Positions 1-64,000 of a stretch of DNA of 64,000 bases are shown in pieces. The notes beneath the pieces were generated by a model. That model ran no database searches, was not told the DNA's origin, and saw only the letters and a program-made list of their open reading frames with translations. The position numbers were made by a program, and so were the translations under genes. This DNA is from Lysobacteraceae bacterium PS02340 (GTDB lineage: Bacteria > Pseudomonadota > Gammaproteobacteria > Xanthomonadales > Xanthomonadaceae): contig JASCOC010000002.1 of assembly GCA_029959605.1 (NCBI GenBank), forward strand, positions 62,001-126,000, written 5' to 3'. How positions within the stretch are numbered: position 1 is the first letter of the stretch; each line of letters opens with the position of its first letter.

Positions 1-166
1 ACATGGCGTGGTCCTGTCGGTGAAGAGGTGGCCATCCTCTCCGGCACGCGCCCGGTGGCGGTATTACATTCCGCTGGGTTTCTTGCCTGATCCGATGCAA
101 CTGCCCGCGTTTCCGACAACCGCAGTCTGGCGGCGCGCTAGAGTTCCGCCTGCCATCGGAGCCCCC
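1..166. promoter_or_regulatory. left-edge intergenic region before the AraC-type gene
   Basis: No gene is supported here. A minus-strand ATG at positions 4-2 follows AGGA at a usable distance, so a divergent gene may begin exactly at the window edge; only its first codon would be inside. If so, this stretch would be the shared control region of that gene and the AraC-type regulator. GGAG at about 157-161 serves the regulator's ATG. Confidence 0.35.
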
Positions 167-1090
167 ATGACCACCTATCCCGCCCCTGCCCGCCCTGCCT
201 CACCGGCGCAGTCGATCGCGCGCATCGTCGAGTCGCACCTGCCGCACACGGGCGATTACGGCACGGCGATTCCTGGTCTGGGCCTGTTCCGGCGCAATGC
301 GATTGCAGCGCCGGTCGTGTGCATGGTTCCGCCCAGCATCGTGCTGGTGGCACAGGGTGCCAAGCAGATGTGGGTCGGCGGGACGGGCTATCCGTACGAC
401 GTGTCGCGCTTCCTCGTGACGTCGCTCGATCTGCCGGCCAACTCGGAAGTCACTGCAGCCACTGCCGCGCAGCCCTGCGTGGGGCTGACCCTGAAGCTCG
501 ATCTGCGGATGCTCGCCGAACTGGTCGCCCAGGGTGGCTTTCCGGCAGGTGCAGCAAGGCCCGTCGGCACCGGCGTGGGGATCGGCACCGCGACGCCCGC
601 GTTGCTGGACCCGTTCGCCCGTCTGGTCGCATTGCTGGAAGAGCCCGATGCGATTCCTGCGCTGGCACCCTTGATCCAGCGCGAGATCCACTATCGCCTG
701 CTGCTGAGCGACCAGGCGGCGCGGCTGCGGCAGATCGCGTCCGTCGACAGCCACAGCCACCGCGTCTCACGTGCGATCGACTGGTTGAAGCTGCACTACG
801 CCGAGGCCGTACGCATCGAGGATCTCGCTGCACGCGTCCAGATGAGCGCACCCACCTTCCATCAGCATTTCCGTCAACTGACCGCGATGAGCCCGCTGCA
901 GTACCAGAAATGGCTGCGCCTCAACGAAGCCAGGCGCCTGATGCTCAACGAACATGCCGATGCCGCAAGTGCAGCGTTCAAGGTCGGCTACGAGAGCCCC
1001 TCGCAGTTCAGCCGCGAATACGGCCGTCTGTTCGGCGCGCCGCCGAAGCGCGACATCGCCTCGCTGCGCAGCCAGGACGTCGCTGGATGA
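167..1090 (+). CDS. AraC family transcriptional regulator (AraC_N type)
   Basis: DNA-binding regulator of about 307 residues. The first two thirds match the AraC-type N-terminal domain of regulators usually found beside oxidoreductase genes. The C-terminal ~100 residues carry the double helix-turn-helix, seen as IEDLAARVQMSAPTFHQHF and the second helix pair ending in YESPSQFSREYGRLFG, followed by the usual PP near the end. The ATG at 167 is chosen over upstream in-frame codons because GGAG lies 5 bases before it and the earlier 53 residues are arginine/proline-rich with no domain character. Its target is unknown; such regulators often control a divergent neighbour, which here would lie off the left edge. 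Confidence 0.85.
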   Translation: MTTYPAPARPASPAQSIARIVESHLPHTGDYGTAIPGLGLFRRNAIAAPVVCMVPPSIVLVAQGAKQMWVGGTGYPYDVSRFLVTSLDLPANSEVTAATAAQPCVGLTLKLDLRMLAELVAQGGFPAGAARPVGTGVGIGTATPALLDPFARLVALLEEPDAIPALAPLIQREIHYRLLLSDQAARLRQIASVDSHSHRVSRAIDWLKLHYAEAVRIEDLAARVQMSAPTFHQHFRQLTAMSPLQYQKWLRLNEARRLMLNEHADAASAAFKVGYESPSQFSREYGRLFGAPPKRDIASLRSQDVAG

Positions 1091-1177
1091 CGCCATGAGG
1101 GCGCGCCGGCAGTGCTTCGCGCTGCCCGCGAGAAGCTTTGATTGACAGACTGCCGAGTCGGCCCGACGCTCGTCGCC

Positions 1178-1594
1178 ATGAAACTAGATATCGACGCGCT
1201 CAGCCTCCGCGAGCTCGATGCACTGCTGGTCGCCGCCGAACGACGCAAGGCGGTGCTGTCACGCCGTCGACCGATCGCGGTCGTCCGCGCCGAGCTGATC
1301 GCGTTCGTGCTCACCCAGGACTACGCGATCGAAGAACTGGTCGACGCCGCGCCTCTGGGTCCCGTCGCCGCCAAGCGCGCGAAGAAGGGCAAGCGCGCGA
1401 AGGTCGCGGCGAAGTATCGCGATCCACAGAACAAGCGCAACACCTGGTCCGGCCGTGGCCGCATGCCACGCTGGCTGGCGGAAAAGACCAAGCGCGGACA
1501 GAGCGCCGCGGACTTCCTCATCCCGGGCCTCGCCCGACCGACTGCGAAGAAAAGCAGTCCGATCGGTCAGCGGACCGTCTTCAAGCAGGGCTGA
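1178..1594 (+). CDS. H-NS family nucleoid-associated protein
   Basis: Small basic protein of 138 residues. The C-terminal part (about residues 78-112) carries the H-NS DNA-binding signature, including TWSGRGRMPRWL, which inserts into the minor groove of AT-rich DNA. The N-terminal ~55 residues are helical and charged, as expected for the oligomerisation region, and a lysine/alanine-rich linker (KRAKKGKRAKVAAK) joins the two. The ATG at 1178 is preferred over a TTG at 1142 because homologues begin near this residue. It faces the liu operon and is separated from it by a hairpin. By family it would act as a global silencer of AT-rich genes; the island at 9-18 kb, whose hsdS is AT-rich, is a conceivable target (inference). 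Confidence 0.85.
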   Translation: MKLDIDALSLRELDALLVAAERRKAVLSRRRPIAVVRAELIAFVLTQDYAIEELVDAAPLGPVAAKRAKKGKRAKVAAKYRDPQNKRNTWSGRGRMPRWLAEKTKRGQSAADFLIPGLARPTAKKSSPIGQRTVFKQG

Positions 1595-1598
1595 GTCA

Positions 1599-1623
1599 GG
1601 GCTGCGACCGGTCGCGTCAGCCC
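1599..1623. terminator. convergent hairpin between the H-NS-like gene and liuE
   Basis: GGGCTG (1599-1604) pairs with CAGCCC (1618-1623) around an inner palindrome GCGACCGGTCGC. It lies in the 32-bp gap between two convergent stop codons. There is no clear T-tract, so it may be a bidirectional transcription or RNA-stability barrier rather than a canonical intrinsic terminator. Confidence 0.45.
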
Positions 1624-1626
1624 GGA

Positions 1627-2529
1627 TCAGGCCGCCGCGTTCGCCAGCGCCACCGTCGCCAGCTTGCTGGCCGGCTTGCGCCCGAGCTCCCCGCTGATCC
1701 ACACCGCCGTATCGGTCACGGCCTGCAGATCGATACCGGTGCGCAGCCCGAGTCCGTCGAGCATGTACAGCAGATCCTCGGTGGCGAGGTTGCCGCTGGC
1801 GCCCTTCGCGTAGGGGCAGCCGCCGAGGCCGCCGACGGCGCTGTCGACCACGCGCACGCCGGCTTCCAGGCACGCCAGCACGTTGGCCAGCGCCTGGCCG
1901 TAGGTGTCGTGGAAATGCACGGCGAGCTGCGCCATCGGCACGGCCTGCGCGCAGGCCAGCAGCATCGCGCGCGCCTTGGCCGGCGTGCCGACGCCGATGG
2001 TGTCGCCGAGCGAGATCTCGTCGCAGCCCATCGCGTGCAGGGCATCGGCCACGCGCACCACATCGCCCAGCGGCACGTGGCCCTGGTAGGGGCAGCCGAG
2101 CACCGTGGACACATAACCGCGTACCGAAACGCCCGCAGCGCGCGCCTGCTCGACCACCGGCTTCAGCCGTTCGAGCGAGCCGTCGACGTCGATGTTGGTG
2201 TTCTTGAGGTTGAAGGCATCCGAGGCTGCGGTGAACACCGCGATGTGCCGCACGCCGGCGGCCAGCGCCCGTTCCAGACCTTTCGCGTTGGGTACCAGCA
2301 CCGGATAGGCGACGCCGTCGCACCGCTGGATGCCGGCGAGCACTTCTTCGGCATCGGCCAGCTGCGGCACCCACTTCGGGCTGACGAAGCTCGTGGCTTC
2401 GACGATCTGGAAGCCGCAGACCGACAGGCGATCGATCAGCGCGATCTTGGTCGCGGCCGGCACCAGCGTCTTCTCGTTCTGCAGCCCGTCGCGCGGACCG
2501 ACTTCGACGACACGGACGAAGTCGCTCAT
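1627..2529 (-). CDS. liuE: hydroxymethylglutaryl-CoA lyase
   Basis: Last enzyme of leucine catabolism: splits 3-hydroxy-3-methylglutaryl-CoA into acetoacetate and acetyl-CoA. The 300 residues form one HMGL-like TIM barrel, with the N-terminal EVGPRDGLQNE motif, the metal-binding HFHDTYGQA segment and the active-site cysteine loop GGLGGCPYAKGASGN. The length is usual for bacterial HMG-CoA lyase. Its ATG overlaps the stop codon of liuD by 4 bases (ATGA), so translation is probably coupled. It closes the liuABCDE operon; its acetoacetate product can enter C4 metabolism. Confidence 0.95.
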   Translation of the reverse strand: MSDFVRVVEVGPRDGLQNEKTLVPAATKIALIDRLSVCGFQIVEATSFVSPKWVPQLADAEEVLAGIQRCDGVAYPVLVPNAKGLERALAAGVRHIAVFTAASDAFNLKNTNIDVDGSLERLKPVVEQARAAGVSVRGYVSTVLGCPYQGHVPLGDVVRVADALHAMGCDEISLGDTIGVGTPAKARAMLLACAQAVPMAQLAVHFHDTYGQALANVLACLEAGVRVVDSAVGGLGGCPYAKGASGNLATEDLLYMLDGLGLRTGIDLQAVTDTAVWISGELGRKPASKLATVALANAAA

Positions 2530-4592
2530 GCCGAGCCCTCCGCGTCGCCTTCGACGAAATCGACCAGCACTGCGCCATCGGCGACCAGTTCGCCCTGTTT
2601 CGCGAGGAACGCCTTGACCACGCCGTCGTGCGGCGCCTGCAGCGTGTGTTCCATCTTCATCGCTTCCATCACCAGCAGCGGTGTGCCCTTCTTGATGGGC
2701 GTGCCGAGCGGTGCCAGCAGTTCGACGATGCGGCCCGGCATCGGGGCAATCACCGCGCCGGCATGCGCTTCCGCGCCGGCGTGCCGATGCAACGGGTCGA
2801 CGTGTTCGAACACGAAGCGGTCTTCGCCGCGATACAGCACCACCTGACTGCCCTGCACCAGCACGTCGACGTTGCGACGCACGCCGTCGAGGGCGGCGGT
2901 CAGCGTCGGTGCGCGCCATTGGAAACTGACAGGGCTGGCCGCCTCGCCGTCGAAGCCGATGCGCAAGCCGTCGTGCTCCTGGCGCACGGCGACCCGGCGG
3001 GTCTTTCCGTTCGCCGACAACTCGATGAAGCGTGCGGCGTGGGTGTCCAAGCGCCAGCCGTCGGCGATGGCCCAAGGCGAAGCCGCCCTCACCCCTGCCC
3101 CTCTCCCGGGGGGAGAGGGGTTCAAATTCGCGCTGTCCGTTGCCGCCTGCGAATGCGCCCACAGGCCGAGTGCCGCGAGCATCCACGCTGCATCGTCGGC
3201 CTCGGGCAAGGGCGCCAGCAGCGTGTCGATCTCGCGTGCGACGAGTCCGGTGTCCAGGCGCGCGGCAGAGAAATCCGCCTGGCGCGCGAGACGGCCGAGG
3301 AACACCGCATTGGTCGTCACGCCGACGACGCGCACCGCATCGATGGTCTGACGCAGACGTTGCAGGGCACGCGGACGGTCTTCGTCCCAGACGATCAGCT
3401 TGGCGATCATCGGGTCGTACCACGGGCTGATCGCGTCGCCCTGCTCCACGCCGGTGTCGATGCGCACATGCGCGCTCGCTTCGGGGAACTGCATGACCTG
3501 CAGCGTGCCCGTCGACGGCAGGAAGCCTTTGAGCGCGTCTTCTGCATACAGACGCGCTTCGATCGCATGTCCGCGATGGTGGATCTGGTCCTGACGCAGC
3601 GGCAGCGCCTGGCCGGCGGCCGCGCGCAACTGCCATTCGACGAGATCGATGCCGGTGACCATCTCGGTGACCGGATGTTCGACCTGCAGCCGGGTGTTCA
3701 TTTCCATGAAGTGGAAATCGCCGCCCTCGCCGACGATGAACTCGATCGTGCCGGCGCCGATGTAATCGACCGCGCGTGCGGCAGCCACCGCAGCCTGCGC
3801 CATCGCCTCGCGCTGCGCATCGCTCAGTTCGGGCGCGGGCGCTTCTTCCAGCACCTTCTGATGCCGGCGCTGCACCGAGCAGTCGCGCTCGAACAGATGC
3901 ACCACTTTGCCGTGGCTGTCGCCGAACACCTGCATCTCCACATGGCGCGGCCGCACGATGTAGCGCTCGATCAGCACGCGCGCATCGCCGAACGAACTCT
4001 CGGCCTCGCGCTGGCACGACAGCAGCGCCGCCGCGAAGTCCTCGCTCTTCTCGACCAGACGCATGCCCTTGCCGCCACCGCCGGCGCTGGCCTTGATCAG
4101 TACCGGGTAGCGGATCTCGTCGGCCTGCTGCTGCAGGAACGCGGGATCCTGGTTGTCGCCGTGATAACCCGGCGTCACCGGCACACCGGCGGCCTGCATC
4201 AGCGCCTTGGCTTCGCGCTTGTCGCCCATCGCCTGGATCGATGACGGCTTCGGGCCGATGAAGACCACGCCGGCATCGGCGCAGGCCTGCGCGAACGCGG
4301 CGTTCTCGGACAGGAAGCCGTAACCGGGATGGATCGCCTGCGCACCGGTGCGGCGTGCGGCGTCGAGCAGCTTGTCGGCGCGCAGATAACTCTCGCGCGC
4401 CGCCGACGGTCCGATGTGCACGGCCTCGTCTGCCAGACGCACATGACGCGCATTGCGGTCGGCGTCGGAGTACACCGCGACGGTGCGGATGCCGAGCCGG
4501 CGACAGGTCGCGATGATGCGGCACGCGATCTCGCCGCGATTGGCGATCAGCACGGTGTCGAACAACGCGCCTTCAGAAATTCCAGTGGTCAT
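2526..4592 (-). CDS. liuD: 3-methylcrotonyl-CoA carboxylase, biotin-containing alpha subunit
   Basis: Carboxylates its own biotin with ATP and bicarbonate, then hands CO2 to LiuB, which carboxylates 3-methylcrotonyl-CoA. Of 688 residues, the first ~445 form the biotin carboxylase (start LIANRGEIACRII, ATP-grasp loop GGGGKGMR, EMNTRLQVEHPVTE), followed by a BT linker domain and a C-terminal biotinyl domain with MEAMKMEH, biotinyl lysine near residue 646. Between carboxylase and BT domain (about residues 488-503) lies NPSPPGRGAG, encoded by a dispersed hairpin repeat read in frame, which makes the protein slightly longer than usual. The start overlaps the liuC stop (TGATG). Propionyl- or geranyl-CoA carboxylase would look similar, but the neighbours decide for methylcrotonyl-CoA. 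Confidence 0.93.
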   Translation of the reverse strand: MTTGISEGALFDTVLIANRGEIACRIIATCRRLGIRTVAVYSDADRNARHVRLADEAVHIGPSAARESYLRADKLLDAARRTGAQAIHPGYGFLSENAAFAQACADAGVVFIGPKPSSIQAMGDKREAKALMQAAGVPVTPGYHGDNQDPAFLQQQADEIRYPVLIKASAGGGGKGMRLVEKSEDFAAALLSCQREAESSFGDARVLIERYIVRPRHVEMQVFGDSHGKVVHLFERDCSVQRRHQKVLEEAPAPELSDAQREAMAQAAVAAARAVDYIGAGTIEFIVGEGGDFHFMEMNTRLQVEHPVTEMVTGIDLVEWQLRAAAGQALPLRQDQIHHRGHAIEARLYAEDALKGFLPSTGTLQVMQFPEASAHVRIDTGVEQGDAISPWYDPMIAKLIVWDEDRPRALQRLRQTIDAVRVVGVTTNAVFLGRLARQADFSAARLDTGLVAREIDTLLAPLPEADDAAWMLAALGLWAHSQAATDSANLNPSPPGRGAGVRAASPWAIADGWRLDTHAARFIELSANGKTRRVAVRQEHDGLRIGFDGEAASPVSFQWRAPTLTAALDGVRRNVDVLVQGSQVVLYRGEDRFVFEHVDPLHRHAGAEAHAGAVIAPMPGRIVELLAPLGTPIKKGTPLLVMEAMKMEHTLQAPHDGVVKAFLAKQGELVADGAVLVDFVEGDAEGSA
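3098..3120. repeat. dispersed hairpin repeat inside liuD
   Basis: CCCCTCTCCC (3098-3107) and GGGAGAGGGG (3111-3120) form a perfect 10-bp inverted repeat with a 3-base loop, preceded by CCTCACCCCTG. The same family, CTCTCCC/GGGAGAG with GGTGAGGG alongside, occurs between genes at 57814-57883. Here it is read in frame on the minus strand and gives the Pro/Gly/Arg-rich linker of LiuD. Confidence 0.8.
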
Positions 4593-5377
4593 CAGGCGTC
4601 CTTTGCGCGGCGTGCGGACAGGAACGCGTCCAGCCGCTCGCGGGCCTCGTCGGTGGCGCGGATGCCGGCGATGCGCGCGGCGGTGTCGGCGATCAGTGCA
4701 TCACCGATGGTCTGGCCATCGAGATCGCGGATCAGCCGCTTGGATTCGGCCTGCGCATTCGGGCCACCCTGCGCCAGCGCCTGCACCAGCGTGTCGATCG
4801 CGGCGTCGAGCGCGTCGTCGGCGACGACTTCATGCACCAGTCCGATCTCGTACGCCTTCGCCGGCTGGATCAGTTCAGCGGTCAGAAAATAGCGCGCGGC
4901 CTGGCGCGGACCGATCGCGCGCAGCACGTACGGCCCGATCGTCGCGGGAATCAATCCGAACTTGACCTCGGACGTCGCGAACACGGCCTTGTCGCTGGCG
5001 ACCGCCATATCGCACGCGGCCACCAGGCCCAGCCCGCCACCGATCGCCGCGCCATGCACGCGCGCGATGGTCGGCTTCGGCAGTTCCGCCAGGCGGCGCA
5101 GCATGCGCGCCAGGGCTTCGGCTTCGTCGCGATTGCGCGCCACGTCGTAGTCGGCAGCGCGGCGCATCCAGTCCAGATCGGCGCCGGCGGAAAAACTGCG
5201 GCCGCGTCCGGCCAGCACGACGACGCGCACGCTGTCATCGGCGCCCAGAGTCTGCAGGCCGCGATCGATCGCATCGATCAGGTGTTCGTCGAACGCGTTA
5301 TGACGCTCGGGGCGATCCATCCACAAGGTCGCCACGGCGCCCTTGCGTTCGATCCCGATGTTCGGTGTGTCGGTCAT
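4592..5377 (-). CDS. liuC: 3-methylglutaconyl-CoA hydratase (enoyl-CoA hydratase family)
   Basis: Hydrates 3-methylglutaconyl-CoA to HMG-CoA, between the carboxylase and the lyase. The 261-residue protein has the crotonase fold: oxyanion-hole segments GRSFSAGADLDWM (about 59-71) and HGAAIGGGLGLVAACD, then FGLIPATIGPYV. The ATG at 5377 follows the liuB stop by 23 bases, and the stop overlaps the liuD start. Sequence alone would allow another crotonase; the assignment as methylglutaconyl-CoA hydratase comes from its place in the operon. Confidence 0.92.
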   Translation of the reverse strand: MTDTPNIGIERKGAVATLWMDRPERHNAFDEHLIDAIDRGLQTLGADDSVRVVVLAGRGRSFSAGADLDWMRRAADYDVARNRDEAEALARMLRRLAELPKPTIARVHGAAIGGGLGLVAACDMAVASDKAVFATSEVKFGLIPATIGPYVLRAIGPRQAARYFLTAELIQPAKAYEIGLVHEVVADDALDAAIDTLVQALAQGGPNAQAESKRLIRDLDGQTIGDALIADTAARIAGIRATDEARERLDAFLSARRAKDA

Positions 5378-5400
5378 TGCGGTGTCCTCGTCGCGCCCGG

Positions 5401-7008
5401 TCACATCCGGAAGATGCCGAACTTCGTCTCTTCGTTCGGTGCGTTCAATGCCGCCGACAGGGCCAGCCCAAGAGCGCGCCGGGTCTTGGCCGGATCGATG
5501 ATGCCGTCGTCCCACAGCCGCGCACTGGCGTAATACGGATGCCCCTGCTGCTCGAACTGCTCGCGGATCGGTGCCTTGAACGCGTCCTCGTCTTCCGCCG
5601 ACCACGTACCGCCCTTGGCTTCGATGCCATCGCGGCGCACGGTGGCCAGCACGCCGGCCGCCTGTTCGCCGCCCATCACCCCGATGCGCGCGTTGGGCCA
5701 CATCCACAGGAAGCGCGGCGAATACGCACGACCGTTCATGCCGTAGTTGCCGGCGCCGAAACTGCCGCCGATGACGACGGTGAACTTCGGCACCTTCGCG
5801 CAGGCGACCGCGGTGACCAGCTTGGCGCCATCGCGCGCGATGCCGCCGTTCTCGTACTTCTTGCCGACCATGAAGCCGGTGATGTTCTGCAGGAACAGCA
5901 GCGGAATACCGCGCTTGGCGCACAGCTCGACGAAGTGCGCGCCCTTGAGCGCGCTCTCGGAAAACAGGATGCCGTTGTTGGCGACGATGCCGATCGGATA
6001 GCCGTGCAGATGCGCGAAGCCGGTGACCAGCGTGGTGCCGTAGCGCGCCTTGAATTCGTCGAAGCGCGAGCCATCGACCAGCCGCGCGATCACCTCGCGC
6101 ACGTCATAGGGCTTGCGCGTATCGGCCGGAATTACGCCATAGAGTTCTTCGGCCGGATACGCCGGTTCTTCCGACGGTTGCGTCAGCAGTTCGCCCTGCT
6201 TGCGCCAGTTGAGCGAGGCCACGATGTCGCGCACGCGCGCCAGCGCATCGAGATCGTCTTCGGCGAAATGATCGGCCACGCCCGAGATGCGCGTGTGCAC
6301 ATCGGCGCCGCCCAGCGATTCAGCGTCCACCTCCTCGCCCGTCGCGGCCTTCACCAGCGGCGGACCGCCGAGGAAGATCGTGCCCTGTTCCTTGACGATC
6401 ACCGTCTCGTCGCTCATCGCCGGCACGTAGGCGCCGCCGGCGGTGCACGAGCCCATCACGCAGGCGATCTGCGGAATGCCCTGCGCCGAGAGATTCGCCT
6501 GGTTGTAGAAGATCCGGCCGAAATGATCACGGTCCGGGAACACCTCGTCCTGCATCGGCAGGAACGCGCCGCCGGAATCGACCAGATAGATGCACGGCAG
6601 ACGATTCTGCTGCGCGATCTCCTGCGCACGCAGATGCTTCTTCACCGTGATCGGGTAATAGGTGCCGCCCTTCACCGTCGCATCGTTGGCGACGATCATG
6701 CATTCGACGCCGCTGACCAGACCGATGCCGGCGACGACACCCGCGCTGGGCACCTCACCGCCGTACATGCCGTGCGCCGCCATCGGCGCGACCTCGAGGA
6801 ACGGCGCGCCGGGATCGATCAATGCATCGATGCGATCGCGCACCAGCAGCTTGCCGCGCTTGCGGTGCTTCTCGCGCGCCGCTTCGCTGCCGCCCTGGGC
6901 GATGCGCGCATGCGTGGCGCGCAGATCGTCGAGGGCCGTCTGCATCGCAGCGGCATTGGTCTGGAAACTCTCACCGGCCGGGTCGATCCGGCTCTGCAGG
7001 ATGGCCAT
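5401..7008 (-). CDS. liuB: 3-methylcrotonyl-CoA carboxylase beta subunit (carboxyltransferase)
   Basis: Transfers CO2 from biotin on LiuD to 3-methylcrotonyl-CoA. The 535-residue protein has both carboxyltransferase halves: an N-terminal crotonase-like half with [12 protein letters not shown] and [16 protein letters not shown], and a C-terminal half with [26 protein letters not shown] and [14 protein letters not shown]. The last is characteristic of methylcrotonyl-CoA carboxylase beta subunits. The ATG at 7008 has GGAG just upstream and lies 10 bases after the liuA stop; an in-frame codon at 7044 would overlap liuA and add residues with no homology. Confidence 0.95.
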
Positions 7009-7018
7009 CGGTGCTCCT

Positions 7019-8182
7019 TCAGCTGGTCTGGCGGAAGAGTTCACGGCCGATCAGCATGCGCCGGATCTCCGACGTGCCCGCACCGATCTCGTAGAGCTTG
7101 GCGTCGCGCCACAGGCGGCCCACCGGGTACTCGTTGATGTAGCCGTTGCCGCCCAGCGCCTGGATCGCCTGACCGGCCAGCCACGTCGCCTTCTCGGCGG
7201 CGTAGAGGATCACGCCGGCGGCGTCCTGACGGGTGATCTTGCCGGCGTCGGCCGCCTTCGCCACCGCGTACACGTAGGCGCGGCAGGCGTTGTAGGCGAC
7301 GTACATGTCGGCGACCTTGCCCTGCATCAGCTGGAAGTTGCCGATCGCCTCGCCAAACTGGCTGCGCTCGTGCACGTACGGCAGCACCGCATCGAGACCC
7401 GCGGCCATCAGACCCAGCGGACCGCCCGACAGCACCAGGCGCTCGTAGTCGAGACCCGACATCAGCACCTTGACGCCGCCGCCGACCTCGCCGAGCACGT
7501 TCTCGACCGGCACTTCGCAATCCTCGAACACCAGCTCGCAGGTATCCGACGAACGCATGCCGAGCTTGTCGAGCTTCTGCGCAGTCGAGAAGCCCTTGAA
7601 GCCCTTCTCGATGATGAAGGTGGTGATGCCCTTCGGGCCGGCGTCCGGATCGGTCTTGGCGTACACCACCAGCACGTCGGCGGTCGGGCCGTTGGTGATC
7701 CACATCTTGTTGCCGTTGAGCACGTAGCGGTCGCCGCGCAGTTCCGCGCGCAGCTTCATGCCCACCACGTCCGAGCCCGCGCCCGGCTCGCTCATCGCCA
7801 GCGCACCGACGAATTCGCCGCTGCACAGCTTCGGCAGGTACTGCTGCTTCTGCGCCTCGCTGGCGTTCTTGCGCAGCTGGTTGAGGCAGAGGTTGGAGTG
7901 CGCGCCGTAGGACAGGCCGATGCCGCCCGAAGCCCGAGAGATCTCCTCCATCGCGACCACGTGGGCCAGATAGCCCAGGCCCGTGCCGCCGTATTCTTCT
8001 TCGACGGTGATGCCCAGCAGGCCCTGCGCGCCGAGCTTGGTCCACAGCGCGTGCGGGAACTGGTTGGCCTCGTCGGCATGCGTGGCGAGGGGCGCGATCT
8101 CCTGCGCGGCGAAGTCCTGCACGGACTCGCGGATCATCTCGATCTCTTCGCCGAGTTGGAAATCGATGGACGGAATACGCAT
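7019..8182 (-). CDS. liuA: isovaleryl-CoA dehydrogenase
   Basis: FAD-dependent oxidation of isovaleryl-CoA to 3-methylcrotonyl-CoA, the first Liu step, with electrons passed to ETF. The 387 residues cover a complete acyl-CoA dehydrogenase: helical N-terminal domain, middle beta domain ([18 protein letters not shown]) and C-terminal helical domain ending [16 protein letters not shown]. The segment [16 protein letters not shown] matches the place of the catalytic glutamate in isovaleryl-CoA dehydrogenases, where other family members use a later glutamate. The ATG at 8182 gives the usual MRIPSIDF start; a codon at 8218 would add 12 residues without support. First gene of the operon, divergent from the TetR regulator. 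Confidence 0.95.
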
Positions 8183-8276
8183 GCTGGACTCCAGGTTCCC
8201 GGGGACGACGACTCGCATGGCATCGCGCCTGCGCAGTGGTCCCGATCGGCACAGGCTAGCGGGTTCCGGACAAGAA

Positions 8277-8300
8277 TTGAACTAATATTCAAAAATTGAA
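8277..8300. promoter_or_regulatory. dyad operator between liuA and tetR
   Basis: TTGAA (8277-8281), TTCAA (8288-8292) and TTGAA (8296-8300) give an inverted repeat TTGAA-N6-TTCAA. TTGAACT also occurs as a direct repeat at 8277 and 8296, 19 bp apart. This AT-rich patch in very GC-rich DNA lies just upstream of the regulator's start and in the divergent gap before liuA. It is the obvious binding site for the TetR-type protein to control both liu and itself (inference from position and symmetry). Confidence 0.6.
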
Positions 8301-8314
8301 CTGAGGATCACGTT

Positions 8315-8929
8315 TTGAGCTACCGGCGTTCGGACCTGATGGAAGAGCGGATGACCCGCAACCGCGAGCGGATCGTCCACGCCGCGCGCACGCTGGTGTC
8401 CGTGGGCGGCTTCCGCGAGGCCCAGGTGGCCGCCGTCGCCGCCGAGGCCGGCGTCTCGACCGGGCTGATCTACCGCTACTTCCCGTCCAAGACGGAACTG
8501 TTCGTCGAAGTGCTGACCGTCGCCATCGACGCCGAAATCGTGATCCTGCGCGGCGCAGCCGCCGCCCACACCGACGCCCGCGATCAACTGGGCGCCGCCA
8601 TCGAAGCCTTCGTGCGCCGCGCCCTCGCCGGCCCGGCACTGGCCTACGCCTTCATCGCCGAGCCGGTGGACCCAGAAGTGGACGCCGAACGTATCCGCGG
8701 CCGCCGCCGCTTCGGCGAAGTCTTCCGCGACATCCTGCTGGCCGGCATCGAACGCAAGGAGTTCCCCGCCCAGGACGCCGACGTCACCGCCGCCTGCATC
8801 GTCGGCGCGTTCACCGAAGCGCTGGTCGGGCCGGTGGCGCCGATCCTCAAAGAGAAGACGTCGGGCCCGGCGCAGCTGGTGGAGTCGATCCGGGAGGTGT
8901 GTTTGCGGGCGGCGGGGTCTGTCGGATAG
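8315..8929 (+). CDS. TetR family regulator, probable repressor of the liu operon
   Basis: 204-residue TetR-type repressor. The N-terminal helix-turn-helix is clear: RERIVHAARTLVSVGGFRE, then VAAVAAEAGVSTGLIYRYF and PSKTELF. The C-terminal ~140 residues form the helical ligand-binding and dimer domain. A TTG at 8315 is taken as start because GAGG precedes it by 8 bases; the next candidate is an ATG at 8339. It is divergent from liuA across a dyad. TetR-type regulators of liu genes (LiuQ) are known in some proteobacteria, so repression relieved by a leucine-derived CoA ester is likely but not shown here. Confidence 0.85.
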   Translation: MSYRRSDLMEERMTRNRERIVHAARTLVSVGGFREAQVAAVAAEAGVSTGLIYRYFPSKTELFVEVLTVAIDAEIVILRGAAAAHTDARDQLGAAIEAFVRRALAGPALAYAFIAEPVDPEVDAERIRGRRRFGEVFRDILLAGIERKEFPAQDADVTAACIVGAFTEALVGPVAPILKEKTSGPAQLVESIREVCLRAAGSVG

Positions 8930-8998
8930 CGACGATGTGCGCGCAAACGTGAGGTGTGACCACATCGAACAGCAGCCAGACTCCGGCAGTCGATGAAT

Positions 8999-10252
8999 CT
9001 AGAAACGCCAGCAGCCACTTCGCGCAGGTAAGCCGTCTTCTCCGACATCCACGCACACAACGTGAAGCCTCGTCTGTGTGTTGCGGAAGCCGCGCATCAC
9101 AAATGAAGTGTTCGATGCGCCGGCCAGTCCCTCGTGCCACGGATATACGAGGTAAAAATCGCTACATGGATAGACGCTTGCGTAAGCGTTCATCTGATAC
9201 ACATGCGACTCGTCGGGTATCAAGCGCCCACGCGCGTCGATCTGGATACGTGTCCATTTGGTATCCGCGACCGCCAGCACCTGCGCTCCATCGCGCACAA
9301 CGAGGTCGGGTCGGAGGCGGAAGATCGGCACCTCTTCAGCGCCGTCAAGATGCGCCAAATGCAGCCCTGTGTCCTGCGCGCAAACCTTTCGTCCCCGGCT
9401 CGCACATTCTCGCGTCAACTGCCGCGCAACCGTTGCTTCGAACAGACGGTTCATATCGAACAGAAGCTCGGGCGCATCGCTGTTCCCGGCTCGCACGTTG
9501 GGTGAAAGCAGTTTGAGAATCAACGCTGCCCACCGCATCGCGGCCGCGTAGTGCTTGACCTGACGATCAGGAACCAACGACTGCAGGACATCGACGGAAT
9601 CGCGTCGCAACGTGACCTCGTCGAAGGCAGCGCCGAGTTCCAGCCAGCGTCGCTGGTCCGCGATGTCGTCCAGCCACGGTCTGGAGAGATGAAGCGCGGC
9701 ACGCAACACTTGGTTCCAAGCGTTGTCGACCGTCAGCTCGTCGTATCGGCACGCCAGCACATCGGGCCGCATGCCTTGCCTCGCCACCTGACGCGTGATC
9801 AGCAGTCGTCCGCGTAGGACACGCAGGTCGTCCACGTCACTGCGGTATCGGCGCAGCAGTCCTGCCCTCACCAGTTGCATCAGAGCGTCAACGAAAGCCG
9901 AGACGAACACCCCCAGCAATGTCTGCCGCTTCAGGGAATGGCCCACACCACCCTGCGAGAAAGGCGGCAGACCATCTGCCAGATGCAGCAGGCGCAGGAA
10001 CGTTCCACGCGAGCGGGCCGCATCCACGTGCTCGCCTGCCTTGGGCAGCACCTCCAGCACGCGGCCACCCATGTTCAACAGGCCTGCGTGCTGTGCAAAT
10101 CGCACACTGCGATGACCGGGCGAGCAGAAGCCCGGCTTGCTGGCAGAAATCGCGAACAGCCGGTCCGCCTCGGCGCTCGTTAGTGACGCCTCGGTAGGCT
10201 CACCGACGCGCAGGGTGCCGTGCTCGAAGGCGGTCACGACCGAGGCATTCAC
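8999..10252 (-). CDS. mcrC: McrC-like nuclease subunit of a McrBC restriction system
   Basis: Partner of the AAA+ protein McrB in a system that cleaves DNA carrying modified cytosines. The 417-residue protein has the McrC architecture: an N-terminal beta-rich McrB-contact region, a helical middle and a C-terminal PD-(D/E)xK nuclease, seen as RPDLVV followed by VLAVADTKW (about residues 313-335). It starts at a GTG at 10252, two bases after the mcrB stop. It is the last gene of the hsdRMS-mcrBC run and ends about 70 bp from the end of tetR. Specificity cannot be read from sequence; families of this type also recognise other modified bases. Confidence 0.9.
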   Translation of the reverse strand: MNASVVTAFEHGTLRVGEPTEASLTSAEADRLFAISASKPGFCSPGHRSVRFAQHAGLLNMGGRVLEVLPKAGEHVDAARSRGTFLRLLHLADGLPPFSQGGVGHSLKRQTLLGVFVSAFVDALMQLVRAGLLRRYRSDVDDLRVLRGRLLITRQVARQGMRPDVLACRYDELTVDNAWNQVLRAALHLSRPWLDDIADQRRWLELGAAFDEVTLRRDSVDVLQSLVPDRQVKHYAAAMRWAALILKLLSPNVRAGNSDAPELLFDMNRLFEATVARQLTRECASRGRKVCAQDTGLHLAHLDGAEEVPIFRLRPDLVVRDGAQVLAVADTKWTRIQIDARGRLIPDESHVYQMNAYASVYPCSDFYLVYPWHEGLAGASNTSFVMRGFRNTQTRLHVVCVDVGEDGLPARSGCWRF

Positions 10253-10254
10253 GG

Positions 10255-12507
10255 TCAGACTTCCGACTCCGAAATCACACGTTCTGTTTGGTAGATGCCT
10301 GCGAAGCTCGATGCGTCCCAGCTCTCAGGGTCTGTCACCACATAACGCGTCCGCTCGGACAGTGCACCGTCTACGGCGTGGCCGAACAATCGACCTGCAT
10401 CCATCGTCTCGCGCCTGACGAACACCGAGGTGCCGTTGCCTTTGGACAGCACCAGCTCCACCCGACTCCAGTCATCGAAGAAGTATTCCTGCAGCAACGG
10501 GATGATCTGGCGCTGAAACACGAGTCGCAAATCCGCGACCGACGTGACCCGCGTCAGGTACGCATGCCCGATCAAGCGGTCACGGTCGGCCAGGAATTCC
10601 AGCCGCTCGTTGATCCTTCGCAGCAGCAAGCCCAGATCCACCTCGTCCACACGCCGATCGAGTAATCCGTAGTCAGGCGCGATCTCGCGAAATTCGAAGC
10701 GCCGCCGCAGCGCGATGTCCAGCAGCGCGATCGAGCGGTCCGCGGTGTTCATGGTGCCGATGATGTCGAGGTTTTCCGGCACACCGAATCGCTCGTCATC
10801 GCCTTCCTCACCGCCTGTTCCGGGCAACTGCACCTCCATACCGGCCACAAGTTCGCCGGTTGCGCCATAGCGGGCACGCTTGTCAGGCTCGATCAGCGTG
10901 ATCAACTCGCCAAACACCTTCGAAATATTGGCGCGGTTGATCTCATCGATAAACAACGCGTGTCGTTTGCCAGGGTTGGCCCTCGCCTCCTCGCACGCTT
11001 GCTTGAACACGCCGTCGACCATGCGGAAGCCCGCCGAAGCCTCGCCCTCAGTTCCACTCCCTGCCACCGGCCGCAAGCCGATGACGAAATCCTCATAGGA
11101 GTACGAGGGATGGAAGGTCACCAGGCGATACCGTTTGACGGGCGTCGATTCGCTGCCAGGGCCGGCCTGCCACGCGAGCAACAGTTCCGCCGCCTCGCTG
11201 TCCTGCTCCTGCCAGTCCGGCAGCAGTGCCCAGCGCGAATCTTCGGACTTGTCGAACAGGTACGGCGCGCGGCGCGACGTCACGTTGACGGTGGTGCTGG
11301 CGGGATTGGTGTGTTCCTGCATGTAGCCCCAGACGGTGCTGGTCACTGCCTTCGTACGTTTGCGCTGCAGGGCCTTGGCGCGGATCAGCGGATGGTTCTC
11401 GAGATCACCGGCCTTCGTCGGCTTGCCTGTGTCGGCCAATGCTGCTGCGATCACCGCGCGCCAGCCATGGCGAGCCACCAGCTGGTGCTCCCACGTGGCG
11501 CGATCCAGATCGGCGGGCAAGTCCGTGTATGAGCTGAACATCTGCTGCAGGCGCCACGTCTTCCCGGTGCCGGGAGGCCCGTACAGGATCAGGTTGCGGG
11601 CGCTCTCCAGCTGCTTCGCATAGCCCGCACCCGGCTCCTTCACCAAGGACGAATCGGCTTGAGCCTCGCCTGCTTCTTCATCGTCACTTATCGACACATC
11701 GGTCTCGTTGGGCTTGCGCCATACATCCACCAGCGGCGGATTGTAGAAATCGAGGTCCACAGTGCCGTAGCGCTGCGCTTGCGCCTGCCGGAGTGTCAGC
11801 AGCGCGTCGTCCAGCTGGGAGTCCCGCCATTTGCGAGTCGCCTTCTGCGGCGCCACCTTGAACCCTTCGAGTACCCGGCGCCGGTCGCCGTTGCTGGACA
11901 TGCGTTCCACCCGATCCGGGAACAGGAAAAAGCGGAGCATGTGACGAAATTGGCGGTCGCCCTCCTGGGGCACGGTATCCATCCACGCGACGTGCCGGTC
12001 GTAGTCGGTAAACAGTTCAGTGCGCCGGTCGGGGGCCTCGCGCTTGATCGCCTGCCCAAAGCCGACCATGTACTTGATCTCGCGCCAGCGATTGGTGTTC
12101 ACACCCATGCCAGCCGAACCGATCCCGTCTAGATAAGTATCCGCAAGCAAAGGATGAGCAGGGTCCAGCGCATCGCCAGTCCAGCCCCAGACCCGCGAAA
12201 CGCCCTCTCGCTTGGTCTCGATGCCGATGTTGCTGGGAAACAGAAACAGCGCCCACAGCAGCTCCGCCATCAGCTTGCGGGCCTCGGGCGGGGCATCCTC
12301 AAGCTGAGTCTGCAACTTCTCGTAGAAGCTGCCGTCACCCGCATCCGGCCGCTGAACGAAATAGCGGTCCAGCGCGCCGAAATTCGACGCCGTGCTGATT
12401 GCGCCTTCGCCCAGCATGCTGCCGTCTTCCACCAGGCACATCTGCACCCAGGCCTGCGCCGCGTCGATGACTGGCTTCGAATCGTGTGGCGGCGTGTATC
12501 TGGACAT
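10255..12507 (-). CDS. mcrB: McrB-like AAA+ GTPase of a McrBC restriction system
   Basis: Motor and target-recognition subunit for McrC. Of 750 residues, about 300-640 form the AAA+ domain: Walker A GPPGTGKT (near 305), Walker B ALFIDEINRANISK (near 515), the McrB-specific MNTADRS motif linked to GTP use (near 585) and ALRRRFEF. The N-terminal ~290 residues replace the short DNA-binding domain of E. coli McrB and probably set target specificity; they contain no motif I can name. ATG at 12507, 29 bases after the hsdS stop, so probably in the same transcript. Confidence 0.92.
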   Translation of the reverse strand: MSRYTPPHDSKPVIDAAQAWVQMCLVEDGSMLGEGAISTASNFGALDRYFVQRPDAGDGSFYEKLQTQLEDAPPEARKLMAELLWALFLFPSNIGIETKREGVSRVWGWTGDALDPAHPLLADTYLDGIGSAGMGVNTNRWREIKYMVGFGQAIKREAPDRRTELFTDYDRHVAWMDTVPQEGDRQFRHMLRFFLFPDRVERMSSNGDRRRVLEGFKVAPQKATRKWRDSQLDDALLTLRQAQAQRYGTVDLDFYNPPLVDVWRKPNETDVSISDDEEAGEAQADSSLVKEPGAGYAKQLESARNLILYGPPGTGKTWRLQQMFSSYTDLPADLDRATWEHQLVARHGWRAVIAAALADTGKPTKAGDLENHPLIRAKALQRKRTKAVTSTVWGYMQEHTNPASTTVNVTSRRAPYLFDKSEDSRWALLPDWQEQDSEAAELLLAWQAGPGSESTPVKRYRLVTFHPSYSYEDFVIGLRPVAGSGTEGEASAGFRMVDGVFKQACEEARANPGKRHALFIDEINRANISKVFGELITLIEPDKRARYGATGELVAGMEVQLPGTGGEEGDDERFGVPENLDIIGTMNTADRSIALLDIALRRRFEFREIAPDYGLLDRRVDEVDLGLLLRRINERLEFLADRDRLIGHAYLTRVTSVADLRLVFQRQIIPLLQEYFFDDWSRVELVLSKGNGTSVFVRRETMDAGRLFGHAVDGALSERTRYVVTDPESWDASSFAGIYQTERVISESEV

Positions 12508-12536
12508 GGGGTGCTTCCTTGCGGGAATAGGTGACG

Positions 12537-14216
12537 TCAGGCGACTGCGCGTTCAACGAGTGTGGTGGCGAGTTGCTGGTTGAGGTCGCGGGCTTGGCGC
12601 AGACGGGTTTTGAGCTGGTCGCAGAGAGCCATCAGTTCGTCTACTTTGGCGACGATTCGATGCTGTTCCGCGAGAGGCGGAACTGGGACCAACATTGACT
12701 TCAGATGAGTCGGACCAAAATGCTGTATCGCCGCCCCGGTCCTGCTCTCGTCAATCTGCCTTGAGAACTCTTTTGATCCAAAAAATCTAGTTAGATAGCC
12801 ATAAAAAAGTGATTCATACGGCTTAAATCTAATTAGTCCGGTGTACAAGATACTGCCGACTGCCTCTTCACCCACACGCGAGATCTTCCCCAACGAAGCA
12901 CTTGAGGAGAGGACGATGTCGCCAAAATCTAGTCTGAAGTGAGCCCATTTTTTGTTGACCATTTCTTGGTCAAGGAAATTACATCCCTCTAGCGACACTG
13001 ATGCGCCGCGCATCCCGGCTATACGGATAAGTGGCACGCCTGAGATCCGAAAATCCCTTGCCATGATTCCTGGGCCTTCTTGAAAGAAGGCCACATCGGA
13101 AAGCCATGCCCAAGACCAGCTTTGGGGCAGATCATATGGAACCCGATCTTGATCGATTACTGGCAAAGCACCCTGCGATTTCACGCCCCCCTTCGCTACC
13201 AACTCAGCTTTGCCCACTGCGCTCCTCTCTAGGAGATCATTTGCCGGCTCATCACTCCGATCCTGCGATACCAGCTTTCCCATCACTGCCAGTTGCAGGA
13301 GTGTTTGTTTGAGGGCGTCGATGCTGGATTCGGTCGCGAACAGGGTATCGAAGTGTGCCGACAGGCGGGACCAATGAGCGGCGAAGTCTTCGGCGCTGTT
13401 GGCTTGGGTCAGGTTGTTGAGCAGGACTTGCACCAGGCGCGCGTGAGCGCATTCTGCGTCGGCCTGCTGTGCTTCCAGCATGTCGCATAGCGCCATTAGC
13501 TCATCCACTTTGGCGACGATGCGGTGTTGTTCGGCAAGAGGGGCGATCGGAACAAGAGCTTGTCGACCGTCTTCAGTACCGAGCCTTGGCATTTTCATAC
13601 CGTAGCTCTTGGCATTCACGTAACTAAGAAAGTAAGGACTTCGTAGAGTTAAACTTAAAAAGTGAGGATTGAAGGCGCCGTGACATCTAAAAGGTATTAT
13701 TTCAGTTGTACAAAATCCGTCACTGTCGGCTACGATAACCTTGTTTAGGTAAGGGCGTAACTTTCCGTATAGGACATCGCCTCGGACGAAACTGTTTTTA
13801 TCGCTGAGGGATTTACGTTCTGAGAATCTTTTGCGCTGAATGAGTCGTGATGATTCTTTCTCGATGTCTTCTAAATCCAGAATCCAAGCATCGCTACCGA
13901 TCTCAGCGACCTTCGATGTAGATCCGAAATTGGTGATAGCGCCAAGCCGAGCCCACCCCCAACTTCCCGGTAAATCGAACGGCACTTCCATTACGTCGAT
14001 TTCCGCCAGATGTTTCTGCCGCTTGAGCTCGCCGCTGGACAGAAGATAGGCCTTCCTTTCGGCGATTTGCTCAAGCAACTCAGTCGCCGGCTCATCCCCG
14101 GGATCCTGCGGCGCCAACTTCCCCCGCACCGCCAAATCCAGGATCAGCTCCCGTAGCCTCTTGATCCCATTCGGCGCGCCCGCCAGCAGCGGCAAATGAT
14201 CGGTCAGCACTGTCAC
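12537..14216 (-). CDS. hsdS: type I restriction-modification specificity subunit HsdS
   Basis: Chooses the bipartite DNA target for the HsdM methylase and HsdR translocase. The 559 residues hold two target-recognition domains, each followed by the same helical spacer: LAEQHRIVAKVDELMALCD occurs near residue 225 and again near 520. The stretches for the recognition domains (about 12700-13100 and 13600-13950) are clearly richer in A and T than the flanks, with different codon use, as expected for exchangeable cassettes. It starts at a GTG at 14216 that overlaps the hsdM stop by 4 bases. The recognition sequence cannot be predicted by eye. Confidence 0.95.
   Translation of the reverse strand: MTVLTDHLPLLAGAPNGIKRLRELILDLAVRGKLAPQDPGDEPATELLEQIAERKAYLLSSGELKRQKHLAEIDVMEVPFDLPGSWGWARLGAITNFGSTSKVAEIGSDAWILDLEDIEKESSRLIQRKRFSERKSLSDKNSFVRGDVLYGKLRPYLNKVIVADSDGFCTTEIIPFRCHGAFNPHFLSLTLRSPYFLSYVNAKSYGMKMPRLGTEDGRQALVPIAPLAEQHRIVAKVDELMALCDMLEAQQADAECAHARLVQVLLNNLTQANSAEDFAAHWSRLSAHFDTLFATESSIDALKQTLLQLAVMGKLVSQDRSDEPANDLLERSAVGKAELVAKGGVKSQGALPVIDQDRVPYDLPQSWSWAWLSDVAFFQEGPGIMARDFRISGVPLIRIAGMRGASVSLEGCNFLDQEMVNKKWAHFRLDFGDIVLSSSASLGKISRVGEEAVGSILYTGLIRFKPYESLFYGYLTRFFGSKEFSRQIDESRTGAAIQHFGPTHLKSMLVPVPPLAEQHRIVAKVDELMALCDQLKTRLRQARDLNQQLATTLVERAVA
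12621..12680. repeat. direct repeat within hsdS (second copy near 13485-13544)
   Basis: About 60 bp here matches 13485-13544 at roughly 47 of 60 positions, with a 14-base identical core ACTTTGGCGACGAT. The two copies encode the two LAEQHRIVAKVDELM spacers and lie 864 bp apart in the same orientation. Such paired repeats bracket a recognition domain and allow domain swapping by recombination. Confidence 0.8.
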
Positions 14217-15682
14217 GCGTCACGCTCCAGCGCTTCGACCAGCACCGCCTTCAATTGGTCGCGTAGGTCAGCGATCTCCCGTTGCATAAGCGCGTAGTTG
14301 CGCAGCAAGGCTTCTGGATCATGGATGACCTCCTCACCGACATGCGGGTTTTTGCAATCGAGATTCCAGTTGCGCGCCTGCAGCTCCTCAAAGCTGACCC
14401 TCCACGCGAACTCGTTCTCCACCCGCTCCGCGAAGCCATTTTCTTCGCTGCCCCACCACGCTTCCTCCACCGCGAATTCCTCGACCCGCATCGGCCGCGT
14501 CTTGGAATAATTCTTTACCCCTGCCGGGTACTGGTGATCGTAGAACCACACCTCGCGCGTCGGCACGCCCTTGGTGAAGAACAGCAGGTTGGTCTTGATT
14601 CCGGTGTACGGGTTGAACACCCCGTTGGGCAGTCGCACCACCGTATGCAGATTGCACTCGGTAAGCAGCCTCTCCTTGATGCGGCTTTTAATGCCTTCTC
14701 CGAACAGGAAGCCGTCCGGCAACACTACCGCCGCCCGCCCCCCAGCCTTGAGCAGATGCATGATCAGCACCAAGAACAGGTCGGCTGTTTCCCGCGTGCG
14801 GAACGCCGCCGGGAAGTTGTTCTCAATGCCATCCTCTTCCATGCCACCGAACGGCGGATTGGCCACGATGCAATCCACCCGGTCTTTCGGCCCCCAACTG
14901 ATGAGCGGCTTGGCCAGCGTGTTGTCGTGGCGGATCTGGCTGGGCACCTCGATCCCGTGCAGGATCATGTTGGTCGTGGCCAACAGGTGCGGCAGCGGCT
15001 TTTTTTCCACGCCATGGATGCTGCCCTGCAGGATTCGCTCGTCTTCGGCCGTTTTCACGTAGTTCTTGCGCTTGTGTTCGATGGTGCAGGTGAGAAAGCC
15101 GCCCGTGCCGCAAGCCGGGTCCATGACTTCCTCGGCCAGCTTGGGGTCAACCATGCGCACCATGAACTCGGTGACCGGACGCGGCGTGTAGAACTCACCC
15201 GCATTGCCCGCACTCTGCAAGTCGCGCAGAAGCTGCTCGTAGAGGTTGCCGAACTCGTGGCGCTCCTGCGCCTTGTTGAAGTTGATACCGGCCTGGATCT
15301 TGTTGATCACCTGGCGCAGCAGCTGACCGGACTTCATGAAGTTGTAAGCGTCCTCGAACACGCCACGTACTACAAATCCCAATGGCTTGCTCTGGCGGGG
15401 CGCCAGCTCGCGCAACGACGGGAACAGGTCGCCGTCGATGAACTCCTTTAGCTCCTCGCCGGTGATGCCTTCTGGATCGGCCGCCCAATTCCGCCAGCGC
15501 AGGCGCTGCGGCAATGGCGACTTGTAATCCTCGTTGAGCAGCTCCCACTCCTGCTCGCGGTCATCGAGGATCTTGAGGAACAGCATCCAGACCAGCTGGC
15601 CGATGCGCTGCGCATCGCCGTCTACGCCGGTGTCCTTGCGCATGATGTCCTGGATGGATTTGATGGTGGAACCGATAGACAT
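14213..15682 (-). CDS. hsdM: type I restriction-modification DNA methyltransferase HsdM
   Basis: N6-adenine methyltransferase subunit; with HsdS it protects host DNA. The 489-residue protein has the N-terminal helical HsdM domain, then the S-adenosylmethionine motif DPACGTGGFL (about 188-197) and the catalytic NPPFGG motif (about 274-279), both intact. The ATG at 15682 is chosen because GAGAG lies 5 bases upstream; an ATG at 15694 is possible. It follows hsdR after 65 bases and its stop overlaps the hsdS GTG. Confidence 0.95.
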   Translation of the reverse strand: MSIGSTIKSIQDIMRKDTGVDGDAQRIGQLVWMLFLKILDDREQEWELLNEDYKSPLPQRLRWRNWAADPEGITGEELKEFIDGDLFPSLRELAPRQSKPLGFVVRGVFEDAYNFMKSGQLLRQVINKIQAGINFNKAQERHEFGNLYEQLLRDLQSAGNAGEFYTPRPVTEFMVRMVDPKLAEEVMDPACGTGGFLTCTIEHKRKNYVKTAEDERILQGSIHGVEKKPLPHLLATTNMILHGIEVPSQIRHDNTLAKPLISWGPKDRVDCIVANPPFGGMEEDGIENNFPAAFRTRETADLFLVLIMHLLKAGGRAAVVLPDGFLFGEGIKSRIKERLLTECNLHTVVRLPNGVFNPYTGIKTNLLFFTKGVPTREVWFYDHQYPAGVKNYSKTRPMRVEEFAVEEAWWGSEENGFAERVENEFAWRVSFEELQARNWNLDCKNPHVGEEVIHDPEALLRNYALMQREIADLRDQLKAVLVEALERDA

Positions 15683-15747
15683 GCAGACTCTCATTGAGCC
15701 GCGGGACGGAGGGCCACGCGACGTGATTTGTTGGAAGGGGCGAGCCG

Positions 15748-18129
15748 CTATGCGGCGGCGCCGTCGTTGCTCGCCGAGTAAAGCTCGGCTTCAAGATCGC
15801 GAACGGCTTGAAGATAGCCCTCACGGCCACCTAGAGCGGAAATCAACTCCATAGGCGCGCCGAGCTGACGAAACGGATCCAGTTGCAGGATCTTGATGTC
15901 TTCGATGTGCTCGACGCCTGCATCAGCGTATTTGTCGAGCAGCCTTTCCAGCACCTGACGCGCGGCCTCGCCATACTTCGAAAAGTAGTTCCGCTTGCGC
16001 ACGTTCTCGGCTCGTTCCTTACGGGACAACGGTGGTTGATCGAAGGCGACGTGGCAAATGAGATCGAACGGATCGAGCTGTTTGCCGAGCTTGCCGCCGA
16101 CATCTTCGGAGAGCGCCTCCCATAGCACGCCTTGATCGGCGAGCTCCTGAATGACCACCTTTTTCTGCGCCGCGTCTGACCAGCGTCTCAGGAAGTGATC
16201 GAGAGACGCGAACTGGTGCTGGACCCGCTCGCGGGTGTAGTCCTTGAGCGACTCCGTGATAAGCCGGCCGTCAGGTCCGTAGTACTGGACCCGCTCTGCC
16301 ACGATGGAAACGGGAAGGTTGTCGATCACATACCGAACTCGACCGCCACCCTGCCCGGTTGTCCCGTCGCCGTCGTTCCCATCGAGACCTTCACCGGAGG
16401 CGCTAGTGGTTCCGCCAGGAACCTCGTCGTCCGGCGGGATCGGCGAATCTCCCGGGCCAGGACTGTATATCTGGACTGGATCACCATCGAAGGCGGGGTC
16501 GGCGAACAGCTCTGTCGCTTTCTTGAAGTCCATGATTGTGAACCAGTACTTGCCGTAGTCTTCGTTGATACGCGTGCCACGGCCGATGATCTGTTTGAAC
16601 TCGGTCATCGACTTGATGTGCTGATCCAGCACAATGAGTTTGCAGGTCTGCGCATCGACTCCGGTGGTCATTAACTTGCTTGTCGTCGCGATGACCGGAT
16701 ACCGCTCTTCCGGATTGATGAAATTGTCCAGCTCCGCCTTGCCCTCCTTGTCGTCGCCTGTGATGCGCATGACGTACTTGCGACTCTCACGGACGCGCTC
16801 GGGATTCAAGTTGACGAGCGCCTGGCGCATACGCTCGGCGTGGTCGACATCGTCACAAAACACGATGGTCTTTTGCCAAGGACCTGAGCTAAGAAACTCA
16901 GTGATCTTCTGTGCAACTGCGTAGGTGCGCGCTTCGAGCACCAGACTTCGATCCATGTCGCGCAGATTGTAGATGCGGTCCTCGATCTCGGTACCGTGCT
17001 TGTCCTTCATGCCTTTCGGCGGGCGCCAGCCTTGCAGGTCGCGATCGAAATCGATTCGTACCACCTTGTAAGGCGCCAAAAAACCGTCCTCGATTCCCTG
17101 CTTGAGGCTGTACGTATAGACCGGATCGCCGAAGTAAAGCGTGCTGGAAACCTCTTTGGTCTCCTTCGGAGTAGCAGTCAGGCCGATATGGGTGGCGCCG
17201 GAAAAGTACTCGAGTATTTCACGCCAGGCCGAGTCCTCTGCCGCACTGCCACGGTGGCACTCGTCGATGACCACCAGGTCGAAAAAATTTGGCGAAAACT
17301 GCCTGTAGATGTTGTCGTCTTCTTCGGTCCCAGTGACTGCCTGATAGAGGGAGAGGTACACCTCGAAGGACTTGTCGATCTGCCGCTTGGCGATCTTGGT
17401 CATCGCGGCGCCGAACGGCTTGAAATCGTTGTTGCGAGTCTGATCGACGAGGATGTTGCGATCGGCGAGGAAGAGAATCCGCTTCTTCTGACCCGACTTC
17501 CAAAGCCGCCAGATGATCTGGAACGCGGTGTAGGTTTTGCCGGTGCCGGTGGCCATCACCAGCAGGATGCGGTCCTGCCCTTGGGCAACAGCCTCCACGG
17601 TTCGATTGATCGCGTTGACCTGGTAATAGCGTGGACTACGACCGGATCCGTCGTCGTAATACGGTGCTTCAACGCGCTGGATTGCGACATCCTTCAAGCA
17701 CTTCCACTGGCAGTAGCGCGCCCACAGCGCCTCCGGCGACGGAAACTGATCGAGCGTCAGTTCCTGCTCCACCTGTGTGCTCATTCCGGTTCGGTCGTGG
17801 AACAGAAAGCCGTCACCGTTGCTGGAAAACACAAACGGCACCTGTAGATCGTCGGCGTAGCCCAATGCCTGCTGCATGCCCGAGCCGACGGCGTGTTTGT
17901 TGTCCTTTGCCTCGATCACAGCAAGCGGCAGATTTGGCTGGTGGTAGAGGACGAAATCCGCCCGCCTAGGCTCTCCGCGGCTATGCAGCTTTCCGCGCAC
18001 GATGACGCGACCTCTTGTGAACGAGACCTCCTCGCGTACTTGGCGCTCGAAGTCCCATCCCGCATGGCGCAGCGCCGGAACGATGAACTGCGTGCAGATA
18101 TCGCGCTCGGACAGTGACTTCTTGTCCAC
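15748..18129 (-). CDS. hsdR: type I restriction enzyme HsdR (EcoEI-like)
   Basis: ATP-driven translocase and nuclease. Of 793 residues, the N-terminal domain carries the nuclease motif RADFVLYHQ...VIEAKDNK (about 54-77). It is followed by a superfamily 2 helicase with Walker A MATGTGKT (near 189), DECH box VVIDECHRG (near 288), GLTATPKE and [12 protein letters not shown]. The C-terminal ~200 residues resemble the EcoEI R-subunit tail that contacts the methylase. It starts at a GTG at 18129 behind GGAG, spacing about 6. All motifs are intact, so the system looks functional. First gene of the island; its promoter should lie in 18130-18407. Confidence 0.94.
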
Positions 18130-18168
18130 GTGGCTCTCCGTGATGCGCCGGCGCTTACCGGCGTCATC

Positions 18169-18174
18169 ATTCTA
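18169..18174 (-). promoter_or_regulatory. possible -10 box for hsdR
   Basis: On the minus strand this reads TAGAAT, 39 bases before the GTG of hsdR, within a 278-bp gap that is less GC-rich than its surroundings. No convincing -35 hexamer lies 16-18 bases upstream. The rest of the gap, up to the guaA stop, shows only a weak dyad (TGGGCA at 18198, TGCCCA at 18217). Confidence 0.35.
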
Positions 18175-18407
18175 GTGGAGAGCTGCGGCTCGGAAACTGG
18201 GCATGTACATGGACACTGCCCAACGAAGACTCACTTCCTTACGCCAATCCTGATGCGAGAGCTGCACGCCTTGTCTAGAGCGTGTTTTCTTGGCTAAGCC
18301 ATCCCGTAAACAGACTGCATCCGGTCGAAGGAACGCGCTCCATAGCAGTTATCTCACGTGGCTGATTCCCTAAGCAGCCCCAGATGTCCCAGAGACCTAG
18401 GGTAGGC

Positions 18408-19988
18408 TCACTCCCACTCAATCGTCGCCGGGGGCTTCCCACTAATGTCGTAGACCACGCGCGAGACGCCACGGACTTCATTGATGATCCGGTTCGAGAC
18501 GCGGCCGAGGAAGTCGTACGGCAGGTGCGCCCAGTGGGCGGTCATGAAGTCGATGGTCTCCACGGCGCGCAGCGAGATCACCCACTCGTAGGCACGGGCG
18601 TCGCCGACGACGCCGACGGACTTGACCGGCAGGAACACGGCGAAGGCCTGGCTGGTCTTGTCGTAAAGGTCGGCGCGGCGCAGTTCTTCGATGAAGATGT
18701 GGTCGGCCTTGGCCAGGATGTCGGCGTACTCGGCCTTGACCTCGCCGAGAATGCGCACGCCCAGGCCGGGGCCCGGGAACGGGTGGCGGTAGACCATCTC
18801 GCGCGGCAGGCCGAGTTCGACGCCGAGGCGCCGCACTTCGTCCTTGAACAGCTCGCGCAGCGGTTCGACCAGGCCCATCTTCATGTGCTCGGGCAGGCCG
18901 CCGACGTTGTGATGGCTCTTGATGACGTGGGCCTTGCCGGTCTTGCTGCCGGCCGACTCGATGACGTCGGGATAGATGGTGCCCTGCGCCAGCCACTTGG
19001 CGTTGCTGAGCTTGTTGGACTCTTCGTCGAAGATCTCGACGAACAGATTGCCGATGATCTTGCGCTTGGCTTCCGGATCGCTCACGCCTGCGAGCGCGCT
19101 GAAGTAGCGGTCGCGCGCGTCGACGCGGATCACGCGCACGCCCAGGCCATGCGAGCTGGAGGCATCGGCGAAGGTCGTCATGACCTGGTCGCCCTCCCCC
19201 AGCCGCAGCAGGCCGGTATCGACGAACACGCAGGTCAGCTGCTCACCGATGGCCTTGTGCAGCAGCGCGGCGACGACGGACGAATCCACGCCGCCCGACA
19301 GGCCGAGGATCACCTCGTCACTGCCCACCTGCTCGCGCACGCGCGCGATCTGGTCGTCGATGATGTTGGCCGCGGTCCACAGCGTGGCGCAGCCGCAGAT
19401 GTCGACGACGAAGCGGCGCAGCAGCGCGAGCCCTTGCTTGGTGTGCGTGACTTCGGGGTGGAACTGCACGCCGTACCAGCGCTTGTCCTCGTTTGCGAAC
19501 GCGGCCACCGGCACGCGGTCGGTGCTGGCGGTGACGGTGAACTCCGGCGGCGCGGCGCTGACGTGGTCGCCGTGGCTCATCCACACGTCGAGACGCTGGT
19601 CGCCGGCGTGGTCGCTGAGGCCTTCGAACAGGCTGTCCTTGGCGACGATGGCGACTTCGGCGTGGCCGTACTCGCGGGCGTCGGCGGCCTCGGTCTCGCC
19701 GCCCAGCTGCTTGGCCATCGTCTGCATGCCGTAGCAGATGCCCAGCAGCGGCAGGCTGCTGTCGAACACTTCTTGCGGCGCCCGCGGCGAGCCGTGTTCA
19801 GTGGTCGATTCCGGGCCGCCCGACAAGATGATGCCCTTGGGCGCGAACGCGGCGATCTCGGCCGGATCGTGGTCCCAAGCCCAGATTTCGCAGTAGACGC
19901 CCAGCTCGCGGATGCGGCGCGCGATCAGCTGCGTGTACTGCGCGCCGAAGTCGAGGATCAGGATCTTGTCGCTGTGCAGGTCGGTCAT
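18408..19988 (-). CDS. guaA: GMP synthase (glutamine-hydrolysing)
   Basis: Amination of XMP to GMP using glutamine and ATP, the last step of GMP synthesis. The 526 residues are the normal length. The N-terminal class I amidotransferase has its nucleophile in LLGICYGMQ (Cys85). The ATP-pyrophosphatase domain has the P-loop GLSGGVDSS near 226, and the C-terminal dimerisation domain ends with the usual PPATIEWE. The ATG at 19988 is the standard start. It lies downstream of guaB on the same strand with a 118-bp gap, so the two may be cotranscribed. Confidence 0.98.
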
Positions 19989-20106
19989 CGGCGTGGCTTT
20001 GTCTGGAATGTGGTGGCGCGTAGCGCTGGAGGTGCGGTGTGTGTAGGCCGGATACGAAACGGGATCCGCTTTCGCGAATCCCGGATCGGTGCGTGATGCC
20101 GCGGCC

Positions 20107-22558
<2,452 letters not shown>

Positions 22559-22659
22559 GCGGAGGTCGTGCGTCGAGGGGCGGCTATTGTCCCCGATTTC
22601 GCGGGCGGGGGCCTTGCGGTGCTGCGCATGTCCCTCCGTCAGAGCCTGCGCATGTGGGC

Positions 22660-22714
22660 GCGCGCTCGCGCGCGATGTGGTTCTACCGCGAACGACCTTC
22701 GCGCGCGAGCGCGC
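22660..22714. repeat. 16-bp perfect GC inverted repeat
   Basis: GCGCGCTCGCGCGCGA (22660-22675) and its exact reverse complement (22699-22714) enclose a 23-base loop, in the 236-bp divergent gap between folD and the DUF1244 gene. There is no T-tract and no downstream gene end, so it is not a terminator; it could form a cruciform or a transcript hairpin. Confidence 0.75.
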
Positions 22715-22794
22715 TCACACACAGGTGCGCTCTGACTTGCAGGGGGTGTGCGACGCCCCGATCCTGTAAGGCTTCCCGCACCCGGAGTTCTCCC

Positions 22795-23121
22795 ATGGCC
22801 GATGCCGTCCCCACCCTGTCCAACGACGCCCGCACCCGCGTCGAGGCCGCCGCGTTCCGCCGCCTGCTGTCGCATCTCAACGACGCGCGCCCGGACGTGC
22901 AGAACATCGACCTGATGATCCTCGCCGGCTTCTGCCGGAACTGTCTGGCGGACTGGTATCGCGACGCAGCCCATGCGGAAGGCGTGGCGCTGGACAAGGA
23001 CGCGGCGCGCGAGGCGGTCTACGGGATGCCGTTCGCGGATTGGAAGGCGCAGCACCAGAAGGAGGCGACTCCGGAGCAGCTGGCGGCGTTCGAGGCGGCG
23101 CAGAAGAAGCACGCGACTTGA
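22795..23121 (+). CDS. DUF1244 family protein
   Basis: 108-residue soluble protein of unknown function, well conserved in alpha- and gammaproteobacteria. The family signature is the central block NIDLMILAGFCRNCLADWY (about residues 42-60), with two cysteines, followed by an acidic/alanine-rich helix and YGMPFADWK. The ATG at 22795 has CGGAG 7-8 bases before it; longer in-frame starts run into the GC inverted repeat and are unlikely. It stands alone, with repeat elements on both sides. Confidence 0.88.
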   Translation: MADAVPTLSNDARTRVEAAAFRRLLSHLNDARPDVQNIDLMILAGFCRNCLADWYRDAAHAEGVALDKDAAREAVYGMPFADWKAQHQKEATPEQLAAFEAAQKKHAT

Positions 23122-23137
23122 TCTGAAACCTCAATGT

Positions 23138-23220
23138 CGTCATTCCGGCGAAAGCCGGAATCCAGCGACTTGGGGATTGCCGCTGAAAGGCACTGGATTC
23201 CGGCTTTCGCCGGAATGACG
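23138..23220. repeat. palindromic element with 28-bp perfect inverted repeats
   Basis: Two 28-base arms (23138-23165 and 23193-23220) are exact reverse complements around a 27-base centre. Each arm itself contains the small hairpin CCGGCGAAAGCCGG and reads CGTCATTCCGGCG at its outer end. This CATTCCGGCGAAAGCCGG type is a dispersed intergenic repeat in xanthomonads and other proteobacteria. It lies just after the DUF1244 stop. No transposase is encoded, so it is a REP- or MITE-like element. Confidence 0.85.
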
Positions 23221-23286
23221 GATTCTGGAAGTGGCGAGCCCCTGACGCGCGCTTGGCGGGAATGACCCGTACAGAATGACGAAAAC

Positions 23287-23314
23287 AAAAAGCCCGCCTT
23301 CCGGCGGGCTTTTT
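23287..23314. terminator. bidirectional intrinsic terminator
   Basis: AAAAAGCCCGCC (23287-23298), loop TTCC, GGCGGGCTTTTT (23303-23314). The stem is GC-rich with an A-run on one side and a T-run on the other, so it works in both directions. It lies between the convergent DUF1244 gene and htpX, 22 bases beyond the htpX stop. Confidence 0.95.
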
Positions 23315-23336
23315 GCTTGTCACATTGGCCGATGGA

Positions 23337-24242
23337 TCAAGCCACGATCCCCTGCCGCACCGAATCGCGGCTCGGCGGGGCATTGCGCAGCGAGGCGATG
23401 CGCTCTTCCAGCGGCGGGTGGCTCATCAACAGCTTCTTCAGGCCGTGGCCCACGCCACCGCTGATGCCGAACGCGGCGATGGTCTTGGGCATCGTGCTCT
23501 GGCCGTAGGTCTGGGCCAGGCGCTCGAGCGCGGCGATCATCTTCTCGCGGCCGGCCAGTGCGGCGCCGCCTTCGTCGGCGCGGAACTCGCGGTATCGCGA
23601 GAACCACATCGCGATCATCGAGGCGAACAGGCCGAAGATCATGTCCAGCACGAACACGATCGCGAAGTACGCGATGCCGCCACCGCCGTTGTCGCGGCCA
23701 CCGTTGAGGTAACCGTCGATCGCGCGGCCGACCACGCGGGCCAGGAAGATCACGAAGGTGTTGAGCACGCCCTGCAGCAGGGTCATCGTCACCATGTCGC
23801 CGTTGGCGACGTGGGCGACTTCGTGGCCCAGCACGGCTTCGGCCTCATCGCGCGTCATCGAACGCAACAGGCCCGTCGACACCGCGACCAGCGCGTTGTT
23901 GCGGTTGGCACCGGTAGCGAAGGCGTTGATCTCGGGCGCGTCGTAGATCGCGACCTCGGGCATGCCGATGCCGGCCTGTTCGGCCTGGCGACGCACGGTG
24001 TTGACCAGCCAGCGCTCGGACTCGTCGCGCGGGTCCTTGATGACGTAGGCGCCGGTCGCGCGCTTGGCCGACCACTTCGAGATCGCGAGCGTAAAGAACG
24101 CGCCGCCGAAGCCGAACAGGGCCGCGAACACGAACAGTCCGCCGTAGGTGGACGGATTGATGCCGAAGATCGCCATGACGATGCTGACCAGCGCGAGCAC
24201 GGCGAGGTTGGTGGCGATGAGTAGACCGAAACGCTTGAACAT
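23337..24242 (-). CDS. htpX: membrane zinc metalloprotease HtpX
   Basis: Inner-membrane M48 protease that degrades misfolded membrane proteins, partly redundant with FtsH. The 301 residues start with two transmembrane helices (about 5-25 and 35-53), then the zinc site HEVAH (His140, Glu141, His144), a second hydrophobic pair (about 155-175 and 190-215) and the third ligand in [13 protein letters not shown]. The C-terminal [13 protein letters not shown] is typical. ATG at 24242; length normal. Single gene ending at the terminator. Confidence 0.96.
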
Positions 24243-24362
24243 TGGGTACCTTGAGTCCGGATGACGCCTGCGTCAGGCGGAAGAAAACAACGTGAGGCGA
24301 CAATCTGCGTGCAGCGACGCACGATTTCAATTCGGCATCGTGCAAGGCACAGTGGCGACCCC

Positions 24363-25298
24363 ATGACAGTTCATGTGCCAGACAGTTTGACGCGCGCGAC
24401 CGATGCATCCGCGTATCGCGGGCGTTACGCGCCCTCGCCCACCGGTCCACTGCATGCAGGCTCGCTGCTTGCCGCGCTCGGCAGCTGGGTGTTGGCGCGA
24501 CAGGCGCACGGCAGCTGGGCCGTTCGCATCGAAGACGTCGACCGTTTGCGCGAAGTCACAGGCGCGGCGCGAGGGCAACTGGCGACCTTGCAGGCATTCG
24601 GTCTGCGGCACGACGGACCGGTGCTCGTACAGAGCACGCGCGATGCGCGCTATGCGGCAGTCGTCGACGCTCTGCTCGCGCGCGGGCACGCGTTCGTCTG
24701 TCATTGCAGCCGCGCCGATCTCGCGGCAACGGGCGGTCGTCATCTCGGCGTGTGTTGTGCGAGCGGCACGCGCCCTGATCCCGCGATCCGACTGCGGGTC
24801 GAACCGGGCACGACGATCGAGTTCGTCGACGCGATCCGCGGACCACAGACGCAGCAGGTCGATGTCGAAGTCGGCGATTTCGTCTTGCGTCGCGCCGACG
24901 GCTTCTGGGCATATCAACTCGCAGTCGTTGTCGACGATGGCGACCAGGGCATCACGGATGTCGTGCGCGGCGCGGACCTGCTCGACTCCACCGCGCGGCA
25001 GATCCTCTTGCAGAGAATCCTCGGTCTGTCGACGCCACGTTACGCACATCTGCCGCTGCTGCTCGATGGCGACGGCCGCAAGCTGTCGAAGTCAGAACTT
25101 GCGCTGCCCGTCGATGCCCGCGACCCGATGCCCGCGTTGCACGTGGTCTGGCACGCGCTGGGGCAAGCGGGGATCGACGCGGACACGCCTTCCGCGTTTC
25201 TCGAACACGCGGCCGCACGCTTCGACATCGCACGCGTGCCGACGCACGACATCACGATTGCTGCATCGCACAACACTGCTGCAACGCGCGATGCATAG
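24363..25298 (+). CDS. gluQ: glutamyl-Q tRNA(Asp) synthetase
   Basis: Attaches glutamate to the queuosine of tRNA-Asp; a truncated GluRS-like enzyme without an anticodon-binding domain. The 311 residues include the signature YAPSPTGPLHAGSLLAAL (HIGH-like, about 22-38) and KLSKSEL (KMSKS-like). The zinc site looks like CHC followed by GGRHLGVCC; where E. coli has a tyrosine ligand this protein appears to have histidine. The ATG at 24363 fits homologues, and earlier in-frame codons lack support. In many gammaproteobacteria the gene follows dksA, which is not the case here. Confidence 0.93.
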   Translation: MTVHVPDSLTRATDASAYRGRYAPSPTGPLHAGSLLAALGSWVLARQAHGSWAVRIEDVDRLREVTGAARGQLATLQAFGLRHDGPVLVQSTRDARYAAVVDALLARGHAFVCHCSRADLAATGGRHLGVCCASGTRPDPAIRLRVEPGTTIEFVDAIRGPQTQQVDVEVGDFVLRRADGFWAYQLAVVVDDGDQGITDVVRGADLLDSTARQILLQRILGLSTPRYAHLPLLLDGDGRKLSKSELALPVDARDPMPALHVVWHALGQAGIDADTPSAFLEHAAARFDIARVPTHDITIAASHNTAATRDA

Positions 25299-25349
25299 AC
25301 TGCAAAACCCGCTGTCGGACCGGCAGCGCACCCCACAGACGAGGACGGC

Positions 25350-26090
25350 ATGAGCGGACGCGTGGCACTGGTGACCGGCGGCACCGGCGGTATCGGAACG
25401 GCAATCGTGAAGCGGCTGGCCGACAACGGCTATCGCGTGGCGACCAACTACCGCAACGCCGAGAAGGCGCAGGCCTGGCAGGCGCAGATGCGCGATGCCG
25501 GTTACGAGATCGCGATCGCCTCTGGCGACGTGTCCGATCACGAAGAAGCGGAGAAGATGGTGCGCGACGTCGAAGCGCAGCTCGGCCCGATCGACATCCT
25601 GATCAACAATGCCGGCATCACCCGCGACGGCACGTTCCACAAGATGCACGCGCTGCAGTGGCAGGACGTCATCAACACAAATCTCAATTCGGTCTACAAC
25701 GTCACGCGTCCGGTGATCGAGGGCATGCGCGATCGCAAGTGGGGCCGGATCATCCAGATCAGCTCGATCAACGGTCTCAAGGGCCAGTACGGCCAGGCGA
25801 ACTACGCCGCGGCCAAGGCCGGCATGCACGGCTTCACGATTTCGCTGGCGCGCGAGAACGCAAAGCTCGGCATCACCGTCAATACGGTCTCGCCCGGCTA
25901 CGTCGCCACCGACATGGTGATGGCGGTGCCCGAGGAAGTCCGCGCGAAGATCGCCGCCGATATTCCGACTGGCCGTCTGGGCCGCCCGGAGGAGATCGCC
26001 TACGCGGTGAACTTCCTGGTCGCCGACGAGGCCGCATGGATCACCGGCTCCAACCTCGACATCAACGGCGGCCACCACATGGGATGGTGA
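25350..26090 (+). CDS. phaB: acetoacetyl-CoA reductase (PhaB type)
   Basis: NADPH-dependent reduction of acetoacetyl-CoA to (R)-3-hydroxybutyryl-CoA, the monomer for polyhydroxybutyrate. The 246-residue short-chain dehydrogenase has the cofactor loop TGGTGGIG (9-16), NNAG, and catalytic Ser139, Tyr152 and Lys156. GQYGQANYAAAKAGMHGF is typical of PhaB, as is TNYRNAEKA after the second strand. ATG at 25350, 51 bases after gluQ. It is followed by phaR, supporting a polyester role; FabG would be the alternative. Confidence 0.88.
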   Translation: MSGRVALVTGGTGGIGTAIVKRLADNGYRVATNYRNAEKAQAWQAQMRDAGYEIAIASGDVSDHEEAEKMVRDVEAQLGPIDILINNAGITRDGTFHKMHALQWQDVINTNLNSVYNVTRPVIEGMRDRKWGRIIQISSINGLKGQYGQANYAAAKAGMHGFTISLARENAKLGITVNTVSPGYVATDMVMAVPEEVRAKIAADIPTGRLGRPEEIAYAVNFLVADEAAWITGSNLDINGGHHMGW

Positions 26091-26247
26091 CGCGCGCCGC
26101 GCATCGCGCGCGGACCGACGGCACAGTCTGTGCTTGGACGGCCCGCGTCGCGTCGCGGCGCGGCCCCGTTCAGCCCCTTCGTCCAGTTGCGCCCCCCAAT
26201 CCGCTGCGCCATGCTGCGCAGCATCAAAGGATCAGAGTGTTGGCTTC

Positions 26248-26739
26248 ATGAGCAGTGCCGTGCGCATCATCAAGAAGTACCCGAACCGTCGCCTCTACGA
26301 TACGGAAATCTCCAGCTACATCACCATCGAAGACGTCCGCCAGCTGATCGTCGACGGCGAGGACTTCGAAGTCCGCGACGCCAAGAGCGGCACCGACATC
26401 ACCCGCTCGGTGCTGCTGCAGATCATTTCCGAGCATGAATCCGACGGTGAGCCGGTGCTGTCGACCCAGTTGCTGAGCCAGATCATCCGCTTCTACGGCG
26501 ATTCGATGCAGGGCTTCATGGGCAACTACCTCGAGCGCTCCATGCAGACCTTCCTCGACCAGCAGCAGCAGTTCCGCCAGCAGATGGGCGGCCTGCTCGG
26601 CCAGACGCCGTGGACGATGATGAACCAGCTCACCGAGCGCAACCTCGACCTGTGGAAGGAATTCCAGAAGACGATGGTCGGCGCCGCGACCCCGAGCGCC
26701 AAGCCTGCCGATCGCGATCCGCCCAAGCGCGGCCGCTGA
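26248..26739 (+). CDS. phaR: polyhydroxyalkanoate synthesis repressor PhaR
   Basis: Transcriptional regulator that senses polyester granules and represses phasin and pha genes. The 163-residue protein starts with the highly conserved PHB/PHA accumulation regulator DNA-binding domain: VRIIKKYPNRRLYDTE, then SSYITIEDVRQLI. A granule- or dimer-contact region rich in glutamine and methionine follows (FLDQQQQFRQQMGGLLG), and a basic tail. The ATG at 26248 begins the conserved region. It lies between two acetoacetyl-CoA reductase genes. No phaC synthase is within the window. Confidence 0.92.
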   Translation: MSSAVRIIKKYPNRRLYDTEISSYITIEDVRQLIVDGEDFEVRDAKSGTDITRSVLLQIISEHESDGEPVLSTQLLSQIIRFYGDSMQGFMGNYLERSMQTFLDQQQQFRQQMGGLLGQTPWTMMNQLTERNLDLWKEFQKTMVGAATPSAKPADRDPPKRGR

Positions 26740-26757
26740 TTCTTCCGCATTACCGAC

Positions 26758-26778
26758 ACGGCGCGGACTCCGCGCCGT
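26758..26778 (+). terminator. GC-rich hairpin after phaR
   Basis: ACGGCGCG (26758-26765) and CGCGCCGT (26771-26778) around a 5-base loop, 19 bases after the phaR stop and about 29 bases before the next ATG. There is no strong T-run, so it may only attenuate transcription into the second reductase or protect the transcript end. Confidence 0.45.
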
Positions 26779-26806
26779 TGTCGTGTCCGCTTCCGGAAAT
26801 TCGATC

Positions 26807-27553
26807 ATGACCCAGACACCACGCGTCGCCATCGTCACCGGTGGCCTCGGCGGCATCGGCCGCGCCATCTGCAGGCAACTCGCGCAGCGCGGCGTGCACG
26901 TCGTCGCGGCCGATCTGCCGGCCGACGCCGCGCGTCTCGATGCGTTCGCCGCTGACATGGCCGGCCTGCCGGTGACCACGCTCGCCGTCGATGTCGGCGA
27001 CGCCGACGCCTGCACCGCCGCGATCGCCGACATCGAAGCGCGCCACGGCCGGCTCGACATCCTCGTCAACGCCGCCGGCATCACCCGCGACGCGACGCTG
27101 CGCAAGATGGACACCGCGCAGTGGGACGACGTGCTGCGCATCAACCTCGACAGCGCCTTCCACCTGTGCCGCGCCGCGGTCGAGGGAATGATCGCGCGCG
27201 GCTTCGGCCGGATCGTCAACATCAGTTCGGTCAGTGGCCAGACCGGCAACTTCGGCCAGACCAACTACGCCGCGGCCAAAGCCGGCCTGCACGGGTTCAC
27301 GATGTCGCTGGCCCGCGAAGTCGCCGTCAAGGGCATTACCGTCAACAGCCTGTCGCCCGGCTATGTCGAAACGCCGATGACTTCGAAGATGCCGCCCGAG
27401 GTGCTCGCCCGCACCGTCGCCAGCGTGCCGGTCGGCCGCGTCGGCCAGCCGGACGACATCGCGCGCGCGGTCGTGTTTCTCGTCGCCGACGATGCCGGTT
27501 ACATCACCGGCATCAATCTTCCGGTCAACGGCGGGTTGCTGATGGGGTTCTGA
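26807..27553 (+). CDS. second PhaB/FabG-like short-chain dehydrogenase
   Basis: 248-residue paralogue of the preceding PhaB, flanking phaR on the other side. Cofactor loop TGGLGGIG (11-18), NAAG instead of NNAG, catalytic serine in NISSVSG (140-141), Tyr154 and Lys158, and GQTNYAAAKAGLHGFTMSL as in acetoacetyl-CoA reductases. The segment after the second strand (VVAADLPADAARLD) carries an acidic residue where PhaB binds NADPH phosphate, which hints at NADH preference (inference). The ATG at 26807 is preferred over a GTG at 26783. Confidence 0.82.
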   Translation: MTQTPRVAIVTGGLGGIGRAICRQLAQRGVHVVAADLPADAARLDAFAADMAGLPVTTLAVDVGDADACTAAIADIEARHGRLDILVNAAGITRDATLRKMDTAQWDDVLRINLDSAFHLCRAAVEGMIARGFGRIVNISSVSGQTGNFGQTNYAAAKAGLHGFTMSLAREVAVKGITVNSLSPGYVETPMTSKMPPEVLARTVASVPVGRVGQPDDIARAVVFLVADDAGYITGINLPVNGGLLMGF

Positions 27554-27634
27554 AGACTGCGAGCGACGCCCGGAAAGCGCGCTCGATCTTCTCGGGACCG
27601 TAATACCGGCAGCTGCCTGCCAACCGGCTCCGGA

Positions 27635-28561
27635 TCAACGAAGCGCGGTCGCCGTCTCGCCCTGCGCGTCTTCGCAGAATTTCGCGCGGTACTCCAATGC
27701 CTTGGGCATCAGCGCTTCCAGCGTCTGGATGCGGGTCCCGGGATTGGGATGCGTGGACGAGAATTCCGGCGGCGCCTGTCCACCGCTGGCTTCGGACATG
27801 CGTTCCCACAGCGGCACGGCTTCGCGCGGATCGAAGCATGCGGCGGCGGCCAGCATCAGGCCGACGTTGTCGGCTTCGGTTTCGTGCTTGCGCGCGTACG
27901 GCAGCAGGTAGCCGTAGCCCATCGCGGCCATGACCATCTGTTGCTGCTGCGGATCCATGCCGCTCATCGCGCCGGCCATCTGGCCGACCTGGGTCAGCTT
28001 CTGCTGGGCCATGCGCTGCGCGCCGTGGCGCAGCAGCGCGTGGGCGATCTCGTGGCCCATCACCACGGCCAGCGCATCGGCGTTCTTCGCCACCGGAATC
28101 AGACCGGTGTAGACCGCCATCTTGCCGCCCGGCAGGCAGAAGGCATTGGCCTGGTCGGATTCGAGCACGTTGACCTCCCACTCGAAGCTCTGCGAGAAGC
28201 GGGTCGGTTCCAGCCCGTGTTCGCGTGCGAGTTCGGCTTCGACGACGTCGACCTTGGCGATCAGGCGTTCAGCGATCAGGCGGACTTCTTTCGAGATCTC
28301 GCTGTCGGGATCGACCGGCCGCTCCTGGCCGAGGATTTCCTGGTAGGCCTCCAGGCCCAGCGCCTTCTCCTGCTTCACGTCGAGCGTGCGATCGATCAGC
28401 ACGGTCTCGCCCGTCACCGGGTCGACGCTCTGGTTGGAGAAGTAGTAATAGGCGCCGTAGCCCGCGAACAGCAGCAGGACGATGAAGCGCATGCCGAAGC
28501 GGCGCCGCGGCGCGCGTCCGGGCTGACGACGGTCACCGCCGCCGAAAGGATCCTGTCTCAT
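27635..28561 (-). CDS. membrane-anchored M48 family metalloprotease
   Basis: 308-residue zinc protease. A basic N-terminus (GRAPRRRFG) leads into one membrane segment (about 25-41), so the catalytic domain is probably periplasmic. The zinc site is HEIAHALLRHG (His170, Glu171, His174), with the third ligand in KHETEADNVGL. STHPNPGTRIQTLEALMP at the C-terminus is typical of the COG0501 group that includes YcaL and BepA-type outer-membrane quality-control proteases, though no TPR domain is present. It lies 33 bases downstream of the FGE-fold lipoprotein gene on the same strand, suggesting an envelope operon. Confidence 0.9.
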   Translation of the reverse strand: MRQDPFGGGDRRQPGRAPRRRFGMRFIVLLLFAGYGAYYYFSNQSVDPVTGETVLIDRTLDVKQEKALGLEAYQEILGQERPVDPDSEISKEVRLIAERLIAKVDVVEAELAREHGLEPTRFSQSFEWEVNVLESDQANAFCLPGGKMAVYTGLIPVAKNADALAVVMGHEIAHALLRHGAQRMAQQKLTQVGQMAGAMSGMDPQQQQMVMAAMGYGYLLPYARKHETEADNVGLMLAAAACFDPREAVPLWERMSEASGGQAPPEFSSTHPNPGTRIQTLEALMPKALEYRAKFCEDAQGETATALR

Positions 28562-28594
28562 CTCGCCTCCCCTGACCGGTCGCCCGGCTCAACG

Positions 28595-30439
28595 TCAAAG
28601 TTCGCGTACCACGCGGAAGCCGAGTCTCGCATTAGTCGTGTCAACCTGCGCGAGTGCCCGCCAGCTGGTCCGGGTCTGCGCCGGCGAGCTCGCCCAGGAG
28701 CCGCCGCGGATCACCTGGTCGCGGCAGCCGGGATTGACCCACGCCGAGCCGTCGCCGGGCGCGCGCCGGTAGGTCGCGTGCCAGCAGTCGGCCATCCACT
28801 CGCTGACATTGCCGGCCAGATCGTGCACGCCCCAGGTGTTGGGTTCGAAGCTGCCGACCGGCGCCGGGCCCCAGTAGCCGTCTTCGTAATCGGGGAACGC
28901 ATTGCCCCACGCGCGTCCGCCCGGCGAGCGGTCCAGGGCGCCGGTCATGTTGCCGGCGCCGTCGGGCGGCGTGCCCTCGCCCCAGGGATAGCGTTCGGCG
29001 GTGCCGTTGCGATACGCGTACTCGAATTCGGCTTCGCTCGGCAGCCGGTAGCGGCGGCCGCTCTGCGTCGACAGCCAGTCGACGTAGGCCTGCGCGTCCT
29101 TGGCGCTCACGTGCAGCACCGGCATCGTGTCGCCGGCCGGACGGCCGACGTAATCGGAGCGCCAGTCGACGTTGCTGCGACGGAGAAAATTGCCGGTGCG
29201 CTCGTCGTAGGCCAGCGAGAAGCCGCGCCGCACCGCGCGCGACTGGTAGCCCGTGGCATCGACGAAGCGGCGGAACTCGCCCACCGACACTTCGCGCACG
29301 CCCATCGCAAAGCCGCGCTCGAACCGCACCGGGTGCCGCGGCGATTCGTTGTCTTCGGCGTCACGGTCGCCGGGCAGCGCGCCCATCATGAAACCGCCGT
29401 GCGGCAGCACGACGACCTGCGGCCCGCGTGCGCCGCCTTCCAGGGCATCGGTGAACACCTGCCCCGGGCGGAAATCGCCGTAGTGCACGGTGCGGTCGAT
29501 GCGTTCGCGCAGATCGTTGACCACCGGGTCGCCCGGCTCGGCGATGCCGATGATCTGGGCCAGCCGTTCGCGTGCGACCGCCACGCCGTTGATGTTCGGC
29601 AGCGCGTCGACGCCTTCGTCGCGCAGTCGGCGGATGTGCGCGGCGCGCATCCGCTCCAGGCGTTGCTCGGCATCGCCCACGGTCGGAAAGCCGGGCCGGA
29701 TCGTCGTGGCATGCGCGAGCCAGCGCGAGGCGCCGCTGTAGTTCGCTTCGTCGGCCGCCAGTTCCGCGCGGCGGATCATCGCGCTCTCCACCGCGGCCAT
29801 GCCCTGCAGCGCACGCGGTTGCCCGGGGCGCAGCGCCGCGGCTTCGCGGAACAGCGCCAGCGCGCCGCCGCCCGCCTCGCCCAGTTCACCGGCCTGCAAC
29901 GCCCGTTCGGCCGCCCGGTTGAGTTCCCACAGCCGGTCGCTGTCGTCGACACGTTCGAGATAGCGCACCACCGCCTCGTCACCGGCCGCGAGATACCGCG
30001 CCACTGCGGCGAAATCGTGCGCGGCGCGCATGCCTGCGATCGAATCGAGTTCGTCGGCCTCCACCAGCGCCTGCGTGCCGAGTGCGAGCAGTCGTGCCTG
30101 CGCACGTTGCAGGCCGGTGCGCGCGACGCGTGCGCTGTCAGGCCGCTGCGCCAGCGCGAGATACAGCGGGATCGCCGAGGTCGGCGTCGCATACAGATCG
30201 TCGGCCGCCAATGCGGCGCGTGCCTGTTCCAGCGCTTCGGCGTCGCCGTCTTCGGCGATGACCACCGGCGGCGGCGTCCAGTTGAGTTGCGGCACCGCCG
30301 CGTCGTCGCCGGTGATGGTCACGCTGCCGTCGCCGGGCGCGACATCGGTGTCGGCATCGCCTTTGCAGCCCGCCAGCACGAGCACGCCCAACAGGCCGAC
30401 GACGAAGAAACTGCGCAAACGGGGCTCCCTGGACCGCAT
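28595..30439 (-). CDS. lipoprotein with C-terminal FGE/SUMF1-like domain lacking catalytic cysteines
   Basis: 614-residue envelope protein. The signal peptide ends in a lipobox, LVLAGC, with lipidated Cys25. A mostly helical region rich in alanine and glutamate follows (about 70-330, repeat-like, possibly TPR-related). The C-terminal ~250 residues are a formylglycine-generating-enzyme fold: GGFMMGALPGD, VSVGEFRRFVDATGY, YRLPSEAEFEYAYRNG, VHDLAGNVSEWMADCW and VIRGGSW. True FGE has two catalytic cysteines right after GGS; here that stretch is ASSPAQTRTSW, so sulfatase activation is unlikely. Such domains also serve as binding or scaffolding modules. Same operon as the M48 protease. Confidence 0.88.
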   Translation of the reverse strand: MRSREPRLRSFFVVGLLGVLVLAGCKGDADTDVAPGDGSVTITGDDAAVPQLNWTPPPVVIAEDGDAEALEQARAALAADDLYATPTSAIPLYLALAQRPDSARVARTGLQRAQARLLALGTQALVEADELDSIAGMRAAHDFAAVARYLAAGDEAVVRYLERVDDSDRLWELNRAAERALQAGELGEAGGGALALFREAAALRPGQPRALQGMAAVESAMIRRAELAADEANYSGASRWLAHATTIRPGFPTVGDAEQRLERMRAAHIRRLRDEGVDALPNINGVAVARERLAQIIGIAEPGDPVVNDLRERIDRTVHYGDFRPGQVFTDALEGGARGPQVVVLPHGGFMMGALPGDRDAEDNESPRHPVRFERGFAMGVREVSVGEFRRFVDATGYQSRAVRRGFSLAYDERTGNFLRRSNVDWRSDYVGRPAGDTMPVLHVSAKDAQAYVDWLSTQSGRRYRLPSEAEFEYAYRNGTAERYPWGEGTPPDGAGNMTGALDRSPGGRAWGNAFPDYEDGYWGPAPVGSFEPNTWGVHDLAGNVSEWMADCWHATYRRAPGDGSAWVNPGCRDQVIRGGSWASSPAQTRTSWRALAQVDTTNARLGFRVVREL

Positions 30440-30527
30440 CGCGCCAGATTAAGCCATCGCGGCCGTGGCGGCGATGCGAGCACGCCCGCGATTGCCGCCA
30501 CCGGCCCGCACCGCTAGGCTTTCGCGC

Positions 30528-31655
30528 ATGTCATCTCCCAACGCTGCCTGGATCGACGATCCGGCGATCCTGCGGGCCCGCCTGCCCGACGCCCCGACCC
30601 GCATCGGTCTGGATACCGAATTCATCCGCGAACGCACGTTCTGGCCCCAGCTCGCGCTGGTGCAGATCGCGTTCGAAGCTGCCGACGGCATCGAAGTGCT
30701 GCTGGTCGATCCGCTGGCGCCGGGCATCGCCGAAGCGCTGCGCCCGCTGCTCGCCGACGCGTCGATCCTCAAGATCATGCACAGCGCCAGCGAGGACCTC
30801 GTCGCCTTCGGCCACGCCTGCGGCGCGGTGCCGGCGCCGCTGTTCGATACCCAGATTGCCGCCGCGCTGTCGGGCACGGGTGCGGGCATGGGCTATCAGC
30901 GCCTGGTACAGGAGACGCTCGGCATCGCGCTGGCCAAGGGCGAGACGCGTTCGGACTGGCTGCGGCGTCCGTTGTCGGCGACCCAGCTCGAATACGCGGT
31001 GGACGACGTCGCGCATCTGTTCGCGCTGCACGACGTGCTCGCCGGCAAGCTCGACGCACTCGGCCGCGCGGACTGGCTGGTCGAGGACTGCGCACGCCTC
31101 GTCGCGACCGCTGGCAACATGGAAGGCGATCGCTGGCCGCAGCTCGGCGGCCGCGCGGGCCTGTTCCTCGACGCGGACGCACAGCGCCGTCTCGCCCGCC
31201 TGCTGCGCTGGCGCGAGACCTACGCACGCACCACCGACCGCCCGCGCAGCTGGATTCTCGACAACGAACTGGCCACCCTGCTCGCCCGCGATCCGCCTGC
31301 GGACATGGCCGCGCTGCAGCAGCGGCTGGATACGCACCCCAAGGCGCCGCGCAAGCTGACCCATGTGATCTGGCAGGCGCTGACCACCGAGCTGCCGGAC
31401 GAGGCGGAGATGCCGCTCTCGCGCGGCGAGGAACCCGATCGCAAGCAGCTCAAGCGCCTGCAGCAGGCGGTGGCCGCGCGCAGCGCGGAGATCGGCCTGC
31501 CCGACGGCGTGCTCGCCTCGCGCAAATGGCTCGAAGCGCTGGTCGAAGGTGCGGATTGGCCTGGCGCGCTGTCGGGCTGGCGCCGCGGCCAGCTGGAACC
31601 GTCGCTGGCGCCGTTGCTCGACAGGGCTGGCGAGCCCGCAGCGGGGACCGTATAA
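30528..31655 (+). CDS. rnd: ribonuclease D
   Basis: 3'-5' exoribonuclease that trims tRNA precursors. The 375 residues hold the DEDD exonuclease domain (IGLDTEFIRERTF near 27-39, HSASEDL near 85, YAVDDVAHL near 160), then two HRDC domains (about 210-290 and 305-365), the standard RNase D layout. The ATG at 30528 is divergent from the lipoprotein gene. The TAA stop lies inside the -10 box of the following tRNA gene, a substrate type for this enzyme. Confidence 0.94.
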   Translation: MSSPNAAWIDDPAILRARLPDAPTRIGLDTEFIRERTFWPQLALVQIAFEAADGIEVLLVDPLAPGIAEALRPLLADASILKIMHSASEDLVAFGHACGAVPAPLFDTQIAAALSGTGAGMGYQRLVQETLGIALAKGETRSDWLRRPLSATQLEYAVDDVAHLFALHDVLAGKLDALGRADWLVEDCARLVATAGNMEGDRWPQLGGRAGLFLDADAQRRLARLLRWRETYARTTDRPRSWILDNELATLLARDPPADMAALQQRLDTHPKAPRKLTHVIWQALTTELPDEAEMPLSRGEEPDRKQLKRLQQAVAARSAEIGLPDGVLASRKWLEALVEGADWPGALSGWRRGQLEPSLAPLLDRAGEPAAGTV

Positions 31656-31656
31656 T
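31628..31656 (+). promoter_or_regulatory. promoter of tRNA-Ala overlapping the rnd stop codon
   Basis: A perfect TATAAT lies at 31651-31656, 16 bases before the tRNA; its inner TAA (31653-31655) is the rnd stop codon. The -35 hexamer at 31628-31633 (TGGCGA) is weak. Transcription would begin around 31663, leaving a short 5' leader for processing. Confidence 0.65.
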
Positions 31657-31671
31657 CGCCACGCATCATGT

Positions 31672-31747
31672 GGGGCCATAGCTCAGCTGGGAGAGCGCGT
31701 CGTTCGCATCGACGAGGTCAGGAGTTCGATCCTCCTTGGCTCCACCA
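31672..31747 (+). tRNA. tRNA-Ala, anticodon CGC
   Basis: A complete 76-base cloverleaf with encoded CCA. The acceptor GGGGCCA pairs with TGGCTCC (one G-T pair). The D stem is GCTC/GAGC, and the anticodon stem CGTCG/CGACG encloses the loop TTCGCAT, giving anticodon CGC for GCG codons. The T arm is AGGAG TTCGATC CTCCT. GCG is a heavily used alanine codon in this GC-rich DNA. Confidence 0.97.
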
Positions 31748-31761
31748 CTCGATACCGCCGG

Positions 31762-31787
31762 AAAGCCAGGACCCAGGTCCTGGCTTT
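31762..31787. terminator. intrinsic terminator after tRNA-Ala
   Basis: AAAGCCAGGAC (31762-31772), loop CCAG, GTCCTGGCTTT (31777-31787), followed by T and TCT. It lies 14 bases after the tRNA and also faces the end of the convergent DUF6165 gene. Outer arms GCCGGAAAG and CTTTCCGGC (31757 and 31792) could extend or compete with the main stem. Confidence 0.92.
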
Positions 31788-31820
31788 TCTGCTTTCCGGC
31801 GTCCGGAATATCCCGCGCGA

Positions 31821-32207
31821 TCAGGCGCGGTACTGCTTCTCTTCGACGAAGCGCGAACCGGCGAGCCGGTTGATCGTGTTCTTGACCTCGACCCGGGCGC
31901 CGTTGTGCCGTGCGACCGCGCGGGCGAGTTCGACGAATTCGTCGCCGAAATCCTGCGCGGCTTCCTTCGCGCGCAGCGCGTCCTGCACGTCCCACATGCG
32001 CGTATTTGCTTCGCGCAACGCGGCCTTGAGCTCGGCCATCTCAGGCTGCTTGTCCGCCAGCGGCGCCCACAGCGGCAGCAGGCCGTCGAGTTCGGTGCAG
32101 ACGTTGACCAGCTTCTGCGCGTCGCCGATGCGCTCGGCCTTGATCTCGAGGATGGTGATCTTGTCGGCGAGTTCGCCGATCGACACCGGGGCCATCAGAG
32201 TGCTCAC
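31821..32207 (-). CDS. DUF6165 family protein
   Basis: 128-residue protein of unknown function. The start, APVSIGELADKITILEIKAERI, is the family signature, followed by a long helical region with many alanine, glutamate and leucine residues. No signal peptide or membrane segment. The GTG at 32207 is chosen because GAGGA precedes it by about 6 bases; an in-frame ATG at 32195 has no such site. Members of this family sometimes lie near LPS or capsule genes, but not here. Confidence 0.8.
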   Translation of the reverse strand: MSTLMAPVSIGELADKITILEIKAERIGDAQKLVNVCTELDGLLPLWAPLADKQPEMAELKAALREANTRMWDVQDALRAKEAAQDFGDEFVELARAVARHNGARVEVKNTINRLAGSRFVEEKQYRA

Positions 32208-32365
32208 GGATTGTCCTCTTCGCGCATGTCGTGGGCGCCAATGGTAACGCGACGCTGAAGGCGCTTCGCGCGAGGCGCGCGTGCCAGCGTGACTGCCGCG
32301 GCGCGTGCTGCATCGCGGCGTAAACTGTGCGCCGGCGCGATCGGCGCCGTGTGCGTGGAGCTGCC

Positions 32366-32974
32366 GTGCGTTTCAAGGACCGCCTGCCCGTGTGGCTGCA
32401 CGACTGGCTCGACATCGTCCTGCCGATCGGCCAGATCCTGCTGATCCTGATCGTCGCCTGGCTGCTGCGGCTGCTGGTGCGCCGGATCATCGAGCGCATC
32501 GGACACCGCTACACGCTGCCGGTCGAGGCCGTCGTCGGCGGGCGCCGCGTCACTTCGTTCCTGATCTATGCGGCCGCGTTGCTGCTGATCCTCGAGCGCA
32601 TGGGCGTGTCCGGCACGGTGCTGTGGACGGCGTTCACGGGCTTTGCCGCCGTGGCGGCGGTCGCGTTCTTCGCCGCGTGGAGCGTGCTGTCGAACATCTT
32701 CTGCACGATGCTGATCCTGACCACGCGTCCGTTCCGACTCTACGATCACGTCGAGCTGCTGGAAAACGGCGAGAAGCCCGGCCTGCGCGGCCAGGTGGTC
32801 GACATCAACCTCGTCTACACCACGCTGCGCGAGACCGACGACGGCGATGGCGCCGGTACCAGCCTGCAGATTCCCAACAGCCTGTTCTTCCAGCGTGCGC
32901 TGCGCCGCTGGCGTGGCGGCGCACTGCCAGCGGCGCGTGGTGGCACGGCCGCAGGCGATCCACTGGACGTCTGA
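32366..32974 (+). CDS. small MscS-type mechanosensitive channel
   Basis: 202-residue inner-membrane protein. Hydrophobic helices at about 15-38 and 60-80 are followed by a pore-lining helix (FTGFAAVAAVAFFAAWSVLSN). The beta domain begins LILTTRPFRLYDHVELLE and includes GLRGQVVDINLVYTTLRETD and LQIPNSLFFQR, all MscS hallmarks. The C-terminal alpha-beta domain is missing, giving a minimal channel. A GTG at 32366 behind GGAG (spacing 5) is the likely start; a GTG 39 bases earlier adds arginine-rich residues. Expected role: release of solutes on hypo-osmotic shock. Confidence 0.85.
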   Translation: MRFKDRLPVWLHDWLDIVLPIGQILLILIVAWLLRLLVRRIIERIGHRYTLPVEAVVGGRRVTSFLIYAAALLLILERMGVSGTVLWTAFTGFAAVAAVAFFAAWSVLSNIFCTMLILTTRPFRLYDHVELLENGEKPGLRGQVVDINLVYTTLRETDDGDGAGTSLQIPNSLFFQRALRRWRGGALPAARGGTAAGDPLDV

Positions 32975-32986
32975 ACGCGGGACCCG

Positions 32987-33331
32987 TCAGCCGAGCGCCG
33001 CGGTCACGATGATCTCGATGCGCCAGCCCGGATCGGCGAGCCTGCCTTCGATCGTCGCGCGCGCCGGGCCCTGACCGGACACGACCCAGCGGTCCCATTC
33101 GGCGTTCATGCCTGCGAAATCGGCGATGTCGGCCAGCACCACCTGCGCTTGCAGGATCCGCGTCTTGTCGCTGCCGACCTGCGTCAGCAGCGCATCGATG
33201 GCCTCGAGCACTTCGCGCGTCTGCGTGCCGATGTCGGCGCCTTTCGTCTCGGGTACCTGCCCGGCGCAGTAGACGGTGTCGTTGTGGATCGTGGCCTCGG
33301 ACATGCGCGGGCCGGCATCGATGCGCTTCAT
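32987..33331 (-). CDS. RidA family protein (YjgF/UK114)
   Basis: 114-residue protein of the RidA family, whose best-known members hydrolyse reactive imines and enamines such as 2-aminoacrylate. Seen here are VYCAGQVPE, the helix with IDALLTQVGSDKTRILQAQVVLADI, and GPARATIEGRLADPGWRIEIIVTA, which includes the arginine that binds the substrate carboxylate in active members. The ATG at 33331 gives the usual N-terminus; longer starts add unconserved residues. The family is divided into several groups and the subgroup here is uncertain. Confidence 0.88.
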   Translation of the reverse strand: MKRIDAGPRMSEATIHNDTVYCAGQVPETKGADIGTQTREVLEAIDALLTQVGSDKTRILQAQVVLADIADFAGMNAEWDRWVVSGQGPARATIEGRLADPGWRIEIIVTAALG

Positions 33332-33401
33332 GGGACTGCCTCGTGAAGTGGGCCGCCCATGCTGGACGGCGCGCACGTTTACGACAAGCGGACGCGCGGC
33401 G

Positions 33402-34445
33402 TCAGTCTTCGCGCTCGCCCGGCACCGCGGTGTCGCCGCCCAGCACTTCGCGCACGTAAAGCCGCTTGACCAGCACGTAGACGACCACCGTCAGCGGCGC
33501 GGCCAGCAGCAGACCGGCGGCGCCCTGCAGGCTGCCGAAGATCACCAGCGAGAACAGCAGCAGTGCGGGCGGCAGTTCGACGGCGCGTTGCTGGATCAAC
33601 GGCTGCAGCACGTTGCTCTCGATCTGCTGCAGTACGACGTACAGCGCGATCGTCGCGAAACCGACCTGCGGGCTGACGGTGAAGGCCAGCAGGATGCCGG
33701 GAATGGCAGCGACGATCGGACCGATGATCGGCACGAAGTCGAGCAGGAACGCGATCAGCGCGAGCGCGAACGCCGCCGGCACGCCCAGCAGCCACAGGCC
33801 GATGCCGGTCATGATGCCGACGACCAGCATCGCGACCAGCTGGCCGCCCAGCCACAGGCGCAGCGCACGCCCGCTGGAATCGAGCGCATCGGCCGCAGCC
33901 TTCTTCGCCGATGGCGGCACCAGATGCAGCAGACCGTTGCGGTACATCTCCGGCTGCGCGGCGATGTAGATCGCGCCGACCAGCACGAGGAACATGTCGA
34001 TCGTGCCGCTGGAGACCGTCATCGCAATCGCGCCGGCGCCGCTGGCGATGCGGCCCATGTTGTCGCGGATGGCGTCGAGCTGTTCCTGCACCAGACTGCC
34101 GACGCTGGTCTCGCCCAGCCACTGCTGGAACTGCGCGTACGCGGATGGAAGCGTTTCGGTCAATGTGGCCAGCTCGCGCGTCGCCTGCGCGCCGAACATC
34201 CACAGCAGCAGACCGAGCCCGCCGATCAGCACGACCAGCACGATCGCCAGCGCGACGCCGTGCGGCATCGGCACGAAGCGCCGCAGCAGGCCCGACAGCG
34301 ACAGCAACAGCGCGGCGACGACGATCGCGCCGAACACCAGCATGAAGACCGGCGTGAGCGCCCAGCACAACACCAGCACCGCGAGCAGTGCGAGGACGAT
34401 CAGAACTTGACGGGTGAAGTACGCGAGATCCTGCGACGCGGGCAT
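33402..34445 (-). CDS. AI-2E family transporter (YdiK/PerM type)
   Basis: 347-residue inner-membrane permease. About eight hydrophobic helices can be seen: two near the start (about 15-60), one around 70-85, then after a ~60-residue soluble stretch a block from about 150 to 320. The signature FLLDFVPIIGPIVAAIPGILLA is typical of the family. Substrates vary and are mostly unproved; export of AI-2 or Na+/H+ exchange has been reported for single members. ATG at 34445, with arginine-rich sequence before it that is not part of the protein. Confidence 0.88.
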   Translation of the reverse strand: MPASQDLAYFTRQVLIVLALLAVLVLCWALTPVFMLVFGAIVVAALLLSLSGLLRRFVPMPHGVALAIVLVVLIGGLGLLLWMFGAQATRELATLTETLPSAYAQFQQWLGETSVGSLVQEQLDAIRDNMGRIASGAGAIAMTVSSGTIDMFLVLVGAIYIAAQPEMYRNGLLHLVPPSAKKAAADALDSSGRALRLWLGGQLVAMLVVGIMTGIGLWLLGVPAAFALALIAFLLDFVPIIGPIVAAIPGILLAFTVSPQVGFATIALYVVLQQIESNVLQPLIQQRAVELPPALLLFSLVIFGSLQGAAGLLLAAPLTVVVYVLVKRLYVREVLGGDTAVPGERED

Positions 34446-34525
34446 GATCGATCCGATGGGAGAGGGGTCGCGTCGCGACGCGGCGCTCCTTGTCCCATAA
34501 CGGGCGTGCAAATCCGGTGGAGCAC

Positions 34526-34789
34526 TCAGCGCAGCTGGCTGTCCTTGCTTCCGCGGCGGTTGTAGCCGCTGTGCGCGTCGTCGTCGTCGTGTGCGGCCTG
34601 GCATTCGACGCACAGGCGCACGCCGGGCACGGCGCGGCGTCGCGCTTCCGGAATCGGCGCGTCGCATTCTTCGCAGTGCGTCAGGCCCGGCCCGCTGCGT
34701 AGTTGGCTACGGGCACGTTCGATCGCATCTTTCACGGTGGCGTCGATCTGGTCCTGCACCGCGCCATCGCCAGCCCAGCCCGTGGCCAT
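34526..34789 (-). CDS. DksA/TraR family C4 zinc-finger protein (short)
   Basis: 87-residue protein. The helical N-terminal half (DQIDATVKDAIERARSQL) is too short to form the full DksA coiled coil. The zinc finger is CEEC with CVEC 17 residues later, within HCEECDAPIPEARRRAVPG, which is the family pattern. It resembles YbiI/TraR-like proteins. Full-length DksA binds the RNA polymerase secondary channel; whether this short form does so is not known. ATG at 34789 behind a GGAGG-like AGGAGG, spacing about 7. Confidence 0.88.
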   Translation of the reverse strand: MATGWAGDGAVQDQIDATVKDAIERARSQLRSGPGLTHCEECDAPIPEARRRAVPGVRLCVECQAAHDDDDAHSGYNRRGSKDSQLR

Positions 34790-34904
34790 GACGGCCTCCT
34801 GCATGTCGCGTGTTGACGATGTGTGGACGCTAGCAGGTGCCGCGTTGACTCGGGATGAGCGGCGGCCCCGGTCATAATGGCGTCGATTCCGCTGGAGGAC
34901 CGAC

Positions 34905-35243
34905 ATGGCCCTGACCCTGCTGCTGCGCTGCACCGATCTCGAACGCACCCGCGCGTTCTACACCGCCCTGCCCGGCTTCTCCGCGGCGCCGTCGACCGGC
35001 GACACGCTGACCATCACCGGCCATGGCGCGCGCGTCGTGTTCACCGCTGCCGATCTGTGGCACCGCGCGCCCACGCTGACCGGCACGCTGTACTTCACCG
35101 TTCCCGACATCGACGCGGTGTTCGCCGAAACGCAGGGCCGCGCGCAGCTCGCCTGGACGCTGCAGGACATGCCCTATGGCGCCCGCGAGTTCGGCATCGT
35201 CGACTGCAACGGCTACATCCTGGCGTTCCAGCAAGGCGCCTGA
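34905..35243 (+). CDS. VOC family protein
   Basis: 112-residue protein of the vicinal oxygen chelate fold (glyoxalase/bleomycin-resistance family): LLLRCTDLERTRAFYTAL, a central strand set, YFTVPDIDAVFAE and a C-terminal strand GIVDCNGYILAF. The metal-binding residues are not all evident, so the activity cannot be named. The ATG has GGAGG upstream, and its stop lies one base before the ATG of the flavoprotein gene, so the two are probably one operon. Confidence 0.85.
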   Translation: MALTLLLRCTDLERTRAFYTALPGFSAAPSTGDTLTITGHGARVVFTAADLWHRAPTLTGTLYFTVPDIDAVFAETQGRAQLAWTLQDMPYGAREFGIVDCNGYILAFQQGA

Positions 35244-35244
35244 A

Positions 35245-36495
35245 ATGTCGGATGTGCGTACGCCGCGGCTCGCCATCATCGGTGGCGGGCCGGCCGGCCT
35301 GTTCGCCGCCGAGCGCGCACGCGCGGCGGGACTGGAGGTCGATCTGTTCGAGGCCAAGGGCTCGGTCGGGCGCAAGTTCCTGATCGCCGGCAAGGGCGGC
35401 CTGAATCTCACGCACTCCGAGCCGCGCCCCGCCTTCGATGCGCGCTACGGCGCGCGCGACGCGGCGGTCGGTAGCTGGCTCGATCGCTTCGATGCGCAGG
35501 CGTTGCGCGACTGGGCCGCGGCACGCGGGGTGCCGACCTTCGTCGGCAGTTCCGGCCGCGTGTTTCCCGAAGACCTCAAGGCCGCGCCGCTGCTGCGCGG
35601 CTGGGTGCGGCAACTGCGCGAGGACGGCGTGCGCTTCCATGTGCAGCATCGCTGGACCGGCTGGGACGACGACGGCGCGCTGGTGTTCGAGACACCGGCG
35701 GGCAACGTGACGCACACGACCGACGCCACGCTGCTCGCGATGGGCGGCGCCAGCTGGCCGGAGCTCGGCTCCGATGGCCGCTGGCAGCCGGTGCTCTCGG
35801 CGCGCGGCGTCGACGTGGCGCCGCTGGTGCCGGCGAACTGCGGCTTCGACATCGGCTGGAGCGCGCATCTCGCCGAACGTCACGCCGGTGCGCCGCTGAA
35901 ATCGGTCGTGCTGCATTGGACCGGACTCGACGGTACGCCGCATGCGCTGCAGGGCGAATGCGTGTTGACGACGACCGGCATCGAAGGCAGCGCGATCTAT
36001 GCGATTTCCGGCACCTTGCGCGACACCATCGCCCGCGATGGCAGCGCGCTGCTGAAACTGGATCTGGCGCCCGGGCGTGACCTCGCGCGCCTGCAGGCCG
36101 ATCTGGCGCGTCCGCGCGGCCGCCGCAGCGTCGGCGAGCATCTGCGACGCGCGACCGGGCTCGATGCCGCCAAGACCGGGCTGCTGTTCGAACTGCTCGA
36201 CCGCGCCGCGCTGGACGATCCGGCGAAAACGGCTGCGGCGATCAAGCGCCTGCCGCTGCGACTGCAGGCGCCGCGACCGATCGCCGAGGCGATCAGCAGC
36301 GCGGGTGGCGTGCGTCTGGAGGCGACCCGCGATGCCTTGATGCTCGAGGCCCTGCCCGGCGTGTTCGTCGCCGGCGAGATGCTGGACTGGGAAGCGCCGA
36401 CCGGCGGGTATCTGCTGACGGCCTGCTATGCGAGTGCAGCCGTCGCGGTGGATGGCGTGCGGGCGTGGCTGCAGCGCCGGGTGCCGGCCGCCTGA
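35245..36495 (+). CDS. BaiN/HI0933-type FAD-dependent oxidoreductase
   Basis: 416-residue flavoprotein. The N-terminal dinucleotide-binding motif is AIIGGGPAGLFAAERA, followed by GRKFLIAGKGGLNLTHSE, the family signature. The interior insert domain spans about 190-345, and the C-terminal FAD contact is GVFVAGEMLDWEAPTGGYLL. It belongs to the group annotated as YhiN/HI0933 or the TIGR03862 flavoproteins; the physiological substrate is unknown. It follows the VOC gene after one base and converges on the pseudouridine synthase gene. Confidence 0.88.
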   Translation: MSDVRTPRLAIIGGGPAGLFAAERARAAGLEVDLFEAKGSVGRKFLIAGKGGLNLTHSEPRPAFDARYGARDAAVGSWLDRFDAQALRDWAAARGVPTFVGSSGRVFPEDLKAAPLLRGWVRQLREDGVRFHVQHRWTGWDDDGALVFETPAGNVTHTTDATLLAMGGASWPELGSDGRWQPVLSARGVDVAPLVPANCGFDIGWSAHLAERHAGAPLKSVVLHWTGLDGTPHALQGECVLTTTGIEGSAIYAISGTLRDTIARDGSALLKLDLAPGRDLARLQADLARPRGRRSVGEHLRRATGLDAAKTGLLFELLDRAALDDPAKTAAAIKRLPLRLQAPRPIAEAISSAGGVRLEATRDALMLEALPGVFVAGEMLDWEAPTGGYLLTACYASAAVAVDGVRAWLQRRVPAA

Positions 36496-36511
36496 CAGGC
36501 GCGACGCGGCT

Positions 36512-37411
36512 TCAGTCCAGCGACTCCGAAAGCCGGAATTTCGATTCGAAACGTCGCGGGCGTCCGTCCAGCGGATCGTCGAACGTGAGCGTACGCGCCA
36601 ACAGCTGCAGTGGCGGGCGGTCGACGTCGGCCTCGTCCTGCAGCGTCGGATACCAGGGGTCGTGCAGGATCGGCGCGCAGAGCGCAGCCATGTGCACGCG
36701 CAACTGGTGCTTGCGTCCGCTGACCGGCGACAGGGCGTAGCGCCACGTCCGGGTGCCGCGTTCGCGCACATCGATGTGCGTCTCGCTATTCGGCATGCCG
36801 TCGACCTCGGCCATGCGGAAGAACGGGTCGCCGCGTTCGATGCGGCTGTGGCGCGTCATCGGGAAGACGCGTCCGGGCAACGGCGGCGCCAGCGCCTCGT
36901 AGGTCTTGGTGATGCGCGATTCGCGGAACAGCGCCTGATATGCGGCGCGACTCGTGGGATCGGCCGAGAACAACACCAGCCCGGCCGTGCCGCGATCGAT
37001 GCGGTGCAGCGGCACGAGATCGGAGTTCCCGAGCGTCGCGACCAGTCGCGTCAGCAGGGTCTGGGTGACGAAGGCGCCGGTCGGCGCGACCGGCAGACCA
37101 TGCGGCTTGTCGGCGACCACGAGGTGCGCATCGACATGCAGGATGCGTTCGACCGCATCGATCACCGGCTCGTCGACGACTTCGCGGTAGTAGCCGATCT
37201 CGGCGCCGAGGCGATACGGCGTCTGCGCCGTGACCGGATCGCCCTGCGCATCGAGCACCCTGCCCCGCGCGATGCGGTCGCGCCAGATCGACGGATCGAT
37301 CTGCGAAAAGTGCGCGACCAGCGCATCGAGGACGGTGGGCCACGGACCCGGCGGCAGTTGCAGCCGGCTCGCCGGCACGCCGCCCCGCGGCGGAAACCGC
37401 GGGCGGCTCAT
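36512..37411 (-). CDS. RluA family pseudouridine synthase
   Basis: 299-residue RNA-modifying enzyme. The catalytic motif is HRIDRGTAGLVLFS, with the essential aspartate. ILHVDAHLVVADKPHGLPVAPT comes earlier, and KHQLRVHMAALCAPILHDPWYP is the C-terminal motif of the RluA fold. No S4 domain is apparent at the N-terminus, where about 80 residues are helical. The position modified (23S rRNA or tRNA) cannot be told from sequence. Its ATG lies 15 bases after the RIO kinase stop, so the two are likely cotranscribed. Confidence 0.88.
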   Translation of the reverse strand: MSRPRFPPRGGVPASRLQLPPGPWPTVLDALVAHFSQIDPSIWRDRIARGRVLDAQGDPVTAQTPYRLGAEIGYYREVVDEPVIDAVERILHVDAHLVVADKPHGLPVAPTGAFVTQTLLTRLVATLGNSDLVPLHRIDRGTAGLVLFSADPTSRAAYQALFRESRITKTYEALAPPLPGRVFPMTRHSRIERGDPFFRMAEVDGMPNSETHIDVRERGTRTWRYALSPVSGRKHQLRVHMAALCAPILHDPWYPTLQDEADVDRPPLQLLARTLTFDDPLDGRPRRFESKFRLSESLD

Positions 37412-37426
37412 GCGCGCGAACGCAGA

Positions 37427-38284
37427 TCAGTCGGTTTCATCGGCCTCTTCGCGGCCCTGCTGGCGGATCACCGCTTCCTGGCGCGCATCCTCGATCGACC
37501 ACAGGATCGCGCCGGTGTCAGCCTTGCGCGTGTCGAACACGAACGTGCCGGTCAGCGGCGTATCGGCCTTCAGGTCACCCGCCTCGTACAGCGCCCACAT
37601 CTCCTCGCCGTAATGCGTGTCGGCAAGCTCCGGCGCGAAGCGCGCGAGCGTGTCGCGGATGTTGTGCACGTCGCGCAGCAGCATGTCGCGCGCGGCGTTG
37701 TTGCCGGCCGCGCTGACGACCTGCGGGAAATCGATCAGCACCGGGCCGTCGGGCGTGGCCAGCACGTTGTACTCGGACAGATCGCCGTGGACCATGCCCA
37801 GCACCAGCATCCGTACGACGTCGCGCACCAGCATCTGATGCCATTCGCGGGCCTGGTCGGGTTCGAGATCCACCTCGGCCAGGCGCGGCGCGCTGAAGCC
37901 GTCGGCGTCGGTGACCAGATCCATCAGCAGCACGCCGTGGAAGAAACCGTAGGGCTGCGGCACGCGCACGCCGGCCTCGGCCAAGGCGTAGAGCGCATCG
38001 ACCTCGGTGGTCTTCCACGCGGCTTCCTGCTCGCGGCGGCCGAACTTGGTCGCCTTGCCCATCGCACGCTGCTCGCGGCTGCCGCGGACCTTGCGGCCTT
38101 CCTGGTACTGCACGCGCGCCTGGAAACTGCGCTGCGCCATGTCCTTGTAGACCTTCGCGCAGCGCACCTCGTTGCCGACCTGGACGACGTAGACCGATGC
38201 CTCCTTGCCGCTCTTGAGCGGGCGCAGCACGGCGTCGATGATGCCGTCCTCGATCAGTGGCTGCAGTCCCTGCGGGATCTTCAT
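37427..38284 (-). CDS. RIO-type serine protein kinase
   Basis: 285-residue atypical kinase of the RIO1 family. The nucleotide loop is PLKSGKEASVYVVQVG (about 23-38), with lysine in CAKVYK. The catalytic loop is MVHGDLSEYN and the metal-binding motif VLIDFPQ. In eukaryotes and archaea RIO kinases act in ribosome maturation; bacterial roles are poorly known. Pairing with an rRNA/tRNA pseudouridine synthase in one operon fits a link to RNA or ribosomes (inference). ATG at 38284; the C-terminal ~60 residues are acidic and lie outside the kinase core. Confidence 0.9.
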   Translation of the reverse strand: MKIPQGLQPLIEDGIIDAVLRPLKSGKEASVYVVQVGNEVRCAKVYKDMAQRSFQARVQYQEGRKVRGSREQRAMGKATKFGRREQEAAWKTTEVDALYALAEAGVRVPQPYGFFHGVLLMDLVTDADGFSAPRLAEVDLEPDQAREWHQMLVRDVVRMLVLGMVHGDLSEYNVLATPDGPVLIDFPQVVSAAGNNAARDMLLRDVHNIRDTLARFAPELADTHYGEEMWALYEAGDLKADTPLTGTFVFDTRKADTGAILWSIEDARQEAVIRQQGREEADETD

Positions 38285-38369
38285 GGTGCCGTGGGGCTCC
38301 GGGTGTGGCCCGACATTGTGCGGCCTGCGTCGGCCGCGCGCCCGAACGGCACCCGACCGGCGCGACGCC

Positions 38370-40523
38370 TCAGCGTGCGGGCAACCCCATCTCCTCGAGC
38401 AGCGCCGGCGCCGGATACACCTTGGCCATCAGCCAGCGCATGTAGCGCATGTCGACGTGGATCGCGCGCTTGTAGCGCGGATCGAACCACCAGCTCGCGC
38501 TGACGGACTCCCAGTTGCTGTCGAAATTCAGGCCGACCAGTTCGCCACGCGCATTGAGCACCGGCGAGCCCGAGTTGCCGCCGGTGGTGTCGAGGTTGGT
38601 CAGGAAGTTCACCGGCTGGGTGCCGAGCGAGGCTTCGGCGGTGCCTTCGAAGTCGCCCTTGGCGATCGCGTCGAGCAGCGGCTGCGGCGCGTCGAATGGC
38701 ACCTGGCCGGTGTTCTTTTCGACGATGCCGGCGACGGTGGTCACCGGCGAGAACGCCACCGCATCGCGCGGGGCCAGCGCTTCCACCTTGCCGTAGCTGA
38801 CGCGCAGCGTGCCGTTGGCATCCGGATACACCGCGCGGCCCTGCTGCGCGCGCCAGGCGAACAGCGCACGCATGTAGGCCGGGCGCAGCCGCAGCTGTTC
38901 GCCTTCGCGGGTCTTACGCGCGTCTTCGGCATCGAGCTGCGCGGCGACCAGCTGCGCGGCCAGCGCGAGCAGCGGATCGTCGGCCAGCGGACGACCGGCG
39001 CGGGCATCGGCGAAACGCGACAGACGCTGCGCCTCTTCGCCCAGCGTCGTGCGCGCGTAGACCGTGTCCAGCGCCGTCTTCAGCGATTCGGGTGTGCGGC
39101 CGAACGCGGCATCGAACGCCGGCAGGCGCTGCGCATCGGGCAACTGCTGGTAACGGCCGACCAGCACGCCGAGCACGGCCTTCTCCGCCGACGGCGCATA
39201 GCGACGCTGGGCCTGGCGCAACACGCCTTCGATCAGCGCATGGTCGCGCTGCTGGTAGCCGGTCTCGCGCGCGGCATCGTCGGCCTTCGCCGATTCGATG
39301 CGCAGGCGTTCGAGCAGCAACGCCGAGCGCAGCAGCTGGGTCTGGCTGGCGACGAGGGTCAGCAACTGGTCGCGCGCGCCTGCGGCATCGGCTTCGCCGA
39401 GGATCGCCTGCAGGGCCGCGATGTCGCTCGCGTCCTCGCCGGTGGTCGCAGCCAGCATCGCGGCCTCGTCCTCGCCGCGCAGGCGCACCGCGTCGCTGCG
39501 CAGCAGGCCCTCGAACTCGCCCGCCGCGCGCTTGCGGTTGTTCTTCAGCGACTGCAGCTGCGAGGCGTAGCGCGTGCGGATGTCGGCGTCATCGGCGCCG
39601 GCGGTCTCGACGGCGTCGATCAGCGCATCGAACACCGCCACGCGCTGCGGCAGCACGCGCGCGACCTGGGCATCGAACTCGGCCGCGGTGCGATGGCGGA
39701 AGGTCGTGCCGGGATAGCCGGCGAGCATCGCGTAATCGCCCGCGTGCAGGCCGCCGCGGGCGATCTGCAGATGCGCCGGCGGCGCGTACGGCACGTTGTC
39801 GGCGCTGTAGTCGGCCGGCTTGCCGTCGCGGCCCACATAGGCGCGCAGCAGGGTGAAATCGCCGGTGTGGCGCGGCCACATGAAATTGTCGATCTCGTCG
39901 CCGTAGTTGCCGATCGCACGGGGTGGCGCATAGACCAGACGCACGTCGCGCAGCTCCAGCTGGCGGATGCGATAGAAGTCGGTGCCGTAATACATGTTGG
40001 CGACGCTGCAGCGCACCTCGCCGGACGCCTCGCACGCGGCGACGATGCGTTTGCCGGCGGCGTCCACCGCATCGAAGTACGCACGACCGGTCTTGCCACG
40101 CGCCTCGGCCAGCACTTCATCGGTGACCTTGTCGAAGCCGACCGTCACCAGCACGCGGAAGTCGGGATTCGAAGGCCGCTCGTCGCCTCGGCCTTCGGCG
40201 ATGAAGCCGCCGTCGATGATGTTGCGCTCGGCGCTGCTGTTGTACTGGATCACGCCATAGGCGACGTGGTGGTTGGTCAGCAGCAGGCCTTCGTCGGAGA
40301 CGAAGGCGCCGGTGCCACCGCCGACCTTGACCACGGCGCTGAGCGGCGGCGCGGTGACGTCGGCCAGCGCGTCGGCGCGTCCGCGGAACCCCGCCTCGCG
40401 CATCGGCTTGGCGATGTCCGGCAGCTGGGTCGGCATCCACATGCCTTCATCGGCATGTGCGGTCACGGCGGACAGCGCGAGGCCGGCGGCAAGCGCGGCG
40501 GTGGCGGGACGGCGGAGCGGCAT
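38370..40523 (-). CDS. S46 family dipeptidyl-peptidase (DPP7/DPP11 type)
   Basis: Periplasmic serine exopeptidase that removes dipeptides from peptide N-termini. The 717 residues start with a signal peptide (about 24 residues, cleavage after AHA). The catalytic triad is visible: His in LLTNHHVAYG, Asp in GDEIDNFMWPRHTGDF and Ser in TTGGNSGSPVLN. The middle ~350 residues are helical, as in the family. In LNFDSNWE the residue after NFD, an S1-pocket position that as I recall is arginine in DPP11 and glycine in DPP7, is serine, which argues against acidic-residue specificity. ATG at 40523; longer in-frame starts spoil the signal peptide. Confidence 0.93.
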   Translation of the reverse strand: MPLRRPATAALAAGLALSAVTAHADEGMWMPTQLPDIAKPMREAGFRGRADALADVTAPPLSAVVKVGGGTGAFVSDEGLLLTNHHVAYGVIQYNSSAERNIIDGGFIAEGRGDERPSNPDFRVLVTVGFDKVTDEVLAEARGKTGRAYFDAVDAAGKRIVAACEASGEVRCSVANMYYGTDFYRIRQLELRDVRLVYAPPRAIGNYGDEIDNFMWPRHTGDFTLLRAYVGRDGKPADYSADNVPYAPPAHLQIARGGLHAGDYAMLAGYPGTTFRHRTAAEFDAQVARVLPQRVAVFDALIDAVETAGADDADIRTRYASQLQSLKNNRKRAAGEFEGLLRSDAVRLRGEDEAAMLAATTGEDASDIAALQAILGEADAAGARDQLLTLVASQTQLLRSALLLERLRIESAKADDAARETGYQQRDHALIEGVLRQAQRRYAPSAEKAVLGVLVGRYQQLPDAQRLPAFDAAFGRTPESLKTALDTVYARTTLGEEAQRLSRFADARAGRPLADDPLLALAAQLVAAQLDAEDARKTREGEQLRLRPAYMRALFAWRAQQGRAVYPDANGTLRVSYGKVEALAPRDAVAFSPVTTVAGIVEKNTGQVPFDAPQPLLDAIAKGDFEGTAEASLGTQPVNFLTNLDTTGGNSGSPVLNARGELVGLNFDSNWESVSASWWFDPRYKRAIHVDMRYMRWLMAKVYPAPALLEEMGLPAR

Positions 40524-40683
40524 ACGGGGATCCGGTAGAAACTGGCGAGCCGCGACCATAGCCAGCGGTCGCGGCCGGGGCAACGGTCGGAGGTCATGGA
40601 GCAGCGGCGGATCGGTGCGCGCGCGTGCGGTCAATGCCGATGCGACCCGCCCGGGCCCCTTCCCTTCGGACCAACGGTTTCGC

Positions 40684-41076
40684 TCAATCGGCGTGCGGCG
40701 CCGCCGCCACCCGGGTCGCGCCGGTACCATCGCGCCGGCCATCGCTCGCCCGCAGGTACAGGCCCCGGCGGCGACAGACATCGATGTCGCTGTAGAGCAG
40801 CGTGCGGCCGTCGCGGAAGCCGATCCGGAAATCCTGGACGCAATGCGCACCGGAAATTTCCACAGTCGCCACATTGAAGCCGCCCCGCAGTGGCGCGATT
40901 GCGATCGGTACGAACCCGGGATCGCCGGCGGGCGCCGACGAGGCCGAGACGACGCTGTCGTGACTGACGTTGATCAGATCGAAGTAGCGCATCCCGGCGT
41001 CTCCGGCACGCGCATCGGAGGCATGGGACACGGTCGCGAGCAACGCGACCAGGGCGAGGGTGTGCGCGATGGACAT
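40684..41076 (-). CDS. secreted hypothetical protein
   Basis: 130-residue protein with a likely signal peptide (about 20-24 residues, MSIAHTLALVALLATVSHA). The mature part contains two cysteines spaced for one disulfide (AHCVQDF and DVCRRRG) and a short beta-rich pattern: FDLINVSHDSVVSAS, GFNVATVEISG, DFRIGFRDGRTLLYSDIDV. I do not recognise the family. The ATG at 41076 has GGAG 8 bases upstream. It is divergent from the histidine kinase gene. Confidence 0.65.
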   Translation of the reverse strand: MSIAHTLALVALLATVSHASDARAGDAGMRYFDLINVSHDSVVSASSAPAGDPGFVPIAIAPLRGGFNVATVEISGAHCVQDFRIGFRDGRTLLYSDIDVCRRRGLYLRASDGRRDGTGATRVAAAPHAD

Positions 41077-41344
41077 GGCGGTGGCTCCGGTGCAGGAATG
41101 GGACCGGAGGCAGACGATCCACGCTCCGGCACCGGCATCAGGCCGCGTCGTGGTGGCGTCGGACAGCGATTCGGGACGAATCGTCGTACGGGACGTGCCA
41201 ATCGTAGTGCGACGCCGCCATCGCTTCCGGCCCCCCGCGAATGCACCTAGGATGCGGACGTCCCCTGCAGGGGACGCGCGGCACCACGCCGACCGCACGA
41301 CCCGTACGCCACGACCGCGCAAGCGACATCGACACCGGAGCAGC

Positions 41345-42544
41345 ATGAAGATTCGCCTGGGCAGCCACGAAATCGGCCTGTTCCACTACCTCGCGCTGTG
41401 GACGGCGATCGCGGTGCTGTTCGCCCTGCAGAACAAACTCAACGGCGGTTCGCCGAACACCCGCTGGCCGCTGTGGGACGTACTCCGCTGGTCGTTGATC
41501 GTCTGGTACACCTGGGCGGCCCTTGCGCCCATCGTGTTTCGTCTGGCCGAGCGCTACCCGGTACGCGCCACGCTGCGCTTCTACGGACTGCGCACCCAGC
41601 TGCTGATCAGCCTTGGCATGACATGGCTCGCGATGATGATCGGCGCGATGGTTTCGACGCTGTTCGAGCCCAGCGGCTTCGACGAGCAGCTGGGGTACTT
41701 CATCGAGCAGCACTTCGCCATCGGACTGCTGACCTACTGGCTGCTGTTCGCGGTCCAGCAGGCCATCCATTTCCACGCCGAGAAGGCGCGACGCGAACTG
41801 GAGGCCAGCCGGCTGGCCACCGACCTCGCGCAATCGCGCCTGCTGGCGCTCAAGTCGCAGCTGCAGCCGCACTTCCTGTTCAACACATTGCACGCCATCG
41901 TGACCCTGCTCGACGAAGACAAGGCTTCCGCCGAGGACATGCTGCTGCGCCTGAGCGAACTGCTGCGCGCATTCCTGGAGGATTACGATGGCCAGGAAAT
42001 CAGCCTGCGCCAGGAACTCGTGCTGCTGGATCTGTATCTCGGCATCCAGCGCACGCGCTTCAAGGACCGCCTGACCACGCGCATCTACATCGCGCCCGAC
42101 ACGCTCGACTGCGCGGTGCCCAGCCTGATCCTGCAGCCGATCGTCGAGAACGCGATCCACCACGGCATCGGCAAGCGCGTGGGCGCGGACTGCATCGAGA
42201 TCGAGAGCCGGCGCGAAGGCGGCACGCTCTACCTGGACGTGCGCAACCGCAACAGCACGCTCGAAGACCCGGATGCTGCCGGCGGCAAAGGCGACATGGA
42301 CCGCGATGCCACCGGGGTACCCAGCCACGGCATCGGCCTGTCCAACACCCGCCTCCGATTGCAGGAACTGTACGGCGATGCCGCGCAGGTGCGCCTGGAT
42401 ATCACCTGGCCACAGGGCGTCGCCTGCCGCATCCAGTTGCCCTTCCGCAGGTTCGAGGAAGAAGAGACGGCCGCCTCTTTCGCCGACGGCACGCATGCCG
42501 ACCCGCTCGATGACGACGACGCCCCGGAACTGCCGCGCGCATGA
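41345..42544 (+). CDS. LytS/AlgZ-type sensor histidine kinase
   Basis: 399-residue inner-membrane sensor. Four hydrophobic helices occupy about residues 12-150. The His_kinase domain follows, with the phosphoacceptor in LQPHFLFNTLHAIVTLL (near 180). The ATPase domain has the N box QPIVENAIHHGIGKRVG and G box HGIGLSNTRLRLQELYG. There is no separate input domain, so the stimulus is probably sensed in or near the membrane. The C-terminal tail is acidic. Start ATG behind GGAG, spacing 4. It overlaps the response regulator by 4 bases. Confidence 0.93.
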   Translation: MKIRLGSHEIGLFHYLALWTAIAVLFALQNKLNGGSPNTRWPLWDVLRWSLIVWYTWAALAPIVFRLAERYPVRATLRFYGLRTQLLISLGMTWLAMMIGAMVSTLFEPSGFDEQLGYFIEQHFAIGLLTYWLLFAVQQAIHFHAEKARRELEASRLATDLAQSRLLALKSQLQPHFLFNTLHAIVTLLDEDKASAEDMLLRLSELLRAFLEDYDGQEISLRQELVLLDLYLGIQRTRFKDRLTTRIYIAPDTLDCAVPSLILQPIVENAIHHGIGKRVGADCIEIESRREGGTLYLDVRNRNSTLEDPDAAGGKGDMDRDATGVPSHGIGLSNTRLRLQELYGDAAQVRLDITWPQGVACRIQLPFRRFEEEETAASFADGTHADPLDDDDAPELPRA

Positions 42545-43344
42545 GGATCACCGCACTGGTCGTCGACGATGAGCCGATCGCCCGCCTGGCCATCGTGCGC
42601 CTGCTGCGCGACGACCCGCAGATCGAGGTGATCGGCGAGTGCGGCGACGGCGTCTCCGCGGTGGAGGCGATCCGCCACGGTTCGCCGGATCTGGTGTTCC
42701 TCGACATCCAGATGCCCGGCATCACCGGACTCGACGTGGTCGCGACGATCGGCGCGGCGCGCATGCCGGCGACCGTCTTCGTGACCGCCTACGAACAATT
42801 CGCGGTGCGCGCCTTCGATGCCAACGCCGTCGACTATCTGGTCAAACCTTTCGCCCGCGAACGGTTCGCCGATGCGCTGCGCCGGGTCAAGACCCGATTG
42901 GCGGCACCGCAGGACACCAGCGCCGACACGGCCGCGCGGATCATGCAGGCGCTCGATGCCCTCCGGCAGCGCGACGACTACCTCGCGCGCATTCCGGTGC
43001 GCGAGGACGACCGCGTGGTCTTCGTCGATGTCGACGACATCATCTGGATCCGATCCAACCGCAACAGCGTGCAGATCCACGTGCCCGGCCGCGTGCACGA
43101 GCTCCGCGAAACCATGACCACGCTGCAGGCCCGTCTGGATCCGCGTCGCTTCGCGCGCGTGCATCGCTCGGCGATCATCAACATCCAGCGCATCAAGACC
43201 ATCGACCCCTGGTTCAACGGCCACCACGTGGTCACGATGGACAACGGCCAGCAGCTGCGCATGAGCCGCTATCAGAACGACACCTTCCTGCGTCTGGTGA
43301 CGACGCAGCGTCCCGGTAGCCAGGCGCCCGACACGGCCGGATAA
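42541..43344 (+). CDS. LytR/AlgR-type response regulator with LytTR DNA-binding domain
   Basis: 267-residue partner of the preceding kinase. The receiver domain (about 4-120) has the acidic pair VVDDEP, the phosphorylated Asp55 in LVFLDIQMPGITG, threonine in FVTAYEQ and lysine in YLVKPF. The LytTR domain (about 150-255) shows DDIIWIRSNRNSVQIH, RFARVHRSAIINI and GQQLRMSRYQNDTF. Its start overlaps the kinase stop (ATGA). Targets are not evident; the divergent secreted protein gene upstream of the kinase is one candidate (inference). Confidence 0.94.
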   Translation: MRITALVVDDEPIARLAIVRLLRDDPQIEVIGECGDGVSAVEAIRHGSPDLVFLDIQMPGITGLDVVATIGAARMPATVFVTAYEQFAVRAFDANAVDYLVKPFARERFADALRRVKTRLAAPQDTSADTAARIMQALDALRQRDDYLARIPVREDDRVVFVDVDDIIWIRSNRNSVQIHVPGRVHELRETMTTLQARLDPRRFARVHRSAIINIQRIKTIDPWFNGHHVVTMDNGQQLRMSRYQNDTFLRLVTTQRPGSQAPDTAG

Positions 43345-43402
43345 GCGCCAGCGGAGAGCGACTGCGGGCGCGTTCCGGGAGGCCCGTGCACCGCGATTTC
43401 GT

Positions 43403-43957
43403 CTACCGCTCGTCCGCCGGACGCACCCGCCAGACCGGCGTCATCGTGACGGTCTGCGACTCGCTCATCAGCTGCAGTTCGCCGTCCTGGATCATCGCGG
43501 TCAGGCGCATGCTCCGCTGCAGCAGACCGACCGCCTCTTCGATCTTCGCCGGGTCGAGATCGACCACGGTGAGGTTCTTCAGGCGCGTGAGCGAATTCGC
43601 GATCCGCTCCCACCAGATCTGCGCGGCGTTGCCGCTGTAGTTCACCACCACAACCTGGCGCGAGCGTCCGCTGGCCTTGCGGATGCGGCTCTCGTCCGGC
43701 TGGCCGAGATCGATCCACTGCTCGATGTCGCCGGTGTAGTCGCGGCGCCACAGATCCGGCTCTTCCTCGTTGCTGAGGCCGCGGCCGAATTCGAGGCGTT
43801 CGTCGGCGAACAGCGCGAAGGTGATCAGCCGCACCATCAGACGCGCTTCGGTCTCCGACGGGTGCTGCGCCAGCACGAGGTCGTGCGAGGCGTAGTAATG
43901 CCGGTCCATGTCGGTGACCTGGAGTTCGGCTTTGTAGACGGTGGCCTTGGGCGCCAT
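43403..43957 (-). CDS. yaeQ: YaeQ family protein
   Basis: 184-residue protein of the YaeQ family, which has a PD-(D/E)xK-like fold but no proven activity. Characteristic segments are ATVYKAELQVTDMDRHYYA, ETEARLMVRLITFALFA, LSNEEEPDLWRRDYTGDIEQWIDLG and ANSLTRLKNLTVVDL. Old reports link E. coli YaeQ with haemolysin expression in rfaH mutants, which is weak evidence for function. ATG at 43957; convergent with the response regulator gene. Confidence 0.93.
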   Translation of the reverse strand: MAPKATVYKAELQVTDMDRHYYASHDLVLAQHPSETEARLMVRLITFALFADERLEFGRGLSNEEEPDLWRRDYTGDIEQWIDLGQPDESRIRKASGRSRQVVVVNYSGNAAQIWWERIANSLTRLKNLTVVDLDPAKIEEAVGLLQRSMRLTAMIQDGELQLMSESQTVTMTPVWRVRPADER

Positions 43958-44065
43958 GAGGACGGGTCTGCGCGAGAGAGGCGCGATTGTAGGTTAAACA
44001 GGCGTCAAGGCTGGGCGCGGATGTGGTCACGGGCACATCATTCCCCGGCTGCGAGCATGCGCGCC

Positions 44066-44914
44066 ATGCCTGATCCACGCCGTTCCGCCCCCGCCCCCCT
44101 GTTTTCCGACACCACGCCGCCCGCGCTGCTCGAGCGAGTCGACGCTTGGGATCTGGCCGTCGCCGACGGTCCGGTCATCGCGACCGCGATCCACGACGGT
44201 CATGCGCTTCGCCCGTCGCTGCGCGCACGCGTCAAGCTCGACGACGATGCGCGCTGGCGCGAGGAAGACCCGCTCACCAGCCTGCTGACCCAGGTCGGCG
44301 ACACCCGACTGCGGGTGCGCCAGTCGCGCTTCGAGGTCGATCTCAACCGCCCGCGGGCCGAAGCCGTCTACACCGGTCCCGAGGCCTGCTGGGGCCTGGA
44401 TGTCTGGACTACACCGCTCGACGACGCGGAACGTGAGACGTCGCTGGCACTGCACGACCGCTTCTACGACACGATCGGTGAGCTGATCGACCGCACGGTC
44501 GCCCGTTGGGGCAGCGCGCTGCTGATCGACATTCACAGCTACAACCACCGCCGCGATGGACCCGACGCCGCGCCCGCGTCGCAGGATGCCAATCCCGACA
44601 TCGAACTCGGCATCACCACACTCGATCCCGAGCGTTGGGGCGAGACTGCGAAGCGCTTCGCCAATGTGCTGCGCCGGCATCCCGTGCGCGGCGCTTTGCC
44701 GGACGTGCGCTGCAATGTGCGCTTCCCGACCGGCGGCCACTTTCCCGAATGGGTCTTCGAGAACTGGGGCGATCGCGTCTGCACGATCTCGCCCGAGTAC
44801 AAGAAGATCTTCATGGACGAATGGAGCGGCCAGGCGGACATCCCCGCGCTGTACGCACTACGCGATGGCCTGTCGCATGCGGTCGACGCGGTGCGTCCGG
44901 AGTTCCTCAAGTGA
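44066..44914 (+). CDS. N-formylglutamate amidohydrolase family protein
   Basis: 282-residue member of the family named for N-formylglutamate deformylase of histidine breakdown. Likely metal-site residues lie in AIHDGHALRPSL and LLIDIHSYNHRRDG; RQSRFEVDLNRPRAEAVY and RFPTGGHFPEWVFENWGDRVC are further conserved-looking blocks. There is no hut cluster here. Instead the stop overlaps the GTG of the next gene by 4 bases, so this is the first gene of a coupled trio with a metalloprotease and an ATP-grasp ligase. ATGs at 44057 and 44066 are both possible starts. The substrate is probably some other N-acyl or gamma-linked compound (inference). Confidence 0.88.
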   Translation: MPDPRRSAPAPLFSDTTPPALLERVDAWDLAVADGPVIATAIHDGHALRPSLRARVKLDDDARWREEDPLTSLLTQVGDTRLRVRQSRFEVDLNRPRAEAVYTGPEACWGLDVWTTPLDDAERETSLALHDRFYDTIGELIDRTVARWGSALLIDIHSYNHRRDGPDAAPASQDANPDIELGITTLDPERWGETAKRFANVLRRHPVRGALPDVRCNVRFPTGGHFPEWVFENWGDRVCTISPEYKKIFMDEWSGQADIPALYALRDGLSHAVDAVRPEFLK

Positions 44915-46125
44915 GCGCGGGCGTTGCCCGGCGGCCGGTCGCACGACCGTTGCCGCCGGTGGCCGCGCACGTCGACGAAGCGCTCGCTGCGCTCGATGCG
45001 CGGCTCGACTGGCTGCTGGCCCTGTCGCCGCTGGACGGCGTGGGTTTGTGGAACGCCTTCGAAACCTCGGGCCGCACGCTCGAACCCACGCTGCGCTACG
45101 TGGACCTCGACACCGATCTGGTCGAGACGCGCCGGGCGCTCGATGCCCTGCCCGTCAGCGAGATCGAATCACCGGCGCTGCAGGCACTGCTGGCCGAGAA
45201 GCAGGGCGAACTGGGCCGCATGATCGATCTGGTCGAACAGCGCGACCAGGCCGGTTTCGTCGATGCCAGCGTCGCGTTGTTCGGCGCGGTGGAACCGGAA
45301 CTGCTGGCGCTCGCCGAGCGCATCCTGGCGAGCGTGGGCAGCGGTGAGCCACTGGCTGCCGACTGCGGTATCGACGAGGTGCGCAGCCAGGTCGACGCCG
45401 AGATCGCCTGGTACCGCGCGCAGGCGCCGGACTTCCACATCGACGTCGTCGTGGATACCGACATCAGCTCGATGCTGATGGTCTCGCACGGCACCTTCTA
45501 CATCGACGGCAACATCCGCCTGCCGCGCGCACGCGTGCAGCCGCTGATCCAGCACGAGATCGGCACGCACGTCGTCACCCGCCACAACGGCCGGCAGCAG
45601 GCCTTGCGCCAGCTCGAAGTCGGCCTGGCGCACTACGACCCGATGCAGGAAGGGCTCGGCGTGCTCGGCGAATTCCTCACCGGCTACCTGCCCGGAGAGC
45701 GCCTGCGCATCCTCGCCGCACGCGTGGTCGCGACCTCGATGGCCGCTCGCGGCGAACAGCTGCCGGCGATCTTCGCCTGCCTGCACGAAACCCATGACAT
45801 GCCGACCGACGACGCCTTCGACGTCGCCGTGCGCGCACGGCGCGGTGGCGGCCTGACCAAGGACGCCGTCTATCTGCGCGGCCTGTGCGATCTGCTGGCC
45901 TATCTGGAAGCCGGCGGCGATTTCGATGCCCTGTTCCTCGGCAAGTTCGCATTGCCGCAGCTGGAACTGCTGGACTCGCTGGTCGACGACGGCTGGATCG
46001 TGCCGCCGGCCCTGCTGCCCCGCTACACCACCCACGAGGATTTCCGCAGCCGCCTCGACGCATGCCGGCGCACGCCGGTCGAGCGCCTCTTCCACACACA
46101 CCGCACCCCGGAGCATGCTGCATGA
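44911..46125 (+). CDS. DUF1704 (QEGLA-motif) HExxxH metalloprotease-like protein
   Basis: 404-residue soluble protein of the family annotated as flavohaemoglobin expression-modulating QEGLA-motif protein. The zinc motif is HEIGTH (His215, Glu216, His220), and MQEGLGVLGEFLTGYLPG provides Gln246-Glu247, the likely third ligand. The same fold and motif are found in the animal tubulin tyrosine carboxypeptidases MATCAP (KIAA0895L), so a carboxypeptidase-type activity is plausible. The N-terminal ~170 residues are helical. It starts at a GTG overlapping the amidohydrolase stop, and its own stop overlaps the ATG of the ATP-grasp gene, so all three are translated together. Confidence 0.88.
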   Translation: MSAGVARRPVARPLPPVAAHVDEALAALDARLDWLLALSPLDGVGLWNAFETSGRTLEPTLRYVDLDTDLVETRRALDALPVSEIESPALQALLAEKQGELGRMIDLVEQRDQAGFVDASVALFGAVEPELLALAERILASVGSGEPLAADCGIDEVRSQVDAEIAWYRAQAPDFHIDVVVDTDISSMLMVSHGTFYIDGNIRLPRARVQPLIQHEIGTHVVTRHNGRQQALRQLEVGLAHYDPMQEGLGVLGEFLTGYLPGERLRILAARVVATSMAARGEQLPAIFACLHETHDMPTDDAFDVAVRARRGGGLTKDAVYLRGLCDLLAYLEAGGDFDALFLGKFALPQLELLDSLVDDGWIVPPALLPRYTTHEDFRSRLDACRRTPVERLFHTHRTPEHAA

Positions 46126-47186
46126 CAGACGGACATCCCCTGCGTTTCGGCTTTGTCGTCAACGACGTCGACACCGAGCAGGACAACTACACCACGATCC
46201 GTCTAGCCCGCCGCGCCCTGTCGCGCGGCCATGAGATCGCGTTGATCGGTCTCGCCGACTTCACCTACGACGCCGACGGCACCGTGCGCGCCTGTGCGCA
46301 CATGCCCTGCGGACAGGATTACGCCGACGATGCGGCCCTGCTCGCCGACCTGCAGTCGGACGAGTGCCCGACGGAGCGCATTTCCGTCGACGATCTCGAC
46401 GTGCTGATGCTGCGCAGCGATCCCGCCGACGAGATGGTCGAACGCCCCTGGGCGCCCGGCAGCGGCCTGCTGTTCGCGCAGCTCAGCGCGCTGAAGCGGG
46501 CACTGGTGGTCAACGACCCGACGCACCTGACCGACGCCTCGAACAAGACCTACTTCCAGCATTTCCCAGAAGAAGTCCGCCCCGTCACCTGCATCAGCTG
46601 CGACATCGACGAGATCAAGGCCTTCATCGAAGCGCGCGAAGGCTACGGCGTCATCAAGCCGCTGCAGGGCTCGGGTGGCCAGAGCGTGTTCGTGGTCACC
46701 CCGGAAAGCGCCGGCAATCTCAACCAGATGATCGACGCCGTGCTGCGCGACGGCTATGCGATCGCCCAGGAATACCTGCCCAAGGCGAAGGACGGCGACC
46801 TGCGTCTGCTGATGCTCAACGGCCGTCCGCTCGAAGTCGACGGCACCTATGCTTGCATCCGGCGCTACAACGACAGCGGCGATGCGCGCAGCAACATCAG
46901 CGCCGGCGGCAAGTACGAGATGGCCAAGCCCGATGCCGATGCGTTGCGTCTGGCCGAACTGGTCGCGCCGAAACTGATCCGCGACGGCATGTACTTTGTC
47001 GGCCTCGACATCGTCGGCGACAAGCTGATGGAAGTGAACGTCGACACCCCCGGCGGCATCAACATGCTCGAGGAACTGACCGGCCTCGATTTCTCGGGCC
47101 GCATCCTCGAAGACCTCGAGCGCAAGCTGCGCCTGCGCAAGCATTACGGCAGGACGCTCAGCAACGTCGAACTGGCGATGCTCTGA
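46122..47186 (+). CDS. glutathione-synthetase-like ATP-grasp ligase
   Basis: 354-residue ATP-dependent carboxylate-amine ligase. It follows GshB layout: N-terminal Rossmann-like domain (FGFVVNDVDTEQDNYTTIRL, LDVLMLRSDPADEMVERP), then the ATP-grasp with YGVIKPLQGSGGQSVF, IAQEYLPKAKDGDLRLLMLNGRPLEV and the metal-binding end LMEVNVDTPGGINMLEELTG. Glutathione synthase itself is usually beside gshA, absent here, and the long insert near 40-75 differs from GshB. Together with the two coupled genes upstream it probably makes an amide bond to a small molecule or peptide not yet identified (inference). Confidence 0.85.
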   Translation: MTDGHPLRFGFVVNDVDTEQDNYTTIRLARRALSRGHEIALIGLADFTYDADGTVRACAHMPCGQDYADDAALLADLQSDECPTERISVDDLDVLMLRSDPADEMVERPWAPGSGLLFAQLSALKRALVVNDPTHLTDASNKTYFQHFPEEVRPVTCISCDIDEIKAFIEAREGYGVIKPLQGSGGQSVFVVTPESAGNLNQMIDAVLRDGYAIAQEYLPKAKDGDLRLLMLNGRPLEVDGTYACIRRYNDSGDARSNISAGGKYEMAKPDADALRLAELVAPKLIRDGMYFVGLDIVGDKLMEVNVDTPGGINMLEELTGLDFSGRILEDLERKLRLRKHYGRTLSNVELAML

Positions 47187-47198
47187 TCCAAGCGGGCG

Positions 47199-47579
47199 TC
47201 AGGCCCGGTTGGCGATCTCGATGAGGTTGCCGTCCGGATCGCGCACGTAGACGGACAGGATCGGGCCGGTCGCCCCCGTGCGGGGCACCGGCCCGTCTTC
47301 GATGTGGACGCCCGCCGCATGCAGTTCGGCCTGCACCCGGTCCAGCGGCGTCGCGGTCAGCAGGCACAGGTCCGCCGATCCGGGCGTGGCGCGCAGTGCC
47401 TTCGGTTCGAACTCGTGGCCGGCCTGGTGCAGGTTGATCTTCTGCGCACCGAACGCGAGCGCGCGTCCGCCCGCGCCGAAGCTCACGACCTGCATGCCGA
47501 AGACACGGTTGTAGAACCTGCAGGTCGCGTCGATGTCGGCGACGGTCAACACCAGATGGTCGAGTGCGTCGATGCGCAT
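47199..47579 (-). CDS. VOC family protein (glyoxalase-like)
   Basis: 126-residue vicinal oxygen chelate protein. LDHLVLTVADIDATCRFYNRVFG carries a likely metal histidine, KINLHQAGHEFEPKA the middle motif, and ILSVYVRDPDGNLIEIANR the terminal glutamate; the pattern fits fosfomycin-resistance or dioxygenase-like subgroups, and no exact substrate can be set. ATG at 47579, 4 bases after the stop of the MFS gene on the same strand, so the two form an operon. Confidence 0.85.
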   Translation of the reverse strand: MRIDALDHLVLTVADIDATCRFYNRVFGMQVVSFGAGGRALAFGAQKINLHQAGHEFEPKALRATPGSADLCLLTATPLDRVQAELHAAGVHIEDGPVPRTGATGPILSVYVRDPDGNLIEIANRA

Positions 47580-47583
47580 GGCA

Positions 47584-48813
47584 TCAGTCTCCGGTCGATG
47601 CGATGGACGGATGCGCCGGTGACGGCGTGTCCGGCGCGTGGCGCTGGAGATGTCGAGCCGCGACGAAGGCGAGCGCGAGCAACACGAGCGCACCGCCGGC
47701 CAGCACCGGCCAGCCGCCGTGTGCCCACAGCCAGCCGCTGGTCGCGCCGATCAGGCTCGACCCCATGTAGTACGACAGCAGATACAGCGAGGCCGCATGG
47801 CTGCGATGCGTGCGGCCGAGCCGGCCCACCCACGCGCTCGCCGCGGCATGCGCGATGAAGAAGCCGATCGTCAGCAGCACCAGGCCCGGCACGATCATCC
47901 AGAGCGTCGGCGCCAGCGTCAGCAGCACGCCGGCCGCGGCCACCACGACACCGGCGACGACGACCGGGCCGCGACCGAAGCGATCCGACAGACCACCGGC
48001 GACGGTCGAACTGACGATGCCGAACACGTAGGCGCTGAAGATCCAGCCGATCTCGGCCTGCGACAGATCGAACGGCGCCGTGCCGAGCCGGAAGCCGAGG
48101 TAGTTGTAGACGCTGACGAACACGCCCATCACCAGGAACGGGATCGCGAACAGCCACGGCAGCAGCGGATCACGCAGATGCCCGCCCCAGGCGCGCAGAT
48201 GGAAGCGCAGATTGATCCCGCGCTGGCGCACGAAGTGTCGCGATTTCGGCAGCAGCCAGACGAAGGCGATCGCGACCAGCAGATCGAAGCCGCCCAGCAG
48301 CGCGAGCGCGGTCCGCCAGTCGAACCAGTCGGTCAGGAAGCTCACCGACAGCCGCCCCATCATCCCGCCGAAGGCGTTGCCGGCGACGTAGAGCCCGACC
48401 GCCGACCCCAGCCGCTGGGCGGGGAATTCCTCGGCCAGATAGACCATCGCCACCGCCGGCACACCGCCGAGCGCGATGCCGGCGAGCGCGCGCACGAGCA
48501 CGAGGCTCGGCCAGTGCGACAGCATCGCGGCGAGCATCGTCAGCATCGCGGCGACCGCCATCGACACGAACATCAGGCCGCGTCTGCCGAGATTTTCCGA
48601 TACGGCGCCGGCGCAGAAGATCGACAGCGCAAGCCCCAGCGTCGCCAGCGACAGTGGCAGCGAACTCGCCGCCGGCCCCACGTCGAACTCGCCCGCGAAT
48701 TCGGGCAGCAGCGGCTGCACGCCGTAGAGCAGCGAGAACGTGGCGAAGCCGGCGAGGAACAACGCAAGGCGGATGCGGCCGGGGCGCAGAGGCGCCGGCG
48801 AAGGGGCGGACAT
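47584..48813 (-). CDS. MFS transporter (YnfM-like)
   Basis: 409-residue inner-membrane transporter with twelve predicted hydrophobic helices. Family motifs include VSENLGRRGLMFVSM in the loop after helix 2, ALAGIALGGVPAVAMVYLAEEFPAQRLGSAVGLYVAGNAFGG after helix 4 (helices 4-5) and GGLSDRFGRGPVV in the second half. It is like the YnfM group of drug or metabolite exporters. ATG at 48813. It is cotranscribed with the VOC protein, a pairing that suggests handling of a toxic small molecule (inference). Confidence 0.88.
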   Translation of the reverse strand: MSAPSPAPLRPGRIRLALFLAGFATFSLLYGVQPLLPEFAGEFDVGPAASSLPLSLATLGLALSIFCAGAVSENLGRRGLMFVSMAVAAMLTMLAAMLSHWPSLVLVRALAGIALGGVPAVAMVYLAEEFPAQRLGSAVGLYVAGNAFGGMMGRLSVSFLTDWFDWRTALALLGGFDLLVAIAFVWLLPKSRHFVRQRGINLRFHLRAWGGHLRDPLLPWLFAIPFLVMGVFVSVYNYLGFRLGTAPFDLSQAEIGWIFSAYVFGIVSSTVAGGLSDRFGRGPVVVAGVVVAAAGVLLTLAPTLWMIVPGLVLLTIGFFIAHAAASAWVGRLGRTHRSHAASLYLLSYYMGSSLIGATSGWLWAHGGWPVLAGGALVLLALAFVAARHLQRHAPDTPSPAHPSIASTGD

Positions 48814-48920
48814 CGGGGACGGGTGCAGCGACGTGGGGGCCCAGTATCAGCCTGCGGCGTCACGCAGGCCAGCGAAGCGGATGGATCGATGTGTCGCGCG
48901 CGGGCACCGGCGCGCCCCGC

Positions 48921-51251
48921 TCATTCCGGAGCAGGACCCGCCGGCACCGGCGCATGGCCACCGCGCACCACGCGCACCGGCACGGATTTGGCGGCAGGCA
49001 CGTGGCTGTCGATTGCATGGTGCGCCACCGGGATCAGCGGATTGCATTCCGGGTAGTACGCCGCAATGCAGCCGCGCGGAATGCGATACGGAATCGCGCG
49101 CAGGCCGCCGACTTCGCGGACTTCGGAATCGTCATCGAAGTCTGCTGCGAGCGTGATCTGTTCGCCGTCGTCCAGACCCAGCTCGGCGATGTCCTCGGCG
49201 TGCATCAGCACCACACGGCGCGTGCCGTCGATGCCGCGGAAGCGGTCGTGGTAGCCGTAGACCGTGGTGTTGAACTGGTCGTTGCTGCGCACGGTCAGCA
49301 GTCGATAGCGCCCGGCCTTGTCGGCGAAGCCGGTCGCGCAGATCACGTCGGGCACGTGGAACTCGGCCTTGCCGCTCTCGGTCGACCAGCGCCGCTCGCG
49401 CGCCGCGACCGGACGCGGAAAGCCGCCCGGTGTGTACAGGCGCGCATTGAAATCGCGGAACTGCTCGGGATACGTTTCCTCGATCGCATCGCGCACACGT
49501 GCGTAATCCTTGACCCAGTCCTGCCACGGTACACAGGCGGCGCGTTCGGGCGACAGGATCGCCTGCGCGAGCGCGGCGACGATCGCAGGCTCGGAGCGCA
49601 ACATCGGACCCGCCGGCGGGCTGTTGCCGAACGAGGCATGGATGCAGGTCGTGCTGTCTTCGATGCTGACCTTCTGCGCCACGCCGTCCTGCACGTCCTC
49701 CTCGATCCGGCCCAGGCACGGCAGCAGCAACGTCTCGCGCCCGCACAGCAGATGGTTGCGGTTGAGATGCGTGGCCACCTGCAGGCTCAGCGCGAGTCCC
49801 TGCCATGCCGGTTCGAGGCGACCGGTGTCGGGCGCGGCGCGGGAGAAATTGCCGCCCAGCCCGATGAAGGCTTCGACGCTGCCATCGAGGATGCCTTCCA
49901 CCGTCCCGACCGTATCGAGCCCTTTCTCGCGCGGCGGCTCGAAGCCGTACTGCGCGGCGATCCTGTCGAGCGGCACGAGCTCGGGCTTTTCGGAAATGCC
50001 GACGGTGCGTTGTCCCTGCACGTTCGAATGCCCGCGCACCGGGCAGATGCCCGCGCCCGGACGGCCGACGTTGCCGCGCATCAGCGCGAGATTGCAGACC
50101 ATGCGCACGTTGTCGACGCCGTGGCGGTGCTGGGTCAGGCCCATGCCGTAGATCAGGATCGACGATTCCGCCTGCGCGTAAACACCGGCCACGCCCTCGA
50201 TGTCGGCGCGTGACAGTCCACTCTCGCGTTCGATGTCGGTCCAGTCCGCGGCCCGCAGCCAGGCTTCGAAGGCTTCGAAACCATTGGTGTGGGTCTCGAT
50301 GAAGCCGACATCGAGCACGCGCGGGCGGCCTTGCGCCTGCGCGGCGTCGTCGAGATCGAGCAACGCGCGTGCCAGTCCCTGCATCAGCGCGATGTCGCCG
50401 CCCGCACGCACCGGGAAGTAGGCATTGCTGATCCGCGTCGACGCGCCGGTGGCCATCGCCAGCGGTTCCTGTGGATTGGTGAAGCGCTCCCAGCCGCGTT
50501 CGTACAAGGGATTGAAGGTGATGATCTCGGCGCCACGGCGCGCGGCTTCCTGCAGCGGATGCAGCATGCGCGGACTGTTGACGCCGACGTTCTGGCCGAA
50601 GGAGATGATGCAGTCGGTGTGCTCGAAATCTTCCAGCAGCACGGTGCCGACCGGCACGCCGATACTGCGCGGGAGGCCCACCGACGTGCTCTCGTGGCAC
50701 ATGTTGGAGCTGTCGGGCAGGTTGTTGTTGCCGTACAACCGCGCCAGCAGGCCGTACATGTAGGACGTTTCGAGCGAGGCGCGTCCCGAGGCGTAGAACA
50801 CGGCGCGCTCGGGCGCCATCCCGCGCATCACGCCGCCGGCGATCGCGAAGGCCTCGTCCCAGGACACCGGCACGTAGTGATCACTGGCAGCGTCGTACCG
50901 CATCGGCTCGACCAGCCGGCCCGCCGCTTCGAGATCGTGATCAGCCCAGGTCAGCAGTTCGGTCACGGTGTGCTGCGCGAAGAAGGCGGCATCGGCGCGC
51001 CGCGTGTCCAGCTCCCACATCGTGGCCTTGGCGCCGTTCTCGCAGAATTCGGCGGTGTGCGGCTCGGCCGGCTTGGCCCAGGAACAACTCACGCAGGCGA
51101 ACCCGTCGATCTTGTTCTGGCGTTGCAGCTGTCGTGCGCCTTCGATCGTCTGCGCACCATCGCCGGTGCCGTAACGCAGCAGCGATCGCACCGAACCCCA
51201 TCCGCCCGCGGGCGCCTCGTAGGGCTTGAACGTGGGATGCGACTCGTTCAT
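48921..51251 (-). CDS. FdhF/YdeP family molybdopterin oxidoreductase
   Basis: 776-residue cytoplasmic member of the formate dehydrogenase-like molybdopterin family. The N-terminal part has GFACVSCSWAKP (Cys53, Cys56), residues that in relatives help bind an Fe-S centre. Cofactor segments include SSNMCHESTSVGLPRSIG, CIISFGQNVGVNSPRM, GMGLTQHRHGVDNVRM, GNVGRPGAGICPVRGHSNVQGQRT and the C-terminal VRSNDQFNTTVYG. No signal peptide is present. E. coli YdeP has been tied to acid resistance; the substrate is unknown. ATG at 51251; no accessory subunit genes lie next to it. Confidence 0.92.
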   Translation of the reverse strand: MNESHPTFKPYEAPAGGWGSVRSLLRYGTGDGAQTIEGARQLQRQNKIDGFACVSCSWAKPAEPHTAEFCENGAKATMWELDTRRADAAFFAQHTVTELLTWADHDLEAAGRLVEPMRYDAASDHYVPVSWDEAFAIAGGVMRGMAPERAVFYASGRASLETSYMYGLLARLYGNNNLPDSSNMCHESTSVGLPRSIGVPVGTVLLEDFEHTDCIISFGQNVGVNSPRMLHPLQEAARRGAEIITFNPLYERGWERFTNPQEPLAMATGASTRISNAYFPVRAGGDIALMQGLARALLDLDDAAQAQGRPRVLDVGFIETHTNGFEAFEAWLRAADWTDIERESGLSRADIEGVAGVYAQAESSILIYGMGLTQHRHGVDNVRMVCNLALMRGNVGRPGAGICPVRGHSNVQGQRTVGISEKPELVPLDRIAAQYGFEPPREKGLDTVGTVEGILDGSVEAFIGLGGNFSRAAPDTGRLEPAWQGLALSLQVATHLNRNHLLCGRETLLLPCLGRIEEDVQDGVAQKVSIEDSTTCIHASFGNSPPAGPMLRSEPAIVAALAQAILSPERAACVPWQDWVKDYARVRDAIEETYPEQFRDFNARLYTPGGFPRPVAARERRWSTESGKAEFHVPDVICATGFADKAGRYRLLTVRSNDQFNTTVYGYHDRFRGIDGTRRVVLMHAEDIAELGLDDGEQITLAADFDDDSEVREVGGLRAIPYRIPRGCIAAYYPECNPLIPVAHHAIDSHVPAAKSVPVRVVRGGHAPVPAGPAPE

Positions 51252-51359
51252 GACGGACTCCGGCTTCGACTCAACGCCTTACCGTCGCCGAATACATCTC
51301 CCCGCGACGTGAATGTCTACCTCACGACGTTTCAACGTCCACGGGCGCAAGGTGAGCCC

Positions 51360-51539
51360 ATGCAGGATGTCGCCAAATTGCGCTGCCCCTGGTGCGGAGA
51401 ACGTTTCGAGACGCTGGTCGACGCCAGCGTCGGCGATGCGGATTACGTCGAGGACTGTCCGGTCTGCTGCCGGCCTATCGAAATGCATCTCGCCGTGGAC
51501 GACGACGGCATCCGCCTCGACGCCGGACGCGAGGACTGA
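51360..51539 (+). CDS. CPXCG-motif cysteine-rich protein
   Basis: 59-residue zinc-ribbon-like protein. Two knuckles are evident: LRCPWCGE and VEDCPVCCRPIE, separated by a short beta-rich acidic stretch, with an acidic tail. This matches the family annotated only as CPXCG-motif cysteine-rich protein. The ATG at 51360 follows AAGGTGAG at a spacing of about 4. It is a real small gene despite its length; function unknown, with metal binding very likely. Confidence 0.85.
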   Translation: MQDVAKLRCPWCGERFETLVDASVGDADYVEDCPVCCRPIEMHLAVDDDGIRLDAGRED

Positions 51540-51546
51540 GACACCG

Positions 51547-51747
51547 TCAGGCCGGGCTGACCGGCGTGAGCTCCCAGAACGTCTGCACCAGGGGCGCCGC
51601 ATCCTCCCAGCTCACATCAGGGTTGCGACGCAGCCGTAGCCAGCCTTCGCGCAACTGGGACTCGCACTCGTCCCACGAGCGCTCGCCCAGATATTCCCGG
51701 GACATCTGTCCGTACACCCGGCACAACTCGACGTCTTCAGCGTTCAC
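51547..51747 (-). CDS. small hypothetical protein
   Basis: 66-residue acidic protein (VELCRVYGQMSREYLGERSW, then ECESQLREGWLRLR and SWEDAAPLVQTFW) predicted to be helical; I do not recognise the family. A GTG at 51747 with AAGGA about 7 bases upstream is the best start; an ATG at 51807 would add 20 unconserved-looking residues. Convergent with the CPXCG gene, whose stop is 7 bases away. Confidence 0.6.
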   Translation of the reverse strand: MNAEDVELCRVYGQMSREYLGERSWDECESQLREGWLRLRRNPDVSWEDAAPLVQTFWELTPVSPA

Positions 51748-51831
51748 GTCGGCATCCTTGTTGGAGGGTGAGACGCGGCCAGCTCGGCCGCACCGTGTCG
51801 GCAGCATGTGAACAGGGCGCAGTCAGGGTCT

Positions 51832-51882
51832 GTGCGCTAACGCACGTAGTTCAGTCAGCTGTATGCGCGTTGCCGTACATAC
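51832..51882. promoter_or_regulatory. two dyads upstream of the Crp/Fnr gene
   Basis: GTGCG-CTAA-CGCAC (51832-51845) and GTATG-N12-CATAC (51861-51882) lie 40-90 bases before the regulator ATG in a less GC-rich stretch. They could be binding sites for the regulator itself or another dimeric protein; nothing more can be said from symmetry alone. Confidence 0.35.
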
Positions 51883-51923
51883 GACACCGCATTCAGACGG
51901 GAAAATCCATACTCGTTCATCAG

Positions 51924-52664
51924 ATGGACCTTTCGCTGCGCATGAAGAAGAAAGCGCCCTGGGCGCCGCTCAATGGACTGTTGCAGGACTTGCCCGACGA
52001 CGTGTGCGACCGCGTGGGCGATGAGGTCCAGCTGGTCGACATGCCGGCCGGCAAGGTGCTGCACGAAGCCAACGTGGCCCAGACGACGATCTACTTCCCG
52101 CGCGAAGGCATCGTGTCGCTGATGTATGCGCTGGAGAGTGGCGACACCAGCGAGTTCGCGATGGTCGGTAACGAAGGCGTGGTCGGTATCGGTCTGCTGA
52201 CCGGCGCCCGCAGCGTCCCCACGCGCGCCGTGGTCAAGGTCGGTGGCGAAGCTTTGGCCCTGCGCGGCGAGTTCGCGATCCGCGAGTTCCAGCGCGGGGG
52301 TGCGTTCCAGGAAATCCTGCTGCGCTATTTCCAGGCCTTGGTGACCCAGACCGCGATGACCGGCGTCTGCAACCGCCACCACACGGTCGACAAGCAACTG
52401 TCGCGCTGGCTGCTGCTGGTCAACGATCGCGTGGGTTCGGTCGAGATCAAGATGACCCAGGAGCAGATCGCGCATCTGCTGGGCGTGCGCCGCGAAGGCA
52501 TCACCGAGGCCGCGCGCCGTCTGCAGGAAGACGGCTGCATCCGCTACAGCCGCGGCGTGATCCAGGTGCTGGACCGCGAATGTCTCGTGGCGCGCTCTTG
52601 CGAGTGCTACGGCGTGGTGCGGACCGAGTACGACCGGCTGCTGCGCCCCGCGCTCGAAGGCTGA
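51924..52664 (+). CDS. Crp/Fnr family transcriptional regulator
   Basis: 246-residue regulator. The N-terminal cyclic-nucleotide-binding-like domain (about 20-140) includes LVDMPAGKVLHEANVAQTTIYFPREGIVSL and lacks both the cAMP-contact pattern of Crp and the N-terminal cysteine cluster of Fnr. The C-terminal winged helix-turn-helix shows MTQEQIAHLLGVRREGITEAARRLQ. The ligand is therefore unknown. The ATG at 51924 gives MDLSLRMKKK; an ATG at 51942 is an alternative. The dyads upstream may be autoregulatory. Confidence 0.88.
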   Translation: MDLSLRMKKKAPWAPLNGLLQDLPDDVCDRVGDEVQLVDMPAGKVLHEANVAQTTIYFPREGIVSLMYALESGDTSEFAMVGNEGVVGIGLLTGARSVPTRAVVKVGGEALALRGEFAIREFQRGGAFQEILLRYFQALVTQTAMTGVCNRHHTVDKQLSRWLLLVNDRVGSVEIKMTQEQIAHLLGVRREGITEAARRLQEDGCIRYSRGVIQVLDRECLVARSCECYGVVRTEYDRLLRPALEG

Positions 52665-52768
52665 GCGCCACGGGCGCGCGCATCGGCGCGGGCCTCGTCA
52701 CACCTCGTCATCACGGCCCGTTGCGCGGGCCGCGCGAGCATGGATGTCTTCCCTCCAAGGAGTCGTCC

Positions 52769-53056
52769 ATGAGCCGGATCCCACCCCGCATCTTCACCAG
52801 CCGCGAGGATCTCGATGCGATCGAACAGCGCATCGTGCTGCTCGACGACGAGGCCCGCGTGCGGATCACGCTCGACGACGGCACCGTCGTCGAAGGCACG
52901 GTCTCTGCCCGGCCGACGCTGGAAATCTTCCGCAACGGCGATGGCGACGAAGGCCACAACGCACGGCTGCGGCTCGACGATCTCGAAGATCCCGCCACGC
53001 CGCATTACGTGTGGGTGGGCGACGTGCGCGACATCGAGCGGCTCGGCACGGTCTGA
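52769..53056 (+). CDS. DUF3247 family protein
   Basis: 95-residue protein of a family restricted largely to xanthomonads. Pattern: helical start (TSREDLDAIEQRI), then small beta-barrel-like strands VRITLDDGTVVEGTVSARPTL and the end HYVWVGDVRDIERLG. It is Sm-like in appearance, though no RNA binding is known. The ATG at 52769 has AAGGAG 6 bases upstream, a strong site. It stands alone after the Crp/Fnr gene. Confidence 0.88.
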   Translation: MSRIPPRIFTSREDLDAIEQRIVLLDDEARVRITLDDGTVVEGTVSARPTLEIFRNGDGDEGHNARLRLDDLEDPATPHYVWVGDVRDIERLGTV

Positions 53057-53104
53057 GCCGCATCGGTGGCGCGCGCGCGTCAGCGTGTCGCCATCGCCCT
53101 GCCC

Positions 53105-53875
53105 TCAATCCTCGCAGCGCACGCGCGTGACGCCTTCGCCGGCATCGTCGCCGACGAATAGCGTGTCCGGGCCGTCCAGACGCAGGAGCCGTTCGGCGGT
53201 CCAGGTCTGGCCTTCGCCTTCGTAATCCGCGGCGACGCGCACCGCGTCGTCGTCGAGTGGCAGTACCGACGTCGGCGTGGCGACGCTTTCGTGGAAGCGC
53301 AGCGCGCCCGGTTCGACACGCAGGGCCATGTCGCTGCCGCCGGAGCTGCAGGCTTCGGCATCCGCATCCCAACGGCCGAGGAATTGCTCGGGAAGCGTCG
53401 TCGACGCGTCCTCGTCGCCCACCTCGCCCGGCGGTGTCGGCGGCGGCATCGATGCCGGGCGCGCACAGCCGCGGAACGGGCCGCGCCCGTCGATGGTCAG
53501 CAGGCCGGTCATCGGGAAGCGCGCGCCGGACATGTCGTCCTCGCAGCGCATGCGGCGCACGATCAGCACCACCGAGCCGTCCGCGTCCGATGCGTCGATG
53601 CGCCGGCCATCGGCAGTCATCGAGACGCGTGCCCCGGTGAAGCGGCGTTCCGGCGCATCGACACCGCGCAAGATCACCGTGTCGCCCTCGACGGTGGCCT
53701 GCCAGAACGGTTCGTTGGTCGATACGACCACGTCGTCGTCGCTGCTCGCAGCCGGCGCCGTCGCCTCCGGTGCTGGCGTCACAGGTGCAGTGGCGCTGCC
53801 GGGCGCGATTTCGGGCTGGCAGGCGGCCAGCAGCAATGCGGCAGGCAGCAGCAGATGGACCGGGTGGATTCGCAT
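53105..53875 (-). CDS. COG3650-like lipoprotein
   Basis: 256-residue lipoprotein: signal ending LLLAAC with lipidated Cys19, then a Pro/Ala/Thr-rich linker (about 25-48). The first domain (about 50-140) begins STNEPFWQATVEGDTVILRG and contains CEDDMSGARFPM and GPFRGCARPA, a pattern of COG3650 envelope proteins. A second beta-rich part (from about 160) includes FLGRWDADAEACSSGGSDMALRV and ends with a cysteine (VRCED). Function unknown. Divergent from the ycaD-ggpPS operon. Confidence 0.8.
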   Translation of the reverse strand: MRIHPVHLLLPAALLLAACQPEIAPGSATAPVTPAPEATAPAASSDDDVVVSTNEPFWQATVEGDTVILRGVDAPERRFTGARVSMTADGRRIDASDADGSVVLIVRRMRCEDDMSGARFPMTGLLTIDGRGPFRGCARPASMPPPTPPGEVGDEDASTTLPEQFLGRWDADAEACSSGGSDMALRVEPGALRFHESVATPTSVLPLDDDAVRVAADYEGEGQTWTAERLLRLDGPDTLFVGDDAGEGVTRVRCED

Positions 53876-54033
53876 GTCGGAATGCCTCGGAGCGGACTGG
53901 ATGCCAGCATCGCCGATCGCGTGTTCATGTCCGGTCACGCGCGTCCGGAATCCGCTGCAAGCGCATGATTGCGTTGCGGTTTTCGCTGCAGCGCAGCATC
54001 GCCCTGCGGTGTCGATTCCGGGTGAAAATATCC

Positions 54034-54055
54034 AACATATTCAATATGTTATAAT
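54034..54055 (+). promoter_or_regulatory. palindromic operator and -10 box of the ycaD-ggpPS operon
   Basis: AACATATTCAATATGTT (54034-54050) is a perfect dyad with 7-base arms and a 3-base centre. Its last base is also the first of TATAAT (54050-54055), a consensus -10 box 35 bases before the likely start codon. An AT-rich palindrome abutting -10 in such GC-rich DNA is a strong sign of repressor control, for example by an ArsR- or MarR-like protein. No such regulator is adjacent. Confidence 0.7.
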
Positions 54056-54078
54056 TCCGGACCTTCGCTGATATTGCC

Positions 54079-54092
54079 GGAGGTCCGTCATT
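54079..54092 (+). promoter_or_regulatory. ribosome-binding site and ATT start codon of ycaD
   Basis: GGAGG at 54079-54083 is followed after 6 bases by ATT (54090-54092). Upstream in frame there is a TGA at 54069 and no ATG, GTG or TTG between it and an internal ATG at 54144. Starting at ATT gives PVVRNLAALFAGVALLLMG, restoring the first membrane helix that a start at 54144 would cut in half. Confidence 0.65.
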
Positions 54093-55358
54093 CCAGTCGT
54101 TCGTAATCTCGCCGCGCTGTTCGCCGGCGTCGCCCTGCTGCTGATGGGCAGTGGCCTGCTCGGCACCCTGCTGGCGGTACGCGGCCGGATCGAGAACTTC
54201 GACGACCAGACGATGGGCCTGATCATGTCGGGCTACTTCGTCGGCTTCTTCCTCGGCACCTATCTGGCGCCCGGGCTGATCCAGCGGATCGGCCACATCC
54301 GTGCCTTCGCGTTCTACTCGGCGCTGGTCGCCGCGGCGATCCTGCTGCATCCGGTGTTCGTGAATCCCTGGGCCTGGGGCGCGCTGCGCGTGCTGACCGG
54401 CGTCGGCCTCGTCGGCCTGTACACGGTGATCGAGAGCTGGCTCAACGTGCAGGCGCCGCCGGACAAGCGGAGCCAGGTGTTCGCGGTCTACATGGCGGTG
54501 AATCTGCTGGCGCTGGCCGCCGGCCAGTGGTTCATCAGCTTCATGGATCCGTCGACGTTCGTGCTCTTCAGCGTCGTCGCGATCTTCATCTGCGTCGCGG
54601 CGCTGCCGGTCGTCGCCAGCCGCATGGTGCAGCCGACGCTGCCTGCGGTGCCGCGGCTCGCACTCGCGGCGCTGTGGCGGGCGGCACCCGCCGCAGCCAC
54701 GGGCTCGTTGCTGGCAGGCCTCGCGATGGGCGGCTTCTGGGGCATGGGTGCGGTCTACGCGACCGGGCTGGGCCTCGATCTGCAGGGCATCGCCGCGCTG
54801 ATGAGCGCGACGATCCTCGGCGGCGCACTGCTGCAATGGCCGATCGGCCGCGCGTCGGATCGCGGCGATCGCCGCACGACGCTGGCGATCATCTGCGCGA
54901 TCGCAGCGGTGATCGGCGTGGCGATGGTGTTCGCCGCAGACCATTCGCAATTCGCACTGTTCGGCCTGTTCTTCCTGTTCGGCGGCGTGGCCTTTGCGAT
55001 CTATCCGCTGTGCGTCGCGCATCTGCTCGACCACCTGCCGGTCGAGGACACGCTGTCGGGCTGCTCGAGCCTGCTGCTGCTCAACGGCGTGGGCTCGGCG
55101 ATCGGCCCCGCGCTCGCCGGCGCCGCGATGGTGCGCTTCGGGCCATCCGCCCTGCCCGCGTCGTTCGCGATCGTGCTCGGCACGCTGGCGATCATCGCCG
55201 CAGGCCGTCGCCTGATCCGTCGTCGCGACCGCGACCATCCGTCCGTGTTCCATCCGATGCTGCGCACCACCCCGTCCGCGCTCGAACTGCTGCCCGAAAC
55301 CGGCCCCGCACCCGAGGGCCCCGACCTTTCCGATCCACACCACAAGGACCCACGTTGA
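54090..55358 (+). CDS. ycaD: MFS transporter YcaD, probable glucosylglycerol-linked transporter
   Basis: About 422 residues with twelve hydrophobic helices. Motifs: SGYFVGFFLGTYLAPGLI, RVLTGVGLVGLYTVIESWLN (typical of the YcaD group), GGFWGMGAVYATGLGLD and GRASDRGDRRTTL. The start is taken at ATT 54090 behind GGAGG, because the first standard codon is an ATG at 54144 inside helix 1. The stop overlaps the TTG of the next gene. In Stenotrophomonas rhizophila a ycaD-like gene lies beside ggpS and is linked to glucosylglycerol handling; uptake or export here is inferred from that. Confidence 0.85.
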   Translation: MPVVRNLAALFAGVALLLMGSGLLGTLLAVRGRIENFDDQTMGLIMSGYFVGFFLGTYLAPGLIQRIGHIRAFAFYSALVAAAILLHPVFVNPWAWGALRVLTGVGLVGLYTVIESWLNVQAPPDKRSQVFAVYMAVNLLALAAGQWFISFMDPSTFVLFSVVAIFICVAALPVVASRMVQPTLPAVPRLALAALWRAAPAAATGSLLAGLAMGGFWGMGAVYATGLGLDLQGIAALMSATILGGALLQWPIGRASDRGDRRTTLAIICAIAAVIGVAMVFAADHSQFALFGLFFLFGGVAFAIYPLCVAHLLDHLPVEDTLSGCSSLLLLNGVGSAIGPALAGAAMVRFGPSALPASFAIVLGTLAIIAAGRRLIRRRDRDHPSVFHPMLRTTPSALELLPETGPAPEGPDLSDPHHKDPR

Positions 55359-57697
55359 CTCAGGAAACCACCACCACCGACCTCACCCCCGCCAATACCC
55401 CGTTCGTGCCGCGACTGATGCTCGCGACCGATCTCGACGGCACCTTCCTAGCCGGATCGCCCGCGCATCGCCAGCAGCTCTACCGCCTGGTCGACCGCCA
55501 TCCCGAAATCCGCCTGACCTTCGTCACCGGCCGCGGCCTCGAAGCCGTCATGCCGCTGCTGTCCGACCCCAGCCTGCCGCGTCCCGACTACGTGATCTGC
55601 GATGTCGGCGGTACCGTCGTCGACGGCCACACCCTGCAGCCGATCCAGCCCTTGCAGACGCGCATCGACCGTCGCTGGCCGGGTGAGCGCGCGGTGGCCG
55701 ATGCGATGGCCGGCTTCAAAGGCCTCGTGCGCCAGGACGTGCCGCAGGAGCGCCGCTGTTCCTATTTCTGCGAGCCCGACGCGCTGGCCGGCATCCGCGG
55801 CGACATCGAAGCCACCGCACGCAAGCTCGGTTGCTCCGTGCTGTATTCGGCCGACCGCTATCTCGACATCCTGCCGCCCGATACCGACAAGGGCCGCACC
55901 CTCGCCGCGCTCGCCGACCATCTGGAGCTGCCGCGCGATCGCGTACTCGTTGCCGGCGACACGCTCAACGACCTGTCGATGTACACCTCCGGATTCCAGG
56001 GTGTGTGCGTGGGCGAATCCGAGCCCGCCCTCGTCAAGGCCACCGACCAGCTGTCGAACGTGTTCCAGGCGCAGGCGCCGGGCTGCGGCGGCATTCTCGA
56101 AGCGATCACGCACTTCGATCTGCTCGAATCCGACGACCCCTATCTGCGCCAGACGATCGAGCGCAGCACCGGCCAGTCGGATCTGGTAATGGTCTATCAC
56201 CGTCTGCCCTACGAGGAATACGTGGAGGACGGCCAGCGCAAGCGCCGCCGCCCGACTTCGCCCAACGGCATCATCCCGAGCCTGCTCGGCTTCTTCGGCA
56301 GCGGCCAGAAAGGTTCCTGGGTCGCGTGGAGCGTCGACGATCCCAAGCTCGGCAAGTTCGAGACGCGCACGCCGGTCGATCCCGATGCGTATCCCGACCT
56401 CACCGTCGCGCGCGTGCCGCTGACCCAGACCGAGGTCGACGCGTTCTACAAGCGGTTCTCGAAGGAAGCCTTCTGGCCGATGCTGCACACGTTCTGGGAG
56501 CGCGCGCGCTTCAGCGAGGACGACTGGAACATCTACCTGCGGGTGAACCGCAAGTTCGCCGAGGCCACCGCGGCCGAAGCCGCGCCCGGCGCGACCGTGT
56601 GGCTGCACGACTACAACCTGTGGATGGTGCCGGCCTACCTGCGCGAACTGCGCCCGGACGTGCGCATCGCGTTCTTCCACCACACCTACTTCCCGTCGGC
56701 CGACGTGTTCAACGTGGTGCCGTGGCGCCGCGAGATCCTCGGCAGCCTGCTGCAGTGCGACTACATCGGCTTCCACATCCCGCGCCAGGTCGAGAACTTC
56801 GTCGACGTGGTGCGCGGTGCGATGCCGACCGAAGTGCTGGAACGCGAAGGCTGCGCGCCGCGCTTCCTGACCTACGGATGCGCGGTCGGTCTGGACGAGA
56901 CCACGACGCGCATCCGCGTCGGCGATCGCGTCGTCGGCCTGGGCGCGCATCCGGTCGGCACCGACATCAAGCGCATCGAGACCGGCCTGGCGCATCCGCG
57001 CGTGCGCGTGCGCCTGGAGCAGATCCGACGCGAGTTCTCCGGCCGCAAGCTGGTGCTGTCGGTCGAACGGCTCGACTACACCAAGGGCACGCTGGAGAAA
57101 CTGCTCGCGTTCGAGCGTCTGCTCACCGAACAGCCGGATCTGCGCGGCAAGGTCAACCTGCTGATGGTGTGCGTGCCGGCGGCGAAGGAGATGACCGTCT
57201 ACCGGGAACTGCAGACGCAGATCGAGCAGGCGGTCGGCCGCATCAACGGCCGCTACGCGATGCTCGACTGGACACCCGTGCGCTTCTTCGCACGCGGCCT
57301 GCCGTTCGAAGAGGTGCTGGCGCACTACGCGGCCGCCGACATCATGTGGATCACGCCGCTGCGCGACGGCCTGAATCTGGTAGCCAAGGAGTTCGTCGCC
57401 GCGCAGGGCATCGAAGGCTCCTCGGGAACGCTGGTGCTGTCGGAGTTCGCAGGCGCCGCCGCGGAACTCAAGGGCGCGGTGCTGACCAATCCGCACGATC
57501 TGACCGATCTCGTCGCCGGGTTGCGCCAGGCGTTGTCGATGCCGGAACACGAAGCCGTCGGCCGCCAGCGTCAGCTGTTCGACATCGTCCACTACTACGA
57601 CGTCGAGCGCTGGGGCCGCGATTTCCTCGCCGCCGTCGAGACTGCCGGCAGCGGCGCCGACCAGCATCGCTATGCGATGCGGGGACTCGCCGCCTGA
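55355..57697 (+). CDS. ggpPS: bifunctional glucosylglycerol-phosphate synthase/phosphatase
   Basis: 780-residue fusion making the osmoprotectant glucosylglycerol. Residues ~20-255 are a HAD phosphatase of the sucrose-phosphatase type (LATDLDGTFLAG, DVGGTVVDG, DTDKGRTLAALADHL, VLVAGDTLNDLSMY). Residues ~275-770 are a GT20 glycosyltransferase: LVMVYHRLPYEEYVEDGQ at its start is the GgpS hallmark, where trehalose-phosphate synthases have VVSNR. Further motifs are HDYNLWMVPAYLRE, HPVGTDIKRIE, SVERLDYTKGT and TPLRDGLNLVAKEFVAAQ. It normally joins ADP-glucose to glycerol-3-phosphate, then dephosphorylates. A TTG at 55355 behind AAGGA overlaps the ycaD stop. Confidence 0.9.
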   Translation: MTQETTTTDLTPANTPFVPRLMLATDLDGTFLAGSPAHRQQLYRLVDRHPEIRLTFVTGRGLEAVMPLLSDPSLPRPDYVICDVGGTVVDGHTLQPIQPLQTRIDRRWPGERAVADAMAGFKGLVRQDVPQERRCSYFCEPDALAGIRGDIEATARKLGCSVLYSADRYLDILPPDTDKGRTLAALADHLELPRDRVLVAGDTLNDLSMYTSGFQGVCVGESEPALVKATDQLSNVFQAQAPGCGGILEAITHFDLLESDDPYLRQTIERSTGQSDLVMVYHRLPYEEYVEDGQRKRRRPTSPNGIIPSLLGFFGSGQKGSWVAWSVDDPKLGKFETRTPVDPDAYPDLTVARVPLTQTEVDAFYKRFSKEAFWPMLHTFWERARFSEDDWNIYLRVNRKFAEATAAEAAPGATVWLHDYNLWMVPAYLRELRPDVRIAFFHHTYFPSADVFNVVPWRREILGSLLQCDYIGFHIPRQVENFVDVVRGAMPTEVLEREGCAPRFLTYGCAVGLDETTTRIRVGDRVVGLGAHPVGTDIKRIETGLAHPRVRVRLEQIRREFSGRKLVLSVERLDYTKGTLEKLLAFERLLTEQPDLRGKVNLLMVCVPAAKEMTVYRELQTQIEQAVGRINGRYAMLDWTPVRFFARGLPFEEVLAHYAAADIMWITPLRDGLNLVAKEFVAAQGIEGSSGTLVLSEFAGAAAELKGAVLTNPHDLTDLVAGLRQALSMPEHEAVGRQRQLFDIVHYYDVERWGRDFLAAVETAGSGADQHRYAMRGLAA

Positions 57698-57813
57698 CCG
57701 GATGCGGGAGCGCTTCGTGCAGGCATGTGCGAAGCGCTTCCGCGTGTTGCGTGGGTGTTGCGCTCCACTGAATCTGAATCGACGTCTCCAGACGCATCGC
57801 GTGAATCCAGTAT

Positions 57814-57883
57814 CTCTCCCTCCGGGAGAGCGCCTGCCCCGGACTTGATCCGGGGTCGACGCGCATCGCGCGTCGGGTGAGGG
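57814..57883. repeat. composite repeat of three tandem hairpins
   Basis: Stem 1 is CTCTCCC/GGGAGAG (57814-57830), stem 2 CCCCGGA/TCCGGGG (57837-57855), stem 3 GACGCGC/GCGCGTC (57858-57874), followed by GGGTGAGGG. The first stem and the last motif match the repeat inside liuD. It is a REP-like element of the CTCTCCC...GGTGAGGG family. Confidence 0.8.
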
Positions 57884-57947
57884 AACGACGGACGGAACAA
57901 GATTGAAGTCTCGCGCTTCCTCGCAGATTCAGCGCTGGAGACACGTT

Positions 57948-58030
57948 GGATGAGAGCAACGATAGGTTTCGTTGCGCTCCACCCATCCTGCGTAGAGCCC
58001 GGCGTCGCTTCGGCGACGCCACTCGCCGTT
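57948..58030. repeat. nested dyad element plus UUCG hairpin
   Basis: GGATG (57948) and CATCC (57984) enclose GCAACGA/TCGTTGC (57956-57962 and 57969-57975). On the minus strand this reads GGATGGGTGGAGCGCAACGA, a recognisable xanthomonad dispersed repeat. Next to it GGCGTCGC-TTCG-GCGACGCC (58011-58030) forms a perfect 8-bp stem with a very stable tetraloop. Confidence 0.75.
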
Positions 58031-58100
58031 CACCGCGCCTTCCCTAGCCTGCGGAGACCTGTCGGCACCACGCCGGCGCCCGACTCGAAGAGGACGCCAC

Positions 58101-58523
58101 ATGCGCGCAGCATCCGCCACCGCTCTCCTGCTCACATTTGCCCTGGCCGCCTGCGGCGGCGAATCGACGCCCGCATCGCCGGCCGTGGACACCCCGCCGC
58201 CTCCGCCGCCTGCCGCCGCGCCTGCGGAAGAGGCACCGCCGACCGGTTCACTCGCCGCGCGCGATGCCGAGACCGAGCCGTCGAACACGATCAACTACGA
58301 CTGCGAGGGCACGCGCATCACGCTCGCCCAGGAAGGCGAAGGCGACGACGCCCGCGTGCAGTTTGTCGTTGACGGCGTGACGCTCGACCTGCCACGTGCC
58401 GAGACCGCGCAGGGCGATCGTTTCGCCGATGCCGACGGCAACGTGTTCTGGAGCCACGGTACCGACGAGGCACGCTTGACCCTCCAGGGCCAGCACGAGC
58501 GCAACTGCGCCCGCGTCTACTGA
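58101..58523 (+). CDS. MliC-like lipoprotein (first copy)
   Basis: 140-residue lipoprotein: signal ending FALAAC with lipidated Cys18, a proline/alanine-rich linker (about 20-60) and a small C-terminal domain. INYDCEGTRITLAQEG, VDGVTLDLPRA, DRFADADGNVFWSHG and ARLTLQGQHERNC match the pattern of MliC/PliC c-type lysozyme inhibitors, including the two cysteines expected to form a disulfide. Some family residues that contact lysozyme are not evident, so inhibition is likely but unproved. GAGGA lies before the ATG. Confidence 0.8.
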   Translation: MRAASATALLLTFALAACGGESTPASPAVDTPPPPPPAAAPAEEAPPTGSLAARDAETEPSNTINYDCEGTRITLAQEGEGDDARVQFVVDGVTLDLPRAETAQGDRFADADGNVFWSHGTDEARLTLQGQHERNCARVY

Positions 58524-58628
58524 CGCATCGGCGCATTCATCGCCTCCGGGAAACGGAGGCGATATGCTCGCCACGCCCCTCCCCGCCCCCACGCGTCGAT
58601 CCGATCCACCCAAGGCAAGGAGACGACC

Positions 58629-59042
58629 ATGCGCTGGTTCACCCCCGTGTTCACTGTGGCCATCGGCCTGTCGCTGGCGGCGTGTTCGCCGGCAGAAGCA
58701 CCGCCCGCCGATGATGCGGCGACGCCGCCGGCAAGCGGCAGTACCGAAGAACAGGCTCCCGCTCCGGAAACACCGAGCACCGATGCGGCGCCACTGCCGC
58801 AGGTGATGCATTACGACTGCGAAGGCACCCCGGTCGATGCGACGTTCGATGGCCGCGGCCAGGTCAGCGTCGCGGTCGACGGCGCCACGTACGTCCTGCG
58901 GACAGAAGAAGCGGCGTCGGGCACGAAATACGTCGACGACGCCGGCGTGGTGCTGTGGACACGCGGTGCGCAGGATGCGCTGCTGACGCGCCCCGATCAT
59001 CCCGACCGCACCTGCACGGGTTCGCCCGCGGCCCCGGTCTGA
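58629..59042 (+). CDS. MliC-like lipoprotein (second copy)
   Basis: 137-residue tandem paralogue: signal ending LSLAAC with lipidated Cys19, a Pro/Ala/Glu-rich linker and the same small domain (MHYDCEGTPVDATFDG, VDGATYVLRTEEAASGTKYVDDAGVVLWTRG, ALLTRPDHPDRTC). Only the YDCEG start, the central VDG, the W and the last cysteine are shared with the first copy, so the duplication is old. The ATG has AAGGAG upstream. The gap to the first gene is 105 bp, so the two may be cotranscribed. Confidence 0.78.
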   Translation: MRWFTPVFTVAIGLSLAACSPAEAPPADDAATPPASGSTEEQAPAPETPSTDAAPLPQVMHYDCEGTPVDATFDGRGQVSVAVDGATYVLRTEEAASGTKYVDDAGVVLWTRGAQDALLTRPDHPDRTCTGSPAAPV

Positions 59043-59209
59043 ATCTTCGCGTGCGCGCGAACGCGCGCATGTGTTTCGCGGATGTGTGGACGCGCGCCTC
59101 CAGGCAGGCGCGCGTTCCGTTTCGTGGCAGCCAGGTAGACCATGGTCCAGCAGGCATCGGGTGGGTGCGCCGCTAAGCTGGGCGGTCGTTTTCCACGACG
59201 GTACCCGCC

Positions 59210-60514
59210 ATGTTCCAGCGCGCCACGCGCCTGTCCGTCCGACTCGTCGAACTGTTCCTGCCCGACGCCTACGTCTTCGTCCTGATCTTCACCGCGCTGG
59301 CTTTCATCGCCGCCTTCGCGATCGAACAGACTCCGCCGCTTGAACTCGTCCGCTACTGGGGCACCGGATTCTGGGAGCTGCTCGGCTTTTCGATGCAGAT
59401 GCTGCTGGTGCTGGTGACCGGATTCATTCTGGCCAAGACGCCGCCGGTCAAACGCGGCCTGACCTGGATGGCCTCGCGCTGTCGCACGCCAAAGAACGCG
59501 ATCGTCGTCGTGACCCTGGTGGCGATGGCGGCGAACTGGATCAACTGGGGTTTCGGCCTGGTGATCGGCGCGCTGTTCGCGCGTGAAGTCGCGCGCTTCG
59601 TCAAGGTCGATTACCGCCTGCTCGTCGCCAGCGCGTACTCGGGTTTCATCATCTGGCACGGCGGCCTGTCGGGTTCGATTCCGTTGACGATCGCGACCGA
59701 AGGCCACTTCATGCAGGAAGCGATCGGTCTGATTCCGACGTCGGAGACGATCTTCGCGCCGTTCAATCTGCTGATCGTCGCGCTGCTGGTGATCGCGATT
59801 CCGCTGATCAACCGCGCAATGACGCCGTCCGACCAGGACGCCGTGCTGTTCACCCCGCCCGAAGATCCCGAGCCGCCGGTGCTCGCGCAGGAATCCAGCC
59901 CGGCCGAGCGTCTCGAACACGGCTGGATCCTGTCGGTCGCGGTCGGTGTCGCGGGTCTGGTGTTCCTCGCCGACCACTTCATCGCCGGCGGCGGGCTCAA
60001 CCTCAACATCGTCAACTACGGGTTCCTGATGCTCGGTATCGTGCTGCATCGCACGCCGGCCCGGCTGCTGGCCGCGCTGCAGGAAGCGATCAAGGGCGGC
60101 GCAGGCATCGTCATCCAGTTTCCGTTCTACGCCGGCATCATGGCGATCCTCGTCGGCTCGGGCCTGGCGACGACGATGTCGGAATGGTTCGTGTCCTTCG
60201 CCAGCGCCGGCAGCCTGCCGTTCTGGACCTTCCTGTCGGCCGGCCTGATCAACATGTTCGTGCCATCGGGCGGTGGCCAGTGGGCGGTGCAGGCGCCGGT
60301 GATGATTCCGGCCGCGCAGGCGCTGGGCGCCGATCTGCCGCGCGTGGCGATGGCGGTGGCCTGGGGCGATGCGTGGACCAGCATGCTGCAACCGTTCTTC
60401 GCCCTGCCCCTGCTCGCGATCGCCGGGCTCAAGATCAAGGACATCATGGGTTACTGCCTGATGCTGCTGTTCGCATCGGGCGTGATCATCGGCCTAGTGT
60501 TCCTGCTGCTCTGA
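59210..60514 (+). CDS. atoE: short-chain fatty acid transporter (AtoE family)
   Basis: 434-residue inner-membrane protein of the AtoE family, which takes up short-chain fatty acids such as acetoacetate and butyrate. Around ten to twelve hydrophobic helices are visible. Conserved-looking segments are ELFLPDAYVFVLIFTALAF, NWINWGFGLVIGALFARE, YSGFIIWHGGLSGSIPLTIA, FPFYAGIMAILVGSGL and NMFVPSGGGQWAVQAPVM. A soluble loop at about 205-235 is acidic. It stands alone here, without atoDAB, but the Liu products of this window include acetoacetate. ATG at 59210. Confidence 0.93.
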   Translation: MFQRATRLSVRLVELFLPDAYVFVLIFTALAFIAAFAIEQTPPLELVRYWGTGFWELLGFSMQMLLVLVTGFILAKTPPVKRGLTWMASRCRTPKNAIVVVTLVAMAANWINWGFGLVIGALFAREVARFVKVDYRLLVASAYSGFIIWHGGLSGSIPLTIATEGHFMQEAIGLIPTSETIFAPFNLLIVALLVIAIPLINRAMTPSDQDAVLFTPPEDPEPPVLAQESSPAERLEHGWILSVAVGVAGLVFLADHFIAGGGLNLNIVNYGFLMLGIVLHRTPARLLAALQEAIKGGAGIVIQFPFYAGIMAILVGSGLATTMSEWFVSFASAGSLPFWTFLSAGLINMFVPSGGGQWAVQAPVMIPAAQALGADLPRVAMAVAWGDAWTSMLQPFFALPLLAIAGLKIKDIMGYCLMLLFASGVIIGLVFLLL

Positions 60515-60561
60515 TCGCAGCTGCAGACCCCCCGCGCGCATGACGCGCGGCGGATCCTGAT

Positions 60562-61932
60562 TCACTCCGCGTGACGGTCCGCGATCTCCGCCAGTCGCGC
60601 ATCGAGCGCTTCGCGCGGCCACCAGCGACCGCGTGCCATGACGCCCAGCGGCGCCTGCGCATGCGACAGGTCTTCGCGCGGGTCGCCGGCCAGCAGCACC
60701 AGATCCGCGCGACGGCCGACTTCGACGGTGCCGAACGCATCGGGCGTGCCGAGCGCCTGCGCCGCGTTGCGCGTGCCGGTGATCAGCGCCTCGTACGGCG
60801 TCAGACCGGCGGCCTGCATCATCGCCATCTCGCGATGGATCGAGAAACCGGGCACGTTGAAGAACTGCGGCGCGTCGGATCCGAGCACGATCGGCGCGCC
60901 GCCGTCGTGCAATGCCTTCAGCAGCTCACGTCGCAGCGTGACGAGCGCCTGCGCGGCATCGGGCTGGAAGGTGTCGCGCGCCGCGTACTCGTGCTTCGCA
61001 CGGCGCCAGCGCTCACGCTCGGACGCCGGCATGTAGCGCATCTCCGGCCACTGCAGCATCGCTTCGGGCGTTTCGGGCGAGGCCATGTGTTCCACCAGGG
61101 TCAGCGTCGGCACGTTCCAGGTGCCGGCCGCACGCGTGCGTGCGACGGCCTCGTCGATACGTCCGCGATCGGCCCACTGCACCCAACCACTGCCGAACCA
61201 GCCCGCGTCGCGCGCGCCGGTCTCGGTGCCTGGCGGCACGAGGAACTCGACGTAGCGATCGAAGTGATCGATCGAGGCCTGCTTCGCATCGAGCGCGACG
61301 TCCAGCGGCACGCCCTCGGGAATATGGCCGGCGAACGGAATGCCCACCGCGTGCGCGGTCTCGGCCATGCGCGGATATGCATCGGCCGGAATGCTGCCGA
61401 TCTTGACCAGATCGAAGCCGGCGGCGTGATGCGCACGCACCTCGCGCACGGCTTCGTCGGCGTCCCGGCTGCGCAGCCACGGGCTGGCGACGACCATCGT
61501 CGGACCGTTGACTTCACCGCGCTCGATGCGCGCACGCAGGGCCGGATGCGAGACGTCGCCGGACATGTTGCGCACCAGCGTGACGCCGTTGGCCAGATAC
61601 AGATCCAGCGTGTCCTGCACACAGACCGGATCGTCGCCGCCCGGTACATGACCGTGGAATTCGGCGAGGCCCGGCATCAGCACGCGCTCCGAGCCGTCGA
61701 TCCGCGTCGCATCGTCCGGCACGTCGATGTCGTCGCGCGGGCCGATAGCGGTGATGCGGCCGTCGCGAACGACGACGGTCTGCGAGGACAGGCGCACGTC
61801 GCGGTCCATCGGCAGCACGTCGACGTCGACGAATGCGAACGTGCCCGCATTGCCGGCATCCGGAGTCGTCTGCGCCTGCGCCGCGCCAGCCAACAGCAGG
61901 CTCGTGGCCGCAAGCCCGTGCCACCACCTCAT
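60562..61932 (-). CDS. secreted amidohydrolase family protein
   Basis: 456-residue metal-dependent hydrolase with a signal peptide (about 20 residues, cleavage after AAQA), so periplasmic. The metal site is built from FHGHV after LMPGLAE (His-x-His), later histidines in FAGHIPEG and SIDHFDRY, and the aspartate in VLGSDAPQF. The C-terminal part returns to the small beta domain (GTVEVGRRADLVLLAGDP). Related enzymes act as imidazolonepropionase-like or Xaa-Pro dipeptidases; the substrate here is unknown. Its ATG overlaps the stop of the upstream DUF2789 gene by 4 bases. Confidence 0.88.
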   Translation of the reverse strand: MRWWHGLAATSLLLAGAAQAQTTPDAGNAGTFAFVDVDVLPMDRDVRLSSQTVVVRDGRITAIGPRDDIDVPDDATRIDGSERVLMPGLAEFHGHVPGGDDPVCVQDTLDLYLANGVTLVRNMSGDVSHPALRARIERGEVNGPTMVVASPWLRSRDADEAVREVRAHHAAGFDLVKIGSIPADAYPRMAETAHAVGIPFAGHIPEGVPLDVALDAKQASIDHFDRYVEFLVPPGTETGARDAGWFGSGWVQWADRGRIDEAVARTRAAGTWNVPTLTLVEHMASPETPEAMLQWPEMRYMPASERERWRRAKHEYAARDTFQPDAAQALVTLRRELLKALHDGGAPIVLGSDAPQFFNVPGFSIHREMAMMQAAGLTPYEALITGTRNAAQALGTPDAFGTVEVGRRADLVLLAGDPREDLSHAQAPLGVMARGRWWPREALDARLAEIADRHAE

Positions 61933-62174
61933 GTGGACGGACGCGCATGCAGCGCCACATTGAGCTGGTCGATCACGACGATCCAGTCGGCATCCTCGAT
62001 GCGTTCCTCGCGCAGCAGCTGCGCCTGCGCATCGGTCCAGAAAGGCGCTTCTTCCAGCCGCACGTCGTCGGGCAGCGGACCGTGTTCGGCGATGAAGGCG
62101 CGGATCGAGGCCTCGTCGTTGGGCAGGCCCAACTGGGCGAAGAGTTCCGAAAACGGATGGATGGTCGATTCCAC
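61929..62174 (-). CDS. DUF2789 family protein
   Basis: 81-residue helical protein of unknown function: HPFSELFAQLGLPNDEASIRAFI, then EAPFWTDAQAQLLREERIEDADW match the family. It starts at a GTG at 62174, with GGAG 6 bases upstream. Its stop overlaps the amidohydrolase start (ATGA), so translation is coupled, although the one is cytoplasmic and the other exported. Confidence 0.85.
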   Translation of the reverse strand: MESTIHPFSELFAQLGLPNDEASIRAFIAEHGPLPDDVRLEEAPFWTDAQAQLLREERIEDADWIVVIDQLNVALHARPST

Positions 62175-62264
62175 GATGCACTCCAGGTTGGTCGTGCACC
62201 GAGCCTAACGCGGTCTGCGTCAACGCCGTTTCAGGCGCACGCGGAATTCCGGATGCCGGACACG

Positions 62265-62291
62265 CGAACCGCCCGGCATGCGGGCGGTTCG
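62265..62291. terminator. strong hairpin after the DUF1328 gene
   Basis: CGAACCGCCCG (62265-62275), 5-base loop, CGGGCGGTTCG (62281-62291): an 11-bp perfect stem 26 bases beyond the DUF1328 stop. No T-run follows on either strand, so it may act as a terminator with help or as an RNA-end stabiliser. Confidence 0.55.
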
Positions 62292-62316
62292 GTCGACACC
62301 TGTGCAGCGTTACAGA

Positions 62317-62493
62317 CTAACTGGCGACTTTCTTGGCGACCGTCAGGCCCAGCACGAACAGCACGACAGCGATGATGACCGCTGCCCAGAACAGGAACTT
62401 CGCGATGCCCATCGCGCCACCGGCAATACCGCTGAAGCCGAGCGCGCCGGCGACGAGGCCGATGACTGCGAAAATGATGGCCCACTTGATCAT
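62317..62493 (-). CDS. DUF1328 (YtjA-type) small membrane protein
   Basis: 58-residue membrane protein with two hydrophobic helices (about 3-24 and 30-52) and a short basic tail (AKKVAS). The sequence [27 protein letters not shown] is typical of the YtjA/DUF1328 family, often induced by envelope or osmotic stress. The ATG at 62493 has AAGGAG 8 bases upstream, a good site. Function unknown. Confidence 0.92.
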
Positions 62494-62594
62494 GAAACGT
62501 TCTCCTTGCGGGGCGACGCGAATCCACGTCGCCAGTGGCCGAAATCTTCCGCCGCGTGCGGTGCGGATCGCGTGAACGCACGCCGTGCGTCGCG

Positions 62595-63221
62595 TCAGCG
62601 TACGCGGCGGGCGAGCGCGCGCAGCACGCAGAACATCCAGCCGAGAATCAGCACGATCACCGTCTTCTGCGCGAGACCGCGGGGCGCGTCGCGCCAGGCG
62701 GCGAGCACCCAGACCGATGCGAAACACAGCAGTGCCCACGGCAGTGCCCAACGCGCCGTGCGCCGCCACCCGGGATCGCGCAGGAAACCGAGCGCCTGCA
62801 CCACCATGCCGGTCGTCGCGAACAGGAACGCGCCCTGCGCGGACACACCATGGATCAGACCTTCCAGCGATCGATCCACGCCCGGCATGTCCATCCACGC
62901 ATACGCGGTGATCGACAGCGAGGTGCCGGCAAGCGCGAACAGCAGCAGCGCCGCCGCGCTGCGTGCCGGCAGCGCATGCGCTTCGCGCAAGGCCCAGCCG
63001 AGCGCGACCATGCCGATGCCGAGCGCGACGTATGCGATCTGCAGCAACGGCCCCCAATCACCGATCAGATACAGGCTCATCTGGCTGGCGACGGGATCGA
63101 GCCCGGGACGCAGGAGATGCAGCGCGACGGCCGCGGCGACAAAAACGGCGAGACTCGCGGCCGCGACGTGGCGCGCGCGGCGGATCGCAGGGCGCTGCGC
63201 AGGATCGATAAATGCTGACAT
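62595..63221 (-). CDS. DUF998-like integral membrane protein
   Basis: 208-residue protein with about six hydrophobic helices. The pattern fits DUF998: [30 protein letters not shown], a loop with [25 protein letters not shown], and [14 protein letters not shown] near the end. The ATG at 63221 opens [12 protein letters not shown]; a GTG at 63269 is possible but adds an uncharacteristic stretch. Function unknown. Divergent from the ROK-family gene. Confidence 0.82.
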
Positions 63222-63326
63222 CGGGAACTGGCGTCGGAACTTCGCGACGCATGCTACCGGAGCCGTCACGTTCCGCTAGCCGCGCACCCGTGACGATGCG
63301 CACCACTCCGTAGATCCCGTGCTCCG

Positions 63327-64000
63327 ATGCCGCGCGACACCCGCAACCGACACGCCGCGATCCGCCTGCCCGACCTGCGCATCGACAGCTGCAACCTGCC
63401 CCTGCGCGATCCCGACGGCGACGGGTTTCTCGGCGATCGCGCGAGCCAGACCGCGTTCCGCCGGTTTCTCGATGCGCGGCGCCGGCACCATTTCACCGGA
63501 CGCCGCGATCCCTTCGGTCGCACGGCGACCCATGCCATCTCCAAGAGCGAGATCGATCTGGTGCTGGTCGGCGGCGACGCCGATGCCGCGCACCTCGTGC
63601 ACGCGGCAGTCGAGGACCATGCGCACCAGCTCGCCGGTGTGGTGCGCGGCTTTCTGGCGACCGACGATTGGCACGGCGTGCGCCGCATCGTCATCGGCGG
63701 CGGATTTCCCGGCAGCCGCGTCGGCGCGCTGTCGGTGCGCCGCGCCGCACGTCTGCTCAAGCTCGCGCGCAGCGGCGTGGACCTGTCGCTGCTGCGCCAC
63801 GACGGCGACGATGCCGGTCTGCTCGGCTGGGTGCCGCTGGCCCCGGCGGCGACGCATCGGCACGACGCCTTCCTCGCGGTCGACATCGGCGGCACCAACA
63901 TCCGCTGCGGCATCGTGGCGCCACGGTTCGCCCAGCGCGAGGACGGCAGCCGCGCCCGCGTGCTCGAACGCAGCCAGTGGCGCCATGCCACCGAATCGCC
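63327..64000 (+). CDS. ROK family protein, cut by the right edge
   Basis: Open reading frame from an ATG at 63327 to the last base of the window, at least 224 residues, no stop. The ROK/sugar kinase phosphate loop VDIGGTNIRCGIV begins near residue 185, after an N-terminal part of about 180 residues (including DLVLVGGDADAAHLVHA, IVIGGGFPGSRVGALSVRR). The ATP loop lies near the very start in ordinary ROK glucokinases, so this one has a long N-terminal extension. As the C-terminal half is missing, kinase or regulator cannot be decided. Confidence 0.75.
   Translation, partial: MPRDTRNRHAAIRLPDLRIDSCNLPLRDPDGDGFLGDRASQTAFRRFLDARRRHHFTGRRDPFGRTATHAISKSEIDLVLVGGDADAAHLVHAAVEDHAHQLAGVVRGFLATDDWHGVRRIVIGGGFPGSRVGALSVRRAARLLKLARSGVDLSLLRHDGDDAGLLGWVPLAPAATHRHDAFLAVDIGGTNIRCGIVAPRFAQREDGSRARVLERSQWRHATES

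Follow-up and report, generated by a model that had tools for sequence, protein, structure and literature searches.

A widespread gene trio for an N-formylglutamate-amidohydrolase-like protein, a MATCAP-type metallopeptidase and a GshB-like ATP-grasp ligase as a candidate ligase/hydrolase module

Ligases and hydrolases encoded within one operon are a known theme, and neighbourhoods of ATP-grasp amidoligases with peptidases were reportedly surveyed by Iyer and colleagues in 2009; the gene trio described here follows this ligase-plus-hydrolases pattern. The closest described relatives of the three proteins are the N-formylglutamate amidohydrolase (FGase) HutG (PF05013, TIGR02017), human MATCAP1/TMCP1 (KIAA0895L, PF08014) and, for the ligase, GshB (PF02955, TIGR01380) together with the PRK12458 subfamily (NF009110) and the RimK-type alpha-L-glutamate ligases. 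According to PMC10499314, MATCAP enzymes strip tail residues and polyglutamate from tubulin; the same paper describes the role of the EEG motif of human MATCAP, the counterpart of QEG in MC. The available parts of two further papers add nothing on the MATCAP active site (PMC12393276) and do not mention COG3930 or formylglutamate (PMC4431377, a 2015 paper on ATP-grasp enzymes). For no member of the trio was an enzyme activity found in the literature searched.

The trio lies on the forward strand of a 64,000 nt stretch of contig JASCOC010000002.1 from Lysobacteraceae bacterium PS02340 (the window). FG (44066..44914, 282 aa) is an N-formylglutamate-amidohydrolase-like presumed zinc hydrolase that matches PF05013 with E 4.6e-21 in a Pfam scan. 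It is followed by MC (44911..46125, 404 aa, GTG start), a MATCAP/DUF1704 (QEGLA-motif) metallopeptidase matching PF08014 (E 3.2e-74; 250.5 bits versus a gathering cut-off of 27), and by the GshB-like ATP-grasp ligase GS (46122..47186, 354 aa), which matches PF02951 and PF02955 (the latter with E 4e-45). As the original prediction had stated, the three genes are joined by two 4-base stop/start overlaps, which can be read from the junction letters: GTGA (44911..44914, + strand) combines the start GTG of MC with the stop TGA of FG, and ATGA (46122..46125, + strand) the start ATG of GS with the stop TGA of MC. Such overlaps may, as first proposed, hold the three products in a constant ratio. The five neighbours scanned with Pfam encode YaeQ, a LytTR regulator, a His kinase, a glyoxalase-like protein and an MFS protein. 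The expectation that histidine-utilisation genes are missing close by was borne out for these five. The ligase had also been described as GshB-like without gshA; no gshA occurs among the five neighbours, but a GshA-type gene (PF04107) is present elsewhere in the genome.

Tabulating the neighbours of DUF1704 proteins, as had been proposed, revealed very high conservation of the grouping. Among the best 80 of 540 MC relatives, all three genes were found on the + strand in the order FG-MC-GS in 66 loci, while 8 loci had GS and MC, 1 had FG and MC, and 5 had MC only on this strand. These 80 loci lean to trio members, since they are the best of 540 found with a trio-type MC profile. In two of the five MC-only loci the partners are on the opposite strand (L191, L174), and in three MC stands alone (L161, L173, L178). 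In five of the 80 loci MC and GS occur without FG although at least about 3.7 kb of upstream sequence was present (L163, L176, L190, L192, L201), and two loci (L213, L107) have FG-MC without GS within the stretch examined, so the trio is not strictly inseparable. Of 22 other trio-type loci from the same genus, all but G007 and the broken G001 were retrieved, and these 20 all support the FG-MC-GS grouping. Among 369 genomes drawn from one class, a strong GS (at least 248 bits) was detected in 14, the same 14 that have a strong MC (E 1e-60 or better); weaker GS matches without a strong MC occurred in two (G336 and G112), with MC matches listed at E 1e-40 or better only. Stand-alone MATCAP paralogues, one of them a second paralogue in the genome of the window, have no FG or GS neighbours. 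This comparison covered 24 loci with about 5 kb flanks where the contig allows (shorter on one side in L109, L124 and L130), 25 further loci with about 1.5 kb flanks (L014-L038; G035 is in both sets), and the genome's own copy. The grouping is thus far above chance, which supports the view that the trio is one inherited unit, and it is spread across many bacterial phyla as a bare trio. On viral contigs there were two pattern matches, neither of them a relative.

MC carries both motifs named in the original prediction, the presumed zinc-binding HEIGTH (HExxxH; 45553..45570, + strand, residues 215-220) and QEGL (45646..45657, + strand, residues 246-249), whose E247 probably serves as third zinc ligand. 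Across 30 aligned sequences, and again across 44, no variation occurs at H215, E216, H220, Q246, E247 or G248, so that the presumed zinc residues were kept in 44/44 homologues. A profile of 30 MC sequences matched human MATCAP1 (7z5g) with E 4.2e-18, and the two align at HEIGTH, at the glutamate of EEG/QEG, and at the motifs KDxVYLxG and GK. The AlphaFold model of a long relative (L199, residues 264-626) is predicted to have the MATCAP fold, with a VIA Z score of 24.8 to 7z6s (3.0 A over 290, about 20% identity in the structural alignment). MC of the trio differs from human MATCAP1 by the adjoining ligase and amidohydrolase, and often by an additional FGase-like domain.

FG shares fold and aligned catalytic residues with HutG. 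Its AlphaFold model (pLDDT 93.0) resembles the FGase structures 2q7s (VIA Z 23.9) and 2odf (22.7); these were found by fold comparison, and the FG profile had no match at E 0.1 among PDB sequences. H43, D68, S87-R88, D92, N94-R95, H157, N217 and E244 align with a stronger FGase match encoded elsewhere in the same genome, and by analogy with the fold family we take H43, D68 and H157 to be zinc-binding. In alignments of 27 and 41 sequences, the latter of which was used for this count, the H157 column keeps H in 40/41; the FG part of L107 has lost both H157 and R95. FG departs from HutG by reaching 20 bits with the hutG model TIGR02017, far below the equivalog cut-off of 278.75, by its neighbourhood, and by coexisting with the stronger FGase.

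FG and MC form a single reading frame in six loci (L105, L106, L107, L213, L215, L216). In addition, MC has an N-terminal domain of FGase fold in 49 of the best 80 of 540 MC relatives; the window encodes the short form without it. Among the 77 upstream extensions of MC tested, 66 belong to one family, which matched FG in hhalign (probability 97.4, E 1.2e-11) and matched neither MC nor GS. In the model of L199 (pLDDT 93.4), residues 35-227 gave a VIA Z score of 13.7 to the FGase 2q7s. The extension column opposite H157 of FG in the hhalign alignment holds W in 35/46 sequences and H in 0/46, so at least one presumed zinc ligand is gone from this domain, which is apparently inactive and may serve FG as a docking or regulatory partner. 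The fusions, together with the frequent presence of this domain on MC, make it probable that FG and MC touch each other in a complex. Both the fusions and the FGase-fold domain on MC are new here.

Our preferred reading, to which we assign a probability of about 0.5, is that the trio forms a ligase/hydrolase module that works in the cytosol on a conjugate of an amino acid or peptide joined by an amide bond. By its GshB/RimK-type homology, GS would form an acyl phosphate on a carboxylate with ATP and then join an amine. The residues kept in FG suggest a zinc amidohydrolase that would split an N-acyl bond beside a free carboxylate, and MC, by its conserved motif and the fold of its relative, would be a MATCAP-type zinc carboxypeptidase that removes a C-terminal residue. 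The shared substrate would be one amide-linked conjugate, probably of an acidic (glutamyl-like) amino acid or short peptide, which the three enzymes jointly would allow the cell to build and unbuild. The cycle of adding and removing a group, as originally proposed, is plausible.

The same enzymes could act on protein tails, GS adding C-terminal residues as RimK does on S6, MC removing them as MATCAP does on tubulin, and FG trimming or editing. GS shares the ATP-grasp domain with RimK-type ligases, which its profile of 30 sequences matched with E of about 4e-18, and the SPGG/TPGG motif found in 27 of these 30 (TPGG in the window) is nearer to the SPG of RimK than to the SPTC of GshB at the same site. 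The removal of tubulin tail residues and polyglutamate by MATCAP enzymes fits as well. However, GS keeps a GshB-like N-terminal domain, its profile scores 193 bits with GshB but only 69 bits with RimK, and the RimK model TIGR00768 gave 59 bits against a subfamily cut-off of 143.4. No common protein target gene adjoins the trio in the Pfam scan of neighbours, and we consider this explanation unlikely.

There is a slimmer chance that the trio recycles murein peptides, with the ligase re-joining them and FG (M14-type amidase-like) and MC (carboxypeptidase-like) trimming them. The FG model does resemble the D,L-carboxypeptidase Csd4 (VIA Z 12.4), but a score of about 12 is common to many M14 carboxypeptidases among the matches listed and far below those of the FGases (22.7-23.9). 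A role in envelope stress would fit the MscS neighbours and a low-salt induction: in Photobacterium, two presumed trio genes were up 38.4- and 27.5-fold at low salinity, according to PMC10308900. That study interprets the probable trio ligase as a glutathione synthase and links it to the ability to colonise. On the other hand, the 25 neighbour families listed, of 126, include none for murein. MscS was found near the trio in 5/38 loci versus 0.43 expected, and CorA in 4/38 versus 0.13, a post hoc comparison chosen after viewing the 126 families. The expected values derive from whole-genome Pfam counts (55 for CorA and 185 for MscS, hand-summed over about 176 Mb) and the models behind the observed values were seeded partly with these very hits, so these odds are rough. 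Near stand-alone MATCAP loci CorA occurred in 2/50 (L115, L129) and MscS in 0/50. MgtE_N matched three neighbour ORFs of the trio in the Pfam scan, and none was found by motif search.

ATP-grasp ligases are often involved in the synthesis of natural-product dipeptides and peptides, and a small pathway to a secreted dipeptide or modified peptide has a chance just as slim. Two loci (L101, L102) carry two GS genes in tandem, which favours such a pathway and would fit two ligations better than a simple cycle. Against it stand the spread of the bare trio over many phyla and the lack of a conserved transporter or biosynthetic gene among the neighbour families listed. The neighbour scan covered the first 330 residues at most of 148 of 155 ORFs from 39 of 40 chosen loci (the last with one row), some of which may be spurious because they were chosen longest first. 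A fourth conserved gene was not found: no Pfam family matched more than 3 of the 148 ORFs. Among the 36 largest clusters listed from an all-against-all comparison, those beyond the trio were for the most part confined to a genus, generic (one of ABC ATPases in 16 loci, one of MscS in 7) or apparent shadow reading frames of the trio.

With E. coli GshB (1gsa), its closest solved relative, GS has near full-length homology (profile E 6.9e-56). It differs by SPGG/TPGG in place of SPTC, by an extra RPWA-type stretch, and by scores below the cut-offs of TIGR01380 (171.1 of 299.05) and NF003573 (190.1 of 272); its best NCBIfam model, NF009110, named glutathione synthetase, is missed just barely (394.5 of 408 bits). 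The genome encodes a stronger GshB match to PF02955 (E 7.6e-74 versus 1.4e-45 for GS) besides its GshA-type gene. We also looked at 38 genomes with trio-type MC, hand-chosen from the 80 loci at about one per genus; in seven of them FG or GS is absent on the same strand (L173, L174, L176, L178, L190, L192, L201). Neither of the gamma-glutamylcysteine-ligase families PF04107 and PF04262 was matched in 11 of the 38, all with GS. Several are drafts, so some of these absences may reflect incomplete assembly, although the 11 include L189, from a Sphingobacterium isolate, and L176, a MAG at chromosome level. Because of the separate GshA/GshB-type genes and these 11 genomes, GS is probably not the glutathione enzyme, and the least probable explanation, that GS is a glutathione synthase whose precursor the GshA-type gene could supply, while glutathione or its conjugates are recycled or broken down by the two hydrolases, is judged unlikely.

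Judged by model scores, the database names of all three proteins are misleading, as had been suspected: FG with hutG, GS with NF009110, and MC with the QEGLA model (271.8 of 338.65 bits) all remain under the curated cut-offs. Once the substrate of the putative ligase/hydrolase module is known, many annotations could be put right together. Given the fusions and the additional FGase-like domain, a complex of FG with MC is open to direct testing. In its most far-reaching form, which we regard as speculative and improbable, the trio would be a bacterial system, switched on when ionic strength is low, that builds and unbuilds an acidic amino-acid conjugate; the carboxypeptidase of one such module, which in bacteria stays with its own ligase, would be the ancestor of the tubulin-tail carboxypeptidases of animals. 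Knowledge of the substrate could reveal the origin of the tubulin code's MATCAP fold.

The three genes lie on the forward strand and encode an N-formylglutamate-amidohydrolase-like protein (FG, 44066–44914; Pfam FGase), a MATCAP/DUF1704 metallopeptidase (MC, 44911–46125; Pfam MATCAP) and a GshB-like ATP-grasp ligase (GS, 46122–47186; Pfam GSH-S_ATP/GSH-S_N). The 4-base FG/MC and MC/GS overlaps claimed in the original prediction are both present on this strand, as seen from the coordinates and the junction letters. The divergent yaeQ (43403–43957) lies upstream, and downstream follow genes for a glyoxalase-like protein and an MFS protein, both in opposite orientation. Among the best 80 of 540 MC relatives, the closest named one is from Luteimonas sp. 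9C (93% identity), so the window probably comes from that genus.

Tabulation of neighbourhoods, which had been proposed as a check, shows that the trio is a unit. The module is genuine, widespread and misnamed; its proposed mechanism is a reasoned guess. All three genes were present in 20 of 20 same-genus trio-type regions fetched, and on one strand in 66 of the 80 named loci, a set biased to trio members (best 80 of 540 relatives) that, going by record titles, includes Pseudomonadota, Planctomycetota, Gemmatimonadota, Bacteroidota and Calditrichota. In a draw of 369 genomes from one class, MC was found at E <= 1e-30 in 16 genomes besides the own genome. GS stood alongside MC in 15 and FG in 14 of the 16 loci examined (L068, L093–L107). 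FG was missing at L068 and L101, but both loci run into a contig end; at L097 it is broken across two frames, and L107 is without GS in the stretch examined. GS matches of at least 248 bits occurred in 14 genomes, the same 14 that have MC at E <= 1e-60; the GS of fused FG-MC forms falls under the limit of this search. Weaker GS matches without strong MC were seen in two genomes (G336, G112).

Several loci deviate in detail. Two same-genus genomes (L043, L044) have two trios each, the usual one and an additional copy; the additional copy of L043 shows only 35–44% identity to the trio of the window. GS is duplicated in tandem next to MC at L101 and L102. In Sinorhizobium medicae (L011, 1342–4500) FG and MC are separated by two genes annotated as group II intron reverse transcriptases. 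In the same-genus genome G001 (contig C15, 6818–7779) the trio-type MC looks broken, since it is split into two matches with an internal TAG.

Trio-type MC is divided by score from stand-alone MATCAP paralogues. At 24 stand-alone loci (L108–L131, flanks of about 5 kb) no FG was found, and an ATP-grasp match adjoined only one (L129; 27 bits, other strand). The own genome also has a stand-alone gene (contig C14, 15032–16111; 380.7 bits), which is nearer to the Pfam profile than MC of the trio. It adjoins a GTPase-like frame, taken by eye for RsgA.

FG carries residues that align with the other FGase of the own genome, a stronger FGase match on contig C44. H43, D68 and E244 are kept in 41/41 sequences and H157 in 40/41; H43, D68 and H157 presumably bind zinc, as judged from the fold family. 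The exception is the fused FG-MC of L107, whose FG part lost H157 and R95; with no GS in that stretch, ligase and live FG may have been lost together. The HExxxH motif and glutamate of MC are kept in 44/44 aligned sequences.

MC occurs in three architectures. The short form of the window is found in Luteimonas, Erythrobacter and relatives. Of the 80 named loci (best 80 of 540 relatives), 49 have the long form, whose N-terminus is extended by about 225 residues. FG-MC fusions occur at L105–L107 and in Vibrio and Photobacterium (L213, L215, L216), with GS upstream at L105, L106, L215 and L216. Ahead of the fused gene in Vibrio stand a maoP (DUF413) gene and a divergent LysR-type regulator; in Photobacterium similar frames, judged by eye, precede GS. 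Pfam gave no domain for the extension in three long proteins scanned (L177, L012, L199). Its profile matched that of FG (hhalign 97.4, E 1.2e-11). In L199, modelled by AlphaFold with pLDDT 93.4, the extension resembled the FGase 2q7s (Z 13.7; 178 residues aligned at 3.1 A), 2odf (Z 11.1) and M14 carboxypeptidases (Z up to 11.6). The column facing H157 holds W in 35/46 and H in 0/46 sequences; this is the only presumed zinc ligand demonstrably lost, since the hhalign alignment leaves out H43 and D68. We read the extension as an FGase domain that is apparently inactive and accompanies a live FG gene.

GS aligns with GshB along most of the protein (193 bits). It reads SPGG in 14/30 and TPGG in 13/30 sequences, TPGG in the window, where GshB has SPTC and RimK SPG. 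The own genome has a separate, stronger GshB match on contig C77 (E 7.6e-74 versus 1.4e-45), and its contig C14 carries a GshA-type gene (PF04107), so GS is probably dispensable for glutathione; PF04262 gave no match there. PF04107 occurs in 25 and PF04262 in 2 of 38 genomes with trio-type MC, although PF04107 presence is no proof of GshA, because the family includes other ligases. Neither occurs in 11/38, some of them drafts of unstated completeness, and GS is present at all 11 loci. Singly these absences are not conclusive, since one of the 11, a Sinorhizobium draft (L203), lacks PF04107 while its relative L204 has it. The doubt cast earlier on the name glutathione synthase was thus probably justified, and GS probably has another role.

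No function was found assigned to the trio in the literature, where coverage of subscription papers was incomplete. DUF1704 is named there in a Plasmodium context and PF08014, going by titles, chiefly in malaria work; in the part of PMC10499314 seen, neither 'prokaryot' nor 'DUF1704' occurs as a word start. A table of genotype differences in Vibrio vulnificus (PMC3091676) lists VV2_1203 (COG3930) next to VV2_1204 (glutathione synthetase). For Photobacterium damselae, PMC10308900 gives 38.42-fold higher expression of 'GshB' (A0J47_RS17020) and 27.51-fold of 'QEGLA' (A0J47_RS17025) in 1% versus 3% NaCl. We infer that these are trio genes from their names, adjacent tags and the GS-then-FG-MC order in two other Photobacterium. 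CorA was near 4/38 trio loci (0.13 expected) and MscS near 5/38 (0.43 expected), in tests picked post hoc. CorA-like genes are also close to the stand-alone loci L115 and L129. Low-salt induction, CorA and MscS point to low ionic strength as a direction, rather than to any substrate.
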